Origin: an uncultured Bacilli bacterium
Lineage (GTDB): Bacteria; Bacillota_I; Bacilli_A; RF39; UBA660
Length of the DNA: 45,633 nucleotides
Reading direction: 5' to 3'
NCBI GenBank assembly: GCA_944358815.1
Contig: CALVRX010000027.1
Coordinates: forward strand, 1-45,633
Below, in pieces: positions 1-45,633 of this stretch. The notes under the pieces were generated by a model, which was given only the letters and a program-made list of their open reading frames with translations, was not told the origin of the DNA and did not search any database. The position numbers and the translations under genes were made by a program. The number at the start of each line of letters is the position of its first letter. Positions within the stretch are counted from its first letter, which is position 1.

Positions 1-84
1 GTACTAATTTCTTAATTAACACTAACGATTATATCACAAAATCGTAGTAATTACAATGCTTTTGTCAACTGATAACTCTTGATA

Positions 85-133
<49 letters not shown>

Positions 134-151
134 AACTCAGACAACAAAACA

Positions 152-180
152 ATTATACTATATCTTTACAAAAAATTCAA
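152..180 (-). promoter_or_regulatory. Promoter of the broken tRNA-Arg
   Basis: On the minus strand TTGAAT (180-175) and TATAAT (157-152) are separated by exactly 17 bases. The predicted start is about 12 bases before the tRNA 5' end. The promoter looks intact although the tRNA is not. Confidence 0.6.
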
Positions 181-231
181 GAAATTTATATAAAAAATAT
201 ACAAATATTCTTAAATTATCATAAATTCATG

Positions 232-237
232 TATAAT
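232..237 (+). promoter_or_regulatory. -10 box for the TMEM43-like gene
   Basis: TATAAT stands 24 bases before the start codon at 262 and is followed by the ribosome binding site AGGGGAG. No convincing -35 is seen 17 bases upstream. Confidence 0.4.
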
Positions 238-261
238 ATATCTAGAATAGGGGAGAAAAAC

Positions 262-1515
262 ATGAATGATACAGTAACAAGAAAAAAAAGTAATGGAGGA
301 ATAATAGCTGGACTTTTATTTGTTATAATTGGTATTATTTTACTGTGGTTCAATGAAGGCAGAACAGTCAAAACTGCTGAAACCATTGATGAAGCCCAAA
401 CACAATATATAGATGTTAGTAGTACTAAAATAAATAGTAATAATAATGGTAAATTAATAGCCACCAATGGAAAATTAGAATTACCATCATCTGGAGTTAC
501 AGATACATATTTTGATGTCACTGTCCCAAGTGCTAAATTAACAAGAACAGTAGAAATGTATCAGTGGAAAGAAAGCTGTAAGACAGATAATAATGGTAAT
601 GAAAGATGCTCTTATAGCAAGCAGTGGAGCGATGAGCTAATTAATTCTAATAGTTTTGCCAATCCAAATTATAGTAATCCTAGTACTATGCCATATAGTA
701 GTGATACATATTACGCTCAAAATGTTAAATTAGGTGCTTATAATGTAAATAGTGATTTACTTAACCAATTAAATACTAATACCAAAGTTACAGTAACAGA
801 TAACCAAAATTCCATGCGAGCAGGTCTCAACGCCAGTGGATATTATTATACAAATGTTCAAAATAATAATCCACAAATTGGTGATGTAAGAATCAGTTTT
901 TCTTATAGTAATGCTTCTAATGTCAGTATTTTAGCCATTCAAAGTAATAATACTTTTACACCATTTGAATCCACTAACGGTTATAGTATCTATGAATTAC
1001 AAGAAGGCATTATGGATGGTAAAGAAATTCTAAATAAATTAACCAATGAAAATAATACTCTTAAATGGGTGTTAAGACTTATAGGTACCATATTTGTTAT
1101 AGGTGGTTTTGCAGTCATGATTTCACCACTTCAAAGACTCGCCAATTTTATTCCAATTTTGGGTACAATATTCGGATGGGTTTCTGGTTTTATTACCGTT
1201 GTATTAGGACTAGGAGTGAGCCTTATTGTCATTGCCTTAGCTTGGTTACGTTATCGTCCAATCTTTTCAATTATTTTATTAGTAGTAGTTGCAGCTGTAA
1301 TCATATTATTAAAAAAGAAAAGAACTAAGAAATTAAACAATACAACTATCCAAAATCCAGTACAAACACCTATGAATAATCAAACTCCAATTAATAATAC
1401 TATTTCAAATAATATTCAAAGTGCTCAGGTAAATGCTCCAAGTACTATCAATAATTTAAATCAGCAATCAGCCCAAGCACCAAATATAACAAATCAAAAT
1501 AATAATCAAAATTAA
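262..1515 (+). CDS. TMEM43 family membrane protein
   Basis: The protein has 417 residues. A membrane segment lies at about 13-32, then a long presumably extracytoplasmic region (33-265), three hydrophobic segments at about 268-352, and a tail of some 65 residues rich in Asn and Gln after a KKKRTKK cluster. The arrangement and the stretch around FDVTVPSAKLTRTVEMYQW resemble the TMEM43 family, known from eukaryotic inner nuclear membrane and from many bacteria with no settled role. The reading frame is open from 79, but the ATG at 262 has AGGGGAG ahead of it, and the earlier part lies over the tRNA remnant. Function is not inferred beyond membrane location. Confidence 0.75.
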   Translation: MNDTVTRKKSNGGIIAGLLFVIIGIILLWFNEGRTVKTAETIDEAQTQYIDVSSTKINSNNNGKLIATNGKLELPSSGVTDTYFDVTVPSAKLTRTVEMYQWKESCKTDNNGNERCSYSKQWSDELINSNSFANPNYSNPSTMPYSSDTYYAQNVKLGAYNVNSDLLNQLNTNTKVTVTDNQNSMRAGLNASGYYYTNVQNNNPQIGDVRISFSYSNASNVSILAIQSNNTFTPFESTNGYSIYELQEGIMDGKEILNKLTNENNTLKWVLRLIGTIFVIGGFAVMISPLQRLANFIPILGTIFGWVSGFITVVLGLGVSLIVIALAWLRYRPIFSIILLVVVAAVIILLKKKRTKKLNNTTIQNPVQTPMNNQTPINNTISNNIQSAQVNAPSTINNLNQQSAQAPNITNQNNNQN

Positions 1516-1548
1516 AGCAATATTTCAAAACAGTTATATTGCTTTTTG
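1515..1548 (+). terminator. Intrinsic terminator after TMEM43-like gene
   Basis: AGCAATAT (1516-1523) pairs with ATATTGCT (1536-1543) and is followed by a T run. The stem begins at the last base of the stop codon. Confidence 0.8.
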
Positions 1549-1637
1549 TATAATTGCATTTAATCTATAATTTACAAAAAATATTTAAAACTATATATAA
1601 ATTTTATCTTTAATATAATGTAAATTACTTAAAAAAA

Positions 1638-1646
1638 TGTTATAAT
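1638..1646 (+). promoter_or_regulatory. Extended -10 promoter
   Basis: TGT followed by TATAAT, 22 bases before the start codon at 1668, is an extended -10 element. No good -35 hexamer is seen. It would drive 1668-2390 and eno. Confidence 0.5.
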
Positions 1647-1667
1647 TAAAATGGAGGTTAAACTAAT

Positions 1668-2390
1668 ATGGATATTCAAAGCGAAATCAAACCATTATCA
1701 TTTTATGAAGATTTATTTTTAAGTTTTAAATCTGATTTATTAGATGAAATGAATATTAAAGAACAGTTAAGTGATGAAGAATTAAAAAATCAATTAACTT
1801 ATATTATTAAACAATATGAAATGGAATTTAAAGATTCATATACGGATTTATTCTTGTATAACTATTATCAAAACTTGTTGCACAACCATACAATTGATAA
1901 AATATTAGATTATATCAAATTTAGAAAAGGCTTAACCAACAATGGTCGCGACAAAATTCTAATATCTGCCAAAAACGATAGCAATGATGCCATTTACTTA
2001 TATGGACTATCATTCGCAGAATCTACAGAGCAAGGGGATATATATACAAGTTCAATTACTGGTTTACAATATTTGCTTAAACCACAAGTAACTGAAATTA
2101 TTAATAATCGTGATATTTTTTTAAGACCCCCAAAAGGGACTCCTAATTTAAGAGGTCCACATACAACTTATACCCTTGAATACGGTATAATCTATTGGCA
2201 AAATTTTAAACAACATATTGTGGAATATATTGATGATTTTGACCATAACCATTCAGATGACTTTTTAGAAGATTTAACGGATTATCGTTATTGGTTAAAT
2301 GTATATAGAATTTATACAGATTTTACAAATCAAATTCAAATTACTAAAGAAAGACAATTAAAACAAGGAGGAAATCATGTCAAAAATTAA
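1668..2390 (+). CDS. Hypothetical protein upstream of enolase
   Basis: This protein of 240 residues has no motif I recognise. It has no signal peptide or membrane segment, is acidic, and looks mostly helical in its first 90 residues. A more conserved-looking middle part carries [21 protein letters not shown] near 160-180. GGAGG stands before the ATG. The end overlaps the enolase start by 14 bases, and the enolase ribosome binding site lies inside its last codons, so the two are probably translationally coupled. It is a real gene by length, start signal and overlap, but its function is unknown. Confidence 0.7.
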
Positions 2391-3606
2391 GGATATAATT
2401 GCTAGAGAAATTTTAGATTCTAGAGGTAACCCAACTGTTGAAGTAGATGTAATTTTAGAAAATGGTATCTTAGGTAGAGCTGCTATACCATCAGGCGCCT
2501 CAACCGGCGAAAGAGAAGCCTTAGAACTTAGAGATGGTGATAAAAATAGATATATGGGCAAAGGAGTTTTAAAAGCCGTCAACAATGTAAATGAAATTTT
2601 AAAAAAACCGCTAATTGGTAAAGATCCTCATAATCAAAAAGAAATTGACGAAATTCTAATAGAATTAGATGGTACAGAAAATAAGGGAAAATATGGAGCC
2701 AACGCTATCTTAGGCATTTCCTTAGCCAACCTTAAAGCAGCAGCCTTAGATGATCATAAACCATTATTTGAATATGTTGGCAGTAATTATTCTATGCCAA
2801 GAGCCATGATGAACATTTTAAACGGTGGAGCTCATGCCGATAATAACTTAGACTTTCAAGAATTTATGATAGTACCCAAAGCTGATACATTTGCTAAAAG
2901 ACTCCAAATAGGGAGTGAAGTATTCCATCATTTAAGTAAAGTTTTAAAAGATAAAGGTTATCATACTGGAGTAGGTGATGAAGGCGGTTTTGCCCCTAAT
3001 TTAAATACCAATGAAGAAGCCTTAGATCTTTTAATGCAAGCCGTAGTTGATGCTGGATATACTCCAGGTAAAGACGTTGACTTTGCCTTAGATGTTGCTG
3101 CCAGCGAATTTTATGAAAATGGAGTTTATAATCTAAAAGGTGCTAAACTACAATTAACCACTGATGAACTTATCGACTATTACCAAACCCTATTAGATAA
3201 ATATCCAATCATTTCAATTGAAGATCCTGTCGACGAAAACGATTGGACCGGTTTTCAAAAAATGACAGAAAAATATGGCGATAAAATTTGGCTAGTTGGT
3301 GATGACTTGTTTGTTACTAATAAAAAATACCTTCAAAAAGGTATTGATATGCACGCTGGTAATGCCATATTAATTAAAATAAACCAAATAGGTACTATAA
3401 CAGAAACCTTAGAAACTATTGACCTAGCTAAAAAACATGGCTATAGAACCATAATCTCTCATAGAAGTGGTGAAACTGAAGATACTTCAATTGCCGATTT
3501 AGCTGTTGGTTTAAATTTAGGTCAAATCAAGACCGGTTCATTATCTAGAACCGATAGGACATGTAAATATAACGAATTACTTAGAATTGAACAGCAATTG
3601 ACATAA
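2377..3606 (+). CDS. eno: Enolase (phosphopyruvate hydratase)
   Basis: Enolase converts 2-phosphoglycerate to phosphoenolpyruvate in glycolysis. The protein of 409 residues, slightly short for the family (about 430), has the N-terminal signature [15 protein letters not shown], the loop [28 protein letters not shown], the catalytic Glu of GDEGGFAPN (about residue 202), the metal-binding acidic residues of SIEDPVDE and GDDLFVTN, the catalytic Lys of LIKINQIGT (about 334), and [16 protein letters not shown] stands 6 bases before the ATG. It overlaps the unknown gene upstream and is not with the other glycolytic genes it often joins (gap, pgk, tpi, gpm). Confidence 0.98.
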
Positions 3607-3626
3607 TAATAAAAAAGGAGATTATT

Positions 3627-4199
3627 ATGAATAAAAAAATAAAAATAGTTGCAATAATAATTGCCATAATTATAGTTATTATAGCTGCTTTTGTCTATCT
3701 AAATTTATCAGCTTATTATAATAGTAAAAATAATATTGCTAACCATAATCAAAATAATGAAAAATTACAAACAGTATTATTTAATAAATCCCTATTCCAA
3801 GTACCCCTTAATTATTACATTAATTCCTCATCAACTCAGCTAAATCTTATACACCAAAATGGTAATATGAATATTATTATAAAATTTCAGAAAGTACAAA
3901 ATTTTGATTCGCTAGTAGCTACTAGCAACCAAAGAACTGACTGGTTTATTAATAACAACAAAAATAACAATTTAGATTTTTCTAATGCTATAACCACAGT
4001 AACAAACTATAATAACACAAGATTCATAACCACTAGTGGAGTTAAAGAAAACAATTACAATGAAGCCTCAATAACTGCTGAAACTGATGGGGGAGCTTAT
4101 GTTATAGTAATTGTTAAAGAAGGTACTTTAACAGAAGCTAATTTAAATGAAGTGTATTCAATAGTTTCAAATGCTAATACAAAAAAGACGTCAAATTAG
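3627..4199 (+). CDS. Membrane-anchored hypothetical protein
   Basis: A protein of 190 residues with a Lys-rich start and one strongly hydrophobic segment at about 7-29, followed by an Asn-rich linker and a soluble domain from about residue 50, presumably outside the cell. The domain alternates beta-like stretches (NMNIIIKFQKV, ARFITTSG-like region, GAYVIVIVKEG) and recalls small stress or PsbP-like folds, but I cannot assign a family. A GGAG site precedes the ATG, and it lies only 20 bases after eno, so the two are probably cotranscribed. It converges on the RNase J gene with a 4-base overlap. Confidence 0.7.
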   Translation: MNKKIKIVAIIIAIIIVIIAAFVYLNLSAYYNSKNNIANHNQNNEKLQTVLFNKSLFQVPLNYYINSSSTQLNLIHQNGNMNIIIKFQKVQNFDSLVATSNQRTDWFINNNKNNNLDFSNAITTVTNYNNTRFITTSGVKENNYNEASITAETDGGAYVIVIVKEGTLTEANLNEVYSIVSNANTKKTSN

Positions 4200-4217
4200 A
4201 TTTTAACGTCCTTTTTT
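4181..4217. terminator. Bidirectional terminator between convergent genes
   Basis: GACGT (4187-4191) pairs with ACGTC (4206-4210), helped by inner AAAT/ATTT pairing and flanked by an A6 run on the left and a T6 run on the right. It can therefore end transcripts from both sides. It lies within the overlapping ends of the two genes. Confidence 0.75.
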
Positions 4218-5875
4218 ATATTCATAATAACTGGTAAAATAATAGGCTTTCTTCCAGTATGCAAATTAATATAACCACTTAAGCTATTAATAATTTCTTG
4301 TTTTACATCTGTATAATTTACGCCAGTTTTAATCTTACTTATAATTGCCTCTTTGGCAATATATTCTAATTTCTTAAGTAAATCTAAATTATCATTTACT
4401 AAAACAAAACCTCTAGTAATAATATTAGGATTAGAAAGCAATTTGCTATTTTGAACATCAATATTTGCAATAACCACAACAATTCCATCGTTAGCCATAA
4501 TCTTACGATCTTTCATTACCGCATTACTAACTTCACCAATACGATTACCATCGACATACGTTTCACCAGCAGGAATATGAAATGCTTTTTTCACAATTCC
4601 TTTTTTCATTGAAAGAACATCACCATTAGTAAGTACAAAAGTATTTTCCTTTGGTATGTCACATTCTATAGCAATATCAGCGTGTCTCTTTAACATTCGG
4701 TATTCACCGTGAAATGGCATAAAATACTTTGGCTTAGCTAGTCTAATCATCCATTTTAATTCTTCCTCATTCGCATGACCACTCGCATGAATATCACTTA
4801 ATGAAGTATTGGTATATACAGTTATTCCTCTTAAATATAACTTATTAATAGTTCTGGAAATACTAAGTGCATTTCCTGGAATAGCTGATGATGAAAATAC
4901 CACCACATCGTCACTACGTAATTTTATATGCCTAAACGTTCCATTGGCTAATCTACTTAAAGCTGCTAATGGTTCGCCTTGAGTACCAGTACAAAGTAAA
5001 CATACTTTATTTGATGGCAGCTTAGTCGCTTCCTCCGGTGTTATAAAAATTTCCTTGTGTTTAATATATCCGCCTTCAATAGAAATTTCAATATTGTTTT
5101 CCATGCTTCGACCAAATACCGCAATCTTTCGTCCATGTCTTTTGCATGTATCGACAATATGTTTTAATCTATATATATTTGAAGCAAATGTTGCAATAAT
5201 AATTCGGCTATTATGCTTATTAAATAATTCCTCTAAAGCATCATCAACTTTAGATTCACTAATACTTACGCCAGGATTCATTGCATTAGTACTATCACTT
5301 AATAATAAAGTGACACCTTCAGCACCCAACTTCGCAATTTTTTGAACATCTGCCATTGGACCAATTGGTGTTAAATCAAACTTGAAATCTCCAGTTGTCA
5401 TAATCACTCCGTCAGGAGTATGAATAACAATACCATGTGAATCAGGAATAGAGTGGGTTGTTCTATAAAACTCTACCCACATATCTTTAAACCGGTATAC
5501 ACTGTCATCTTGATATACATATAAATTATTATACTTTATTTTCCTGTCTTCCAATTTTTTTCTAATCAAAGCTGCTGCTTGATTAGGCGCATATATAGCC
5601 GGAATATTAACTTCCGAAAGTAAAAATGGAATACCACCGATATGATCTTCATGACCATGAGTAATAAAAAGTCCCTTAATTTTGCTTTCATTTTGTTTTA
5701 AAAACGTAAAATCTGGAATAACATAATCAATTCCAAGTAATTCCCCACCAGGGAATATAACACCCGCATCAGTAATAATCAATTCATCATTATGCATTAC
5801 ACAATACATATTTTTTCCGACCTCACCAAGTCCGCCTAAAGCGAAAATGTAAGTCTCGTCTTTGTTAAACTTCAT
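4196..5875 (-). CDS. rnj: Ribonuclease J
   Basis: RNase J is a metallo-beta-lactamase/beta-CASP nuclease of Gram-positive mRNA decay and rRNA maturation, with 5'-3' exonuclease and endonuclease activity. The protein of 559 residues shows the zinc motif HGHEDH (73-78), TTGDFKFD, LLSDSTNA, the CASP-domain motif SGHA and a late PFHGEYRML. I start it at the ATG at 5875, because AAGGAG stands 8 bases ahead and the sequence from MKFNKDE fits the family; a frame 20 codons longer has no such site. One copy only is seen here, so rnjA or rnjB cannot be told apart. Confidence 0.95.
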   Translation of the reverse strand: MKFNKDETYIFALGGLGEVGKNMYCVMHNDELIITDAGVIFPGGELLGIDYVIPDFTFLKQNESKIKGLFITHGHEDHIGGIPFLLSEVNIPAIYAPNQAAALIRKKLEDRKIKYNNLYVYQDDSVYRFKDMWVEFYRTTHSIPDSHGIVIHTPDGVIMTTGDFKFDLTPIGPMADVQKIAKLGAEGVTLLLSDSTNAMNPGVSISESKVDDALEELFNKHNSRIIIATFASNIYRLKHIVDTCKRHGRKIAVFGRSMENNIEISIEGGYIKHKEIFITPEEATKLPSNKVCLLCTGTQGEPLAALSRLANGTFRHIKLRSDDVVVFSSSAIPGNALSISRTINKLYLRGITVYTNTSLSDIHASGHANEEELKWMIRLAKPKYFMPFHGEYRMLKRHADIAIECDIPKENTFVLTNGDVLSMKKGIVKKAFHIPAGETYVDGNRIGEVSNAVMKDRKIMANDGIVVVIANIDVQNSKLLSNPNIITRGFVLVNDNLDLLKKLEYIAKEAIISKIKTGVNYTDVKQEIINSLSGYINLHTGRKPIILPVIMNIKKDVKI

Positions 5876-5914
5876 TATAAACTCCTTTCCATAAAAGTTA
5901 AAACTGACTATAAC

Positions 5915-5953
5915 ATTATATCTTTTTTTTATCATTTTGACAAGTTCACTTGT
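5915..5953 (-). promoter_or_regulatory. RNase J promoter with dyad at -35
   Basis: On the minus strand TTGTCA (5943-5938) and TATAAT (5920-5915) are 17 bases apart. The -35 box overlaps a perfect inverted repeat ACAAGT-TC-ACTTGT (5940-5953), a possible operator. Confidence 0.65.
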
Positions 5954-6015
5954 AATAAGATCATAATAAGAATACCATAAAAATAACTCATTTTTATATT
6001 TTACCTATCAAATCA

Positions 6016-6045
6016 TTGACAGCTAAATAAGCTACAATATATAAT
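6016..6045 (+). promoter_or_regulatory. Promoter for the coiled-coil protein
   Basis: TTGACA (6016-6021) and TATAAT (6040-6045) with 18 bases between, both perfect hexamers, before AAAGGAG and the ATG at 6067. Confidence 0.7.
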
Positions 6046-6066
6046 AAATTTTAAAGGAGAATACTA

Positions 6067-6792
6067 ATGAACAAAGAACTTATAGACTACATTAATATAT
6101 ATGAAAGTAAAAAAAGGAAAATATCCGCCCATGAAGAACAATTAAAAAATATAAAAAAAGAAATTGATAAAAAAATTGCTGATTTAGAAAATCAAATTGC
6201 TGCTTTTAATAAACAATATGAAGAAATAGCTTTACCAATTAACGATAAAATAGATAATGAAATAAAAGATTTAAATAAGTTTTTATTAAATAATGTTATC
6301 CAAATTAATCTTGTAGACATTATTGACGCCTTAGCTACTATAACAAAAGAAAATCCCGAAGATATTAAAGTTTATGGTTTTCACACTCCTATTATCTACC
6401 CAATTATAAAAAAATTTCATAATAGACAAGACTTATTAACTCAAATATATCAAGCTGTCAAAGAACCTGTCACTGTATCTTTATATATTGAAGGTATTTA
6501 TCACGCTAAACCATATTATATACCAATAGTTTATGAAACAAATGTATCAGAACCTTGGACCGATGGTAAAACTTTGCTTGACCATAGTGAAATAAAAGCT
6601 CAATCAATAATATCAATCACTGAAAAAGGTAAAAAAATAATGTCTACTGTTATACTTGATAAAGCAATATATGCCATTTGCGCGTTTAATTTAAAGCAAA
6701 TAATTGACTTCACGCAAAATAGTGACTTGCTATCTCAAGCCGTCATGAAATGTCTAAATAGACCAAAAGTCAAAGTAAAACAAAAAATATAA
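6067..6792 (+). CDS. Hypothetical protein with N-terminal coiled coil
   Basis: A soluble protein of 241 residues. Residues about 10-75 are a charged, heptad-like helical region (KKRKISAHEEQLKNIKKEID and on) likely to form a coiled coil. The rest is a mixed alpha/beta region that I cannot assign to a family. It has a consensus promoter and AAAGGAG before the ATG, and appears to be a single-gene unit upstream of the ftsY operon, which has its own promoter. There is no signal peptide or membrane segment. The function is unknown. Confidence 0.65.
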   Translation: MNKELIDYINIYESKKRKISAHEEQLKNIKKEIDKKIADLENQIAAFNKQYEEIALPINDKIDNEIKDLNKFLLNNVIQINLVDIIDALATITKENPEDIKVYGFHTPIIYPIIKKFHNRQDLLTQIYQAVKEPVTVSLYIEGIYHAKPYYIPIVYETNVSEPWTDGKTLLDHSEIKAQSIISITEKGKKIMSTVILDKAIYAICAFNLKQIIDFTQNSDLLSQAVMKCLNRPKVKVKQKI

Positions 6793-6805
6793 ATATTTTA
6801 TTTTA

Positions 6806-6834
6806 TTGAACTTTAATAAAAAATAGTGTAAAAT
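6806..6834 (+). promoter_or_regulatory. ftsY operon promoter
   Basis: TTGAAC (6806-6811) and TAAAAT (6829-6834) are 17 bases apart, ahead of AGGGTGA and the ftsY ATG. Confidence 0.55.
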
Positions 6835-6859
6835 TATTATAGTAATAGGGTGATTATAC

Positions 6860-7834
6860 ATGGGAATATTTGACAAATTTAAAAACATCTTTAAAAAAGA
6901 AGAAAAACAGGAAACAGAGGCTTATGACAAAGGACTAGAAAAAACCAGAGATAACTTCTTGTCAGCTTTATTAAATTTAAATAAAAATCATAAACTAATC
7001 GATGATGATTATTTTGAAAACTTAGAAGAAATACTTATAATGTCTGATATTGGCGTAAGTACAGTAATGGAAATCATCGATAGATTGAAAAAACGTGTTA
7101 AAAAAGAAAATATCAAAACCGCCGATGAACTAAAAGATATAATTGTCGATGAAATGTTCATTATATATGTCGATGGCGATATTATTACTAACAAAATTAA
7201 CTATGCAGAAGAAGGACCAACTGTTATTTTATTTGTAGGAGTAAATGGCGCCGGTAAAACCACAACTATCGGAAAACTTGCTTGTAAATTAAAAGAAGAA
7301 GGTAAAAAAGTCTTAATGATTGCTGGTGATACCTTTAGAGCTGGCGCTATCGAACAACTAGATGAATGGGCTAAAAAAATAGGCGTTGATATTGTTTCCA
7401 AAGAAAACGCTGATCCCGTTAGTGTTATGTATGATGGGGTAAATAAAGCCAAAGAAGAAAACTATGACATCGTTTTAATCGATACCGCTGGTAGACTTCA
7501 AAATAAAATTGGACTAATGAAAGAACTTGAAAAAGTCAATAAAGTTATTGGTAAACTATTGCCGGGAGCTCCACACGAAACTTTGTTAGTCATCGATGCT
7601 ACCACTGGTCAAAACGGCATTAGTCAAGCCAAGAGCTTCCAAGAAATAACTAATATTACAGGTATTGTTTTAACTAAATTAGATGGCACTGCTAAAGGCG
7701 GTATAGTTCTAGCCATTAAAGAAGAAACTGGAATTCCAGTTAAATATGTTGGACTAGGTGAAACGCAAAACGATCTTAGAATCTTTGATATTGAAAAATA
7801 CATATATGGTCTATTTAAAGGAATGGATGACTAA
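6860..7834 (+). CDS. ftsY: Signal recognition particle receptor FtsY
   Basis: FtsY is the GTPase receptor that docks the signal recognition particle and its ribosome at the membrane. The protein of 324 residues has a short charged N-terminal region (the A domain is almost absent), an NG domain with the P-loop GVNGAGKTTT (from about 127), AGDTFRAGAIEQL, the DTAGR box (about 208), TKLDGTAKGG (about 272) and GLGETQNDL near the end. It starts an operon with ylxM (1-base overlap), the HerA-like ATPase and an FxLYD-like protein. The missing long acidic A domain is usual in Gram-positive species. Confidence 0.97.
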   Translation: MGIFDKFKNIFKKEEKQETEAYDKGLEKTRDNFLSALLNLNKNHKLIDDDYFENLEEILIMSDIGVSTVMEIIDRLKKRVKKENIKTADELKDIIVDEMFIIYVDGDIITNKINYAEEGPTVILFVGVNGAGKTTTIGKLACKLKEEGKKVLMIAGDTFRAGAIEQLDEWAKKIGVDIVSKENADPVSVMYDGVNKAKEENYDIVLIDTAGRLQNKIGLMKELEKVNKVIGKLLPGAPHETLLVIDATTGQNGISQAKSFQEITNITGIVLTKLDGTAKGGIVLAIKEETGIPVKYVGLGETQNDLRIFDIEKYIYGLFKGMDD

Positions 7835-8124
7835 TGGATAAAATCATTTATTTAACTAATCTATTCGATTACTATGGCTCATTACTTACTGATAAACAGC
7901 AAAAATACTTTAAAAATTATTACTTTCATAATCTAACACTCTCAGAAATCTCTGAAAATCAGCACGTATCTAGAAACGCTGTCTATAAACAAATTAAAGA
8001 AGCTGAAAATAAATTGTTATATTATGAAAGTAACTTAAAACAATATGAAAATGGTCAAAAAATAAAAAAAATAATTAAAAATTTAGACCCAAAAATCAAA
8101 AATCAAATAGAAGAATTATTATAG
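7834..8124 (+). CDS. ylxM: YlxM family SRP-associated HTH protein
   Basis: YlxM is a small helix-turn-helix protein of the sigma-70 region 4 type that is linked to the signal recognition particle in Gram-positive bacteria. The 96 residues show LTDKQQKYFKNYYFHNLTLS, then ISENQHVSRNAVYKQIKEAE, the typical HTH. The start overlaps the ftsY stop (TAATG), so translation is coupled. In Bacillus the gene sits before ffh; here it follows ftsY, which keeps it in the same pathway. Confidence 0.9.
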   Translation: MDKIIYLTNLFDYYGSLLTDKQQKYFKNYYFHNLTLSEISENQHVSRNAVYKQIKEAENKLLYYESNLKQYENGQKIKKIIKNLDPKIKNQIEELL

Positions 8125-8136
8125 GGGAGGATAAAT

Positions 8137-9891
8137 ATGTTTGGAAAAATTCTTTATATAAGTAATACCGAAGCGCATGTTGAAACGCCAAAAGACGGTT
8201 CAATAAAAGACGATATTATGAATATGCACGTCATATTTGAAGATGAAAAAAAGAAAATATTAGGTGAAGTAGAAGACACTGGCAGTGACATTATTAAAAT
8301 AAGATTTCTAGGCGAAATAACAGATGGTAAATTTGTCGGAGGTGTTATTAGAAAACCAACATTTAATGCCCATATAAGACTAATTAGTCCAGAAGAAGTT
8401 GGTCTAATCTTAGGTGATGACACATCTTCATCATTTGTTCTTGGTGAAAGTCCATTATATGATAGTCATCCAATTTACGTCGATATTAATGATTTATTTA
8501 GTAGTCACATGGCAATATTTGGTAATAGTGGTTCCGGTAAATCATGTGGCGTAGCTAGACTACTTCAAAACGTTTTCCAAAATCCAAAACTATTGCCATT
8601 TCGTTCTAATTTTTTCATCTTTGATGCTTATGGTGAATATCATAACGCCTTACAAAATATTGACCAAATTAATCCAAATCTTCATTTTAAATTCTATACC
8701 ACTAATATTAATCAAACCGATGGAGAGATATTATCAATTCCTCTTTGGCTTTTAGATATTGATGATATGGCATTGCTCCTTCGTGCGGATAAACATTCAC
8801 AATTAACCATCATCGAAAGAATGTTAAAATTAGTTAATATCTTTGCCTCTGATGATGAAATGAGTACCAAATATAAAAACCACTTAATAGCTAAAGCCAT
8901 TATGACAATTTTATATACCAACCAAACAGCTAGTAGTAAAAGAAATGATGTCTTCGCTATTATTGCCAACTGTTCAACTCCGCAATTTAACCTAGAAGCC
9001 CCAGTTCATGGCATTGGTTACACAAGAAAATTTAGAGAATGTTTTACCATTGATACCCAAGGTAATTTCCCAGAAAGTATTTTAATGACTGAATATATTA
9101 CCAGTTTCATCGATGAATCATTAGATAAATATGAACCAAAAGAAGTCAAATATTATACTTTGGAAGATCTAGAAAAAGCTCTAGAATTTACCTTAATAAG
9201 TGAAGGACTATTAAATAATACTGACACATATGCCGATGCCATTGAATTAAAAGTAAGACTTCATTCACTAACTATCTCTGAAAACTCTAGATACCTCCGT
9301 TATCCAAATTTTATTACCATGGAAAACTATATTGCTACACTAGTAGCGAAACAAGGTAAAAAAGCTCAAGTCATCAACTTCAATCTAGAAGATGTTGAAG
9401 ACTGGTTCGCTAAAGTAGTTGTTAAAATATACACTAAAATGCTGTTTAACTTTACTAAAAGCCTAAAAAATAGAGCTTCAATTCCTTTCCATATCTTTGT
9501 CGAAGAAGCTCATAGATATGTTCAAAATGATGGCGATGTTGAATTAATTGGTTATAACATATTTGAAAGAGCAGCTAAAGAAGGACGTAAATATGGTTTA
9601 ATTTTTAATTTAATTTCTCAAAGACCAGTTGAAATTTCTGATACTGTCATCTCTCAGTGTGCTAATTTCTTAATATTTAAAATTACTCACCCAAGAGACT
9701 TAGACTATATTACCAAAATGCTTCCAAATATTTCTGCTGACATCGTCGAAAAACAAAAAACATTACAGCCAGGAACCTGCATGGCTTTCGGTGGTGCTTT
9801 TAAAATTCCGACCATTGTTCGCATGAAAATGCCAGATCCCGCACCTTCATCAAGTAGTTGTGATGTCTATGACACTTGGAAAGCTAATTAA
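8137..9891 (+). CDS. HerA-like ATPase (DUF87)
   Basis: A protein of 584 residues of the FtsK/HerA superfamily of DNA-translocating ATPases. An N-terminal beta-rich region (about 1-105) resembles the HAS barrel of HerA. The Walker A loop GNSGSGKS is at about 129-136, a Walker B-like IFVEEAHRY at about 453-461, and ISQRPVEISDTVISQCANFL near 500. HerA works with the nuclease NurA in archaeal end resection, and bacterial relatives occur in defence systems with Sir2 or other effectors. No nuclease is next to it here; it sits in the ftsY operon, so a housekeeping role is more likely. GGGGAGG precedes its ATG. Confidence 0.85.
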   Translation: MFGKILYISNTEAHVETPKDGSIKDDIMNMHVIFEDEKKKILGEVEDTGSDIIKIRFLGEITDGKFVGGVIRKPTFNAHIRLISPEEVGLILGDDTSSSFVLGESPLYDSHPIYVDINDLFSSHMAIFGNSGSGKSCGVARLLQNVFQNPKLLPFRSNFFIFDAYGEYHNALQNIDQINPNLHFKFYTTNINQTDGEILSIPLWLLDIDDMALLLRADKHSQLTIIERMLKLVNIFASDDEMSTKYKNHLIAKAIMTILYTNQTASSKRNDVFAIIANCSTPQFNLEAPVHGIGYTRKFRECFTIDTQGNFPESILMTEYITSFIDESLDKYEPKEVKYYTLEDLEKALEFTLISEGLLNNTDTYADAIELKVRLHSLTISENSRYLRYPNFITMENYIATLVAKQGKKAQVINFNLEDVEDWFAKVVVKIYTKMLFNFTKSLKNRASIPFHIFVEEAHRYVQNDGDVELIGYNIFERAAKEGRKYGLIFNLISQRPVEISDTVISQCANFLIFKITHPRDLDYITKMLPNISADIVEKQKTLQPGTCMAFGGAFKIPTIVRMKMPDPAPSSSSCDVYDTWKAN

Positions 9892-10316
9892 TGGAAAAAG
9901 AAAAACTTATCAAACCAATTATCATTATTTTGATAATATTACTAATACTAATTGTCATAGGCGCTATCTATTCATTTTCTTCTAAACCCCAAAATACTGT
10001 TTCTAAATCAAATGAAGAATTAATTCATTTAAAATTTGATGACATTATTAAAAATAACATTTTATTTAGTAATATTAAAATATATAAACAAAATAATTAT
10101 TTTTACTTAACTGCGACTGCTACTAACATGACCTCTAATATCTTAAAAATTTCGCCAGTCACAATTACCTTAAAAAATAATAATATAACTTTAACCAGTT
10201 ATATAGGTGATGAAATATCTGCTGAAGCATCCAAAAACATTGTTATCAAAACTAACGAAGACTTAAAAAATACCGATGATATTGATATAAACATTACAGT
10301 TCAGGTACAATCCTGA
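9891..10316 (+). CDS. Membrane-anchored FxLYD-like protein
   Basis: A protein of 141 residues with one N-terminal membrane segment (about 9-29) and an external domain of about 95 residues. The pattern of the domain (an Asn-rich strand, then NYFYLTATATNMTSNIL, then PVTITLKNN, then YIGDEISAEASKNIVIKTN) matches the FxLYD-type immunoglobulin-like fold. The protein at 25920-26405 has the same plan and comparable strands, so the two are paralogues. The ATG overlaps the stop of the HerA-like gene (TAATG). The terminator stem overlaps its own last codons and TGA stop. The role is unknown; the fold is common in secreted and lipoprotein adhesion or sensing proteins. Confidence 0.75.
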   Translation: MEKEKLIKPIIIILIILLILIVIGAIYSFSSKPQNTVSKSNEELIHLKFDDIIKNNILFSNIKIYKQNNYFYLTATATNMTSNILKISPVTITLKNNNITLTSYIGDEISAEASKNIVIKTNEDLKNTDDIDINITVQVQS

Positions 10317-10325
10317 ACTGTTTTG
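10296..10325 (+). terminator. Terminator of the ftsY operon
   Basis: ACAGTTCAGG (10296-10305) pairs perfectly with CCTGAACTGT (10312-10321), followed by TTTTG. The stem includes the TGA stop at 10314-10316. Confidence 0.85.
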
Positions 10326-10342
10326 TGTTATAATATTTTTGT

Positions 10343-10417
10343 GTTCGAATAGCTTAACGGATAAAGCATTCCCCTCCGAAGGGAAAGATAGGAGTTCGAT
10401 TCTCCTTTCGAACACCA
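10343..10417 (+). tRNA. tRNA-Arg(CCG)
   Basis: Full cloverleaf: acceptor GTTCGAA/TTCGAAC, D arm GCTT/AAGC, anticodon stem TTCCC/GGGAA with loop CTCCGAA (anticodon CCG), T arm with GTTCGAT-type loop, and an encoded CCA end. It reads CGG, a rare arginine codon in AT-rich genomes. Confidence 0.95.
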
Positions 10418-10458
10418 TATTAGGAAATATCTCAATTTAGAGTCATAATAAATATTAG

Positions 10459-10480
10459 CTAGAAACATTTCTAGTTTTTT
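10459..10480 (+). terminator. Terminator after tRNA-Arg(CCG)
   Basis: CTAGAAA (10459-10465) pairs with TTTCTAG (10468-10474) and is followed by six T. The two-base loop is tight, so the inner pair probably opens. Confidence 0.65.
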
Positions 10481-10484
10481 AATA

Positions 10485-10520
10485 TAAAAAAAACTACATT
10501 TCTTTTCAAATCAATGTAGC
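10485..10520 (-). terminator. Terminator of the HAD-like gene
   Basis: On the minus strand GCTACATT (10520-10513) pairs with AATGTAGT (10500-10493) and is followed by a run of eight T. Confidence 0.75.
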
Positions 10521-10528
10521 TTTTCTAA

Positions 10529-10987
10529 CTAATCTATTAACTCAGAATCTTGATATAATATTATATTTTTAAGTTCTTTATAAATAGTATTTAAAATCTC
10601 ATTATCATCATCAATTAAAATAATCTGTTTATCAGTTTTTAAAGATTTTAAATAATTTAACTTTAATTCTTTAGAAGCATAATTTGGATATTTTTCCTTT
10701 GAAATAATATGTCTTTTATCTTTTTCAAAAAAAGACGCATATTTGTCTAACCATCCATTTTTATCGTCAATCTCATTATTAAATCTACAAACCGATAAGA
10801 TATGTAATTCAATATTTTTTAACTTACATAATTTACTTAATGTTTGAATATTCGTAGTCAAAGGTCTTTTAAGGGCAAAATTTCCTGGTTTATCGACATT
10901 ATAAGAGGCAATTACACCATCCATATCGACATATATAATAGCTTTTTTATCTTTAGTTAATCGCTTAATTAAATTATAAAAGTGCAT
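10529..10987 (-). CDS. HAD superfamily 5' nucleotidase-like protein
   Basis: A small protein of about 152 residues. It has the HAD motif I VDMDGVIASYN near the N terminus (nucleophile Asp, acid Asp), a motif II-like HILSV, and a late LIDDDNEIL (motif IV). Size and the DMDGVIA form are like the 5'(3')-deoxyribonucleotidase or YqfW/NT5C group, which dephosphorylates nucleotides; the substrate is not certain. I choose the ATG at 10987, with GGTGG 5 bases ahead. An ATG four codons earlier (10999) has AAAGGA only 2 bases away, which is too close. It stands alone between terminators. Confidence 0.7.
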   Translation of the reverse strand: MHFYNLIKRLTKDKKAIIYVDMDGVIASYNVDKPGNFALKRPLTTNIQTLSKLCKLKNIELHILSVCRFNNEIDDKNGWLDKYASFFEKDKRHIISKEKYPNYASKELKLNYLKSLKTDKQIILIDDDNEILNTIYKELKNIILYQDSELID

Positions 10988-11135
10988 ACAATCCACCATT
11001 TCCTTTCATAATTATATTCATTATAACATAGCACAAAAAACGTTTAAATAAGTAAATAAAATAAATTTATTATTTTAGTTAAATATAAAATTAATTAAAA
11101 AAATTATATTTATCTTTTAAATAAAGCATAATTGC

Positions 11136-11165
11136 TTGTTTGATTAGTAAAATATATGTTATAAT
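11136..11165 (+). promoter_or_regulatory. folD-ackA promoter
   Basis: TTGTTT (11136-11141) and TATAAT (11160-11165) are 18 bases apart, 39 bases before the folD ATG. Confidence 0.6.
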
Positions 11166-11204
11166 CGAATTACATACATCAATGTAAAAAGTAGGTGAAG
11201 AAAC

Positions 11205-12092
11205 ATGAAAAGTGAAATATTAGATGGTAAAGCAGTTGCTAAATCGATTGAAAATGATGTTAGAAATCGTGTTTATAATTTTGAAGAAAATTATAATGAT
11301 AAAGTCACTTTAGCTACCATTATCGTCGGTGATAATCCAGCTTCTAAAACATATATTAAAATGAAATCTAAAGCCTGTAAAAGAGTTGGTATTTATACGC
11401 AAGAATATATCTTACCCGCATTTACCACCGAAGGATTAATTAAAATAATCGAAACTTTGAATCAAGATCCAACTATTAATGGTATTTTGATTCAACATCC
11501 ACTTCCTAGAAATATCGACGAACAACAATGCTTTGATAAAATAGCCATTGAAAAAGATGTCGACGGTTTAAGTGCTCATAGCTTTGGTAAAATGGCTTTC
11601 GGTGAAGATGCTTTTGGTGCAGCTACCCCAACAGGCATTATTAAAATATTAGATTCATATCATATAAATTTAGAAGGTAAAAAGATTTGCGTCGTTGGTA
11701 GAAGTCCCATTTTAGGTAAACCGATTGCTGCAATGCTCTTAAATCGTAATGCAACCGTCACAAATTGTCATTCTAAAACAAAAACATTAAAAGACGAAGT
11801 AGGGCAAGCTGATATTGTCGTATGTGCTGTTGGCAAGTCAGAATTGATAAAAAAATCATGGCTAAAAGATGGTGCCATTGTCATTGATGCTGGATATAAC
11901 TTCGTTAATGGTAAAACTGTTGGTGATGCTGAAAACCCTGAAGGCATAGCTAGCTTTTATACTCCGGTACCAGGCGGGGTAGGACCAGTCACGATTGCTA
12001 CATTACTTTCTAATACCATAACTGCTGCCGAAAAACAAAAAGAAATGCAAATGCAAAAACAAAAAGAAAAACAATATATAAGGAGGAAATAA
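11205..12092 (+). CDS. folD: Bifunctional FolD (methylene-THF dehydrogenase/cyclohydrolase)
   Basis: FolD interconverts 5,10-methylene-, methenyl- and 10-formyl-tetrahydrofolate in one-carbon metabolism. The protein of 295 residues has VGDNPASKTYIKMKSKAC (with the YxxxK catalytic motif), GILIQHPLPRNID, EKDVDGL, the NADP-binding VVGRSPILGKP, and PVPGGVGPVTIATLL. Its C terminus carries an unusual charged tail built from Gln, Lys, Glu and Met (roughly the last 20 residues), coded by nearly repeated AAACAAAAAGAAATGC units, which may be slippage-prone. GTAGGTGAAG precedes the ATG. The ackA gene follows after one base. Confidence 0.95.
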   Translation: MKSEILDGKAVAKSIENDVRNRVYNFEENYNDKVTLATIIVGDNPASKTYIKMKSKACKRVGIYTQEYILPAFTTEGLIKIIETLNQDPTINGILIQHPLPRNIDEQQCFDKIAIEKDVDGLSAHSFGKMAFGEDAFGAATPTGIIKILDSYHINLEGKKICVVGRSPILGKPIAAMLLNRNATVTNCHSKTKTLKDEVGQADIVVCAVGKSELIKKSWLKDGAIVIDAGYNFVNGKTVGDAENPEGIASFYTPVPGGVGPVTIATLLSNTITAAEKQKEMQMQKQKEKQYIRRK

Positions 12093-12093
12093 A

Positions 12094-13272
12094 ATGAAAA
12101 TTATATCTATTAATGCTGGAAGTAGCTCATTAAAATTCAGCTTAATCAATATGGAAGATGAAAGCGTTATCGCTAATGGCGTTTTCGAAAGAATTGGAAT
12201 TGATGGTAAATATACTATTAAATTTAATGGCGAAAAATATACAGAAGATGTTCAGCTAAAAGACCATAATGATGCCGTAAATATTTTATTAGAAAAATTA
12301 ATTAGTTTAAAAATAGTTAATTCATTAGATGAAATTGAAGGCGTTGGTCATCGTGTTGTTCAAGGAAAAGACTTGTTTGATAAAACTGTTATCGTCGATG
12401 ATGAAGTTATGGAAAAACTTGAATCTATCAAACATTTTGCCCCACTTCATAATCCGGCAAATATGCTTGGTATCAAAGCCTTTCAAAAAGCCTTACCAAA
12501 CGTTCCTAATACAGTAGTTTTTGATACTGCTTTTCATCAAACCATGAAACCTGAAACTTATCTATATGCTGTACCTTATCAGTGGTATGAAAAATATGGC
12601 ATTAGGAAATATGGTGCCCATGGAACTAGCCATAGATATATTACTGAAGTAACATCTAATCTTTTAGGTACTGAAAACTTTAAATTAATCAGTTGTCATA
12701 TTGGTAATGGCGCTTCTATTACCGCTATTAAAGATGGTAAATGTGTCGATACCTCTATGGGCTTTACACCACTTGCCGGTGTTATGATGGGTACTCGCTC
12801 TGGTGACATTGACCCATCACTATTACCACCAGTTATGGAAGCTGAAAATAAAGATATTAATGCCATTATAAATGACTTAAATAAAAATAGTGGAGTACTA
12901 GGATTAAGTGGCATTAGTAGTGATATGCGCGATTTAGAAGACGCCTATAATAAAGGCAATGAAAGAGCTATCTTAACTATGAATAAATACGCTAGAAGAA
13001 TTACTGATTACATTGCTCAGTATTATGTTCTATTAGGTGGTGCTGATGTTATTACTTTTACTGCCGGAGTAGGTGAAAATAGTCCACTAGTTCGAAAATT
13101 AGTTTGTGATAACCTAGCCTGTTTAGGTATTAAAATTGATGAAGAAAAAAATCAAGTAAGAGGCAAACAAACCTTAATTAGTACTGAAGACTCTAAAGTA
13201 AAAGTATATGTCATTCCAACTGATGAAGAACTAATGATAGCCAGAGATACTTTAGAATTAATAAAAAGATAA
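12094..13272 (+). CDS. ackA: Acetate kinase
   Basis: Acetate kinase forms ATP and acetate from acetyl phosphate and ADP, the energy-yielding end of fermentation. The protein of 392 residues starts with NAGSSSLKFSL, and has GHRVVQG, FDTAFHQTM, HIGNGASITAI, MGFTPLAGVMMGTRSGDIDP and FTAGVGENSP, all typical of the ASKHA-fold family. AAGGAGG stands before the ATG, and the start is one base after the folD stop, so folD and ackA form an operon. The usual partner pta (phosphotransacetylase) is not next to it. A terminator stem includes its stop codon. Confidence 0.97.
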   Translation: MKIISINAGSSSLKFSLINMEDESVIANGVFERIGIDGKYTIKFNGEKYTEDVQLKDHNDAVNILLEKLISLKIVNSLDEIEGVGHRVVQGKDLFDKTVIVDDEVMEKLESIKHFAPLHNPANMLGIKAFQKALPNVPNTVVFDTAFHQTMKPETYLYAVPYQWYEKYGIRKYGAHGTSHRYITEVTSNLLGTENFKLISCHIGNGASITAIKDGKCVDTSMGFTPLAGVMMGTRSGDIDPSLLPPVMEAENKDINAIINDLNKNSGVLGLSGISSDMRDLEDAYNKGNERAILTMNKYARRITDYIAQYYVLLGGADVITFTAGVGENSPLVRKLVCDNLACLGIKIDEEKNQVRGKQTLISTEDSKVKVYVIPTDEELMIARDTLELIKR

Positions 13273-13296
13273 ATGCACACCAACATTTATCTTTTT
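13263..13296. terminator. Bidirectional terminator, ackA / J-domain gene
   Basis: AAAAAGATAAATG (13263-13275) pairs perfectly over 13 bases with CATTTATCTTTTT (13284-13296). Both strands end in T runs. The ackA stop codon lies inside the stem and the J-domain gene stop follows directly. Confidence 0.85.
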
Positions 13297-14019
13297 CTAT
13301 TCTTTAAACCCCACACATTTTTTAAATAAATTAATATCAATCTTATTATATAAAATATCAAACACCTTTGGTGATAATACTTTCCTTGAAACTACCGGTA
13401 ATAAAAGCATCAAAACATATAATCCCACTAATACTAGCGCCAAAATTAAAACAGTCGAATCTGTAATAGTTTCCATAAATCCTCTTGTTAGAACAGTTCC
13501 TACTATAATTAGTAATAAAATTCCAAAAATAGGTGCCAATAAATTAAAAGACATCATAATGAAATAGCTTCCATAACTAGAAATAATAGCTATTCCAATT
13601 AGTAAAAATTTAATAATAAAACATATAAAACTCTCTATACCAACACCCAAAATAGCTAAAAACTTTCTAAAATTAGAAGCCTTACCAAATTTCAAATATT
13701 CTTTAAAATATTCCCATTTACTCACCATTCTAGTTTCTTTATGAACCTCATTAGTAGACTTTTTTTCGTGATAATTGTATTTATTATAATTATTATGAAC
13801 CTCTTGCTTTAAACTTAAATCATAAGCCTTTCTTTTCTCATCGTCTAGTAAAATATTTTTGGCTTCGATAATTTTTTTCGCCATAGTTGGTGCTTCTTGC
13901 GATTTATTAACATCGGGATGCCATTTTTTCATCTGTTTTTTATACGCTAATTTTATTTCTTCTGTCGTTGCCTTCTCACTAACCCCTAAAAGATCATAAT
14001 AATTCATCGAACTATTCAT
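13297..14019 (-). CDS. Membrane protein with N-terminal J domain
   Basis: A protein of 240 residues. Residues 6-70 form a J domain with YYDLLGVSEKATTEEIK, the HPD motif at 34-36 and AYDLS at its end, which recruits and stimulates DnaK-type Hsp70. There is no Gly/Phe or zinc region, so this is a class III J protein. After a charged linker come several hydrophobic segments (about 115-215), so it probably brings Hsp70 to the membrane. AAAGGAATG stands before the ATG at 14019. Its target is unknown. Confidence 0.88.
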   Translation of the reverse strand: MNSSMNYYDLLGVSEKATTEEIKLAYKKQMKKWHPDVNKSQEAPTMAKKIIEAKNILLDDEKRKAYDLSLKQEVHNNYNKYNYHEKKSTNEVHKETRMVSKWEYFKEYLKFGKASNFRKFLAILGVGIESFICFIIKFLLIGIAIISSYGSYFIMMSFNLLAPIFGILLLIIVGTVLTRGFMETITDSTVLILALVLVGLYVLMLLLPVVSRKVLSPKVFDILYNKIDINLFKKCVGFKE

Positions 14020-14043
14020 AAAATCATTCCTTTATAAGTAATA

Positions 14044-14072
14044 ATTATATAGTAAAATTAAACATTTGTAAA
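14044..14072 (-). promoter_or_regulatory. Promoter of the J-domain gene
   Basis: On the minus strand TTTACA (14072-14067) and TATAAT (14049-14044) are 17 bases apart. Confidence 0.6.
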
Positions 14073-14178
14073 ATTGCCTTTTATCAAAAATACATTAAAT
14101 GATAAAATTTAACCTTTCATTTTTTAACCATGACATTTGATATTAACTGCATTAAAAATACAAAAAAACAAATTAATA

Positions 14179-14187
14179 TGGTATAAT
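14179..14187 (+). promoter_or_regulatory. Extended -10 promoter of the PPC gene
   Basis: TGG plus TATAAT (14182-14187), 23 bases before the ATG, with TAAGGAGG in between. No clear -35. Confidence 0.5.
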
Positions 14188-14210
14188 TAAAATGTTAAGG
14201 AGGTAAGAAA

Positions 14211-14630
14211 ATGGAATATAAAAGATTTAATAATAAAATTGTAGTTAGAATTGATAAAGGAGAAGAAATACTAGAGAAAATTAAAGAAATAGCTTTAAAA
14301 GAAAACATTAAACTTGCCAGTGTCACTGCCTTAGGAGCCACAAACAACTTTACTGTAGGTGTGTTTAAAACCGCTGAAAAAAAGTATTATTCTAATGAAT
14401 TTAAAGGGGATTTTGAAATCGTTTCATTAACTGGCACAATCAATACAATGAATGGTGAATTCTATACACATATTCATATGAGTGCTGGTAATGATAAAGG
14501 CGAAGTATTTGGAGGACATCTTAATAAGGCAATTGTCAGTGCTACATGTGAAATGGTTATTGATGTCATTGATGGTACTGTTGATAGATACTTTGACGAA
14601 GAAATCGGTCTAAATCTATTTAAATTTTAA
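14211..14630 (+). CDS. PPC domain (DUF296) protein
   Basis: A one-domain protein of 139 residues of the PPC/DUF296 family, which in plants is joined to AT-hook DNA-binding proteins and in bacteria stands alone as a trimer, in some cases with a bound metal. The features are KIKEIALKENIKLASVTALG, FEIVSLTGTI, FYTHIHMSAGND with two histidines, and VFGGHL. TAAGGAGG precedes the ATG. It forms a single-gene unit with its own terminator. Its bacterial role, DNA binding or otherwise, is not established. Confidence 0.88.
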   Translation: MEYKRFNNKIVVRIDKGEEILEKIKEIALKENIKLASVTALGATNNFTVGVFKTAEKKYYSNEFKGDFEIVSLTGTINTMNGEFYTHIHMSAGNDKGEVFGGHLNKAIVSATCEMVIDVIDGTVDRYFDEEIGLNLFKF

Positions 14631-14632
14631 TC

Positions 14633-14662
14633 AAAGTCAAAATATTCAATTTGACTTTTTTG
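14633..14662 (+). terminator. Terminator after the PPC gene
   Basis: AAAGTCAAA (14633-14641) pairs with TTTGACTTT (14650-14658), followed by T residues. Confidence 0.8.
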
Positions 14663-14712
14663 TTTATCAGAAATTTGCTTTATAAAAATATTTTCTAAAA
14701 ATTATTTGAACA

Positions 14713-14721
14713 TGTTATAAT
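14713..14721 (+). promoter_or_regulatory. Extended -10 promoter of the flavin reductase-like gene
   Basis: TGT plus TATAAT (14716-14721). The predicted start near 14728 gives a leader of only about 17 bases, into which AGGAGG (14731-14736) fits just ahead of the ATA codon at 14745. Confidence 0.55.
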
Positions 14722-14744
14722 TAATATGATAGGAGGAATCAAAA

Positions 14745-15296
14745 ATACGAAGAAATATTAAAACAACAGAAGCTATTTTTCCAATGCCCGTTTTAATGAT
14801 TGCAACTTATAATGAAGATGGAACAGTAAACGTCATGAACGCTGCTTGGGGAACTATGTTTTCTAGAAATGAAGTTATGTTAAACCTCACTGAAACACAT
14901 AAAACAGTAAAAAACATCAAACAAAGAAAAGCATTTACCGTCAGTATTGCTGACGCTGACCATGTAACCGAAGCCGACTATTTTGGTGTTGTTTCAGGTA
15001 ATAATTATGAAAATAAATTTGCCAAAAGCGGACTTACAGCTACTAAATCAGAACATGTCGACGCTCCAATAATTAATGAATTTCCCCTTTGTATGGAATG
15101 TGAATTTGAAAAATATGATGATTGTGGAGTAGTAGGTAAAGTAGTAAACGTTAGTGCTGATGAAAAAATAATAAATGGCGATACTATCGATATTGATAAA
15201 GTAGGTGCCATTGCCTTTGATCCATACACTCATGGTTATTATAAAGTTGCTAATAGAGTAGGCGAAGCCTTTAAAGATGGACTTAAACTAAAATAA
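14745..15296 (+). CDS. Flavin reductase-like FMN-binding protein, ATA start
   Basis: A split-barrel protein of the flavin reductase/FMN-binding family, which binds FMN and often reduces it for partner enzymes. MPVLMIATYNEDGTVNVMNA, the loop FSRNEVMLNLTETHKT, FTVSIAD and EFPLCMECEF fit the family. The frame has no ATG, GTG or TTG between a TAG at 14730 and an internal ATG at 14784. The consensus site AGGAGG (14731-14736) points to ATA at 14745, 8 bases on, which would give an N terminus of RRNIKTTEAIFPMPV, as expected for the family. The ATG at 14784 has no ribosome binding site. Either AUA initiates here or an ATG was changed (G to A). Confidence 0.75.
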   Translation: MRRNIKTTEAIFPMPVLMIATYNEDGTVNVMNAAWGTMFSRNEVMLNLTETHKTVKNIKQRKAFTVSIADADHVTEADYFGVVSGNNYENKFAKSGLTATKSEHVDAPIINEFPLCMECEFEKYDDCGVVGKVVNVSADEKIINGDTIDIDKVGAIAFDPYTHGYYKVANRVGEAFKDGLKLK

Positions 15297-15329
15297 AAGT
15301 AGACACAAAAAAGATGTGTTTACTTTTTT
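15295..15329 (+). terminator. Terminator after the flavin reductase-like gene
   Basis: AAAAGTAGACACA (15295-15307) pairs with TGTGTTTACTTTT (15315-15327), 13 pairs with one G-T, followed by T residues. It overlaps the stop codon. Confidence 0.85.
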
Positions 15330-15343
15330 GTTATTTAAAAACG

Positions 15344-15352
15344 TGCTATAAT
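15344..15352 (+). promoter_or_regulatory. Extended -10 promoter
   Basis: TGC plus TATAAT (15347-15352), directly after the terminator and 20 bases before the ATG at 15373. Confidence 0.5.
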
Positions 15353-15372
15353 CTCTATGGAGTAGATGTATT

Positions 15373-16371
15373 ATGAAAATAGAAGATACCATATTTAAAA
15401 ATTATACTTTAAACCAAGATAAACTAATCCCTTTTGGATTTATCAAAAAAGATGATACTTACATATATTCAAAAAAATTCATGGATGATACCTTTAGAGC
15501 CGATATTACCATTGATAATCAAAATAAAATAACTGGGAAAATATATGATTTAGATTCTGAATGTGAATATACAAATTTTAGAATTGAAAATATTACCGGT
15601 AGTTTTGCTTTAACTGTTAAAAACCACTATCAAAATATTTTAAAAAATATTAGAAATCACTGCTTTAGTAAACAATATTTTGCATATAGTCAAACCAATA
15701 GAATTACTAAACTGATTATGGATAAATATCAATCAATCCCAGAATTCTTATGGGAAAAATATCCTACTGACGCTATCTTTAGAAATACTAAAAGCTCTAA
15801 ATGGTTTGGACTTATCATGAACATCGATAAAAGTAAAATCATTCCTAAAACCCAAGGCAATATCGAAATATTAGACCTCAAATTAGATAATCCGCAGTTT
15901 TTAAACCAAAAGGGCATTTATCCAGCATATCACATGAATAAAAAATTATGGGTCACAATCATATTAGATGACACTTTAACTGATGAAAAAATAATGGAAT
16001 TAGTAGATATAAGCTATGATTATTCTAGTCTAAAAGACGAATGGATTATCCCAGCTAACCCTAAATACTTTGATGTCATTACTTATATTGAAAGCCTGCC
16101 CATCTTCGCCTGGAAACAGCCTAAAAACATCCAACTAAATGATTATGTCTATATTTACTTAAGTGCTCCTTATTCGGCTATCTTATATAAATGTCAAGTT
16201 ATTGAACTAAATATTTATAATGATATGCAAGACTTTGTCATGAATTTAAAACTCATCAAAAAATATAATCAAAATGAATATACCTTTAATAAACTAAAAG
16301 AATATGGCTTAAATTCCGTCAGAAGTCCAAGACGCATCCCAAGTAAATTAAGCAAGGAGTTAAATAAATGA
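15373..16371 (+). CDS. MmcQ/YjbR family protein with PUA-like C-terminal part
   Basis: A protein of 332 residues in three parts. Residues 1-110 are a beta-rich region also seen in front of this family in Firmicutes. About 110-225 is the MmcQ/YjbR (DUF419) domain with PEFLWEKYPTDAIFRN, KWFGLIMN, GIYPAYHMNKKLW and DISYD. About 228-310 begins WIIPANPKYFD and includes WKQPKNIQLNDYVYIYLSAP, which resembles an EVE/PUA-like domain that binds modified bases. Double-wing DNA binding has been proposed for YjbR. The stop overlaps the start of the esterase gene by 4 bases. Confidence 0.8.
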   Translation: MKIEDTIFKNYTLNQDKLIPFGFIKKDDTYIYSKKFMDDTFRADITIDNQNKITGKIYDLDSECEYTNFRIENITGSFALTVKNHYQNILKNIRNHCFSKQYFAYSQTNRITKLIMDKYQSIPEFLWEKYPTDAIFRNTKSSKWFGLIMNIDKSKIIPKTQGNIEILDLKLDNPQFLNQKGIYPAYHMNKKLWVTIILDDTLTDEKIMELVDISYDYSSLKDEWIIPANPKYFDVITYIESLPIFAWKQPKNIQLNDYVYIYLSAPYSAILYKCQVIELNIYNDMQDFVMNLKLIKKYNQNEYTFNKLKEYGLNSVRSPRRIPSKLSKELNK

Positions 16372-17063
16372 ATCAAGAATTTAAAATAAATAATAAAATA
16401 ATAAATGTTTATATTAAATCAAATTCTAACTCATCACTACCCATGATTATATTAAATACTTATGGTAACGAAGGATTGAATATATTTCAAGAATGTCAAA
16501 ATATCAACTGCCAAAACTTCATTTTAATGACCATTTCTAATCTAAACTGGGATGACGAAATGACTCCGTGGGAAGCTCCTAATTTAACAAAAAAACAGCC
16601 AAACTTTAAAGGAAAAGCGAATATTTACTTAAACGAATTAATAAATACTATCATTCCTCAAATAAAACAATATCTAAATAATATACAAATTAATATCACC
16701 GAATATATTATTGCCGGTTATTCACTAGGTGGTCTATTCGCCCTATATTCATCATATAAAACCGATCTTTTCACTAAAATAGTATCGGCATCTGGTTCTT
16801 TTTGGTATCCTAAATTTTTAAACTTTGTTCAAGAAAATACCATATCATCCAAAATTAATAAAATATATTTTTCTCTAGGTAATAAAGAAAGTAAAACGAA
16901 AAATAAACTATTACAAACTACCGAAACAAACACCAAAAACCTCGTTAAAATATATCAAAATCAAGCCATCCAAACTATTTATGAAGAAAGCGAAGGAAAT
17001 CATTTCCAAAATGCTACCCTAAGAATGGCTAAAGGTATTAAATGGATTTTAGAAAGGAAGTAG
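16368..17063 (+). CDS. Alpha/beta hydrolase, esterase D-like
   Basis: A protein of 231 residues of the putative esterase family (esterase D, enterochelin esterase-like). The nucleophile elbow is IAGYSLGGLFALY, with Ser at about 119. SASGSFWYP and FSLGNKESKTKN follow, and the likely catalytic His is in EGNHFQNA near the C terminus. MTPWEAPN at about 64-71 is typical of this group. There is no signal peptide, so it is cytoplasmic. AAGGAGTT precedes the ATG, which overlaps the previous gene. The natural substrate is unknown. Confidence 0.82.
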   Translation: MNQEFKINNKIINVYIKSNSNSSLPMIILNTYGNEGLNIFQECQNINCQNFILMTISNLNWDDEMTPWEAPNLTKKQPNFKGKANIYLNELINTIIPQIKQYLNNIQINITEYIIAGYSLGGLFALYSSYKTDLFTKIVSASGSFWYPKFLNFVQENTISSKINKIYFSLGNKESKTKNKLLQTTETNTKNLVKIYQNQAIQTIYEESEGNHFQNATLRMAKGIKWILERK

Positions 17064-17064
17064 T

Positions 17065-17622
17065 ATGGCATACTCTAATCCCAGAATTTATAAAGGTAAA
17101 AGTCTAATTCAAAAAATAGATAACTATACAGTAATAGATATTGAAACAACCAGTTTAGACTCTTTCCAAGGTGAAATCTTAGAAATAAGTGCTGTTAAAG
17201 TTAGAAATAAACAAATAAAAGCTACTTTTTCAAAACTTATTAAGGTAAATGAACCAATAGGACCTTTCACTACTAATCTAACTGGTATCACTAATGAAAT
17301 GATTCTAAACGAAGGTGAAAATCTTATAACCGTTTTAATAGACTTTCAAAAATTTCTAGGTAACGATACTATTATTGGTCATAATGTCAATTTTGACATC
17401 AATTTCTTATATGATAGTATGGTAAAAAACTTAGGGCAGTATTTAACCAACGATTATATTGATACCTTAAGATTATCACGAATACTCCTCAAAAAGTTAT
17501 CTCATCATCGGCTAGATGATTTGATTGAATATTTCAATATAAAACCGAGAAATAAACATCGTGCTTTGAATGATTGTCTTTTAACCAATGAAGTTTACCT
17601 TAAACTTTGTAATATGCTATAA
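17065..17622 (+). CDS. DnaQ-like 3'-5' exonuclease (DEDDh)
   Basis: A stand-alone exonuclease domain of 185 residues. Exo I VIDIETTSLD (Asp and Glu at about 25 and 27), Exo II IGHNVNFDINFLYD (about 106-119) and Exo III HRALNDCLLT (His and Asp) are all present. Such proteins resemble the epsilon proofreading subunit of DNA polymerase III or the N-terminal exonuclease domain of PolC; a separate copy may act in repair or RNA trimming. AAAGGAAG precedes the ATG, one base after the esterase stop. Confidence 0.9.
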   Translation: MAYSNPRIYKGKSLIQKIDNYTVIDIETTSLDSFQGEILEISAVKVRNKQIKATFSKLIKVNEPIGPFTTNLTGITNEMILNEGENLITVLIDFQKFLGNDTIIGHNVNFDINFLYDSMVKNLGQYLTNDYIDTLRLSRILLKKLSHHRLDDLIEYFNIKPRNKHRALNDCLLTNEVYLKLCNML

Positions 17623-17643
17623 TAAATAAAGGAGGGATATAAA

Positions 17644-17937
17644 ATGAGTTTAATAATTAATATTTATTATACCGGTCAAAATGGTAGTGCTAAAAAATTT
17701 GCTGAAGAAATGCAAACTAGTGGTTTGGTAGACCAAATAAGAAATGAACCAGGTAATGAAAAATATGAATACTTTTTTCCAGCTGATGATCCAGAAACCG
17801 TTTTACTAATTGATAGATGGAAAAATGAAGAAGCCTTAGATGCCCATCATGAATCAGCAATGATGCAGGAAATTGCCAAATTAAGAGAAAAATACCATCT
17901 TCATATGAAAGTAGAACAATTTTCACCACGTAAATAA
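17644..17937 (+). CDS. ABM family monooxygenase-like protein (YgiN type)
   Basis: A ferredoxin-like alpha/beta protein of 97 residues of the antibiotic biosynthesis monooxygenase family. The pattern fits: an N-terminal strand IINIYYTGQNGSAKKFAEEM, then YEYFFPADDPETVLLIDRW, then EALDAHHESAMMQEIAKL. YgiN-like members are quinol monooxygenases or act in oxidative stress; others only bind small ligands. AAAGGAGGG precedes the ATG. It is the last gene of the operon from 15373. Confidence 0.87.
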   Translation: MSLIINIYYTGQNGSAKKFAEEMQTSGLVDQIRNEPGNEKYEYFFPADDPETVLLIDRWKNEEALDAHHESAMMQEIAKLREKYHLHMKVEQFSPRK

Positions 17938-17950
17938 ACATAAAAGACTA

Positions 17951-17979
17951 TTGTCAAAAATAAGATTTTATGTTAATAT
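17951..17979 (+). promoter_or_regulatory. tRNA-Glu promoter
   Basis: TTGTCA (17951-17956) and TAATAT (17974-17979) are 17 bases apart, with TGT just before the -10. It starts about 23 bases ahead of the tRNA. Confidence 0.55.
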
Positions 17980-17980
17980 T

Positions 17981-18006
17981 AAATAGACGTTTAACTGTCT
18001 ATTTTT
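17981..18006 (+). terminator. Hairpin between ABM gene and tRNA-Glu
   Basis: AAATAGAC (17981-17988) pairs with GTCTATTT (17997-18004), followed by more T. It looks like a terminator for the ABM operon that overlaps the tRNA start point. Confidence 0.55.
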
Positions 18007-18008
18007 AT

Positions 18009-18083
18009 GGCCTGTTGGTCAAGTGGTTAAGATGCCACCCTCTCAAGGTGGAGTCACGAGTTCAATTCTCGTACAGGCTACCA
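18009..18083 (+). tRNA. tRNA-Glu(CTC)
   Basis: Acceptor GGCCTGT/ACAGGCT, anticodon stem CCACC/GGTGG with loop CTCTCAA (anticodon CTC), T arm ACGAG/CTCGT with loop TTCAATT, and an encoded CCA. It reads GAG. Confidence 0.92.
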
Positions 18084-18093
18084 AATTAAATAT

Positions 18094-18117
18094 AACCGTT
18101 GTTTATCAACGGTTTTA
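18094..18117 (+). terminator. tRNA-Glu terminator
   Basis: AACCGTTG (18094-18101) pairs with CAACGGTT (18107-18114) and is followed by TTAAT. Confidence 0.7.
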
Positions 18118-18356
18118 ATATACCCGAAATATTTTGACATTGTCTAAATTTTAATATTCAGGTAGATATTGCGCTTCATTTTACAGCTAATAAAAAAAGA
18201 AAATCAAATTTTAATTAAATAGCCAAAACATACCTTGAGAGAGTAACATGTAAACTTTATTTTGATATTTTATTTAAGCCTAAAATAAATCTCTTTATAA
18301 CATAATATATCCGTGTTATAATAAAAATATAAGATAAAATAGAGAAGAGGTAAATC
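18118..18356 (+). promoter_or_regulatory. Intergenic region with P-ATPase promoter
   Basis: The only clear signals in these 239 bases are at the end: TTTATA (18294-18299), 17 bases, then TGT plus TATAAT (18317-18322), and GAAGAGG before the ATG. I see no small gene, and no leader structure that I recognise. Confidence 0.5.
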
Positions 18357-20957
18357 ATGCAAAAATCATATCAAAAAACTATTGAAGAACTATATCAAGA
18401 ATTAAATACATCCGAAAAAGGATTAACTAATGAAACCGCTAAAGCTAGATTAAAAACCTATGGTCAAAATGTTTTAATTGATAAAAACAAAAAAACTAAA
18501 TTAACCATTTTTTTAAGTCAATTTAAAAACATGATGGTCATACTTCTACTAGTAGTAGGTATTTTATCCCTCATTTATTCCATAGTAACTAAAGAAGACT
18601 TCCTAGAGCCTCTAGTAATTTTAGGCACCACCTTAGTCAACTGCATCATGGGCTATTTTCAAGAATCCAAAGCCGAAGATGCCACAGAAAAATTGAAAAA
18701 ATACTCAGCTAACTATGTTACTGTTAAACGAAATAACATCAGTAAAGATATTAATGCCAAATATCTAGTGCCTGGTGATTATATTATCCTAGAAGCCGGA
18801 GATAAAGTCCCAGCTGATGCCAGAATTGTTAAAAGCTACTTTGCCAAAACTGACGAATCTATTTTAACAGGTGAAAGCGCTAACGTCGATAAAATTGATG
18901 ATGTCATAACTAAAGATGCCATTTTAGCTGAAACATATAATATGGTCTATTCAGGCACCGTACTTACTGCTGGCAAAATCGAAGCCATTGTCATAAATAC
19001 TGGCATGAATACCGAACTCGGAAAAATTGCTGGCGCTTTAGATACTAAAGAAGAGCCAATAACTCCACTTCAAATGAAAGTAGCTAAAGTCAGTAGATTT
19101 ATTACTGGTGTAGCTTTTATTCTCATCGCTTTTGTCTTATTTTATGGACTAATCAACCATTATACTATTTTAAATATTTTAATACTTTGTATTTCGATGG
19201 TTGTAGCTAGTGTTCCTGAAAGTTTAACCATCGCTATCACTGCCACTTTATCTATCGGTGTTAGCCAAATGGCTAAGAAAAAATCCATTGTCAGAAACTT
19301 AGCTGCTATCGAAACACTAGGTGCCACCGAAGTTATTTGCACTGATAAAACAGGAACACTCACTGAAAACAAAATGCAGTTAACTAAAATTTATACTGAT
19401 AATCAAGAACTGCCCCTTAAAGAATTAAAAAATCATCAAACACTTATTGATATTATGAATGGCTCTAACTCTGCCACTTTATCTGATAAAGGAACTTATA
19501 CTGGTGATGCTGTCGATGTTGCTATTAAAAATTATTTAAAAGAAAATAATTTAAAACCAGCAAAAGTAAAAAAAATTACCGAATTACCCTTTGATTCAGA
19601 ACGTAAAATGATGAGCGGTATCTATCAAAAAGATGACGAAACCTATCTATATATCAAAGGTAGTTTTGAAACTATTGCGCAAAGAAGTAAATCAATTTTA
19701 ATCAATAATGAAATAAAACCTATAACTGATGAATATATTAATACCTATAAAAACATTGAAACTACCATGTCCGAAGAATCTTTAAAAGTTTTAGCCTTTG
19801 CCTATAAAAAAATAACTAAAAAAATCACCGAAGAAAAAGACTATTTCGACGAAGAACAAAACTTAACCTTGGTTGGATTAGCTGGTTTTAAAGATCCAAT
19901 TAGAAAAAATATTAAAGAATCAATCGACATGTGCAAGGAAGCTGGCATCAGAATCGTCATGTTGACTGGTGACAATCTTCAAACTGCTATGACCATTGCC
20001 AAAGAAGCCGGCATCTGTCAAAATGAAGATGAATGTATTAACGCTTCAAAACTTTCTAAAGAAGATATTACTAAAAATATTAATAAATACAATGTCTACG
20101 CTAGAGTAAGTCCAGAAACTAAACTTCAAATTGTCAAAGCCTTTCAAAAAAGACATAAAGTCGTTGCTATGACTGGTGATGGTGTCAATGATGCTCCAGC
20201 CATTAAACTAGCTAATGTCGGAATAGGAATGGGTAAAGCTGGAACAGATGTTACTAAAGACGTCTCAGACATTATTCTCTTAAATGATAGTTTTGAAACC
20301 ATAACTACTGCGGTTTCCGAAGGACGAAGAATATATAATAATGTTATTTCTAATATTCTGTATAACCTATCTAGCAATTTTACCGAAATCTTAATCATTT
20401 TATTTGGTATGCTTACCGGTAATACCATCATATCTGCCATTCATGTATTATATATCGATTTAGTTGCAGATACCGTGCCTTCAATAGCTCTTGCCTATGA
20501 AGGTTCATCTAAAAACATTATGAAACAAAAACCTAATGGCTTAGATAGAAAAATATTCACCAAATTCTTTAGTGCCTTCTTAATACTATCTGTTATTTTA
20601 GAAACCTTAATTAGCTTATATGTTTACTATCGCTTTTTACCACTTGGACAAACTACTGCTCAAACCTTAGCTTTATTAAGTATCGTTATCAATGAATTTG
20701 TCTTTGCCTATAATTGTAGATCACTAAAAGAACAAATTCATAAAAGAGGAATATTTAAAAATAAACAATTAAACATTGGTATTTTTGCTTTAATAATTGT
20801 TCAAATAATAGTTTTCTTTAGCCCAATCGGTCAAATTTTTGGTTTAACCACTATCACTGTTAGCCAATTTATCTATGTTATTTTAATTAACATTGTCTCT
20901 CTTGTCATCATTGAGCTACTAAAACCATGGATAGTAAAACACTTTAAAGATGAATAA
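18357..20957 (+). CDS. Cation-transporting P-type ATPase, Ca2+ type
   Basis: A P2-type ATPase of 866 residues that exports cations using ATP. An N-terminal cation ATPase domain (about 5-70), the actuator motif TGES (171-174), the phosphorylated Asp of DKTGTLTEN (330), the hinge TGDGVNDAP (about 606) and ten-helix layout are present. The M4 metal motif reads VPESL (287-290) where Ca2+ pumps have PEGL or PEAL, and M6 has DLVADTVPS. Calcium is the likely cargo (SERCA/YloB-like), but the Ser replacement leaves the ion uncertain. It is a single-gene unit with promoter and terminator. Confidence 0.92.
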   Translation: MQKSYQKTIEELYQELNTSEKGLTNETAKARLKTYGQNVLIDKNKKTKLTIFLSQFKNMMVILLLVVGILSLIYSIVTKEDFLEPLVILGTTLVNCIMGYFQESKAEDATEKLKKYSANYVTVKRNNISKDINAKYLVPGDYIILEAGDKVPADARIVKSYFAKTDESILTGESANVDKIDDVITKDAILAETYNMVYSGTVLTAGKIEAIVINTGMNTELGKIAGALDTKEEPITPLQMKVAKVSRFITGVAFILIAFVLFYGLINHYTILNILILCISMVVASVPESLTIAITATLSIGVSQMAKKKSIVRNLAAIETLGATEVICTDKTGTLTENKMQLTKIYTDNQELPLKELKNHQTLIDIMNGSNSATLSDKGTYTGDAVDVAIKNYLKENNLKPAKVKKITELPFDSERKMMSGIYQKDDETYLYIKGSFETIAQRSKSILINNEIKPITDEYINTYKNIETTMSEESLKVLAFAYKKITKKITEEKDYFDEEQNLTLVGLAGFKDPIRKNIKESIDMCKEAGIRIVMLTGDNLQTAMTIAKEAGICQNEDECINASKLSKEDITKNINKYNVYARVSPETKLQIVKAFQKRHKVVAMTGDGVNDAPAIKLANVGIGMGKAGTDVTKDVSDIILLNDSFETITTAVSEGRRIYNNVISNILYNLSSNFTEILIILFGMLTGNTIISAIHVLYIDLVADTVPSIALAYEGSSKNIMKQKPNGLDRKIFTKFFSAFLILSVILETLISLYVYYRFLPLGQTTAQTLALLSIVINEFVFAYNCRSLKEQIHKRGIFKNKQLNIGIFALIIVQIIVFFSPIGQIFGLTTITVSQFIYVILINIVSLVIIELLKPWIVKHFKDE

Positions 20958-20990
20958 AAGAAGTTATCCTCCTAAGATAGCTTCTTTTTT
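20956..20990. terminator. Bidirectional terminator, P-ATPase / XRE gene
   Basis: AAAAGAAGTTATC (20956-20968) pairs with GATAGCTTCTTTT (20976-20988), with one G-T pair. T runs stand on both strands. It fills the gap between the convergent genes. Confidence 0.82.
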
Positions 20991-21198
20991 ATTCTTCTTT
21001 TTCAAAGAACTTATCCATTGAAACACCAAGCACCACTGATATTTTATAAAGGCTCATCAAAGATAACCCTTCACGTCCGTGTTGTGATTCAAATCTTCTT
21101 AAATAATCATAAGACATTTCAATATCTACTGCTAACTGTTCTTGCGTTAAACCCGCTAATTTTCTGTACTTTCTAACATTTTTTGAAACAGTCTTCAT
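20989..21198 (-). CDS. Small XRE family regulator
   Basis: A one-domain Cro/C1-type helix-turn-helix protein of 69 residues: TVSKNVRKYRKLAGLTQEQLAVDIEMSYDYLRRFE, then LSLMSLYKISVVLGVSMDKFF. I start at the ATG at 21198 because AAGGAT lies ahead and the family begins there. The frame stays open to 21255, but that part lies within a remnant of another gene read on the opposite strand. No toxin or partner gene is adjacent. It may regulate itself or a distant target, and may have come in when the neighbouring surface-protein gene was lost. Confidence 0.82.
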   Translation of the reverse strand: MKTVSKNVRKYRKLAGLTQEQLAVDIEMSYDYLRRFESQHGREGLSLMSLYKISVVLGVSMDKFFEKEE

Positions 21199-21200
21199 AA

Positions 21201-21662
21201 TATCCTTGTCAAAATCAAATAACATCACATGATTGGGGTATAGGAGCAGTAACATGGAATAACAATGATTTGGCTGACCAAGTAAATGATGAAAATAGAC
21301 AAATATGGAATGGAACAGTTGGATTAATTAGAGTATCGGAATATATAAGAACCAATTCAAATAAAAGTAGATGTGGGACTATGCAGTTAGTGTATAACAA
21401 GGAAAATAATAATTGTTATCAATCAAATTGGATGTATACAACATCAGTAAATCATTGGTGGACCATCACCGCTTCAACTACTATGCCTCATTTTGTATAT
21501 TTAATTGATATGGGAGGTTATGACGGAGATACATATGTTAGAGGTAGAATTCAAGACAATTCTAGTACTTTTTCTGCAGATGTCCGTCCAGTTGTATATC
21601 TAAAATCTAATTTAAAATTATCCGGCAGTGGCACCCAGTCAGACCCATATACAATAAATTAA
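21201..21662 (+). pseudogene. 3' remnant of a large surface protein gene
   Basis: The frame is open from 21201 after a TAA, without any start codon that has a ribosome binding site (a TTG at 21270 is the first candidate). The recognisable sequence begins near DWGIGAVTWNNNDL and goes on through IWNGTVGLIRVSEYI, two cysteines, WWTITAST and FSADVRPVVYLKSNLKLSGS to a natural end. This is the C-terminal repeat-like end common to large exported proteins of gut Bacilli and Clostridia, which end in RPVVYLKS...GSGT..DPY. The signal peptide and most of the protein are missing. It has its own terminator. Confidence 0.7.
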
Positions 21663-21670
21663 TATAATAT

Positions 21671-21702
21671 AAATCATAGGTTTTTATTTCCCTATGATTT
21701 TT
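21671..21702 (+). terminator. Terminator of the surface-protein remnant
   Basis: AAATCATAGG (21671-21680) pairs with CCTATGATTT (21691-21700), followed by TT. Confidence 0.75.
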
Positions 21703-21705
21703 CAA

Positions 21706-21734
21706 ATGTCAAAAAACTAAAAATATGTTATAAT
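21706..21734 (+). promoter_or_regulatory. Promoter of the XRE membrane protein
   Basis: ATGTCA (21706-21711), 17 bases, then TATAAT (21729-21734) preceded by TGT. Confidence 0.6.
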
Positions 21735-21764
21735 TAATTAGTAAGTACAAGGTAGGTGATATAA

Positions 21765-22478
21765 ATGGACCAAGAAAAATTAGGTAAATTAATTAAAGAA
21801 ATTAGAAAAAAACACAATTTAACTCAAAAAGAATTTGCCGATAAATACCACGTTACCTACCAAGCCGTCAGTAAATGGGAAAATGGTAAAAACATGCCCG
21901 ATAGTGCACTTATGAAACAAATTAGTGAAGACTTTAATATATCTTTAGAAGAACTTTATAATGGAGAAATTAAACCCTCTAAGAAGAAAAAAATCATTCC
22001 AATCATCATTGCTGTAGCTATTATTCTTATAATATTAATTGTAATTTTAATTTCTAGACTGTCATCAAATGATTTTCAGTTCAAAACCTTATCTGCTAAT
22101 TGTCCTAATTTTACTATCTCTGGTAGTATTGCCTATAACAGTCAAAAATCTGCCATTTATATTTCTAATATTGAATACTGTGGTGGCGATGAACAAGAAA
22201 AATATCAAAATATTGAATGTATATTATATGAAAAAAATGGTAATACTGAAAAAACTATTAGTACTTATAAATATCAAGGTAAAGAAAATATTACTTTAGA
22301 AGATTTTTTAAAACAAGTATCATTCACTATTGATAACTATGAAACAACTTGTAAAGTATATAAAGATAATACAATATTTTTAAGAGTAAATGCTCAAAAT
22401 AGCCATCATAAAACTATCACTTATGAAATACCACTAAAATTAGATGAAAGCTGTAAACACAACTCAACCAAAAGTTGA
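21765..22478 (+). CDS. XRE regulator with membrane segment and external domain
   Basis: A protein of 237 residues. Residues 4-66 are a Cro/C1-type helix-turn-helix (LIKEIRKKHNLTQKEFADKY, then VTYQAVSKWENGKNMPD). After KPSKKKK there is one membrane segment (about 73-94), then an external domain of about 140 residues with three or four cysteines (for example LSANCPNFT, IEYCGGDE, IECILYE). This layout, DNA-binding inside and sensor outside, is seen in one-component membrane regulators. AGGTAGGTGAT precedes the ATG. The ligand and targets are unknown; the rhodanese-thioredoxin pair downstream is a candidate, since both deal with external cysteines. Confidence 0.82.
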   Translation: MDQEKLGKLIKEIRKKHNLTQKEFADKYHVTYQAVSKWENGKNMPDSALMKQISEDFNISLEELYNGEIKPSKKKKIIPIIIAVAIILIILIVILISRLSSNDFQFKTLSANCPNFTISGSIAYNSQKSAIYISNIEYCGGDEQEKYQNIECILYEKNGNTEKTISTYKYQGKENITLEDFLKQVSFTIDNYETTCKVYKDNTIFLRVNAQNSHHKTITYEIPLKLDESCKHNSTKS

Positions 22479-22486
22479 GCCTTTTT
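22463..22486 (+). terminator. Terminator after the XRE membrane gene
   Basis: CTCAAC (22463-22468) pairs with GTTGAG (22474-22479), followed by CCTTTTT. The TGA stop (22476-22478) lies inside the stem. Confidence 0.7.
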
Positions 22487-22550
22487 CAACTTTATCGTTA
22501 TTGCAAATTTAATAAATATCATATAAACTTAAAATGTAGGAGGAATTTGT

Positions 22551-23252
22551 ATGAAAAAGAAAAGTATTATAATGCTTGTAATTAGTGTTTTAATCATTAT
22601 CACAATTGTAATTTGTGCCTTTATTTTTAACGATAAAGAAACAACCTTAAGTCCATTACCTAAGCCACAGATAACTGGCGGAGTAAGAGGCGAATTTGGC
22701 ATTGATGAAAATATCAACGAAAAAACTATCGATAACTATTTAAATAGACAAGACTCTGTTTACCGTGATATGCGTATGCTTAAAGACCCAGGAAATTATG
22801 AAGCCGTTGGAGGTGACGCCTATCTATCTGGATTTGTCAAAGGTTTTGAAGTAGTTCCTTATCCATACCTAGTTAATGTTACTGGTCTTCCAAAAGAAGT
22901 AGGGGATACTTATACTGGAACTACTTTATTCACTGAGAAAGATGGTAAATATACCCCTAATTATGAAGAGTCAATGGATATTTTAAATTATCTATTTCCA
23001 AAAGATAAAAACATCTTCCTAATGTGTGGTGGTGGCGGTTACGCTGGAATGACTAAAAACATGCTAGTTGCCCTAGGATGGGATGAAAATAAGATATATA
23101 ATGTTGGAGGCTACTGGTATTATAATGGCAAAAATAATGTTCAAGTTAAAACATCTAAATATGGAGAAACATCATACGACTTTTGGAAAATTCCATATCA
23201 TGACATAAACTTTGATGAACTCCATAAAATTGAGAGTGATAACAATGAATAA
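22551..23252 (+). CDS. Membrane-anchored rhodanese-like protein
   Basis: A protein of 233 residues with an N-terminal membrane segment (about 6-26), then an external rhodanese-like domain. The active loop reads LMCGGGGYAGMTKNMLVALG, with the catalytic Cys at about 159 and a Gly-rich loop in place of the common CRxGxRS. NVGGYWYYNG follows, as in family members that position a sulfur-binding pocket. Rhodaneses carry persulfide sulfur on Cys. AGGAGG precedes the ATG, and the stop overlaps the start of the thioredoxin-like gene by 8 bases, so the pair is probably made together. Confidence 0.8.
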   Translation: MKKKSIIMLVISVLIIITIVICAFIFNDKETTLSPLPKPQITGGVRGEFGIDENINEKTIDNYLNRQDSVYRDMRMLKDPGNYEAVGGDAYLSGFVKGFEVVPYPYLVNVTGLPKEVGDTYTGTTLFTEKDGKYTPNYEESMDILNYLFPKDKNIFLMCGGGGYAGMTKNMLVALGWDENKIYNVGGYWYYNGKNNVQVKTSKYGETSYDFWKIPYHDINFDELHKIESDNNE

Positions 23253-24177
23253 AAAATTTCTCATCATCGTTCCAGTCTTATTAGTTTTATCATCCGTATT
23301 AGTAATAATTAAAAATCTACCACAAAAACAATTTTACTTAGAAGATAAATACTATGGTAGCAGCGATTTTATTGAAATTAATGCTGACAATCTAAAACAA
23401 TTGATAGATGATAAAGAATCTTTCGCTTTATTTGTCTATCAGCCTGGTTGTATAACTTCTGCCAATTTTCAAAAAAATCTTGAGAAATTTACCCAAAACA
23501 ATAACATACAATTTTATAAAATGCCATTTTCTGATATTAAAAACACCACATTAAATAAAAAAATAGAATACTATCCATCATTTGCTATTTTTAATAAAGG
23601 CACTCTAATAGACTACCTTGATGCTGGTAGCGATAATGATTTAAAATACTATGAATCACAAAAAGAATTTAAGACTTGGTTTACAGATTATGTACTATTA
23701 AAAAAAACTAATAGTTCTAATGCCACTCAAACAAGTAATAACGAAAGTACAAATAATATAGATACAACTACTGATAAAACAGCTGAAACAACCACTAATG
23801 TTACTCCAGAAAACGCAACATCTATTAACTTGGAAAATGTCACTAAAGATCCAAATAAAGTTAATATCTACTTTTTCTGGGGTAGCACATGCCCACATTG
23901 TAAAGCCGAATTTGCCTTTTTCGATGAAATCAAAGCAGAATATGGTCAATACTATAATCTATATACCTATGAAGTGTGGGAAAACCCTAATAATGCTGAT
24001 ATTATGAGTACTTTTGCCAATGCTTTAAATGATAGTACCACCGCTGTTCCTTATACAGTTGTGGGCGACGAATCTTTTATTGGCTTTGGCGAGTCAACTA
24101 AAGAAAAAATTATCAACGCTATCAAAAATAACCACAAAAATAGTCGTGATGTCTATTTTGATAAAATAAAAAAATAA
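23245..24177 (+). CDS. Membrane-anchored double thioredoxin-like protein
   Basis: A protein of 310 residues with a membrane segment at about 4-23 and two thioredoxin-like domains. The first (about 40-150) has YQPGCITSANF, so only the first Cys of the CxxC is kept. After a Ser/Thr/Asn-rich linker (about 154-195) the second has FWGSTCPHCKAEF (CPHC at 216-219) and the cis-Pro in TAVPYTVVGD. I start at the ATG at 23245, where the family-like membrane anchor begins, overlapping the rhodanese stop. It is probably an external disulfide or persulfide exchange protein working with the rhodanese. Confidence 0.85.
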   Translation: MNKKFLIIVPVLLVLSSVLVIIKNLPQKQFYLEDKYYGSSDFIEINADNLKQLIDDKESFALFVYQPGCITSANFQKNLEKFTQNNNIQFYKMPFSDIKNTTLNKKIEYYPSFAIFNKGTLIDYLDAGSDNDLKYYESQKEFKTWFTDYVLLKKTNSSNATQTSNNESTNNIDTTTDKTAETTTNVTPENATSINLENVTKDPNKVNIYFFWGSTCPHCKAEFAFFDEIKAEYGQYYNLYTYEVWENPNNADIMSTFANALNDSTTAVPYTVVGDESFIGFGESTKEKIINAIKNNHKNSRDVYFDKIKK

Positions 24178-24211
24178 AATTCTAGAACTATCACTAGAAT
24201 TTTTTCTTTTT
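24176..24211 (+). terminator. Terminator after the thioredoxin-like gene
   Basis: AAAATTCTAG (24176-24185) pairs perfectly with CTAGAATTTT (24194-24203), followed by a T-rich stretch. It overlaps the stop codon. Confidence 0.8.
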
Positions 24212-24219
24212 ATAAGTCA

Positions 24220-24248
24220 TTGTCAAACTTATATCCATCATGTATAAT
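24220..24248 (+). promoter_or_regulatory. ogt-tag promoter
   Basis: TTGTCA (24220-24225) and TATAAT (24243-24248) are 17 bases apart. I see no Ada-type operator. Confidence 0.7.
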
Positions 24249-24288
24249 AAATTAAAGAAAAATGTCATACTATTCCAGAGGTGTAAAA

Positions 24289-24801
24289 ATGAAATATAAA
24301 ACAATCTATAAATCGGTAATTGGTCCTCTTACACTAATTAGCGACGGACAATATCTCACTAATATCATCTTTCCTGAAGAACCCTATTATCAAAACATAA
24401 AAAATAAAGCCGTATTAAATGATAATTTAAAAATATTTAGTCAAACCAAAACTTGGTTAGATAGTTACTTTAAACACCAAAAGCCTGATATAAATACCTT
24501 AAAAATAAAATTAGAAGGCACAACTTTCCAAAGAAGCATCTGGAATATTTTAAAAACTATTCCAGATGGTCAAATTGTTACTTATGGCGATATTGCTAAA
24601 ACAATCAAATCTAATGCCTATAGAGCTATTGGCAAAGCTATATCTTATAATCCCATACCAATCATTATTCCATGCCATAGAGTCATCGGCACAAATCATA
24701 ATTTAACAGGCTATAGTGGTGGACTGACAAATAAAATATATCTTTTAAAATTAGAGGGACATAATATCGAAAAATTTAATATGCCAAAAAGGAGGAAATA
24801 A
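24289..24801 (+). CDS. ogt: Methylated-DNA-protein-cysteine methyltransferase
   Basis: This suicide enzyme moves methyl groups from O6-methylguanine (and O4-methylthymine) in DNA to its own Cys. The 170 residues hold the usual two parts, with the second having FQRSIWNILKTIPDGQIVTYGDIA (shown here across two motifs: the DNA-binding helix and YGDIA), the catalytic PCHRVIG (Cys at about 129) and GYSGGLTNKIYLLKLEG. The ATG at 24289 with AGAGGTG ahead is chosen; a frame nine codons longer lacks such a site. The tag gene follows directly, giving an alkylation-repair operon. Confidence 0.95.
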   Translation: MKYKTIYKSVIGPLTLISDGQYLTNIIFPEEPYYQNIKNKAVLNDNLKIFSQTKTWLDSYFKHQKPDINTLKIKLEGTTFQRSIWNILKTIPDGQIVTYGDIAKTIKSNAYRAIGKAISYNPIPIIIPCHRVIGTNHNLTGYSGGLTNKIYLLKLEGHNIEKFNMPKRRK

Positions 24802-24802
24802 T

Positions 24803-25354
24803 ATGCAACGCTGTCACTGGGTTAACTTAAACAATCCCCTTTATGTCAAATATCATGATGAAGAATGGGGCACACCCATCTATGACGATCATAAACTATT
24901 TGAACTTTTAATACTAGAAACATTTCAAGCCGGACTTTCTTGGGAGTGTGTTTTAAATAAAAGGCAAAATTTTCAAAAAGCCTATGACAACTTTGCTATA
25001 GATAAAATAATTAATTATGATGATAAAAAAATTGAATCTTTATATCAAAATCCAGGTATAATTAGAAATAAACTTAAAATTAAAGCATCTATTAATAATG
25101 CTAAAATCTTTACACAAATTAAGCAAGAATATGGTTCCTTTGCCAACTATATCTGGCACTTCACTAACAATAAAATCATCTATGAAACAAATAAAACTAA
25201 ATCAGAATTATCTGATAAAATATCTAAAGACTTAAAACAAAAAGGTATGACCTTTATCGGAACCACTATTATCTATTCCTATCTACAAGCAATTGGTATC
25301 ATTAACTCCCATGAAAAAACTTGTTTTAAATATCATAGCACTGACAATTGCTAA
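24803..25354 (+). CDS. tag: DNA-3-methyladenine glycosylase I
   Basis: Tag removes 3-methyladenine from alkylated DNA. The protein of 183 residues starts QRCHWVN with the zinc ligand Cys, then YHDEEWGTPIYDDHKLFELL, LETFQAGLSW (with the catalytic Glu), RNKLKIKASINNA and GTTIIYSYLQAIGIINSH, and ends with the His and Cys zinc ligands. AAGGAGG precedes the ATG, and one base separates it from ogt, so the methyl-lesion enzymes are made together. The terminator overlaps its stop codon. Confidence 0.96.
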   Translation: MQRCHWVNLNNPLYVKYHDEEWGTPIYDDHKLFELLILETFQAGLSWECVLNKRQNFQKAYDNFAIDKIINYDDKKIESLYQNPGIIRNKLKIKASINNAKIFTQIKQEYGSFANYIWHFTNNKIIYETNKTKSELSDKISKDLKQKGMTFIGTTIIYSYLQAIGIINSHEKTCFKYHSTDNC

Positions 25355-25374
25355 TTAATAGTAATTGTTTTTTT
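25344..25374 (+). terminator. ogt-tag terminator
   Basis: ACAATTGCT (25344-25352) pairs with AGTAATTGT (25360-25368), with one G-T pair, then a T run. A TATAAT (25376-25381) that may serve the next gene begins in the T run. Confidence 0.75.
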
Positions 25375-25425
25375 GTATAATCAAAATCATTTTTTCACAT
25401 AATAACGTTGAAAGGAATGATATAA

Positions 25426-25863
25426 ATGAATGAAAATGAAGAAATACTAGAATATATTTATCAAACTAGTAATATGGGTTATCAAAGTACCAAAGACTTA
25501 TTAAATGTCATTAAAACTAAAGATAACAAGATAAAAAAAATAGTATGTGAAATCAGTAAAAATTATGAAAAATATGCTAAAGAAACTGAAAAAATGTTAA
25601 AAAGTCAGCAATTAAAAGCCAAACCAATCAGTCTTATGGCCAAAACTATGTCCAAAATGAGTATCAATAAAGAAATGATGAATGATAATAGCGACTCTAA
25701 TATTGCCGATATGTTAATCCAAGGACTAACTATGGGGAACTTAGAATTGACGAAACATATCGATAATTATGCCAAAAGTGCTGATAAACAAATAATTGAC
25801 ATTGCTAAATCCTTAAGAAAATTCGGTGAACAGTATATAGAAAAATTAAAAGTTTATTTATAG
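25426..25863 (+). CDS. Helical hypothetical protein, possibly ferritin-like
   Basis: A soluble, nearly all-helical protein of 145 residues, rich in Lys, Glu and Met. Four helices can be seen: about 3-30, 33-58, 85-108 and 112-140. Alternating polar pattern and LIQGLTMGNLELTKHIDNY recall small ferritin-like four-helix proteins (DUF2383 or coat-protein-like families of Firmicutes), but the metal ligands ExxH are not clear. GAAAGGAATG precedes the ATG. It lies between ogt-tag and the FxLYD-like gene. The function is unknown. Confidence 0.6.
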   Translation: MNENEEILEYIYQTSNMGYQSTKDLLNVIKTKDNKIKKIVCEISKNYEKYAKETEKMLKSQQLKAKPISLMAKTMSKMSINKEMMNDNSDSNIADMLIQGLTMGNLELTKHIDNYAKSADKQIIDIAKSLRKFGEQYIEKLKVYL

Positions 25864-25865
25864 TA

Positions 25866-25894
25866 TTGAAATTTCCCCCAAAATAAATTATAAT
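25866..25894 (+). promoter_or_regulatory. Promoter of the second FxLYD-like gene
   Basis: TTGAAA (25866-25871) and TATAAT (25889-25894) are 17 bases apart. It begins 3 bases after the previous stop codon. Confidence 0.65.
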
Positions 25895-25919
25895 AGTAAT
25901 AAAGAAAGTAGGGGACTAA

Positions 25920-26405
25920 ATGAAAAAATTTGACAAAAAGAACGCAATTGATTTTATAAAAAGGAATAAAATACCATTACTCATCTTATTAGTGGTAATT
26001 ATTGCTTTAATTATTGGCTTAGTAGTATCTTCTAATATTGGTAAAGAATCTGATAACATAACTAAAAAGGAGCCAGAAGAAGGAATGACTGCCAATACCA
26101 ATGCCGGTATTGTTCAAGATGCCACTTACCAAGGCTTAAAATTTTCAAATATTTCTTTAATCTCAGAAAATGGATATAGTACTTTTTCAGCTGATGTTAC
26201 TAACACTAATGCTACAGATAGTAATATAGCCGATGTAAATATTATCTTAAAAGATAAAGATGGTAATGAAGTAATCACTTTACGTGGTAATATTGGTGAT
26301 CCACTAAAACCAAATGAAACTAGAACTATTACTGCTGTTACCAAAGGAAAATTTGCTAATGCCACTACTAAAGAAATTGCTGAATTCAAAAGCGTAGCTC
26401 AATAA
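25920..26405 (+). CDS. Membrane-anchored FxLYD-like protein, paralogue
   Basis: A protein of 161 residues with a basic start, a membrane segment (about 18-40), a short acidic linker and an external FxLYD-like Ig-fold domain (about 65-160): YQGLKFSNISLISENGYSTF, then ADVTNTNATDSNIADVNIIL, then LRGNIGDPLKPNETRTI. It is a paralogue of 9891-10316, to which it compares strand by strand. The domain type is common in secreted bacterial proteins and is thought to mediate binding or folding at the surface. A consensus promoter, AGGGGA before the ATG and its own terminator make it a single-gene unit. Confidence 0.8.
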   Translation: MKKFDKKNAIDFIKRNKIPLLILLVVIIALIIGLVVSSNIGKESDNITKKEPEEGMTANTNAGIVQDATYQGLKFSNISLISENGYSTFSADVTNTNATDSNIADVNIILKDKDGNEVITLRGNIGDPLKPNETRTITAVTKGKFANATTKEIAEFKSVAQ

Positions 26406-26419
26406 AGCTACGTTTTTTT
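26393..26419 (+). terminator. Terminator of the second FxLYD-like gene
   Basis: CGTAGCT (26393-26399) pairs with AGCTACG (26406-26412), followed by seven T. The stop codon is in the loop. Confidence 0.85.
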
Positions 26420-26430
26420 ATTATTTTTTT

Positions 26431-26468
26431 CATAAAAAAAACTTACCATAAAAGGCAAGGTAAACTTA
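26431..26468 (-). terminator. Terminator of the PilB-like gene
   Basis: On the minus strand AAGTTTACC pairs with GGTAAGTTT, with two wobble pairs, followed by a T run (26433-26440 as A on the plus strand). Confidence 0.55.
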
Positions 26469-28055
26469 TTCAATATCCAAACTCTCAATACTATTTTCAG
26501 TATTATTTAAATTATTAGTCATATTATTTGAAACAACATTTGTCTCATTACTTGGATATTGATTATTAACGTAGTTATTAGTAAAACCATTGTTTTGATT
26601 AACCGTATTTTGATAAACATTATTATAATTAACCATATTATCATTCATATTGTTTAAAGTATTTTGCTGATAAACATTACCTGGAACTACATTGTCTTGA
26701 GCTACTGTATTTTGATAAACATTATCTTGAGCTAAATTATTTTTTAAATCATCAACAAGCTCACTACGTGCACCAATATATTCACTCTCATGTTGTTCTC
26801 TAGCTGCCAAAGCCTCTTTAGTTTCCATAATAGCCTCAGATAATGAACTGTTAGCACTAATTCTATCATCATCTTCTAATTCTATTAATTTAAGAATTTC
26901 TTCAAAAGTCGTAAAACCTTTAACAACTTTCTCTAGACCATCTTGAAGCATCGTAATTACATTTCCACTTCCATAAACCAAATCTCGAATTTCTTCCTTA
27001 GAACGGTTATTACTTAAAGCATCACGTATATGCTGGTCAATTCTAAGCACTTCATGAATAGCAATTCGTCCTTTATATCCATCATGACATTCTTCGCAGC
27101 CCTCCGCATCGTAAATTTCCTCAACATCTTTATTTAAAACAGTTCTAAATACTTGTTTTTCATATTCACTAGTTTTTCTAAGCGTTTTACAATGTGGACA
27201 TAACTGTCTAGCTAACTTTTGAGACACAACACCTTCTAAAGCTGAAGCTAATAAATATTTTTGAACATCCATATCGATTAATCTCTCAATAGTATTAAGT
27301 GAAGTATTCGTATGTAATGTCGATAACACTAAATGTCCCGTAATTGAAGCACGGACAGCAATCTTAGCTGTTTCAGTATCCCTTATTTCACCAATCATAA
27401 TAATATTTGGATCTTGTCTTAAAATACTTCTAAGCGCACTCGCAAAAGTCAATCCTATTTTCGGATTTGTCTGTACTTGGTTAATACCCGTAATATCCAT
27501 TTCTATCGGATCTTCAACTGTAATAATATTAGTTGAAGATGTATTTAATTGCTGTAGCATTGAATAAACTGTCGTCGATTTACCAGTACCAGTTGCTCCA
27601 GTAACTAAAATAATTCCATTTGGAACACTCAACATTTCTAGTATTTTTTTATAATTTTCTTCGCTAAATCCGAGTTCCCCTAAACCAGCCATACTACGTG
27701 TATAATCCAAAATACGAATAACGATTTTCTCTCCCGTACTAACTGGTAAAGATGACACACGTAAATCCAAATCAATACCTTCTAAAGTCTCTTTAATAGC
27801 TCCATCTTGAGGTAACCTTGACTCTGTAATATTCATCTTAGAAATTGTTTTAATACGAGTAATTAAATAATCACGATATTCCTCAGGTACTGTTGCATAA
27901 TCCATTAAAAGTCCATCAATTCTAATTCTAATAAGCAAATGATCTTCATACGGATCAAAGTGAATATCACTTGCACCTCTTTTAGACGAATCAACTAAAA
28001 TATCGTTAATAATATCGGCAATTGGAACTTTAGCAAAGTCAAATGTTCTCATCAT
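26466..28055 (-). CDS. PilB/GspE family ATPase with Asn-rich repeat tail
   Basis: A type IV pilus or type II secretion assembly ATPase of 529 residues. It lacks the N1 (MshEN) domain and starts in the N2 domain (KRGASDIHFDPYED). Walker A GATGTGKS is at 153-160, the Asp box ITVEDPIE follows, Walker B is near 221, the His box at about 240-250, and a zinc motif CPHC (286-289) with CEEC (320-323). The core ends at about 395. The last 90 residues are rich in Asn with repeated DNVYQNT-like units, which I do not know from PilB proteins. No pilC, pilin or prepilin peptidase gene is adjacent. Confidence 0.92.
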   Translation of the reverse strand: MMRTFDFAKVPIADIINDILVDSSKRGASDIHFDPYEDHLLIRIRIDGLLMDYATVPEEYRDYLITRIKTISKMNITESRLPQDGAIKETLEGIDLDLRVSSLPVSTGEKIVIRILDYTRSMAGLGELGFSEENYKKILEMLSVPNGIILVTGATGTGKSTTVYSMLQQLNTSSTNIITVEDPIEMDITGINQVQTNPKIGLTFASALRSILRQDPNIIMIGEIRDTETAKIAVRASITGHLVLSTLHTNTSLNTIERLIDMDVQKYLLASALEGVVSQKLARQLCPHCKTLRKTSEYEKQVFRTVLNKDVEEIYDAEGCEECHDGYKGRIAIHEVLRIDQHIRDALSNNRSKEEIRDLVYGSGNVITMLQDGLEKVVKGFTTFEEILKLIELEDDDRISANSSLSEAIMETKEALAAREQHESEYIGARSELVDDLKNNLAQDNVYQNTVAQDNVVPGNVYQQNTLNNMNDNMVNYNNVYQNTVNQNNGFTNNYVNNQYPSNETNVVSNNMTNNLNNTENSIESLDIE

Positions 28056-28079
28056 ATCAATCTTGCTCCTTTTCTATTC

Positions 28080-28137
28080 TTCTAGGACTAGAATTTTATC
28101 CTAAAACTATTATATAATAGTTTTCCAAGAAAAACAA
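28080..28137 (-). promoter_or_regulatory. PilB-like promoter with 22-base palindrome
   Basis: On the minus strand TTGTTT (28137-28132) and TATAAT (28114-28109) are 17 bases apart. The -10 lies at the centre of a perfect 22-base palindrome (28103-28124, halves AAAACTATTAT and ATAATAGTTTT). The leader holds a second inverted repeat, TTCTAG-GA-CTAGAA on the plus strand (28080-28093). Confidence 0.6.
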
Positions 28138-28163
28138 TTGCAAAAAAAGTAAAATAAACAAAA

Positions 28164-29141
28164 CTATGTCAATCCTATCCAAAAATCAAACAAAATAAAC
28201 ATTAATAAAGATGATATAATGGCATGACAAACTCTTGCACATAAAAAGGGAAAATACTTAATATCCGTATCACTTAAAATACCCATAATTTGTATATGTA
28301 CAGATAATCCCCCAAACGATAAAATCATAACAGTCAGCACACACTTTACCTTTAATGGAATAGCTTCTAAACTAATATATTTAAGTCCCTGTGTCATCTC
28401 TACAAAACCATTTAAAACACTCTGTAAAATACTATTTAAATTTAAATTATTATCGATAATTGTTGTAATCACTAAACACATCGTAATAACCCCTAATATC
28501 AGTAATAAAGTATCAATACTGCTAATAAGCGCACTAGTTATCATCTGTCCAAAACTTTCCTTATTTTTGTTTCTTTTATCCTGCATTTCATCAATTGCTT
28601 TAATAAAACTAGTGCTGTCTTTTTCCTTTGCACTTGGATGATAACTCCTCATCCCCAATCCAACGATTAAATTACCTAAATAATGACACAGTAAAATTAA
28701 AACACCGGTCTCTTTGCTCTGTAAAAATATCACCGCTACTGTCCCTAAAATAAATAAAGGATTAGAAAAACAAGTAAAACATAAAATCTTTGTCGCCTCA
28801 TAACGATTAATCTTACCATCTAAATAAAGTTCTCGCGTATACTTTGCATTCGCAGGATTTCCTGATATAATACTCATGAAAAAGATAAATGCGCATATCC
28901 CTTTAATTTTAAAAACACGGTTCATAATTCCTTTGAATAAATTACCCATAAACTCTGGGATACCACATTTAATTAAAATATTTGAAAGTACAAAAAAGGG
29001 AAATAATGATGGAAATACATTATTTTTAAACACATTCAGTGAAAAATTAACCGAACTTAAAATACTTTCTGATTCAGTTAAAATTTCATATACAATAAAA
29101 AATAAAATAAACATTATAATCACATTAATCCATCTGCGCAT
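28164..29141 (-). CDS. ylbJ: YlbJ family membrane protein (Gate/nucleoside recognition domain)
   Basis: A membrane protein of 325 residues with about eight hydrophobic segments. It matches the YlbJ sporulation integral membrane family with Gate domains: FPSLFPFFVLSNILIKCGIPE, shown by the motifs FPSLFPFF and LSNILIK, then SIISGNPANAKYTRELY, RYEATKILCFTCFSNPLFI and a second Gate-like half (LSFGGLSVHIQIMG). In Bacillus, ylbJ is sigma-E dependent and needed for resistant spores. Whether this organism forms spores cannot be told. It is divergent from ylbL, a conserved neighbourhood. GTAGGTGA precedes the ATG. Confidence 0.87.
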   Translation of the reverse strand: MRRWINVIIMFILFFIVYEILTESESILSSVNFSLNVFKNNVFPSLFPFFVLSNILIKCGIPEFMGNLFKGIMNRVFKIKGICAFIFFMSIISGNPANAKYTRELYLDGKINRYEATKILCFTCFSNPLFILGTVAVIFLQSKETGVLILLCHYLGNLIVGLGMRSYHPSAKEKDSTSFIKAIDEMQDKRNKNKESFGQMITSALISSIDTLLLILGVITMCLVITTIIDNNLNLNSILQSVLNGFVEMTQGLKYISLEAIPLKVKCVLTVMILSFGGLSVHIQIMGILSDTDIKYFPFLCARVCHAIISSLLMFILFDFWIGLT

Positions 29142-29187
29142 AATTTCACCTACTATTAAATAAACCTATTATTGAAAGGAGATATAT

Positions 29188-30201
29188 ATGAAAAAATTAA
29201 TTGGTAAAATCAAAGAATATATCAAACAATATTATAAAATTTTACTTGTTTATATCGCTCTTTTAGCATTATTTCTAGTAGAATTTCCTTACTATATTTC
29301 TGCCCCAGGTGGTCTTATCAATACCGAAGAAAAAATTGTTTTAAAAGATGACTTTAAACTTTCCGGTTCCTTAAATATGGCTTATGTTTCTGAAATCCAC
29401 GCCACCATTCCCACCTTAATCTATTCTGCTTTAAATAAAGATTGGGATGTCGAAAAAGAAACCGAAGTTAAAAATGATAACGAAACTATTGAAGAAAAAG
29501 ATTATAGAAACAAAATGCTATTAAAAGAAGCTAATGATACTGCTTTACTTGTCGCCTATAAACACTCCGACATTGATTATAAAGTCACTGACAATAAAGT
29601 ATATGTCACTTATATCGATGAAATAGCTAAAACTGACCTTAAAATAGGGGACCAAATCATCAAAATTGATGATAATCAAATTCAAAACAAAACCGAACTA
29701 TTTGACTATATCGCCTCTAAACAAATCAAAGATAAAGTCAAACTAGAAGTCAAAGATATAAATGGTCATACCCAAACTAGAACCGCCACCTTGATAAACC
29801 TTTTAGATGAACCCAAAATAGGCGCTGTTGTTACTGAAACATTTAATGTAAAATCAAATAAGCCAGTAACCTTTAATTTTAAAAATACCGAATCAGGATC
29901 ATCAGGTGGTCTTATGCTAACCTTAACTCTTTATAGCCATTTAAATAAAATTGATTTAACCCATGGCAAAACAATTGTAGGAACAGGTACCATTGATGCC
30001 AATGGTAATGTTGGCGAAATTAGTGGCATCAAATATAAATTAATTGGAGCGGTTAATAAAAAAGCCGACTTATTCATCGTTCCTAAAGGCGAAAATTATA
30101 AAGAAGCTAAAAAAGTCAAAAAAGAAAAAGGTTATGATATTAAACTAGTCCCTGTCGGAACTTTTGAAGAAGCCCTTACATACTTAGAAAAAAATTTTTA
30201 A
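29188..30201 (+). CDS. ylbL: YlbL-type Lon-like (S16) protease with PDZ domain
   Basis: A membrane-anchored serine-lysine protease of 337 residues. It has one N-terminal membrane segment (about 17-34), then PYYISAPGGLINTE, typical of the family, a PDZ domain (about 130-205; LKIGDQIIKIDD), and a Lon-type protease domain with the catalytic Ser of ESGSSGGL (about 239) and the Lys of GIKYKLIGA (282-284). There is no ATPase part. In Bacillus, YlbL is linked to the SOS response, degrading the division inhibitor YneA together with CtpA. AAAGGAG precedes the ATG, and ylbJ is divergent, 46 bases away. Confidence 0.93.
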   Translation: MKKLIGKIKEYIKQYYKILLVYIALLALFLVEFPYYISAPGGLINTEEKIVLKDDFKLSGSLNMAYVSEIHATIPTLIYSALNKDWDVEKETEVKNDNETIEEKDYRNKMLLKEANDTALLVAYKHSDIDYKVTDNKVYVTYIDEIAKTDLKIGDQIIKIDDNQIQNKTELFDYIASKQIKDKVKLEVKDINGHTQTRTATLINLLDEPKIGAVVTETFNVKSNKPVTFNFKNTESGSSGGLMLTLTLYSHLNKIDLTHGKTIVGTGTIDANGNVGEISGIKYKLIGAVNKKADLFIVPKGENYKEAKKVKKEKGYDIKLVPVGTFEEALTYLEKNF

Positions 30202-30216
30202 TTTATTTATTTTAGG

Positions 30217-30224
30217 TGTATAAT
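30217..30224 (+). promoter_or_regulatory. -10 region of the gene at 30245
   Basis: TG directly followed by TATAAT (30219-30224), 20 bases before the ATG. No good -35. Confidence 0.4.
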
Positions 30225-30244
30225 AAAAAGTCCGAGGTGAAAAT

Positions 30245-30871
30245 ATGAAAGATAAAGCAACTACTTTTCAAGAACCATTTTTAGTAAATCTATCAAATTT
30301 ATGTATTTATCAAAATCATAGTTTTGTAAATAATCTTTATAAAAATAATTTTGACCCAAACATTTTATCCAAAACTATACTGTTAAAATGGACTACCGAT
30401 GAAAAAGGACAAAAATATTTAATAGATATTTTAACTAATACTAAAATATACCTGTTAACAAAACATATAGATAAAAATATTGTAAAACTAAAAAAAGCCA
30501 ATATATGTTATCTAGTAACTACACCATATCATTATAACTATAGTGGACTATCAAACACTAAAAAATATTTCCATGACCTTCCTAATGCCTTAGCCGTAGA
30601 TATTAAAAATATTAAACCAATCACACTTGCTTCAAAAGAAGAAAATCAAAGTCTACAAGATTATCCAAATAACAACGTTCAGCCTAGAATTAAATACATT
30701 GAAACCCTAAAAAATATTCAGTATGAACAATTTCAAAATAATCTAAACTACTCCGAAACCGAAATTGTTAAACAGCACATAGCCGAAATAACTAATGATT
30801 TTTCATTTTTTATTCATCTTCTCAAAGCTAAACAAAAAAAACTAACCAAAAACATCTATTTAAAAAAATAA
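30245..30871 (+). CDS. Hypothetical protein
   Basis: A soluble protein of 208 residues without membrane segments, basic and rich in Asn and Lys. I do not recognise a family. The first 150 residues look alpha/beta (FLVNLSNLCIY, KTILLKWTTDEKGQKYLIDI, NICYLVTTPYHY) and the rest is helical. GAGGTGAAA precedes the ATG, and a -10 box lies ahead. It is placed between ylbL and mutS with no overlap. Codon use and base composition match its neighbours, so no sign of transfer is seen. Confidence 0.6.
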   Translation: MKDKATTFQEPFLVNLSNLCIYQNHSFVNNLYKNNFDPNILSKTILLKWTTDEKGQKYLIDILTNTKIYLLTKHIDKNIVKLKKANICYLVTTPYHYNYSGLSNTKKYFHDLPNALAVDIKNIKPITLASKEENQSLQDYPNNNVQPRIKYIETLKNIQYEQFQNNLNYSETEIVKQHIAEITNDFSFFIHLLKAKQKKLTKNIYLKK

Positions 30872-30897
30872 CTTAAAAATTATATTAAATAAAGCTA

Positions 30898-30926
30898 TTT
30901 ACAAGCCTTGCTATTCATGATATAGT
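30898..30926 (+). promoter_or_regulatory. mutS promoter
   Basis: TTTACA (30898-30903), 17 bases, then TATAGT (30921-30926) preceded by TGA. Confidence 0.55.
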
Positions 30927-30989
30927 GAAAAAAATAAGTGATAAAATAAACAAAACTTAATTAAATAACAAAAAAATGGAAGTGATTTA

Positions 30990-33524
30990 ATGGAAAGAAA
31001 AGACGTCGATATAAATAAAGTAACCCCAATGATGAAACAATACTTGGAAATCAAAAACCAAAATGAAGACCTCATCATTTTTTTTAGATTAGGCGATTTT
31101 TATGAAATGTTTTTCGACGATGCTATTAAAGTATCTCACGAATTAGAACTAACCTTAACTGGTAAATCTGCTGGCTTAGAAGAACGCATACCTATGTGTG
31201 GAATTCCATACCATGCCGCTAATACCTACATTGAAAAATTAATTGAAAATGGACATAAAATAGGCATTGTTGAACAACTAGAAGACCCTAAAAATGCAAA
31301 AGGTATTGTTAAAAGAAGTATTATTCAAATCATCAGCTCCGGAACTATCATGGATACTGATACACTAAAAGCCGATGACTTTAACTTTATTGCTTCAATT
31401 ACTGATTTTAAACATGGTTATGCCATTAGCTATGCCGATGTTTCTACCGGTGAAATATATGCTTTTTTATTACCCCATAACCAAACTAAACTAGTTTCTG
31501 AAATTATTAACCTAGGCATTAAAGAAGTTATTATAAGTAGTAAAGTTGATAAAAGTATTTATGATATTTTAAAAAATCAATTTCATTTAACCGTCACCAT
31601 CACTGATGAACTATCAGATGAATACGCTTATATCTATGAAGACATCATTGACCAAAGATATATAAATTCCGTCAAACATCTTCTTGCCTATATTATTCAT
31701 AATCAAAAACGTAGTTTAAACCACCTACAAAAACTAGAGATTAAAGAAACTAAAAACCATTTAAAAATGGATGTCCATACCAAACGTAACCTAGAACTCA
31801 CCGAAACCCTTCGGTTAAAGCAAAGAAACTATTCCCTAATATGGCTTTTAGATAAAACTAAAACTGCCATGGGTGCTAGACTTTTAAAAAGCTATCTTTT
31901 AAATCCCTTAACTGATAAAAAGGAAATTGAAAGAAGATATGACACTGTAGATACTTTGCTTAAAGAATTTATCTTAAAAAGTGACCTTGAAAAATACTTA
32001 ACCGAAGTATATGATCTAGAAAGGCTAAGCGGTAAAATTGCCTTTGGTAATGCCAATGGTAAAGACCTACTTCAATTAAAAACCTCGCTAAAAGTCTTAC
32101 CACAAATATCTGAAATCCTAGAAAAAATAAACTATCACAAAAAACTGACTGATTTTTCCACTTTGTATAACCTACTTGAACAAAGTATCTATGAAAACCC
32201 TCCGATCAGTACCAAAGAAGGTTATTTAATTAAAGAAGGCTATAATAAGGAGTTAGATGAGCTTAAAAACTTAAGAAAAGGTGGTAAAGACTTTGTTGCC
32301 AAATTTGAAACCGAAGAAAGAGAAAAAACCGGCATTAAAAACCTTAAAGTAGGTTATAATCGTGTCTTTGGTTACTATATCGAAATAAGTAAAGGTAATA
32401 CTAACCTAGTCAAAGATGAGTGGGGTTATCAAAGAAAACAAACCTTAGCAAACTGTGAAAGATATATCAGTCCTATCTTAAAAGAAAAAGAAGCTCTAAT
32501 CTTAAATGCTGAAGAAAAAATCATTGAATTAGAATATAACCTCTTTTGCGAAATAAGAGATGAAGTCAAAACATATATTCCAAAACTTCAAAAAACAGCT
32601 AAAATTATCAGTGAAATTGACGTTTTACAATCCTTTGCGACCATCGCTGAAGAAAATAACTATGTAAGACCAATTATAACTGAAAACGAAATTTATATTA
32701 CCGAATCCCGCCATCCTGTTGTTGAAAAAGTCATAAATGGTGAATTTGTATCTAATGATATTATCATGGATAAAAACACCAACATTTTATTGATAACTGG
32801 ACCTAATATGGCTGGAAAATCCACCTATATGCGCCAAATGGCAATTATCGCTATCATGGCACAAATTGGTTCATTTGTCCCAGCCACTGTAGCAAAATTA
32901 CCCATATTTGATGCCATTTATACTAGAATTGGCGCTTCTGATGACTTAGTTAGTGGCGAATCAACTTTTATGGTCGAAATGACCGAAGCTGCTAATGCTA
33001 TCACTTCTGCTACTGATAAAAGTTTGCTCCTTTTCGACGAATTAGGTCGTGGTACTGCCACCTTTGATGGTATGGCTCTAGCGCAAGGTATTATCGAATA
33101 TATCCATCAAAATATTAAAGGTAAAACCTTTTTCTCCACTCACTACCACGAACTTACTGACTTAGATAAAACCTTAAAACATTTAAAAAACATTCATGTA
33201 TCAGCTTATGAAGAAGATGGCAAAATTACCTTTCTTCATAAAATTAAAGAGGGTAGTGTTGATAAAAGCTATGGTATTCATGTTGCTAAACTCGCAAACC
33301 TCCCAGACTCCGTTATCCAAAGAGCCTCTGAAATCTTGAAAGTTTATGAAGATAAAGAAAAAAAACGCGACATTAAAGTTCAAGAAGCCTTGCCAATTGA
33401 TGAATTAATGCCTCAAAAATCGAAAATAGAAGAAGAAATAGAAAAAATTGACCCTTTAGAAACCACCCCAATGGAAGCCTTAAATATTTTGTATAAATTA
33501 AAAAAAGAAGTGAACAAAAATTAA
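30990..33524 (+). CDS. mutS: DNA mismatch repair protein MutS
   Basis: MutS finds base mismatches and small loops and, with ATP, recruits MutL. The protein of 844 residues has the mismatch-wedge motif FYE (about 37-39 in RLGDFYEMFFDDA), the connector and lever/clamp domains, Walker A GPNMAGKSTYMRQM (from about 604), MTEAANAITSATDKSLLLFD, DELGRGTATFDG and FSTHYHEL. The C terminus keeps a short MutS dimerisation helix. AAGTGAT precedes the ATG. The usual next gene, mutL, does not follow; a terminator and then the Tad operon do. Confidence 0.98.
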   Translation: MERKDVDINKVTPMMKQYLEIKNQNEDLIIFFRLGDFYEMFFDDAIKVSHELELTLTGKSAGLEERIPMCGIPYHAANTYIEKLIENGHKIGIVEQLEDPKNAKGIVKRSIIQIISSGTIMDTDTLKADDFNFIASITDFKHGYAISYADVSTGEIYAFLLPHNQTKLVSEIINLGIKEVIISSKVDKSIYDILKNQFHLTVTITDELSDEYAYIYEDIIDQRYINSVKHLLAYIIHNQKRSLNHLQKLEIKETKNHLKMDVHTKRNLELTETLRLKQRNYSLIWLLDKTKTAMGARLLKSYLLNPLTDKKEIERRYDTVDTLLKEFILKSDLEKYLTEVYDLERLSGKIAFGNANGKDLLQLKTSLKVLPQISEILEKINYHKKLTDFSTLYNLLEQSIYENPPISTKEGYLIKEGYNKELDELKNLRKGGKDFVAKFETEEREKTGIKNLKVGYNRVFGYYIEISKGNTNLVKDEWGYQRKQTLANCERYISPILKEKEALILNAEEKIIELEYNLFCEIRDEVKTYIPKLQKTAKIISEIDVLQSFATIAEENNYVRPIITENEIYITESRHPVVEKVINGEFVSNDIIMDKNTNILLITGPNMAGKSTYMRQMAIIAIMAQIGSFVPATVAKLPIFDAIYTRIGASDDLVSGESTFMVEMTEAANAITSATDKSLLLFDELGRGTATFDGMALAQGIIEYIHQNIKGKTFFSTHYHELTDLDKTLKHLKNIHVSAYEEDGKITFLHKIKEGSVDKSYGIHVAKLANLPDSVIQRASEILKVYEDKEKKRDIKVQEALPIDELMPQKSKIEEEIEKIDPLETTPMEALNILYKLKKEVNKN

Positions 33525-33539
33525 TCATTTCTTTTTTTA
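33500..33539 (+). terminator. mutS terminator
   Basis: AAAAAAAGAAGTGA (33500-33513) pairs with TCATTTCTTTTTTT (33525-33538), 14 pairs with one wobble. The stem begins within the last codons of mutS. Confidence 0.8.
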
Positions 33540-33606
33540 TCGCTTCACGCTTCTTTACAAAAAGTAAAATAAAAAATAAAAAAATATATACAACATCTAA
33601 AAAATG

Positions 33607-33703
33607 TGGTATAGTGAATAATACGTCAAATGATAGACAATATACGTGATTAAACAATATAATGTCATATCAAAAGAAACATTAAAACAATGTTTCTTTT
33701 GTG
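33607..33703 (+). ncRNA. Candidate small RNA between mutS and tadE
   Basis: An extended -10 TGG plus TATAGT (33610-33615) predicts a start near 33622. No reading frame with a ribosome binding site follows. About 60 bases on, CAAAAGAAACATT (33671-33683) pairs perfectly over 13 bases with AATGTTTCTTTTG (33689-33701), ending in a T-rich arm, like an intrinsic terminator. A second, weaker hairpin (GACAATATA with TATAATGTC, one mismatch) lies before it. This gives a possible transcript of about 80 bases. No gene upstream needs this terminator, because mutS has its own. Confidence 0.4.
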
Positions 33704-33733
33704 TCCAATTAAATAAAAATATATTTTAAATCA

Positions 33734-33762
33734 TTGTTATTACATATATTTTTTGATATAAT
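33734..33762 (+). promoter_or_regulatory. Tad operon promoter
   Basis: TTGTTA (33734-33739), 17 bases, TATAAT (33757-33762) preceded by TGA. It is the only strong promoter seen before the run of Tad genes. Confidence 0.65.
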
Positions 33763-33787
33763 TTAGATAATAGGAAAGCGTGATAAT

Positions 33788-34144
33788 ATGAATAAAAAGG
33801 GGCAAGCATTAGTAGAATTTATACTTATATTACCAGTTTTGCTATTAATAATTATGGCAATGATCGATATTGGTAATATTTTTTTAACCAAATACACTTT
33901 AAATAATGACTTAGATATCGTGACCAATTTATATCAAAATAATGACGTCAAAAACCTAGGCACTTATCTTGCCAGCGAAGACCTAACTTTAGATGATAAA
34001 GCCGTAAACGGTATCACCACTTTAACTATTAAAAAAAATATCGAAATAAATGCCCCATTATTATCAAACATCTTAGGAGAAAACTACGAAGTTACCTCAT
34101 CTAAAGCCATATATCAAGACCTAGGAGGTCTTAACGGTGAATAA
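33788..34144 (+). CDS. TadE-like pseudopilin
   Basis: A protein of 118 residues with the TadE signature at its N terminus: KKGQALVEFILILPVLLLII, with the Gly before the likely cleavage point, Glu at +5 and a hydrophobic helix. The rest is a small external domain. TadE-type pseudopilins are processed by the TadV peptidase and take part in Flp pilus assembly. It is the first gene of the Tad operon. AGGAAAG lies before the ATG, and the next gene overlaps its end by 8 bases. I see no Flp major pilin gene before it. Confidence 0.85.
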   Translation: MNKKGQALVEFILILPVLLLIIMAMIDIGNIFLTKYTLNNDLDIVTNLYQNNDVKNLGTYLASEDLTLDDKAVNGITTLTIKKNIEINAPLLSNILGENYEVTSSKAIYQDLGGLNGE

Positions 34145-34508
34145 TAAAGGACAAACTTTAATTGTATTTGTATTACTTTTACCTTTTTTACTCTTATTAA
34201 TCGCTTTACTTTGGGAAGTAGGGAACTTACAAATCACCATTAATAAATATCAAACAGCTATTCAAGATACCATCAGATATGGTCTTAATCATCAAAATGA
34301 AGATGACTTAAAGCTCATTTTACAAAATCTATTAAAAGCCAATGATGTTCAGGGTGATATTCAAATTGAAATCAAAAATTATATCAAAATAAATGTCCAA
34401 CAGCCATATGATGCTTTATATAATAATTTGTTTAATCATAAATTTGATATTGACTTAACCTACATCGGTTATAAAAATCAAAATCAAATAATTATTAAAA
34501 AGGAATAG
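34137..34508 (+). CDS. Second TadE/TadF-like pseudopilin, GTG start
   Basis: A protein of 123 residues with the same plan: NNKGQTLIVFVLLLPFLLLL at the start, but with Val-Phe in place of the usual Val-Glu-Phe, so the conserved Glu is missing at +5 and replaced by a hydrophobic residue. The start is GTG at 34137, with AGGAGG 8 bases ahead inside the previous gene. It overlaps that gene by 8 bases. As in other Tad loci the second copy (TadF type) may cap or initiate the fibre. It is 9 bases from the CpaE-like gene. Confidence 0.78.
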   Translation: MNNKGQTLIVFVLLLPFLLLLIALLWEVGNLQITINKYQTAIQDTIRYGLNHQNEDDLKLILQNLLKANDVQGDIQIEIKNYIKINVQQPYDALYNNLFNHKFDIDLTYIGYKNQNQIIIKKE

Positions 34509-34517
34509 AGGGATAAA

Positions 34518-35258
34518 ATGGCAATAAAACAAGCAAAAATTATCACAGTAACATCAGTCAAAGGCGGTACCGGTAAAAGTACTTTCACATTAGCTCTTGC
34601 TGGCATCCTATCCACCAAAAAACTAAAAACAATTATTATTGATATGGATCTGCACTCTGGCGTTATTGCAGCATCTTTAAACTTAAAAATAAATAAAGAT
34701 ATTTATACATTAATTAATGACTATATGAATCATGGCTTAAAAGATTTAAATGAATACTTTATTAAATATAATGACTATATTGATGTCTTATCTGCCCCTA
34801 AAGACCCAAGACAAGTAGGAAAAATAAGCTCAAATTATATTGATATTTTACTGAAAAAACTGAAATATCAATATGATGTTATCTTAATCGATACTAATCA
34901 TATTATCGATAATATCAATCTAGTCACCTTTGATAATAGTGATAACATTATTTATCTAATCACCAATGACCTTATGGATTTAAAAAACATGAAAACCATG
35001 CTCGCCATCTATAAAGATATGAATCTAACCAAATATACAATAGTCTTGAATAACGCTTTATCTAAAGATCGCCTAAGCGCCCAAGAAGTTACATCATACT
35101 TAGATAAAGAAGTAAATTATGTTTTACCCGCTAGTTCATATATCAAAAATCTAAGAAAACTAGTCATGGAAGGCAAAATTATCTCTTTAGAAAAAGCCTA
35201 CCAAAAAGATAAAATAACCACTTTACTAAACAAACTAGTAGATAAAATTTTAAACTAA
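34518..35258 (+). CDS. CpaE/TadZ-like MinD-family ATPase
   Basis: A ParA/MinD-type ATPase of 246 residues. It has the deviant Walker A KGGTGKSTFTLAL (signature Lys at about 15), switch I-like IIDMDLHSGVIAA, and Walker B DVILIDTNHI. The N-terminal receiver-like domain of TadZ is missing, so only the ATPase part is left. TadZ/CpaE places the pilus machine at the cell pole or membrane. GAGGGAT precedes the ATG, and the CpaF gene follows in the same operon. Confidence 0.88.
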   Translation: MAIKQAKIITVTSVKGGTGKSTFTLALAGILSTKKLKTIIIDMDLHSGVIAASLNLKINKDIYTLINDYMNHGLKDLNEYFIKYNDYIDVLSAPKDPRQVGKISSNYIDILLKKLKYQYDVILIDTNHIIDNINLVTFDNSDNIIYLITNDLMDLKNMKTMLAIYKDMNLTKYTIVLNNALSKDRLSAQEVTSYLDKEVNYVLPASSYIKNLRKLVMEGKIISLEKAYQKDKITTLLNKLVDKILN

Positions 35259-35271
35259 AGGAGGAAATATC

Positions 35272-36600
35272 ATGGAAACTAAACGCTTTGTCGACGAATT
35301 TGCTCAAACAGCCGAACCTCAACTTTTAAAAGAAGTTGATGACTATGATGAATTTCCCAATAAAGAATTATTAGATGAGCTTAGAAGTAAAATAATCCAA
35401 AACATTATCGATAATAAAGATAAAACAAATGAAGATATGAAAGATTTTATCAAAGATGAAATTGATAAATCTATTGAAGGTTATGACCTATCTAATGAAG
35501 AACGTAGCTATATATATAATTTGATAGATAACGAAGTTAATGGTTATGGACCATTAACCGAACTTTTAAAAGATAAAGAATTAACCGAAATTATGGTCAA
35601 TTCACCTAATGAAATATATATTGAGTTAGATGGTAAAGTAATCAAAGATGACAGCGTCAGTTTTATCAACGATGATCATATCATTAGAGTCGTTCAAAGA
35701 CTCATCCAACCCATTGGAAAAACTATCGACATCGCTCATCCAATGGTCGACGCTAGACTAGAAGATGGTTCCCGTTTAAATGCCATATTACCGCCACTTT
35801 CTTTAAATGGTCCAGTTGTTACCATCAGAAAATTTAAAAGTGAACTCGCCAATATTGAAGATCTTCTTAGAACTGGAACATTAACCCCTTATATGGCAAG
35901 ATTCCTAGAAGCCTGTGTCCATGCCAAATTAAATATCCTAGTAGTAGGTGGTACTGGAGCTGGTAAAACAACCCTTTTAAACGTTCTATCATCATTTTGC
36001 GATCCTAATGACCGTATCATTACCATTGAAGACGCCGCTGAATTAAAATTAAAACAAGAACACGTTATCTCCTTAGAAACTAGAACTACGAACTATGAAG
36101 GCGATGGAGCTATTACCATTAGAGATTTAGTTATTAATTCCCTTAGAATGCGTCCAGATCGTATTATCGTCGGTGAAGTTAGAGGAAAAGAAGCCTTTGA
36201 CATGCTGCAAGCCATGAATACTGGTCATGAAGGTAGTATGACTACTATGCACGCTAATGGACCAGAAGATGCCCTAAATAGACTAGAAACAATGGTCTTA
36301 ATGAATGGAGTAGAAATCCCTGTCATTGCTATTCGAGAATATATTGAAAGTGCTATTCAAATAGTTGTTCAAGTTAAAAGACTATCTGATGGTCGTAGAA
36401 GAGTCAGCAGTATCAATGAAATAATTGGTATGGAAAATGGTGAGATTAAGCAAAAAGAAATTTTCAAATTTAGACAAACTGGCGTTTTACCTAATGGTGA
36501 CGTCGATGGAGAATTCTTACTCCATAAATATGTCCCAAAAGTATATCAAAGAATTAAAGCTAAAGGTATTGATGATCTAAAAGATATCTTTGGTGAATAG
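35272..36600 (+). CDS. CpaF/TadA-type secretion ATPase
   Basis: A hexameric ATPase of 442 residues that powers Tad pilus assembly. The helical N-terminal part (about 1-90) is followed by [39 protein letters not shown], Walker [13 protein letters not shown] (from about 226), [24 protein letters not shown], and [20 protein letters not shown], all characteristic of the family. AAAGGAGG precedes the ATG. It is the second secretion ATPase in the window; the PilB-type one at 26466 is separate and not of this branch. Confidence 0.95.
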
Positions 36601-36612
36601 GAGGTGTAAAGG

Positions 36613-38106
36613 ATGAATGGAAAATTCGATATTCAAAGCATTGAAAAACCAGTAAATCATGACATAACTATCGTTTTTTCACCATCTAAAAATGTCACCT
36701 CTTATACCTATCAAATATATCAAAATGATATTTTAATAAATCAAGTCGATGTTAATCAAAATACGAATGCTACTATTAAATTAACTGATACAGGCACTTA
36801 TAAAATTACCGTTCAAACAAACTTAATAAATAACACCACTGATATGATAAATAGTGGAGAATATATTATTGATAAACAAGCTCCAGAAATCAATATTTCC
36901 TCAAATAAAATTATTACCAAACCGACAGATAATAAAGATTTAATCTCCTGCACAGCTACTGATAATCAAGACGGTAACCTAACCAGTAATATTAAAACTA
37001 ATATCGATTCTATAACCTTAAATAAAGCTGGAAATTATACCTATACCTGTCAAGTTCAAGATGCCGCTGGTAATATTGCTAGCCAAAATGCTAATATTGT
37101 TGTTGAACCACATAATACCTCAATTTATATTATTCAAATAACTTGTTTAATTGTCTTATTTTTCCTAATAATTCGTATTATCAAACTATGTAAAGTAATT
37201 AAACTAGAAGAAAGACTAGACCCTTATATCATTAAATCAATTAAAAACGATACCATTAGTACATCAGAAAAATTAAACAAACTATATCAAAAGTTTTTAA
37301 CACTATTTACTAGTAAATTGCAAAAATCAGTTGTTGCTACTAAATATGCTAATAAACTAGAAAAATATACAATTGTAAGTACTACCCATAAAACTGGTTT
37401 TGATATTTTAAGCGGTAAAATTATCATCGCCTGCCTTTTAACCATCATGGCAATCATTATTAAAGCCTTTCAATTTAAACTCTTAGGTAGCCTAGAAACT
37501 TTAGGTGTCTTTATACTTGGATTCTTCGTTTTAGATATTTATTTATTTGCTAAATATAAAGTATTTCGTTGGAACTTAGAAAGTGACTTCATCGCCGCCA
37601 TCACCATCATGAATAACTCTTTTAAATCTGGACGAAGTATTATTCAAGCCATTGAAATAGTTGCCACCGAAGTAGGGGGAACCATCGGCGCTGAATTTAA
37701 AAGAATGAATCTAGAACTTCTATACGGTCTTGACATTGGACAAGTATTTAAAAGATTTTCTAAAAGAGTAAACTTAGAAGAAGCTGCCTATCTAACCGCC
37801 TCTTTAACAATTTTAAATAAAACTGGTGGTGACATCATCAAAGTCTTTACTGCCATCGAAAGAAACCTTTTTGATAAACGTAAATTACGCTTAGAACTAA
37901 AAAGCCTAACTAGCGGAAGTCGTATTATCGTCTACGTTCTATTAGGTATTCCATTCTTATTTATCTTAGTTATTAGTTTAATTAATCCAAATTACTTTTT
38001 GCCATTTATTACAACAGATATTGGACGTATCCTCTTGATATTTATGATAATTTACTATATAATTTTTGTGGTAGTAGTTCGTAAGGTAATGAAAGTGGTG
38101 ATTTAA
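36613..38106 (+). CDS. TadB with N-terminal Ig-like domains
   Basis: A protein of 497 residues that joins two unlike parts. Residues about 1-86 and 91-167 are Ig-like beta domains; the second is of the DUF5011/HYR kind (TATDNQDGNLTSNI, LNKAGNYTYTCQVQDAAGN) with two Cys at about 113 and 146 that could form a disulfide. A membrane segment follows (170-190), then the TadB T2SS F domain with SFKSGRSIIQAIEI and further segments near the end. There is no signal peptide. By the positive-inside rule (RIIKLCKVIK after the segment) the Ig-like part should face outside. GGAGGTG precedes the ATG. Confidence 0.88.
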   Translation: MNGKFDIQSIEKPVNHDITIVFSPSKNVTSYTYQIYQNDILINQVDVNQNTNATIKLTDTGTYKITVQTNLINNTTDMINSGEYIIDKQAPEINISSNKIITKPTDNKDLISCTATDNQDGNLTSNIKTNIDSITLNKAGNYTYTCQVQDAAGNIASQNANIVVEPHNTSIYIIQITCLIVLFFLIIRIIKLCKVIKLEERLDPYIIKSIKNDTISTSEKLNKLYQKFLTLFTSKLQKSVVATKYANKLEKYTIVSTTHKTGFDILSGKIIIACLLTIMAIIIKAFQFKLLGSLETLGVFILGFFVLDIYLFAKYKVFRWNLESDFIAAITIMNNSFKSGRSIIQAIEIVATEVGGTIGAEFKRMNLELLYGLDIGQVFKRFSKRVNLEEAAYLTASLTILNKTGGDIIKVFTAIERNLFDKRKLRLELKSLTSGSRIIVYVLLGIPFLFILVISLINPNYFLPFITTDIGRILLIFMIIYYIIFVVVVRKVMKVVI

Positions 38107-38612
38107 TGGAAAATCAAATCAAATTCATTGAAAAAATTTACGATAAAAAACAACTAAATGAAATTGAATACAAATTGAAATGTCTAGGTAATGACACTAA
38201 ATATACTGTATCTAGTTTTTGCCTAACTAGACTAATCATTTCTATCACCGCTTTTATCTTAACTATTTTATTAACCGATATGGGCTATATATATGCCCCA
38301 TTTGTCGCTATTGCCTGTTACTATTTGTTTTATTATTTTAATATTACCAAAAAAACAAAAAACCGTAATAGACGTCTAGAACACCAAGCGATATACTTCT
38401 TTGAAATTTTAACCTTAACCTTAGAATCTGGACGTAACTTAGAAAATGCTTTAAAAGTTACCTGTGACAACGTCGATTCCGAAATTTCTCAAGAATTTAA
38501 AAAAGCTCTGAACGAAATGAATTATGGTAAATCCTTATTTGAAGCTCTAAGCGATCTAAAAAATCGTATATCATCAGATATTATTAATAACATAATATTA
38601 AATATAATTTAA
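38106..38612 (+). CDS. TadC, N-terminal part up to an in-frame TAA
   Basis: TadC partners TadB as inner-membrane platform of the Tad pilus. The open frame gives 168 residues with two membrane segments (about 40-75) and most of the F domain (TLESGRNLENALKVTCDNVD, FKKALNEMNYGKSLFEAL). It stops at TAA 38610-38612 after LNII. The same frame goes on for 64 more codons with clear TadC sequence, so the stop is premature. The start overlaps the tadB stop by one base (TAATG). Either the gene is broken in this strain, the base is a sequencing error, or the stop is read through. Confidence 0.85.
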   Translation: MENQIKFIEKIYDKKQLNEIEYKLKCLGNDTKYTVSSFCLTRLIISITAFILTILLTDMGYIYAPFVAIACYYLFYYFNITKKTKNRNRRLEHQAIYFFEILTLTLESGRNLENALKVTCDNVDSEISQEFKKALNEMNYGKSLFEALSDLKNRISSDIINNIILNII

Positions 38613-38807
38613 ACAAATAGATTTGGTAATAGTATTTTAGATACTCTTTATAATGAAGTAGACTTTCTAAGAGATAAAGAACTACTTACTGTCAAAGAAC
38701 AGATAAATAAAATTCCTAATAAAGTTAGTATCATCTCAGTACTATTTATCGTTCCATTAATTTTAGTCTTAATACTCGGACCATATTTGATTGAATTCAT
38801 TAGTTAG
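38613..38807 (+). pseudogene. TadC C-terminal part beyond the TAA
   Basis: The frame continues directly after the TAA with TNRFGNSILDTLYNEVDFLR, then KVSIISVLFIVPLILVLILG and a natural TAG at 38805-38807. This is the normal last part of TadC with its final membrane segment. Full length would be 233 residues. No start codon with a ribosome binding site lies in it. The position of the stop is usually Gln in LLxQANRFG-like sequences, so CAA to TAA is the simplest change. Confidence 0.8.
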
Positions 38808-38818
38808 GAGGAACATCC

Positions 38819-40144
38819 ATGTATTATTTTATCGGAATAAAAGGAACTGGTATGAGCGCACTTGCTTGTTTTCTGCACGACCTTGGTTATAAAGTTAAAG
38901 GCAGTGACGTTGAAAGACACTTTTTTACCGAAAAAGGTTTAAATGAAAGAAATATCGAAATATTAACTTATGATGCTGATAATATTACCAAAGACATGGT
39001 AATCATTAAAGGCAATGTTATCAAAGATGACCATCCAGAATATCAAAAAGCCTTAGAACTTGACTTAAAAATATATACCTATCAAGAGATGATTGCCAAA
39101 TTAACTAAAATGTTTATGACAATCACTGTTGCTGGTTGTCATGGTAAAACAACCACATCTACAATGGCATACCAAGTTTTAAATGAAATCAAAGGAGCCA
39201 ACTGCTTAATTGGCGACGGTACCGGACTTGCCAACAAAGAAAATAAATATTTTGTCTTAGAAGCCTGTGAATACCAAAGACACTTTCTTGCTTATACTCC
39301 ATATTATGCCATTATTACCAATATTGAATTAGATCACGTCGATTACTATAAAGACATCGACGATGTTATTGATGCCTTTACTGAATATGCAAATAATGCC
39401 GAAAAAATGGTTATTGCTTGCGGTGATGATCCTTATACTCATAGTTTAGAAGTCGATAAACCTATCTTTTACTATGGCTTAGATGATGATAACGACATTA
39501 TCGCTAAAGATGTTCAATATCATGAAAATGGTACTGCTTTTGACGTTTTTGTCGAAGATAATTACTATGGTCATTTTGACCTTCCAATTTATGGTAAACA
39601 CATGCTCTTAGATGCGCTAGCTGTTATCAGTTTAGCCTACTATGAAAGATTTGATGCCAAAGAAGTATCAAAAATTTTAAAAAATTTCCATGCTGCTAGA
39701 CGTCGCTTTAATGAAACCGTTGTTGGAACCAATGTCGTAATTGATGATTATGCCCACCATCCAACCGAACTAAAATGTACAATTAAATCAGCTAGACAAA
39801 AATATCCAGATAAAAAAATTATCGTTATTTGGGGTCCCCATACTTATACTAGGACTAAGGCGTTCAAAGACGAATATATTGAAATATTAAAAACTGTTGA
39901 TCAAGCCTATGTCATGGACATATATGCTGCAAGAGAGCAAAAAGGTGATATTGACATTGATATAAATGACATCATCAAAGCTGTTCCTAATGCTAAGCAT
40001 ATTACTGATCAAGAAGCCGATAAACTATTAGATTATCAAAACTCAGTCTTATTATTTATGAGTCCCAATGATTTAACATCCTTTGAACAAGATTATATAA
40101 ATAAATATAATGAAAAATATGATGAAGAATCTACTACAAAATAG
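38819..40144 (+). CDS. murC: UDP-N-acetylmuramate-L-alanine ligase
   Basis: MurC adds the first L-alanine to UDP-MurNAc in peptidoglycan synthesis, using ATP. The protein of 441 residues has FIGIKGTGMSALACFLHDLG, KGSDVERHFFT, the ATP loop GCHGKTTT (106-113), FVLEACEYQRHFLAYTP, TNIELDHVDYYKD, AARRRFNE and DDYAHHPTELK, and follows Bacillus MurC throughout. It shows that this organism builds a wall, unlike true Mollicutes. TAGGAGGAAC precedes the ATG; the ribosome binding site overlaps the end of the tadC frame, so it may be read with the Tad operon. Confidence 0.97.
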   Translation: MYYFIGIKGTGMSALACFLHDLGYKVKGSDVERHFFTEKGLNERNIEILTYDADNITKDMVIIKGNVIKDDHPEYQKALELDLKIYTYQEMIAKLTKMFMTITVAGCHGKTTTSTMAYQVLNEIKGANCLIGDGTGLANKENKYFVLEACEYQRHFLAYTPYYAIITNIELDHVDYYKDIDDVIDAFTEYANNAEKMVIACGDDPYTHSLEVDKPIFYYGLDDDNDIIAKDVQYHENGTAFDVFVEDNYYGHFDLPIYGKHMLLDALAVISLAYYERFDAKEVSKILKNFHAARRRFNETVVGTNVVIDDYAHHPTELKCTIKSARQKYPDKKIIVIWGPHTYTRTKAFKDEYIEILKTVDQAYVMDIYAAREQKGDIDIDINDIIKAVPNAKHITDQEADKLLDYQNSVLLFMSPNDLTSFEQDYINKYNEKYDEESTTK

Positions 40145-40154
40145 ATTCTTTTAA
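40125..40154 (+). terminator. murC terminator
   Basis: AAGAATCTA (40125-40133) pairs with TAGATTCTT (40142-40150), followed by TTAATTT. The stop codon is in the loop and stem. Confidence 0.75.
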
Positions 40155-40191
40155 TTTGTTCAAACTCTTTTTCTTTTTTTAAAAAATATAG

Positions 40192-40197
40192 TATAAT
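40192..40197 (+). promoter_or_regulatory. -10 box before tcdA
   Basis: TATAAT 15 bases before the ATG at 40213, with GGTGG between. No clear -35. Confidence 0.4.
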
Positions 40198-40212
40198 TAA
40201 AACGGTGGTAAA

Positions 40213-40890
40213 ATGTTTGAACGTTTAGAAACATTAATTGGTAGTAAAATCAATTTACTTCAAAATAAAACTGTTATGGTAGTTGGACTAGGTGGAGTAG
40301 GTGGGCATGCCTTTGAATCACTAGTTAGAAGTGGTATTGAAAATATAATTGTTGTTGATAGTGACACCATTGAACTATCTAACTTAAACCGTCAAGCCCT
40401 AGCCTTTCAAAATACCATCGGTATACCTAAAACTCAAATAGCCGTCCATCTAGCTAAAAATATCAATCCAAATTGTCATATAATTTCATATCAAATATTC
40501 TTAACCGAAGAAAACATCGATAGTATTTTTAATCAAAAAATAGATTTTGTCATCGACGCTATTGACACCATAAAATCTAAAAAAATTCTTATTAAAACTT
40601 GTCTCAAAAAAAATATTCCCATTATATCAGTCATGGGTACCGGTAATAAAATGCACCCAGAATTATTAGAAATTAAAGACATACGGCAAACCACTTACGA
40701 CCCCATTGCCAAAATCATTAGAAAAATGGTCAAAGAAGAAAAAATAAGTCAAAAAATACCTGTCGTTTTTTCTACCGAAAAACCATTAATTCAAGGCAAA
40801 GTAGGTTCCAACGCCTTTGTCCCTGCCACAGCTGGACTACTTGCATCAAGTTACGTAATTAATAAACTATTGGAGGTAAAACATGAATGA
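40213..40890 (+). CDS. tcdA: tRNA threonylcarbamoyladenosine dehydratase
   Basis: TcdA (CsdL) is an E1-like enzyme that cyclises t6A at position 37 of ANN-decoding tRNAs to ct6A, using ATP. The protein of 225 residues has the ATP loop VVGLGGVGGHAFESLVRSGI, VVDSDTIELSNLNRQ, DFVIDAIDTIKSK and the late FVPATAGLLASSYVI. It is a little shorter than the E. coli enzyme (268), as in many Firmicutes. Other ThiF/MoeB-like E1 proteins are less likely because no sulfur-carrier gene is near. It overlaps the next gene by 8 bases. Confidence 0.92.
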   Translation: MFERLETLIGSKINLLQNKTVMVVGLGGVGGHAFESLVRSGIENIIVVDSDTIELSNLNRQALAFQNTIGIPKTQIAVHLAKNINPNCHIISYQIFLTEENIDSIFNQKIDFVIDAIDTIKSKKILIKTCLKKNIPIISVMGTGNKMHPELLEIKDIRQTTYDPIAKIIRKMVKEEKISQKIPVVFSTEKPLIQGKVGSNAFVPATAGLLASSYVINKLLEVKHE

Positions 40891-41413
40891 ACAAATTAAA
40901 AATATATTAAAAAAAATGCAAGGTTCATTGCTTGGTATTGGCTTTGATAACGATGATCTGTTAGACATTATCGAAAATAACGATAATATTCATACCTGTT
41001 TTTTACTAACCCCCAAAAAAATCAATAGTAAAAACTTTAACATGACTAAACATGGTAGAAATAAAAAAATCAATATCAAAAAAATAAAAAAACATTTTAA
41101 AAAGAAATCTATCGATAATATTTTATGTAATTATAAGACAATTAAACAATTTCAAAAATCCTTTGTTCCAAATAGTATATATTTAAATAATCATAATTTG
41201 TACATTTATGGTAGCAAAAGAGAAATTAAAAACTTGCAAAAAAAATACCAAAGATATACTAATAATACGGAAATTATATCTTCTGATGATGGTTGTATCT
41301 TAAAAGTTAATAATAAAAACACTAAAAATAACTTTTTCAAAGATAATTATTATAAAATCAAAGATACTGCCTCTGAGGCTTTAGATTTAATTACTGATAT
41401 ATTAATCAATTAA
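40883..41413 (+). CDS. Hypothetical protein after tcdA
   Basis: A soluble, very basic protein of 176 residues rich in Asn and Lys. The first 75 residues suggest an alpha/beta start (GSLLGIGFDNDDLLDIIENN, then HTCFLLTPKK), and a Lys-rich patch (KKINIKKIKKHFKKKSIDNI) follows, which could bind nucleic acid. The end is helical (TASEALDLITDIL). The beginning recalls a degenerate methyltransferase fold but I cannot confirm this. GGAGG precedes the ATG, and the start overlaps tcdA by 8 bases, so the two are cotranslated. The function is unknown. Confidence 0.65.
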   Translation: MNEQIKNILKKMQGSLLGIGFDNDDLLDIIENNDNIHTCFLLTPKKINSKNFNMTKHGRNKKINIKKIKKHFKKKSIDNILCNYKTIKQFQKSFVPNSIYLNNHNLYIYGSKREIKNLQKKYQRYTNNTEIISSDDGCILKVNNKNTKNNFFKDNYYKIKDTASEALDLITDILIN

Positions 41414-41452
41414 ATAGTAAAACAAATATAATTTAAACTAGGAGTGATAAAG

Positions 41453-42079
41453 ATGAATCAAAATGAAAATTTAGAAATAACAATTCCATCCACCGAATAT
41501 CTGCAAAATTCCAGATTAATTCAAAAAATAGGCTTCCAAACAACCAATTATACCAATACTTATGAAGATTACTGGACTAATACCATAAGTGATTATTATA
41601 CTAATTGCTATACTTTTTTTGATAAAGTAAATCGTTTTGGACAATTAACTGGTAATAAAATAAATACCTATTGTGGCGTTAGACCCATTTTAAAAGGCAA
41701 ACAAATTCCTGAAATAGTCAATCATGCGAAAAAAACAGTCAAAAAAAACGGCTTAACAGTTATCCCTTTTGGTAATTGGTATAAAGCCAAGCCCTCATCA
41801 TTAAATGTCAAAATCCAATGTTATCCAAATAATAACACATATATGTTTGTAAACACCGATTTATATAATATTGCACCACTAACTTGGTATTACGATGAAA
41901 AAGCAAACTTATTATTATCTGAAAAAATACTATTCTCATCTCCAATTGTTTTCTCATCACATGATAAATATAATGGTATTTTCAAACAATCTGATTTATA
42001 TAAAATATTGAATACCACATTTGCCAACCAAGCCTTTCATCAAAATATCATAAGCAAAAAACTTATTCATAAAATATAA
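41453..42079 (+). CDS. Hypothetical protein with GVRPILKG motif
   Basis: A soluble protein of 208 residues with no signal peptide. The part around DKVNRFGQLTGNKINTYCGVRPILKG (residues about 55-80; motif CGVRPILKG) resembles the GVRPVL end of DUF6273-like domains found in exported Firmicutes proteins, and also the RPVVYLKS of the remnant at 21201. The second half (VIPFGNWYKAKPS, LTWYYDEKANLLLSEKILFS) has a regular alpha/beta look. The ATG at 41453 with AGGAGTG ahead is chosen over a GTG three codons earlier. A TATAAT lies at 41427-41432. The function is unknown. Confidence 0.62.
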   Translation: MNQNENLEITIPSTEYLQNSRLIQKIGFQTTNYTNTYEDYWTNTISDYYTNCYTFFDKVNRFGQLTGNKINTYCGVRPILKGKQIPEIVNHAKKTVKKNGLTVIPFGNWYKAKPSSLNVKIQCYPNNNTYMFVNTDLYNIAPLTWYYDEKANLLLSEKILFSSPIVFSSHDKYNGIFKQSDLYKILNTTFANQAFHQNIISKKLIHKI

Positions 42080-42110
42080 ATAACAGTAATTAATTATAAT
42101 GTAAAATATA

Positions 42111-42139
42111 TTGACAAAATACGCTTTCTATGCTAATTT
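42111..42139 (+). promoter_or_regulatory. secE-nusG promoter
   Basis: TTGACA (42111-42116), 17 bases, TAATTT (42134-42139) with TGC before it. A small hairpin ACAC-ATGAAA-GTGT and six T follow (near 42150-42170), at the very start of the transcript; its role is unclear. Confidence 0.65.
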
Positions 42140-42191
42140 ATTAGTAGACACATGAAAGTGTTTTTTATTTGAAAAAAAGTAGGTGAGGTAT

Positions 42192-42407
42192 ATGGCAAAA
42201 AAAGAAAAAAAATCTAATAAAAAGAAAACAGAAAAAAAGAAATTTTTAGGTGGTCTTAGAGGTGAATTCAAACAAGTTAGATGGCCGAAGAAAAAAGAAA
42301 TGTTTAAATACTCAGTAGCTGTTTTACTATGTATCGTCATTTTCGCAATATTCTTTATGTTGTCAGACGTCATAATTGCTGCAGTAAGAACATTAGTGGA
42401 GGGGTAA
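42192..42407 (+). CDS. secE: Preprotein translocase subunit SecE
   Basis: SecE is the small clamp subunit of the SecYEG channel. The protein of 71 residues has a Lys-rich start, the signature FKQVRWPKKKEMFKYS, and one membrane segment (about 42-64), the Gram-positive one-helix form. I start at the ATG at 42192 with AGGTGAGG ahead; a GTG three codons earlier lies in the ribosome binding site. The rpmG gene (L33), which often comes just before, is not seen. The nusG gene follows after 3 bases. Confidence 0.95.
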   Translation: MAKKEKKSNKKKTEKKKFLGGLRGEFKQVRWPKKKEMFKYSVAVLLCIVIFAIFFMLSDVIIAAVRTLVEG

Positions 42408-42410
42408 TTA

Positions 42411-42935
42411 ATGGAAAAACAATGGTATGTTGTCAACACTTATTCTGGACATGAGAATAAAGTAAAAGAAAAACTTGAAATGCGTGCTAGTTCTATGGGC
42501 ATGGAAGACTATATATTAAGAGTTGTTGTCCCTGAAGAAACTGTCATAGATGCTAATGGTAAAGAAAAAAAAGTTAAACTTTTTCCAGGCTATATCTTAG
42601 TCGAAATGGTCATGACTGATGAAGCATGGTTTATCGTCAGAAACACTCCAGGTGTTACTGGATTCATTGGCTCATCTGGTAAGGGAGCTAAACCATTCCC
42701 ATTAACTCCGGCAGAAGTTGATAAAATTTTAGGTTCTATGGGTATGAGTAGATTAGATGCTGAAAACGATCTTAAAGAAGGCGAGAAAGTTAAAGTTATT
42801 TCTGGACCATTTGAAGGCATGTATGGTGTAATTAAATCAGTGAACTTAAAAGAAGCAAAACTAGAAGTATCAATCGATTTATTTGGACAAGAAACAACAG
42901 TTGAACTTGAATTATCACAAATAACAAAAGCCTAA
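42411..42935 (+). CDS. nusG: Transcription termination/antitermination protein NusG
   Basis: NusG binds RNA polymerase and affects pausing, termination and coupling to the ribosome. The protein of 174 residues has an NGN domain (QWYVVNTYSGHENKVKEKLE, FPGYILVEMVM, VRNTPGVTGFIG) and a C-terminal KOW domain (EGEKVKVISGPFEGMYGVI). GGAGGGG precedes the ATG. It is the second gene of the secE-nusG operon, and a terminator separates it from rplK, so the ribosomal genes have their own promoter. Confidence 0.97.
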   Translation: MEKQWYVVNTYSGHENKVKEKLEMRASSMGMEDYILRVVVPEETVIDANGKEKKVKLFPGYILVEMVMTDEAWFIVRNTPGVTGFIGSSGKGAKPFPLTPAEVDKILGSMGMSRLDAENDLKEGEKVKVISGPFEGMYGVIKSVNLKEAKLEVSIDLFGQETTVELELSQITKA

Positions 42936-42960
42936 AGTAACATCAATTGTTACTTTTTTC
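42934..42960 (+). terminator. nusG terminator
   Basis: AAAGTAACA (42934-42942) pairs perfectly with TGTTACTTT (42948-42956), with further T after it. It begins on the nusG stop codon. Confidence 0.82.
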
Positions 42961-43404
42961 TTTTACAATCTTTGTATGAATTTTCACATTAATAAAAATT
43001 GACCTAATTAAAATCAAAAAAATAACTACATATACCAAATATCCAAAATATTCGATATAACTAAAATGAAACTTTGTATAATCCAATAAAGCATTATAAA
43101 AATTAAGCATAGACTCTTTGCCAATAAATGCAGAGCCACCTACACTAAAAATAGTTATAAATAAAATAATTACACTAGCTAATATCCCTATAAATAAATA
43201 TAATCCTAAAATAGTAACAATAAATATGATAATTTTAAATAATTTTTTCGGCATTTTTTCTTGCTTATAATCAAATTTAATTTTTTGATACACTTCTTTA
43301 TAATTCATTTTTTTAACTAAAATAATATTTCTAATTTTAAAAAATATACAAGCAAAAATCAATGTATAAAATATAATCGCAAATATTTGCCTAAATAACT
43401 CCAT
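42943..43404 (-). CDS. Multi-pass membrane protein, hypothetical
   Basis: A membrane protein of 153 residues with about four hydrophobic segments (roughly 8-24, 53-75, 76-95 and 120-145) and a short basic loop (KIKFDYKQEKMPKKLFK) between the first two. I know no family for it. I start at the ATG at 43404, where AAGGGTG stands ahead; the longer frame to 43455 has no such site. It is an insertion between nusG and rplK on the other strand, an unusual break in a block that is normally contiguous. Confidence 0.65.
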   Translation of the reverse strand: MELFRQIFAIIFYTLIFACIFFKIRNIILVKKMNYKEVYQKIKFDYKQEKMPKKLFKIIIFIVTILGLYLFIGILASVIILFITIFSVGGSAFIGKESMLNFYNALLDYTKFHFSYIEYFGYLVYVVIFLILIRSIFINVKIHTKIVKEKSNN

Positions 43405-43533
43405 ATTAGTCACACCCTTATCTTTAAATATTATAGCATACAAAGTTAAATGCATAAAAAATAAACAAATACATAAAATAAAACGATTACCTAATTATAA
43501 ATCGGTTTTAAAACAAAAATAATAACAAAAAAG

Positions 43534-43562
43534 TTTACATTTTAAACAAAATGTGCTATTAT
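43534..43562 (+). promoter_or_regulatory. rplK-rplA promoter
   Basis: TTTACA (43534-43539), 17 bases, TATTAT (43557-43562) preceded by TGC. The leader is about 100 bases and holds the hairpin at 43596-43647. Confidence 0.65.
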
Positions 43563-43595
43563 TAATACGCTATATTATTTTTGATATAGAAAAAA

Positions 43596-43647
43596 GTGGG
43601 AGATTACCAAATGAGATAAAAAGCGGATAATCATTGGAACCACCCAC
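43596..43647 (+). promoter_or_regulatory. Leader hairpin of rplK, possible L1 operator
   Basis: GTGGG (43596-43600) closes with CCCAC (43643-43647), and an inner stem CCAAATGA/TCATTGG forms with one bulged A. GTGGGAG with a paired ACCAC side resembles the L1-binding site of 23S rRNA and of L11-L1 mRNAs. The same GTGGGAG element recurs before rplA. Confidence 0.55.
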
Positions 43648-43673
43648 GAAAAAAATTATAGGAGGTGTTTTTC

Positions 43674-44108
43674 GTGGCAAAAGATGCAAATAACAAAATT
43701 AAAAAAATCAAAATTCAAATTCCTGCCGGAAAAGCAACACCAGCTCCACCAGTTGGTACAGCTTTAGGACCTGCCGGAATTAACTTAGGAGAATTTTGTA
43801 CTAAATTTAACGATGCAACTAAAGACAAAATGGGAGATATTCTACCAGTTGAAATCACTGTTAATGAAGACAGAAGTTTCAGCTTTGTAGTTAAAACTCC
43901 ACCAGCCGCTTTCTTAATTAAAAAAGCCTGCGGCATTAAGAAAGGCTCAGTTAACGGTAAAAATGAAACTGTTGCAACCTTATCTAAAGACAAACTTAGA
44001 GAAATCGCTGAAACGAAACTTCCAGATTTAAATTGCTATACTGTTGAAGATGCAATGAAAATTATCGAAGGTACAGCATTAAATATGGGCGTTAAAATCG
44101 AAGACTAA
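43674..44108 (+). CDS. rplK: 50S ribosomal protein L11
   Basis: L11 forms the GTPase-associated stalk base of the large subunit with 23S rRNA and L10. The protein of 144 residues has [62 protein letters not shown] and the late [18 protein letters not shown]. The start is GTG at 43674, 8 bases after GGAGG; another GTG at 43665 lies within the ribosome binding site. It has a structured leader and is followed by rplA. Confidence 0.97.
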
Positions 44109-44119
44109 AACCCATGCTA

Positions 44120-44148
44120 TGTGGGAGGAATAATCCGCAAAAACCACA
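44120..44148 (+). promoter_or_regulatory. L1-type operator hairpin between rplK and rplA
   Basis: TGTGG (44120-44124) pairs with CCACA (44144-44148), with the loop starting GAGG and holding AATCCGC. The form GTGGGAGG...ACCACA just before AAGGAGG is widespread before rplA in Firmicutes. It would let L1 shut off its own translation. Confidence 0.6.
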
Positions 44149-44161
44149 AGGAGGTAAAAAG

Positions 44162-44623
44162 ATGAAAAAAGGTAAAAAATATTTAGCCGAGACTCAAAAA
44201 CTTGACAAAAATAAACTTTACACTAAAGAAGAAGCTATTAAACTAGTAAAAGAAACATCTTACGCTAATTTTGATGCTTCAGTAGAAGTAGCTATGCACT
44301 TAAACTTAGATACTAAAAAAGCCGACCAACAATTAAGAGGCGCTGTTGTCTTACCAAAAGGAACTGGTAAAACTAAAAAAGTTTTAGTAATTGCTAAAGG
44401 TGATGCTGCTAAAGCTGCCAAAGAAGCTGGCGCTGACTATGTTGGCGACACTGATATGATTGAAAAAATCCAAAAAGAAAATTGGTTTGACTTTGATAGT
44501 TTAATTGCTACTCCAGATATGATGCCTGCTTTAGGTAAAATTGGTCGTATCTTAGGACCAAAAGGTTTAATGCCAAACCCTAAAACTGGTACAGTTACAA
44601 TGGATACTAAAAAAGCCGTTTAA
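44162..44623 (+). CDS. rplA: 50S ribosomal protein L1, up to an in-frame TAA
   Basis: L1 binds the mobile L1 stalk of 23S rRNA and represses its own operon. The open frame from ATG 44162 (after AAGGAGG) has [75 protein letters not shown] and ends DTKKAV-TAA at 44621-44623, codon 154. A full L1 continues in the same frame to 44857. A working L1 would need the stop to be read as an amino acid, or the TAA to be a sequence error. L1 mutants of E. coli and Bacillus can live, but slowly. Confidence 0.88.
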
Positions 44624-44857
44624 GAAGTTAAAAAAGGTAGAATTGAATACCGTACAGATTCTTATGGAAATGTACACGCTTTAATCGGTAAAACTTCATT
44701 TAGTGATGAAGACTTATTAGAAAACTTAAAAACCTTTGTTACTTTAATCATCAAATCTAAACCAAGTGTTGTTAAAGGAACATATGTTAAAAATATTTCC
44801 CTATCAGCAACTATGGGACCTGGTATTAAAGTAGATCCAAATAGCTTTGACAAATAA
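44624..44857 (+). pseudogene. rplA: L1 C-terminal part beyond the TAA
   Basis: The same frame continues with EVKKGRIEYRTDSYGNVHAL, then IGKTSFSDEDLLENL, GTYVKNISLSATMGPGIKVD and a natural TAA at 44855-44857. Together with the first part it makes 231 residues around one stop, the usual length of L1. There is no start codon with a ribosome binding site. Relatives have Asn, Lys, Glu or Gln at the stop position; CAA, GAA or AAA would each need a single change. Confidence 0.85.
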
Positions 44858-44875
44858 AATAAGCTATGTTATAAT
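44847..44875 (+). promoter_or_regulatory. Consensus promoter for rplJ-rplL
   Basis: TTGACA (44847-44852), 17 bases, TATAAT (44870-44875) with TGT just before it. Both hexamers are perfect. The -35 box lies inside the last codons of rplA (Phe-Asp-Lys). The start would be near 44882, at the beginning of the L10 leader. Confidence 0.8.
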
Positions 44876-44881
44876 TAATTC

Positions 44882-45013
44882 GTAATTTGATTATGCCGTA
44901 GACAGTAGGTGCTAAATGCTTAATTTCCTACCGAGACATTGAATAAAGTCTTTTAACTCTGGCATAATAACCAGAGTTTTTTAAACGGCAAACGGAAAGA
45001 GAGGTGCTAGAAG
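44882..45013 (+). promoter_or_regulatory. Ribosomal protein L10 leader
   Basis: The stretch GCCGTAGACAGTAGGTGC followed by CCTACCGAGAC is the hallmark of the L10 leader: AGTAGG pairs with CCTAC, with the kink-turn and loop that L10(L12)4 binds. TGCCGT (about 44894) can close with ACGGCA (about 44985). A terminator hairpin (44955-44982) lies inside, so binding of L10-L12 would favour early ending of transcription. Confidence 0.85.
44955..44982 (+). terminator. Attenuator in the L10 leader
   Basis: AACTCTGG (44955-44962) pairs perfectly with CCAGAGTT (44971-44978), followed by a run of T. It sits between the L10-binding part and the rplJ ribosome binding site. Confidence 0.8.
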
Positions 45014-45517
45014 TTGGCTAACCAAAAAATCTTAGATAAAAAACAAGAAATCATCGATGAAATAGCTGAAAAAACTAAAAATGCTACTGCAACAGTCCTT
45101 TTTGAATATCAAGGATTAACTGTTGATGAAACCAATGAACTTAGAAGAGCCTTAAAAGAAAACGATGCAGAATTCAAAATCTATAAAAATACATTGGTTA
45201 AAAGAGCCTTTGACACTTTAAAAATCGATTTAAATGACGATTTAAAAGGACCAAAAGCTATGGTATTTGGACAAGATCCTGTTGCTCCAGTTAAAGTTTT
45301 ATATAACTTTGCAAAAAAGCACCCAGCTTTAGTTGTAAAAGCTGGTCTAATCGATGGTGAAAAAACTGATGAAGCAAAACTTTCAGAATTATCAAAACTA
45401 CCATCAAGAGAAGGATTACTTACAATGCTTGCAAGTGGACTTATCTACCCACTTAAGAGTCTATCTATTTGCTTAGATTTATATGCAAAAGATTTAAAAG
45501 AAAAAGAAGAAAATTAG
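45014..45517 (+). CDS. rplJ: 50S ribosomal protein L10, TTG start
   Basis: L10 anchors the L7/L12 stalk proteins to the large subunit and represses rplJ-rplL. The protein of 167 residues has ANQKILDKKQEIIDEIAEKT, VLFEYQGLTVDETNELRRAL, EFKIYKNTLVKRAF, GPKAMVFG and a C-terminal helix that holds L12. The start is TTG at 45014 with GAGGTG 8 bases ahead. It has its own consensus promoter and the L10 leader. The rplL gene follows after 15 bases. Confidence 0.96.
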   Translation: MANQKILDKKQEIIDEIAEKTKNATATVLFEYQGLTVDETNELRRALKENDAEFKIYKNTLVKRAFDTLKIDLNDDLKGPKAMVFGQDPVAPVKVLYNFAKKHPALVVKAGLIDGEKTDEAKLSELSKLPSREGLLTMLASGLIYPLKSLSICLDLYAKDLKEKEEN

Positions 45518-45532
45518 AAAGGAATGATATAA

Positions 45533-45633
45533 ATGGCAAAAATTAATAAAGATGAATTTATCGCTGGTTTAAAAGAAATGACTATGCTTGAAGTTATGGA
45601 ATTAGTAGACGCTATGAAGGAGGAATTTGGTGT
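45533..45633 (+). CDS. rplL: 50S ribosomal protein L7/L12, start only
   Basis: The gene begins at the ATG at 45533 with AAAGGAATG ahead and is cut by the window end after 33 codons. [20 protein letters not shown] and [12 protein letters not shown] are the N-terminal dimerisation and L10-binding helices of L7/L12. Confidence 0.92.

Follow-up and report, generated by a model that had tools for sequence, protein, structure and literature searches.

In Tad (type IVc) pili, TadB and TadC together form the platform by which pilins leave the membrane (PMC11300603, PMC10191384). A published model shows a platform trimer gripping the pilin like a chuck immediately outside the membrane, and the platform protein has been described as the least well characterised of the core components of type 4 filaments (PMC10191384). 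For membrane proteins with an outward-facing N-terminus and no signal peptide, N-tails are usually shorter than ~50 residues (PMC7616256, Box 1), tails of more than ~100 residues typically using a signal peptide (PMC7616256); YidC-family insertases are unable to move long hydrophilic domains (PMC13261788). The window analysed here is a stretch of 45,633 nucleotides (contig CALVRX010000027.1, assembly GCA_944358815.1) from an uncultured Bacilli bacterium of the order RF39, family UBA660. An earlier note on its sequence had proposed that the gene at 36613..38106 encodes TadB preceded by two Ig-like domains, an observation which the present analysis confirmed as real.

The tad locus of the window

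The operon, located on the forward strand and flanked by mutS and murC, comprises genes for a TadE-type minor pilin (33788..34144), a second minor pilin of TadE/TadF type (34137..34508; sub-threshold profile match, order conserved in relatives), a TadZ-like ATPase of the CbiA/ParA/CpaE type (34518..35258), the assembly ATPase TadA (CpaF; 35272..36600), TadB (36613..38106) and the second platform half TadC (38106..38811). TadB has 497 aa; its identity is borne out by the gene order and by a cytoplasmic T2SSF domain (PF00482, 50.1 bits) at residues 330-454 (37600..37974, forward strand); TadB and TadC carry one such domain each. In this assembly only, tadC is interrupted by TAA (38610-38612), which splits the protein after residue 168 and corresponds to Gln in all 15 relatives examined, representing either a nonsense mutation peculiar to this strain or an error in the consensus.

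The tadB gene starts with ATG, 8 bases downstream of AGGAGG. The short region between tadA and tadB (36601..36612, forward strand) harbours this ribosome-binding site and, just past the tadA stop and ahead of the ATG, an in-frame TAA (36607-36609). Because of this stop codon the protein cannot extend further N-terminally and there is no space for a signal peptide; an upstream start was ruled out by the same codon and by the spacing in relatives. Since, in addition, no hydrophobic stretch precedes TM1 in any of 89 distinct fused TadBs (best 15-mer Kyte-Doolittle 1.36), the earlier claim that a signal peptide is missing holds.

Two near-identical genes for Flp major pilins (L205, L206), located off the tad operon on contigs C13 and C20 of the window's genome (G000), and a gene for an A24 prepilin peptidase on contig C26 make the Tad set complete. 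The two flp genes have similar upstream sequence, and in many relatives flp heads the tad operon; the encoded pilins end in a Cys pair, a feature likewise found in the Ig part of TadB (see below). The peptidase gene is close to a two-domain PilC-type gene and the enzyme is perhaps shared with that system. The reverse strand (26466-28055) encodes a second T2SSE ATPase, of PilB/GspE type, whose C-terminal tail of ~100 residues is rich in Asn; together with the PilC-like gene on C26, it makes a second type IV filament system in this cell probable. Two short ORFs (21270-21662 and 41444-42079) resemble the C-terminal end of DUF6273-type proteins, the N-terminal part being absent; the DUF6273 profile matched the latter below threshold and the former not at all.

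Diderm Tad systems possess the secretin RcpA and an outer membrane. In contrast, neither secretin (PF00263) nor Omp85 (PF01103) was detected in any of 98 genomes of the family, with positive controls, so the system is monoderm and the proposal of a host devoid of an outer membrane is supported.

Fold and sidedness of the N-terminal domains

Residues 1-166 modelled alone (AlphaFold2, 23 aligned N-termini) form two beta-sandwiches with a mean pLDDT of 95.3. The same strands recur in the model of full-length TadB (pLDDT 80.7, pTM 0.55), followed by a helix (169-205) and the helical TadB core. A prediction devoid of beta-sandwiches, named beforehand as the outcome that would speak against two Ig-like domains, was thus not obtained. 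Domain 1 (residues 1-87, 36613..36873, forward strand) matches no Pfam family above cut-off. Domain 2 (residues 88-166, 36874..37110, forward strand) had been described as of DUF5011/HYR type. Across the family, Bact_surface_Ig-like (PF16403) is matched in 21 (best E 1.5e-10) and HYR in 11 of 23 members (E<=0.01); the window's own domain scores 26.3 bits against PF16403, just short of the curated cut-off of 27 bits. The PDB neighbours of the pair come from exported proteins, in which they form tandem Ig or Fn3 domains. Nearest among solved structures of exported bacterial proteins are chitinase 60 (VIA Z 9.3) and internalin K (4l3a, VIA Z 9.0, 137 residues, rmsd 4.2), the neighbours including chitinase 4mb3 and the Fn3 modules of CbhA; a sequence profile of the Ig pair retrieves F5/8-type proteins in the PDB (7e-13). 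Invariant residues of the fused TadBs occur in the Ig domains and in the linker. The conserved D87, D117, D120, D150 and N154 map to the linker and to domain 2 loops, suggesting that the joint between the domains is stiff, perhaps with calcium bound as in other tandem Ig rods.

TM1 (residues 170-192, 37120..37188, forward strand) is predicted to run N-out and is followed by a K/R-rich loop. Assignment of the transmembrane segments from hydrophobicity and the structure model yields five, and since the T2SSF domain is cytoplasmic, the N-terminus of TadB should lie outside. Lysine and arginine are more frequent after than before TM1 in 88 of 89 fused and 38 of 40 short TadBs; they account on average for 9.2% of the ectodomain and 22.0% of loop 1, the ectodomain value being the lower in all 89 fused proteins.

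C113 and C146 of the window's TadB, on strands 113-117 and 140-149, had been noted as a Cys pair. They are indeed present but specific to the genus of the window, Cys being absent from these sites in most fused relatives. The Ig part contains no Cys in 64, two in 21 and one in four of the 89 fused TadBs, so a conserved disulfide as a general feature was rejected. Pairs in the window's genus occupy 113/146; the remaining ones lie near 127/144, apart from one odd pair. None of 20,000 shuffles matched this pairing, a result uncorrected for kinship and hence of overstated significance, because the fused sequences are related. Pairing of this kind would be expected of disulfides formed outside. Ig domains of the same type occur within the same family in exported or anchored proteins, viz. 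glucosaminidase-like repeats, a YkuD protein and giant proteins with pilin leaders.

Charge distribution, transmembrane parity, paired Cys and exported homologues make the Ig part appear to lie outside the membrane, and the outward placement originally deduced from charge gains support from these further lines. A cytoplasmic N-terminal part that interacts with TadA or TadZ is very improbable: this would explain the missing signal peptide, normally needed by tails of >100 residues (PMC7616256), but charge bias and transmembrane parity are the same as in short TadBs, and the paired Cys and the exported homologues also argue against it.

Outward placement would require the N-tail to cross the membrane, probably via SecYEG and behind TM1 acting as its own reverse anchor. 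SecYEG is the likely route because such tails exceed the norm for translocation without a signal peptide and YidC-family insertases cannot move them. YidC was found in 56 of 58 genomes; in the incomplete genome of the window it was not detected. Crossing by a tail of ~167 residues would be exceptional and is the most testable oddity of Ig-TadB; as a conserved set of proteins with ~167 N-tail residues predicted to be folded, the fused TadBs offer a natural test of the rule that such tails remain below ~50 residues.

Distribution and ancestry of the fusion

The earlier note had asked for a search for the same fusion in related genomes. Among sampled genomes, full-length fusions were found in 26 of 145 for the family, representing 25 genera (all different except for two genomes), and in 53 of 385 for the order. 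About 45 of the 145 family genomes encode a ~335-residue TadB starting at TM1. A scan of named genomes yielded 80 fusion loci; those listed are MAGs of uncultured Bacilli, Firmicutes, Tenericutes or Mollicutes, several of them from animal guts. The occurrence in many independent genomes rules out an assembly artefact, and Ig-TadB is no single-gene peculiarity but is fixed throughout a clade. No fusion outside the family was seen in samples of the class (395 genomes) and phylum (392 genomes), in which a TadB bearing a differing Ig type could escape detection.

In a tree of 63 TadB cores, all 26 fused proteins fall on one side of a single branch (SH-aLRT 99), which points to a single acquisition of the Ig pair; its donor may have been the exported Ig repertoire of these bacteria. 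As the core descends from within the TadB tree and a homologous transmembrane segment follows the Ig residues, the fusion marks a variant of TadB. An N-terminal start with a transmembrane segment, from which this protein departs, is accordingly a usual and not a defining trait of TadB. Many relatives within the family lack the Ig pair, so it is dispensable for the Tad pilus as such.

The pair could conceivably be a passive spacer, captured by chance and kept without a role. Sister lineages do without it, and mean identity among fused TadBs is 37% in the ectodomain versus 54% in the core, i.e. the ectodomain evolves faster. The tree, however, shows no loss of the pair across its 26 fused sequences, and with invariant residues in the Ig domains and linker this explanation is scarcely credible, the least so of those considered.

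It was also considered that unfused loci might encode the Ig part as a gene of its own; this was rejected, the few inserts between tadA and tadB (L046, L049, L051, L093) and a 198-aa ORF of L068 that ends in a transmembrane segment having the look of other things. Extra genes at this position, one of them pilin-like with a DUF6273-like end, were observed in L093, L051, L046 and L068. The products read in unfused loci resemble this type of pilin, TasA/SipW-like proteins and single-TM proteins. A gene of ~239 aa following tadC in unfused loci presumably codes for a YebC-type housekeeping protein outside the Tad system.

Possible roles and comparison with known systems

TadB is predicted to sit N-out; therefore the Ig pair should stand at the pilus base on the outside of the membrane, a position that would correspond to where the modelled platform chuck grips the pilin. 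The Ig pairs of the TadB copies in the TadB/TadC platform would most likely form a short rigid collar between membrane and thin peptidoglycan, which would receive the emerging Flp filament, steady it and guide it toward the wall. Such a collar or guide in a lineage-specific variant of the Tad platform is favoured with middling confidence; its oligomeric state and its contact with the pilus are inferred. Against it stand the faster evolution of the ectodomain, the many TadBs of the same family that lack it, and a tail longer than the N-out norm. Two tandem Ig domains reach ~8 nm, which is less than the usual Gram-positive wall. The wall-spanning collar originally envisaged is for this reason doubtful, though a thin wall is predicted for RF39 from published annotation (PMC10868615).

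Two readings come close to the collar: wall binding and minor-pilin docking. In the former case, considered unlikely, the Ig pair would bind peptidoglycan or a wall polymer and fix the motor platform as an anchor or stator without touching the pilus, comparable to ArlF/ArlG and the S-layer. Ig domains of this family are found joined, in these genomes and in relatives, to enzymes of the wall (YkuD, NlpC/P60-like, glucosaminidase-like), and ArlF/ArlG are Ig-fold envelope anchors from the same filament superfamily (PMC13319060). They are, however, separate proteins of pilin descent with the Ig domain C-terminal to a transmembrane segment, whereas the fused TadB has the order Ig-Ig-TM-T2SSF; none of the known peptidoglycan-binding families was matched in the Ig pair by Pfam profile comparison, and a need for a stator is not known for Tad pili. 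As a docking site, the pair would bind TadE/TadF minor pilins or giant Ig-bearing pilins and load them at the start of the filament. Two genomes with the fusion (G142, G063) encode proteins of 746-882 residues with GFTLxE pilin leaders (L220 and L217, respectively) which carry copies of the same Ig pair; these rank with the closest homologues found for the ectodomain of TadB. The leaders of these giant pilins, though, belong to the other class of type IV pilus, and neither the lengths nor the gene order of TadE/TadF differ visibly between fused and unfused loci, leaving docking rather improbable.

Returning to the collar, it is tentatively proposed that an extracytoplasmic Ig collar ties together pilus, motor and thin wall, taking the place of a secretin or stator in a monoderm, and that its two-domain, ~167-residue N-tail constitutes a natural, widely conserved signal-peptide-free translocation substrate. 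A platform with a built-in ectodomain provides a handle on the filament exit site and bears on how monoderm pili pass and use the wall in the absence of a secretin.

Among known systems, the ArlF/ArlG stator proteins of the archaellum likewise have an Ig-like domain outside, at the foot of a type IV filament machine, as predicted for Ig-TadB; for ArlF/ArlG S-layer binding has been shown and there is no platform fusion. In Escherichia coli, ProW has an N-tail of ~100 residues that is translocated without a signal peptide ahead of TM1. Ig-TadB shares this arrangement, its tail differing in length (~167 residues) and in its two predicted folded domains. With bacterial surface Ig domains (PF16403, HYR, Big_13; D3-D4 of internalin K) it has the fold and the tandem layout in common, and probably the sequence type of domain 2; export of such domains usually relies on a signal peptide or anchor ahead of them, whereas the pair of TadB is N-terminal, lacks one and is placed on a motor platform. 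A description of Ig-TadB was not found in the literature searched, which largely excluded subscription papers. With canonical TadB/CpaG it shares the T2SSF domain, the transmembrane layout and the position in the operon between tadA and tadC; the canonical protein, including the ~335-aa relatives from the same family, starts directly with TM1, and Ig-TadB carries ~167 Ig residues ahead of it. Ig-TadB is hence an apparently undescribed variant of the Tad platform, built from a familiar fold and an equally familiar motor.
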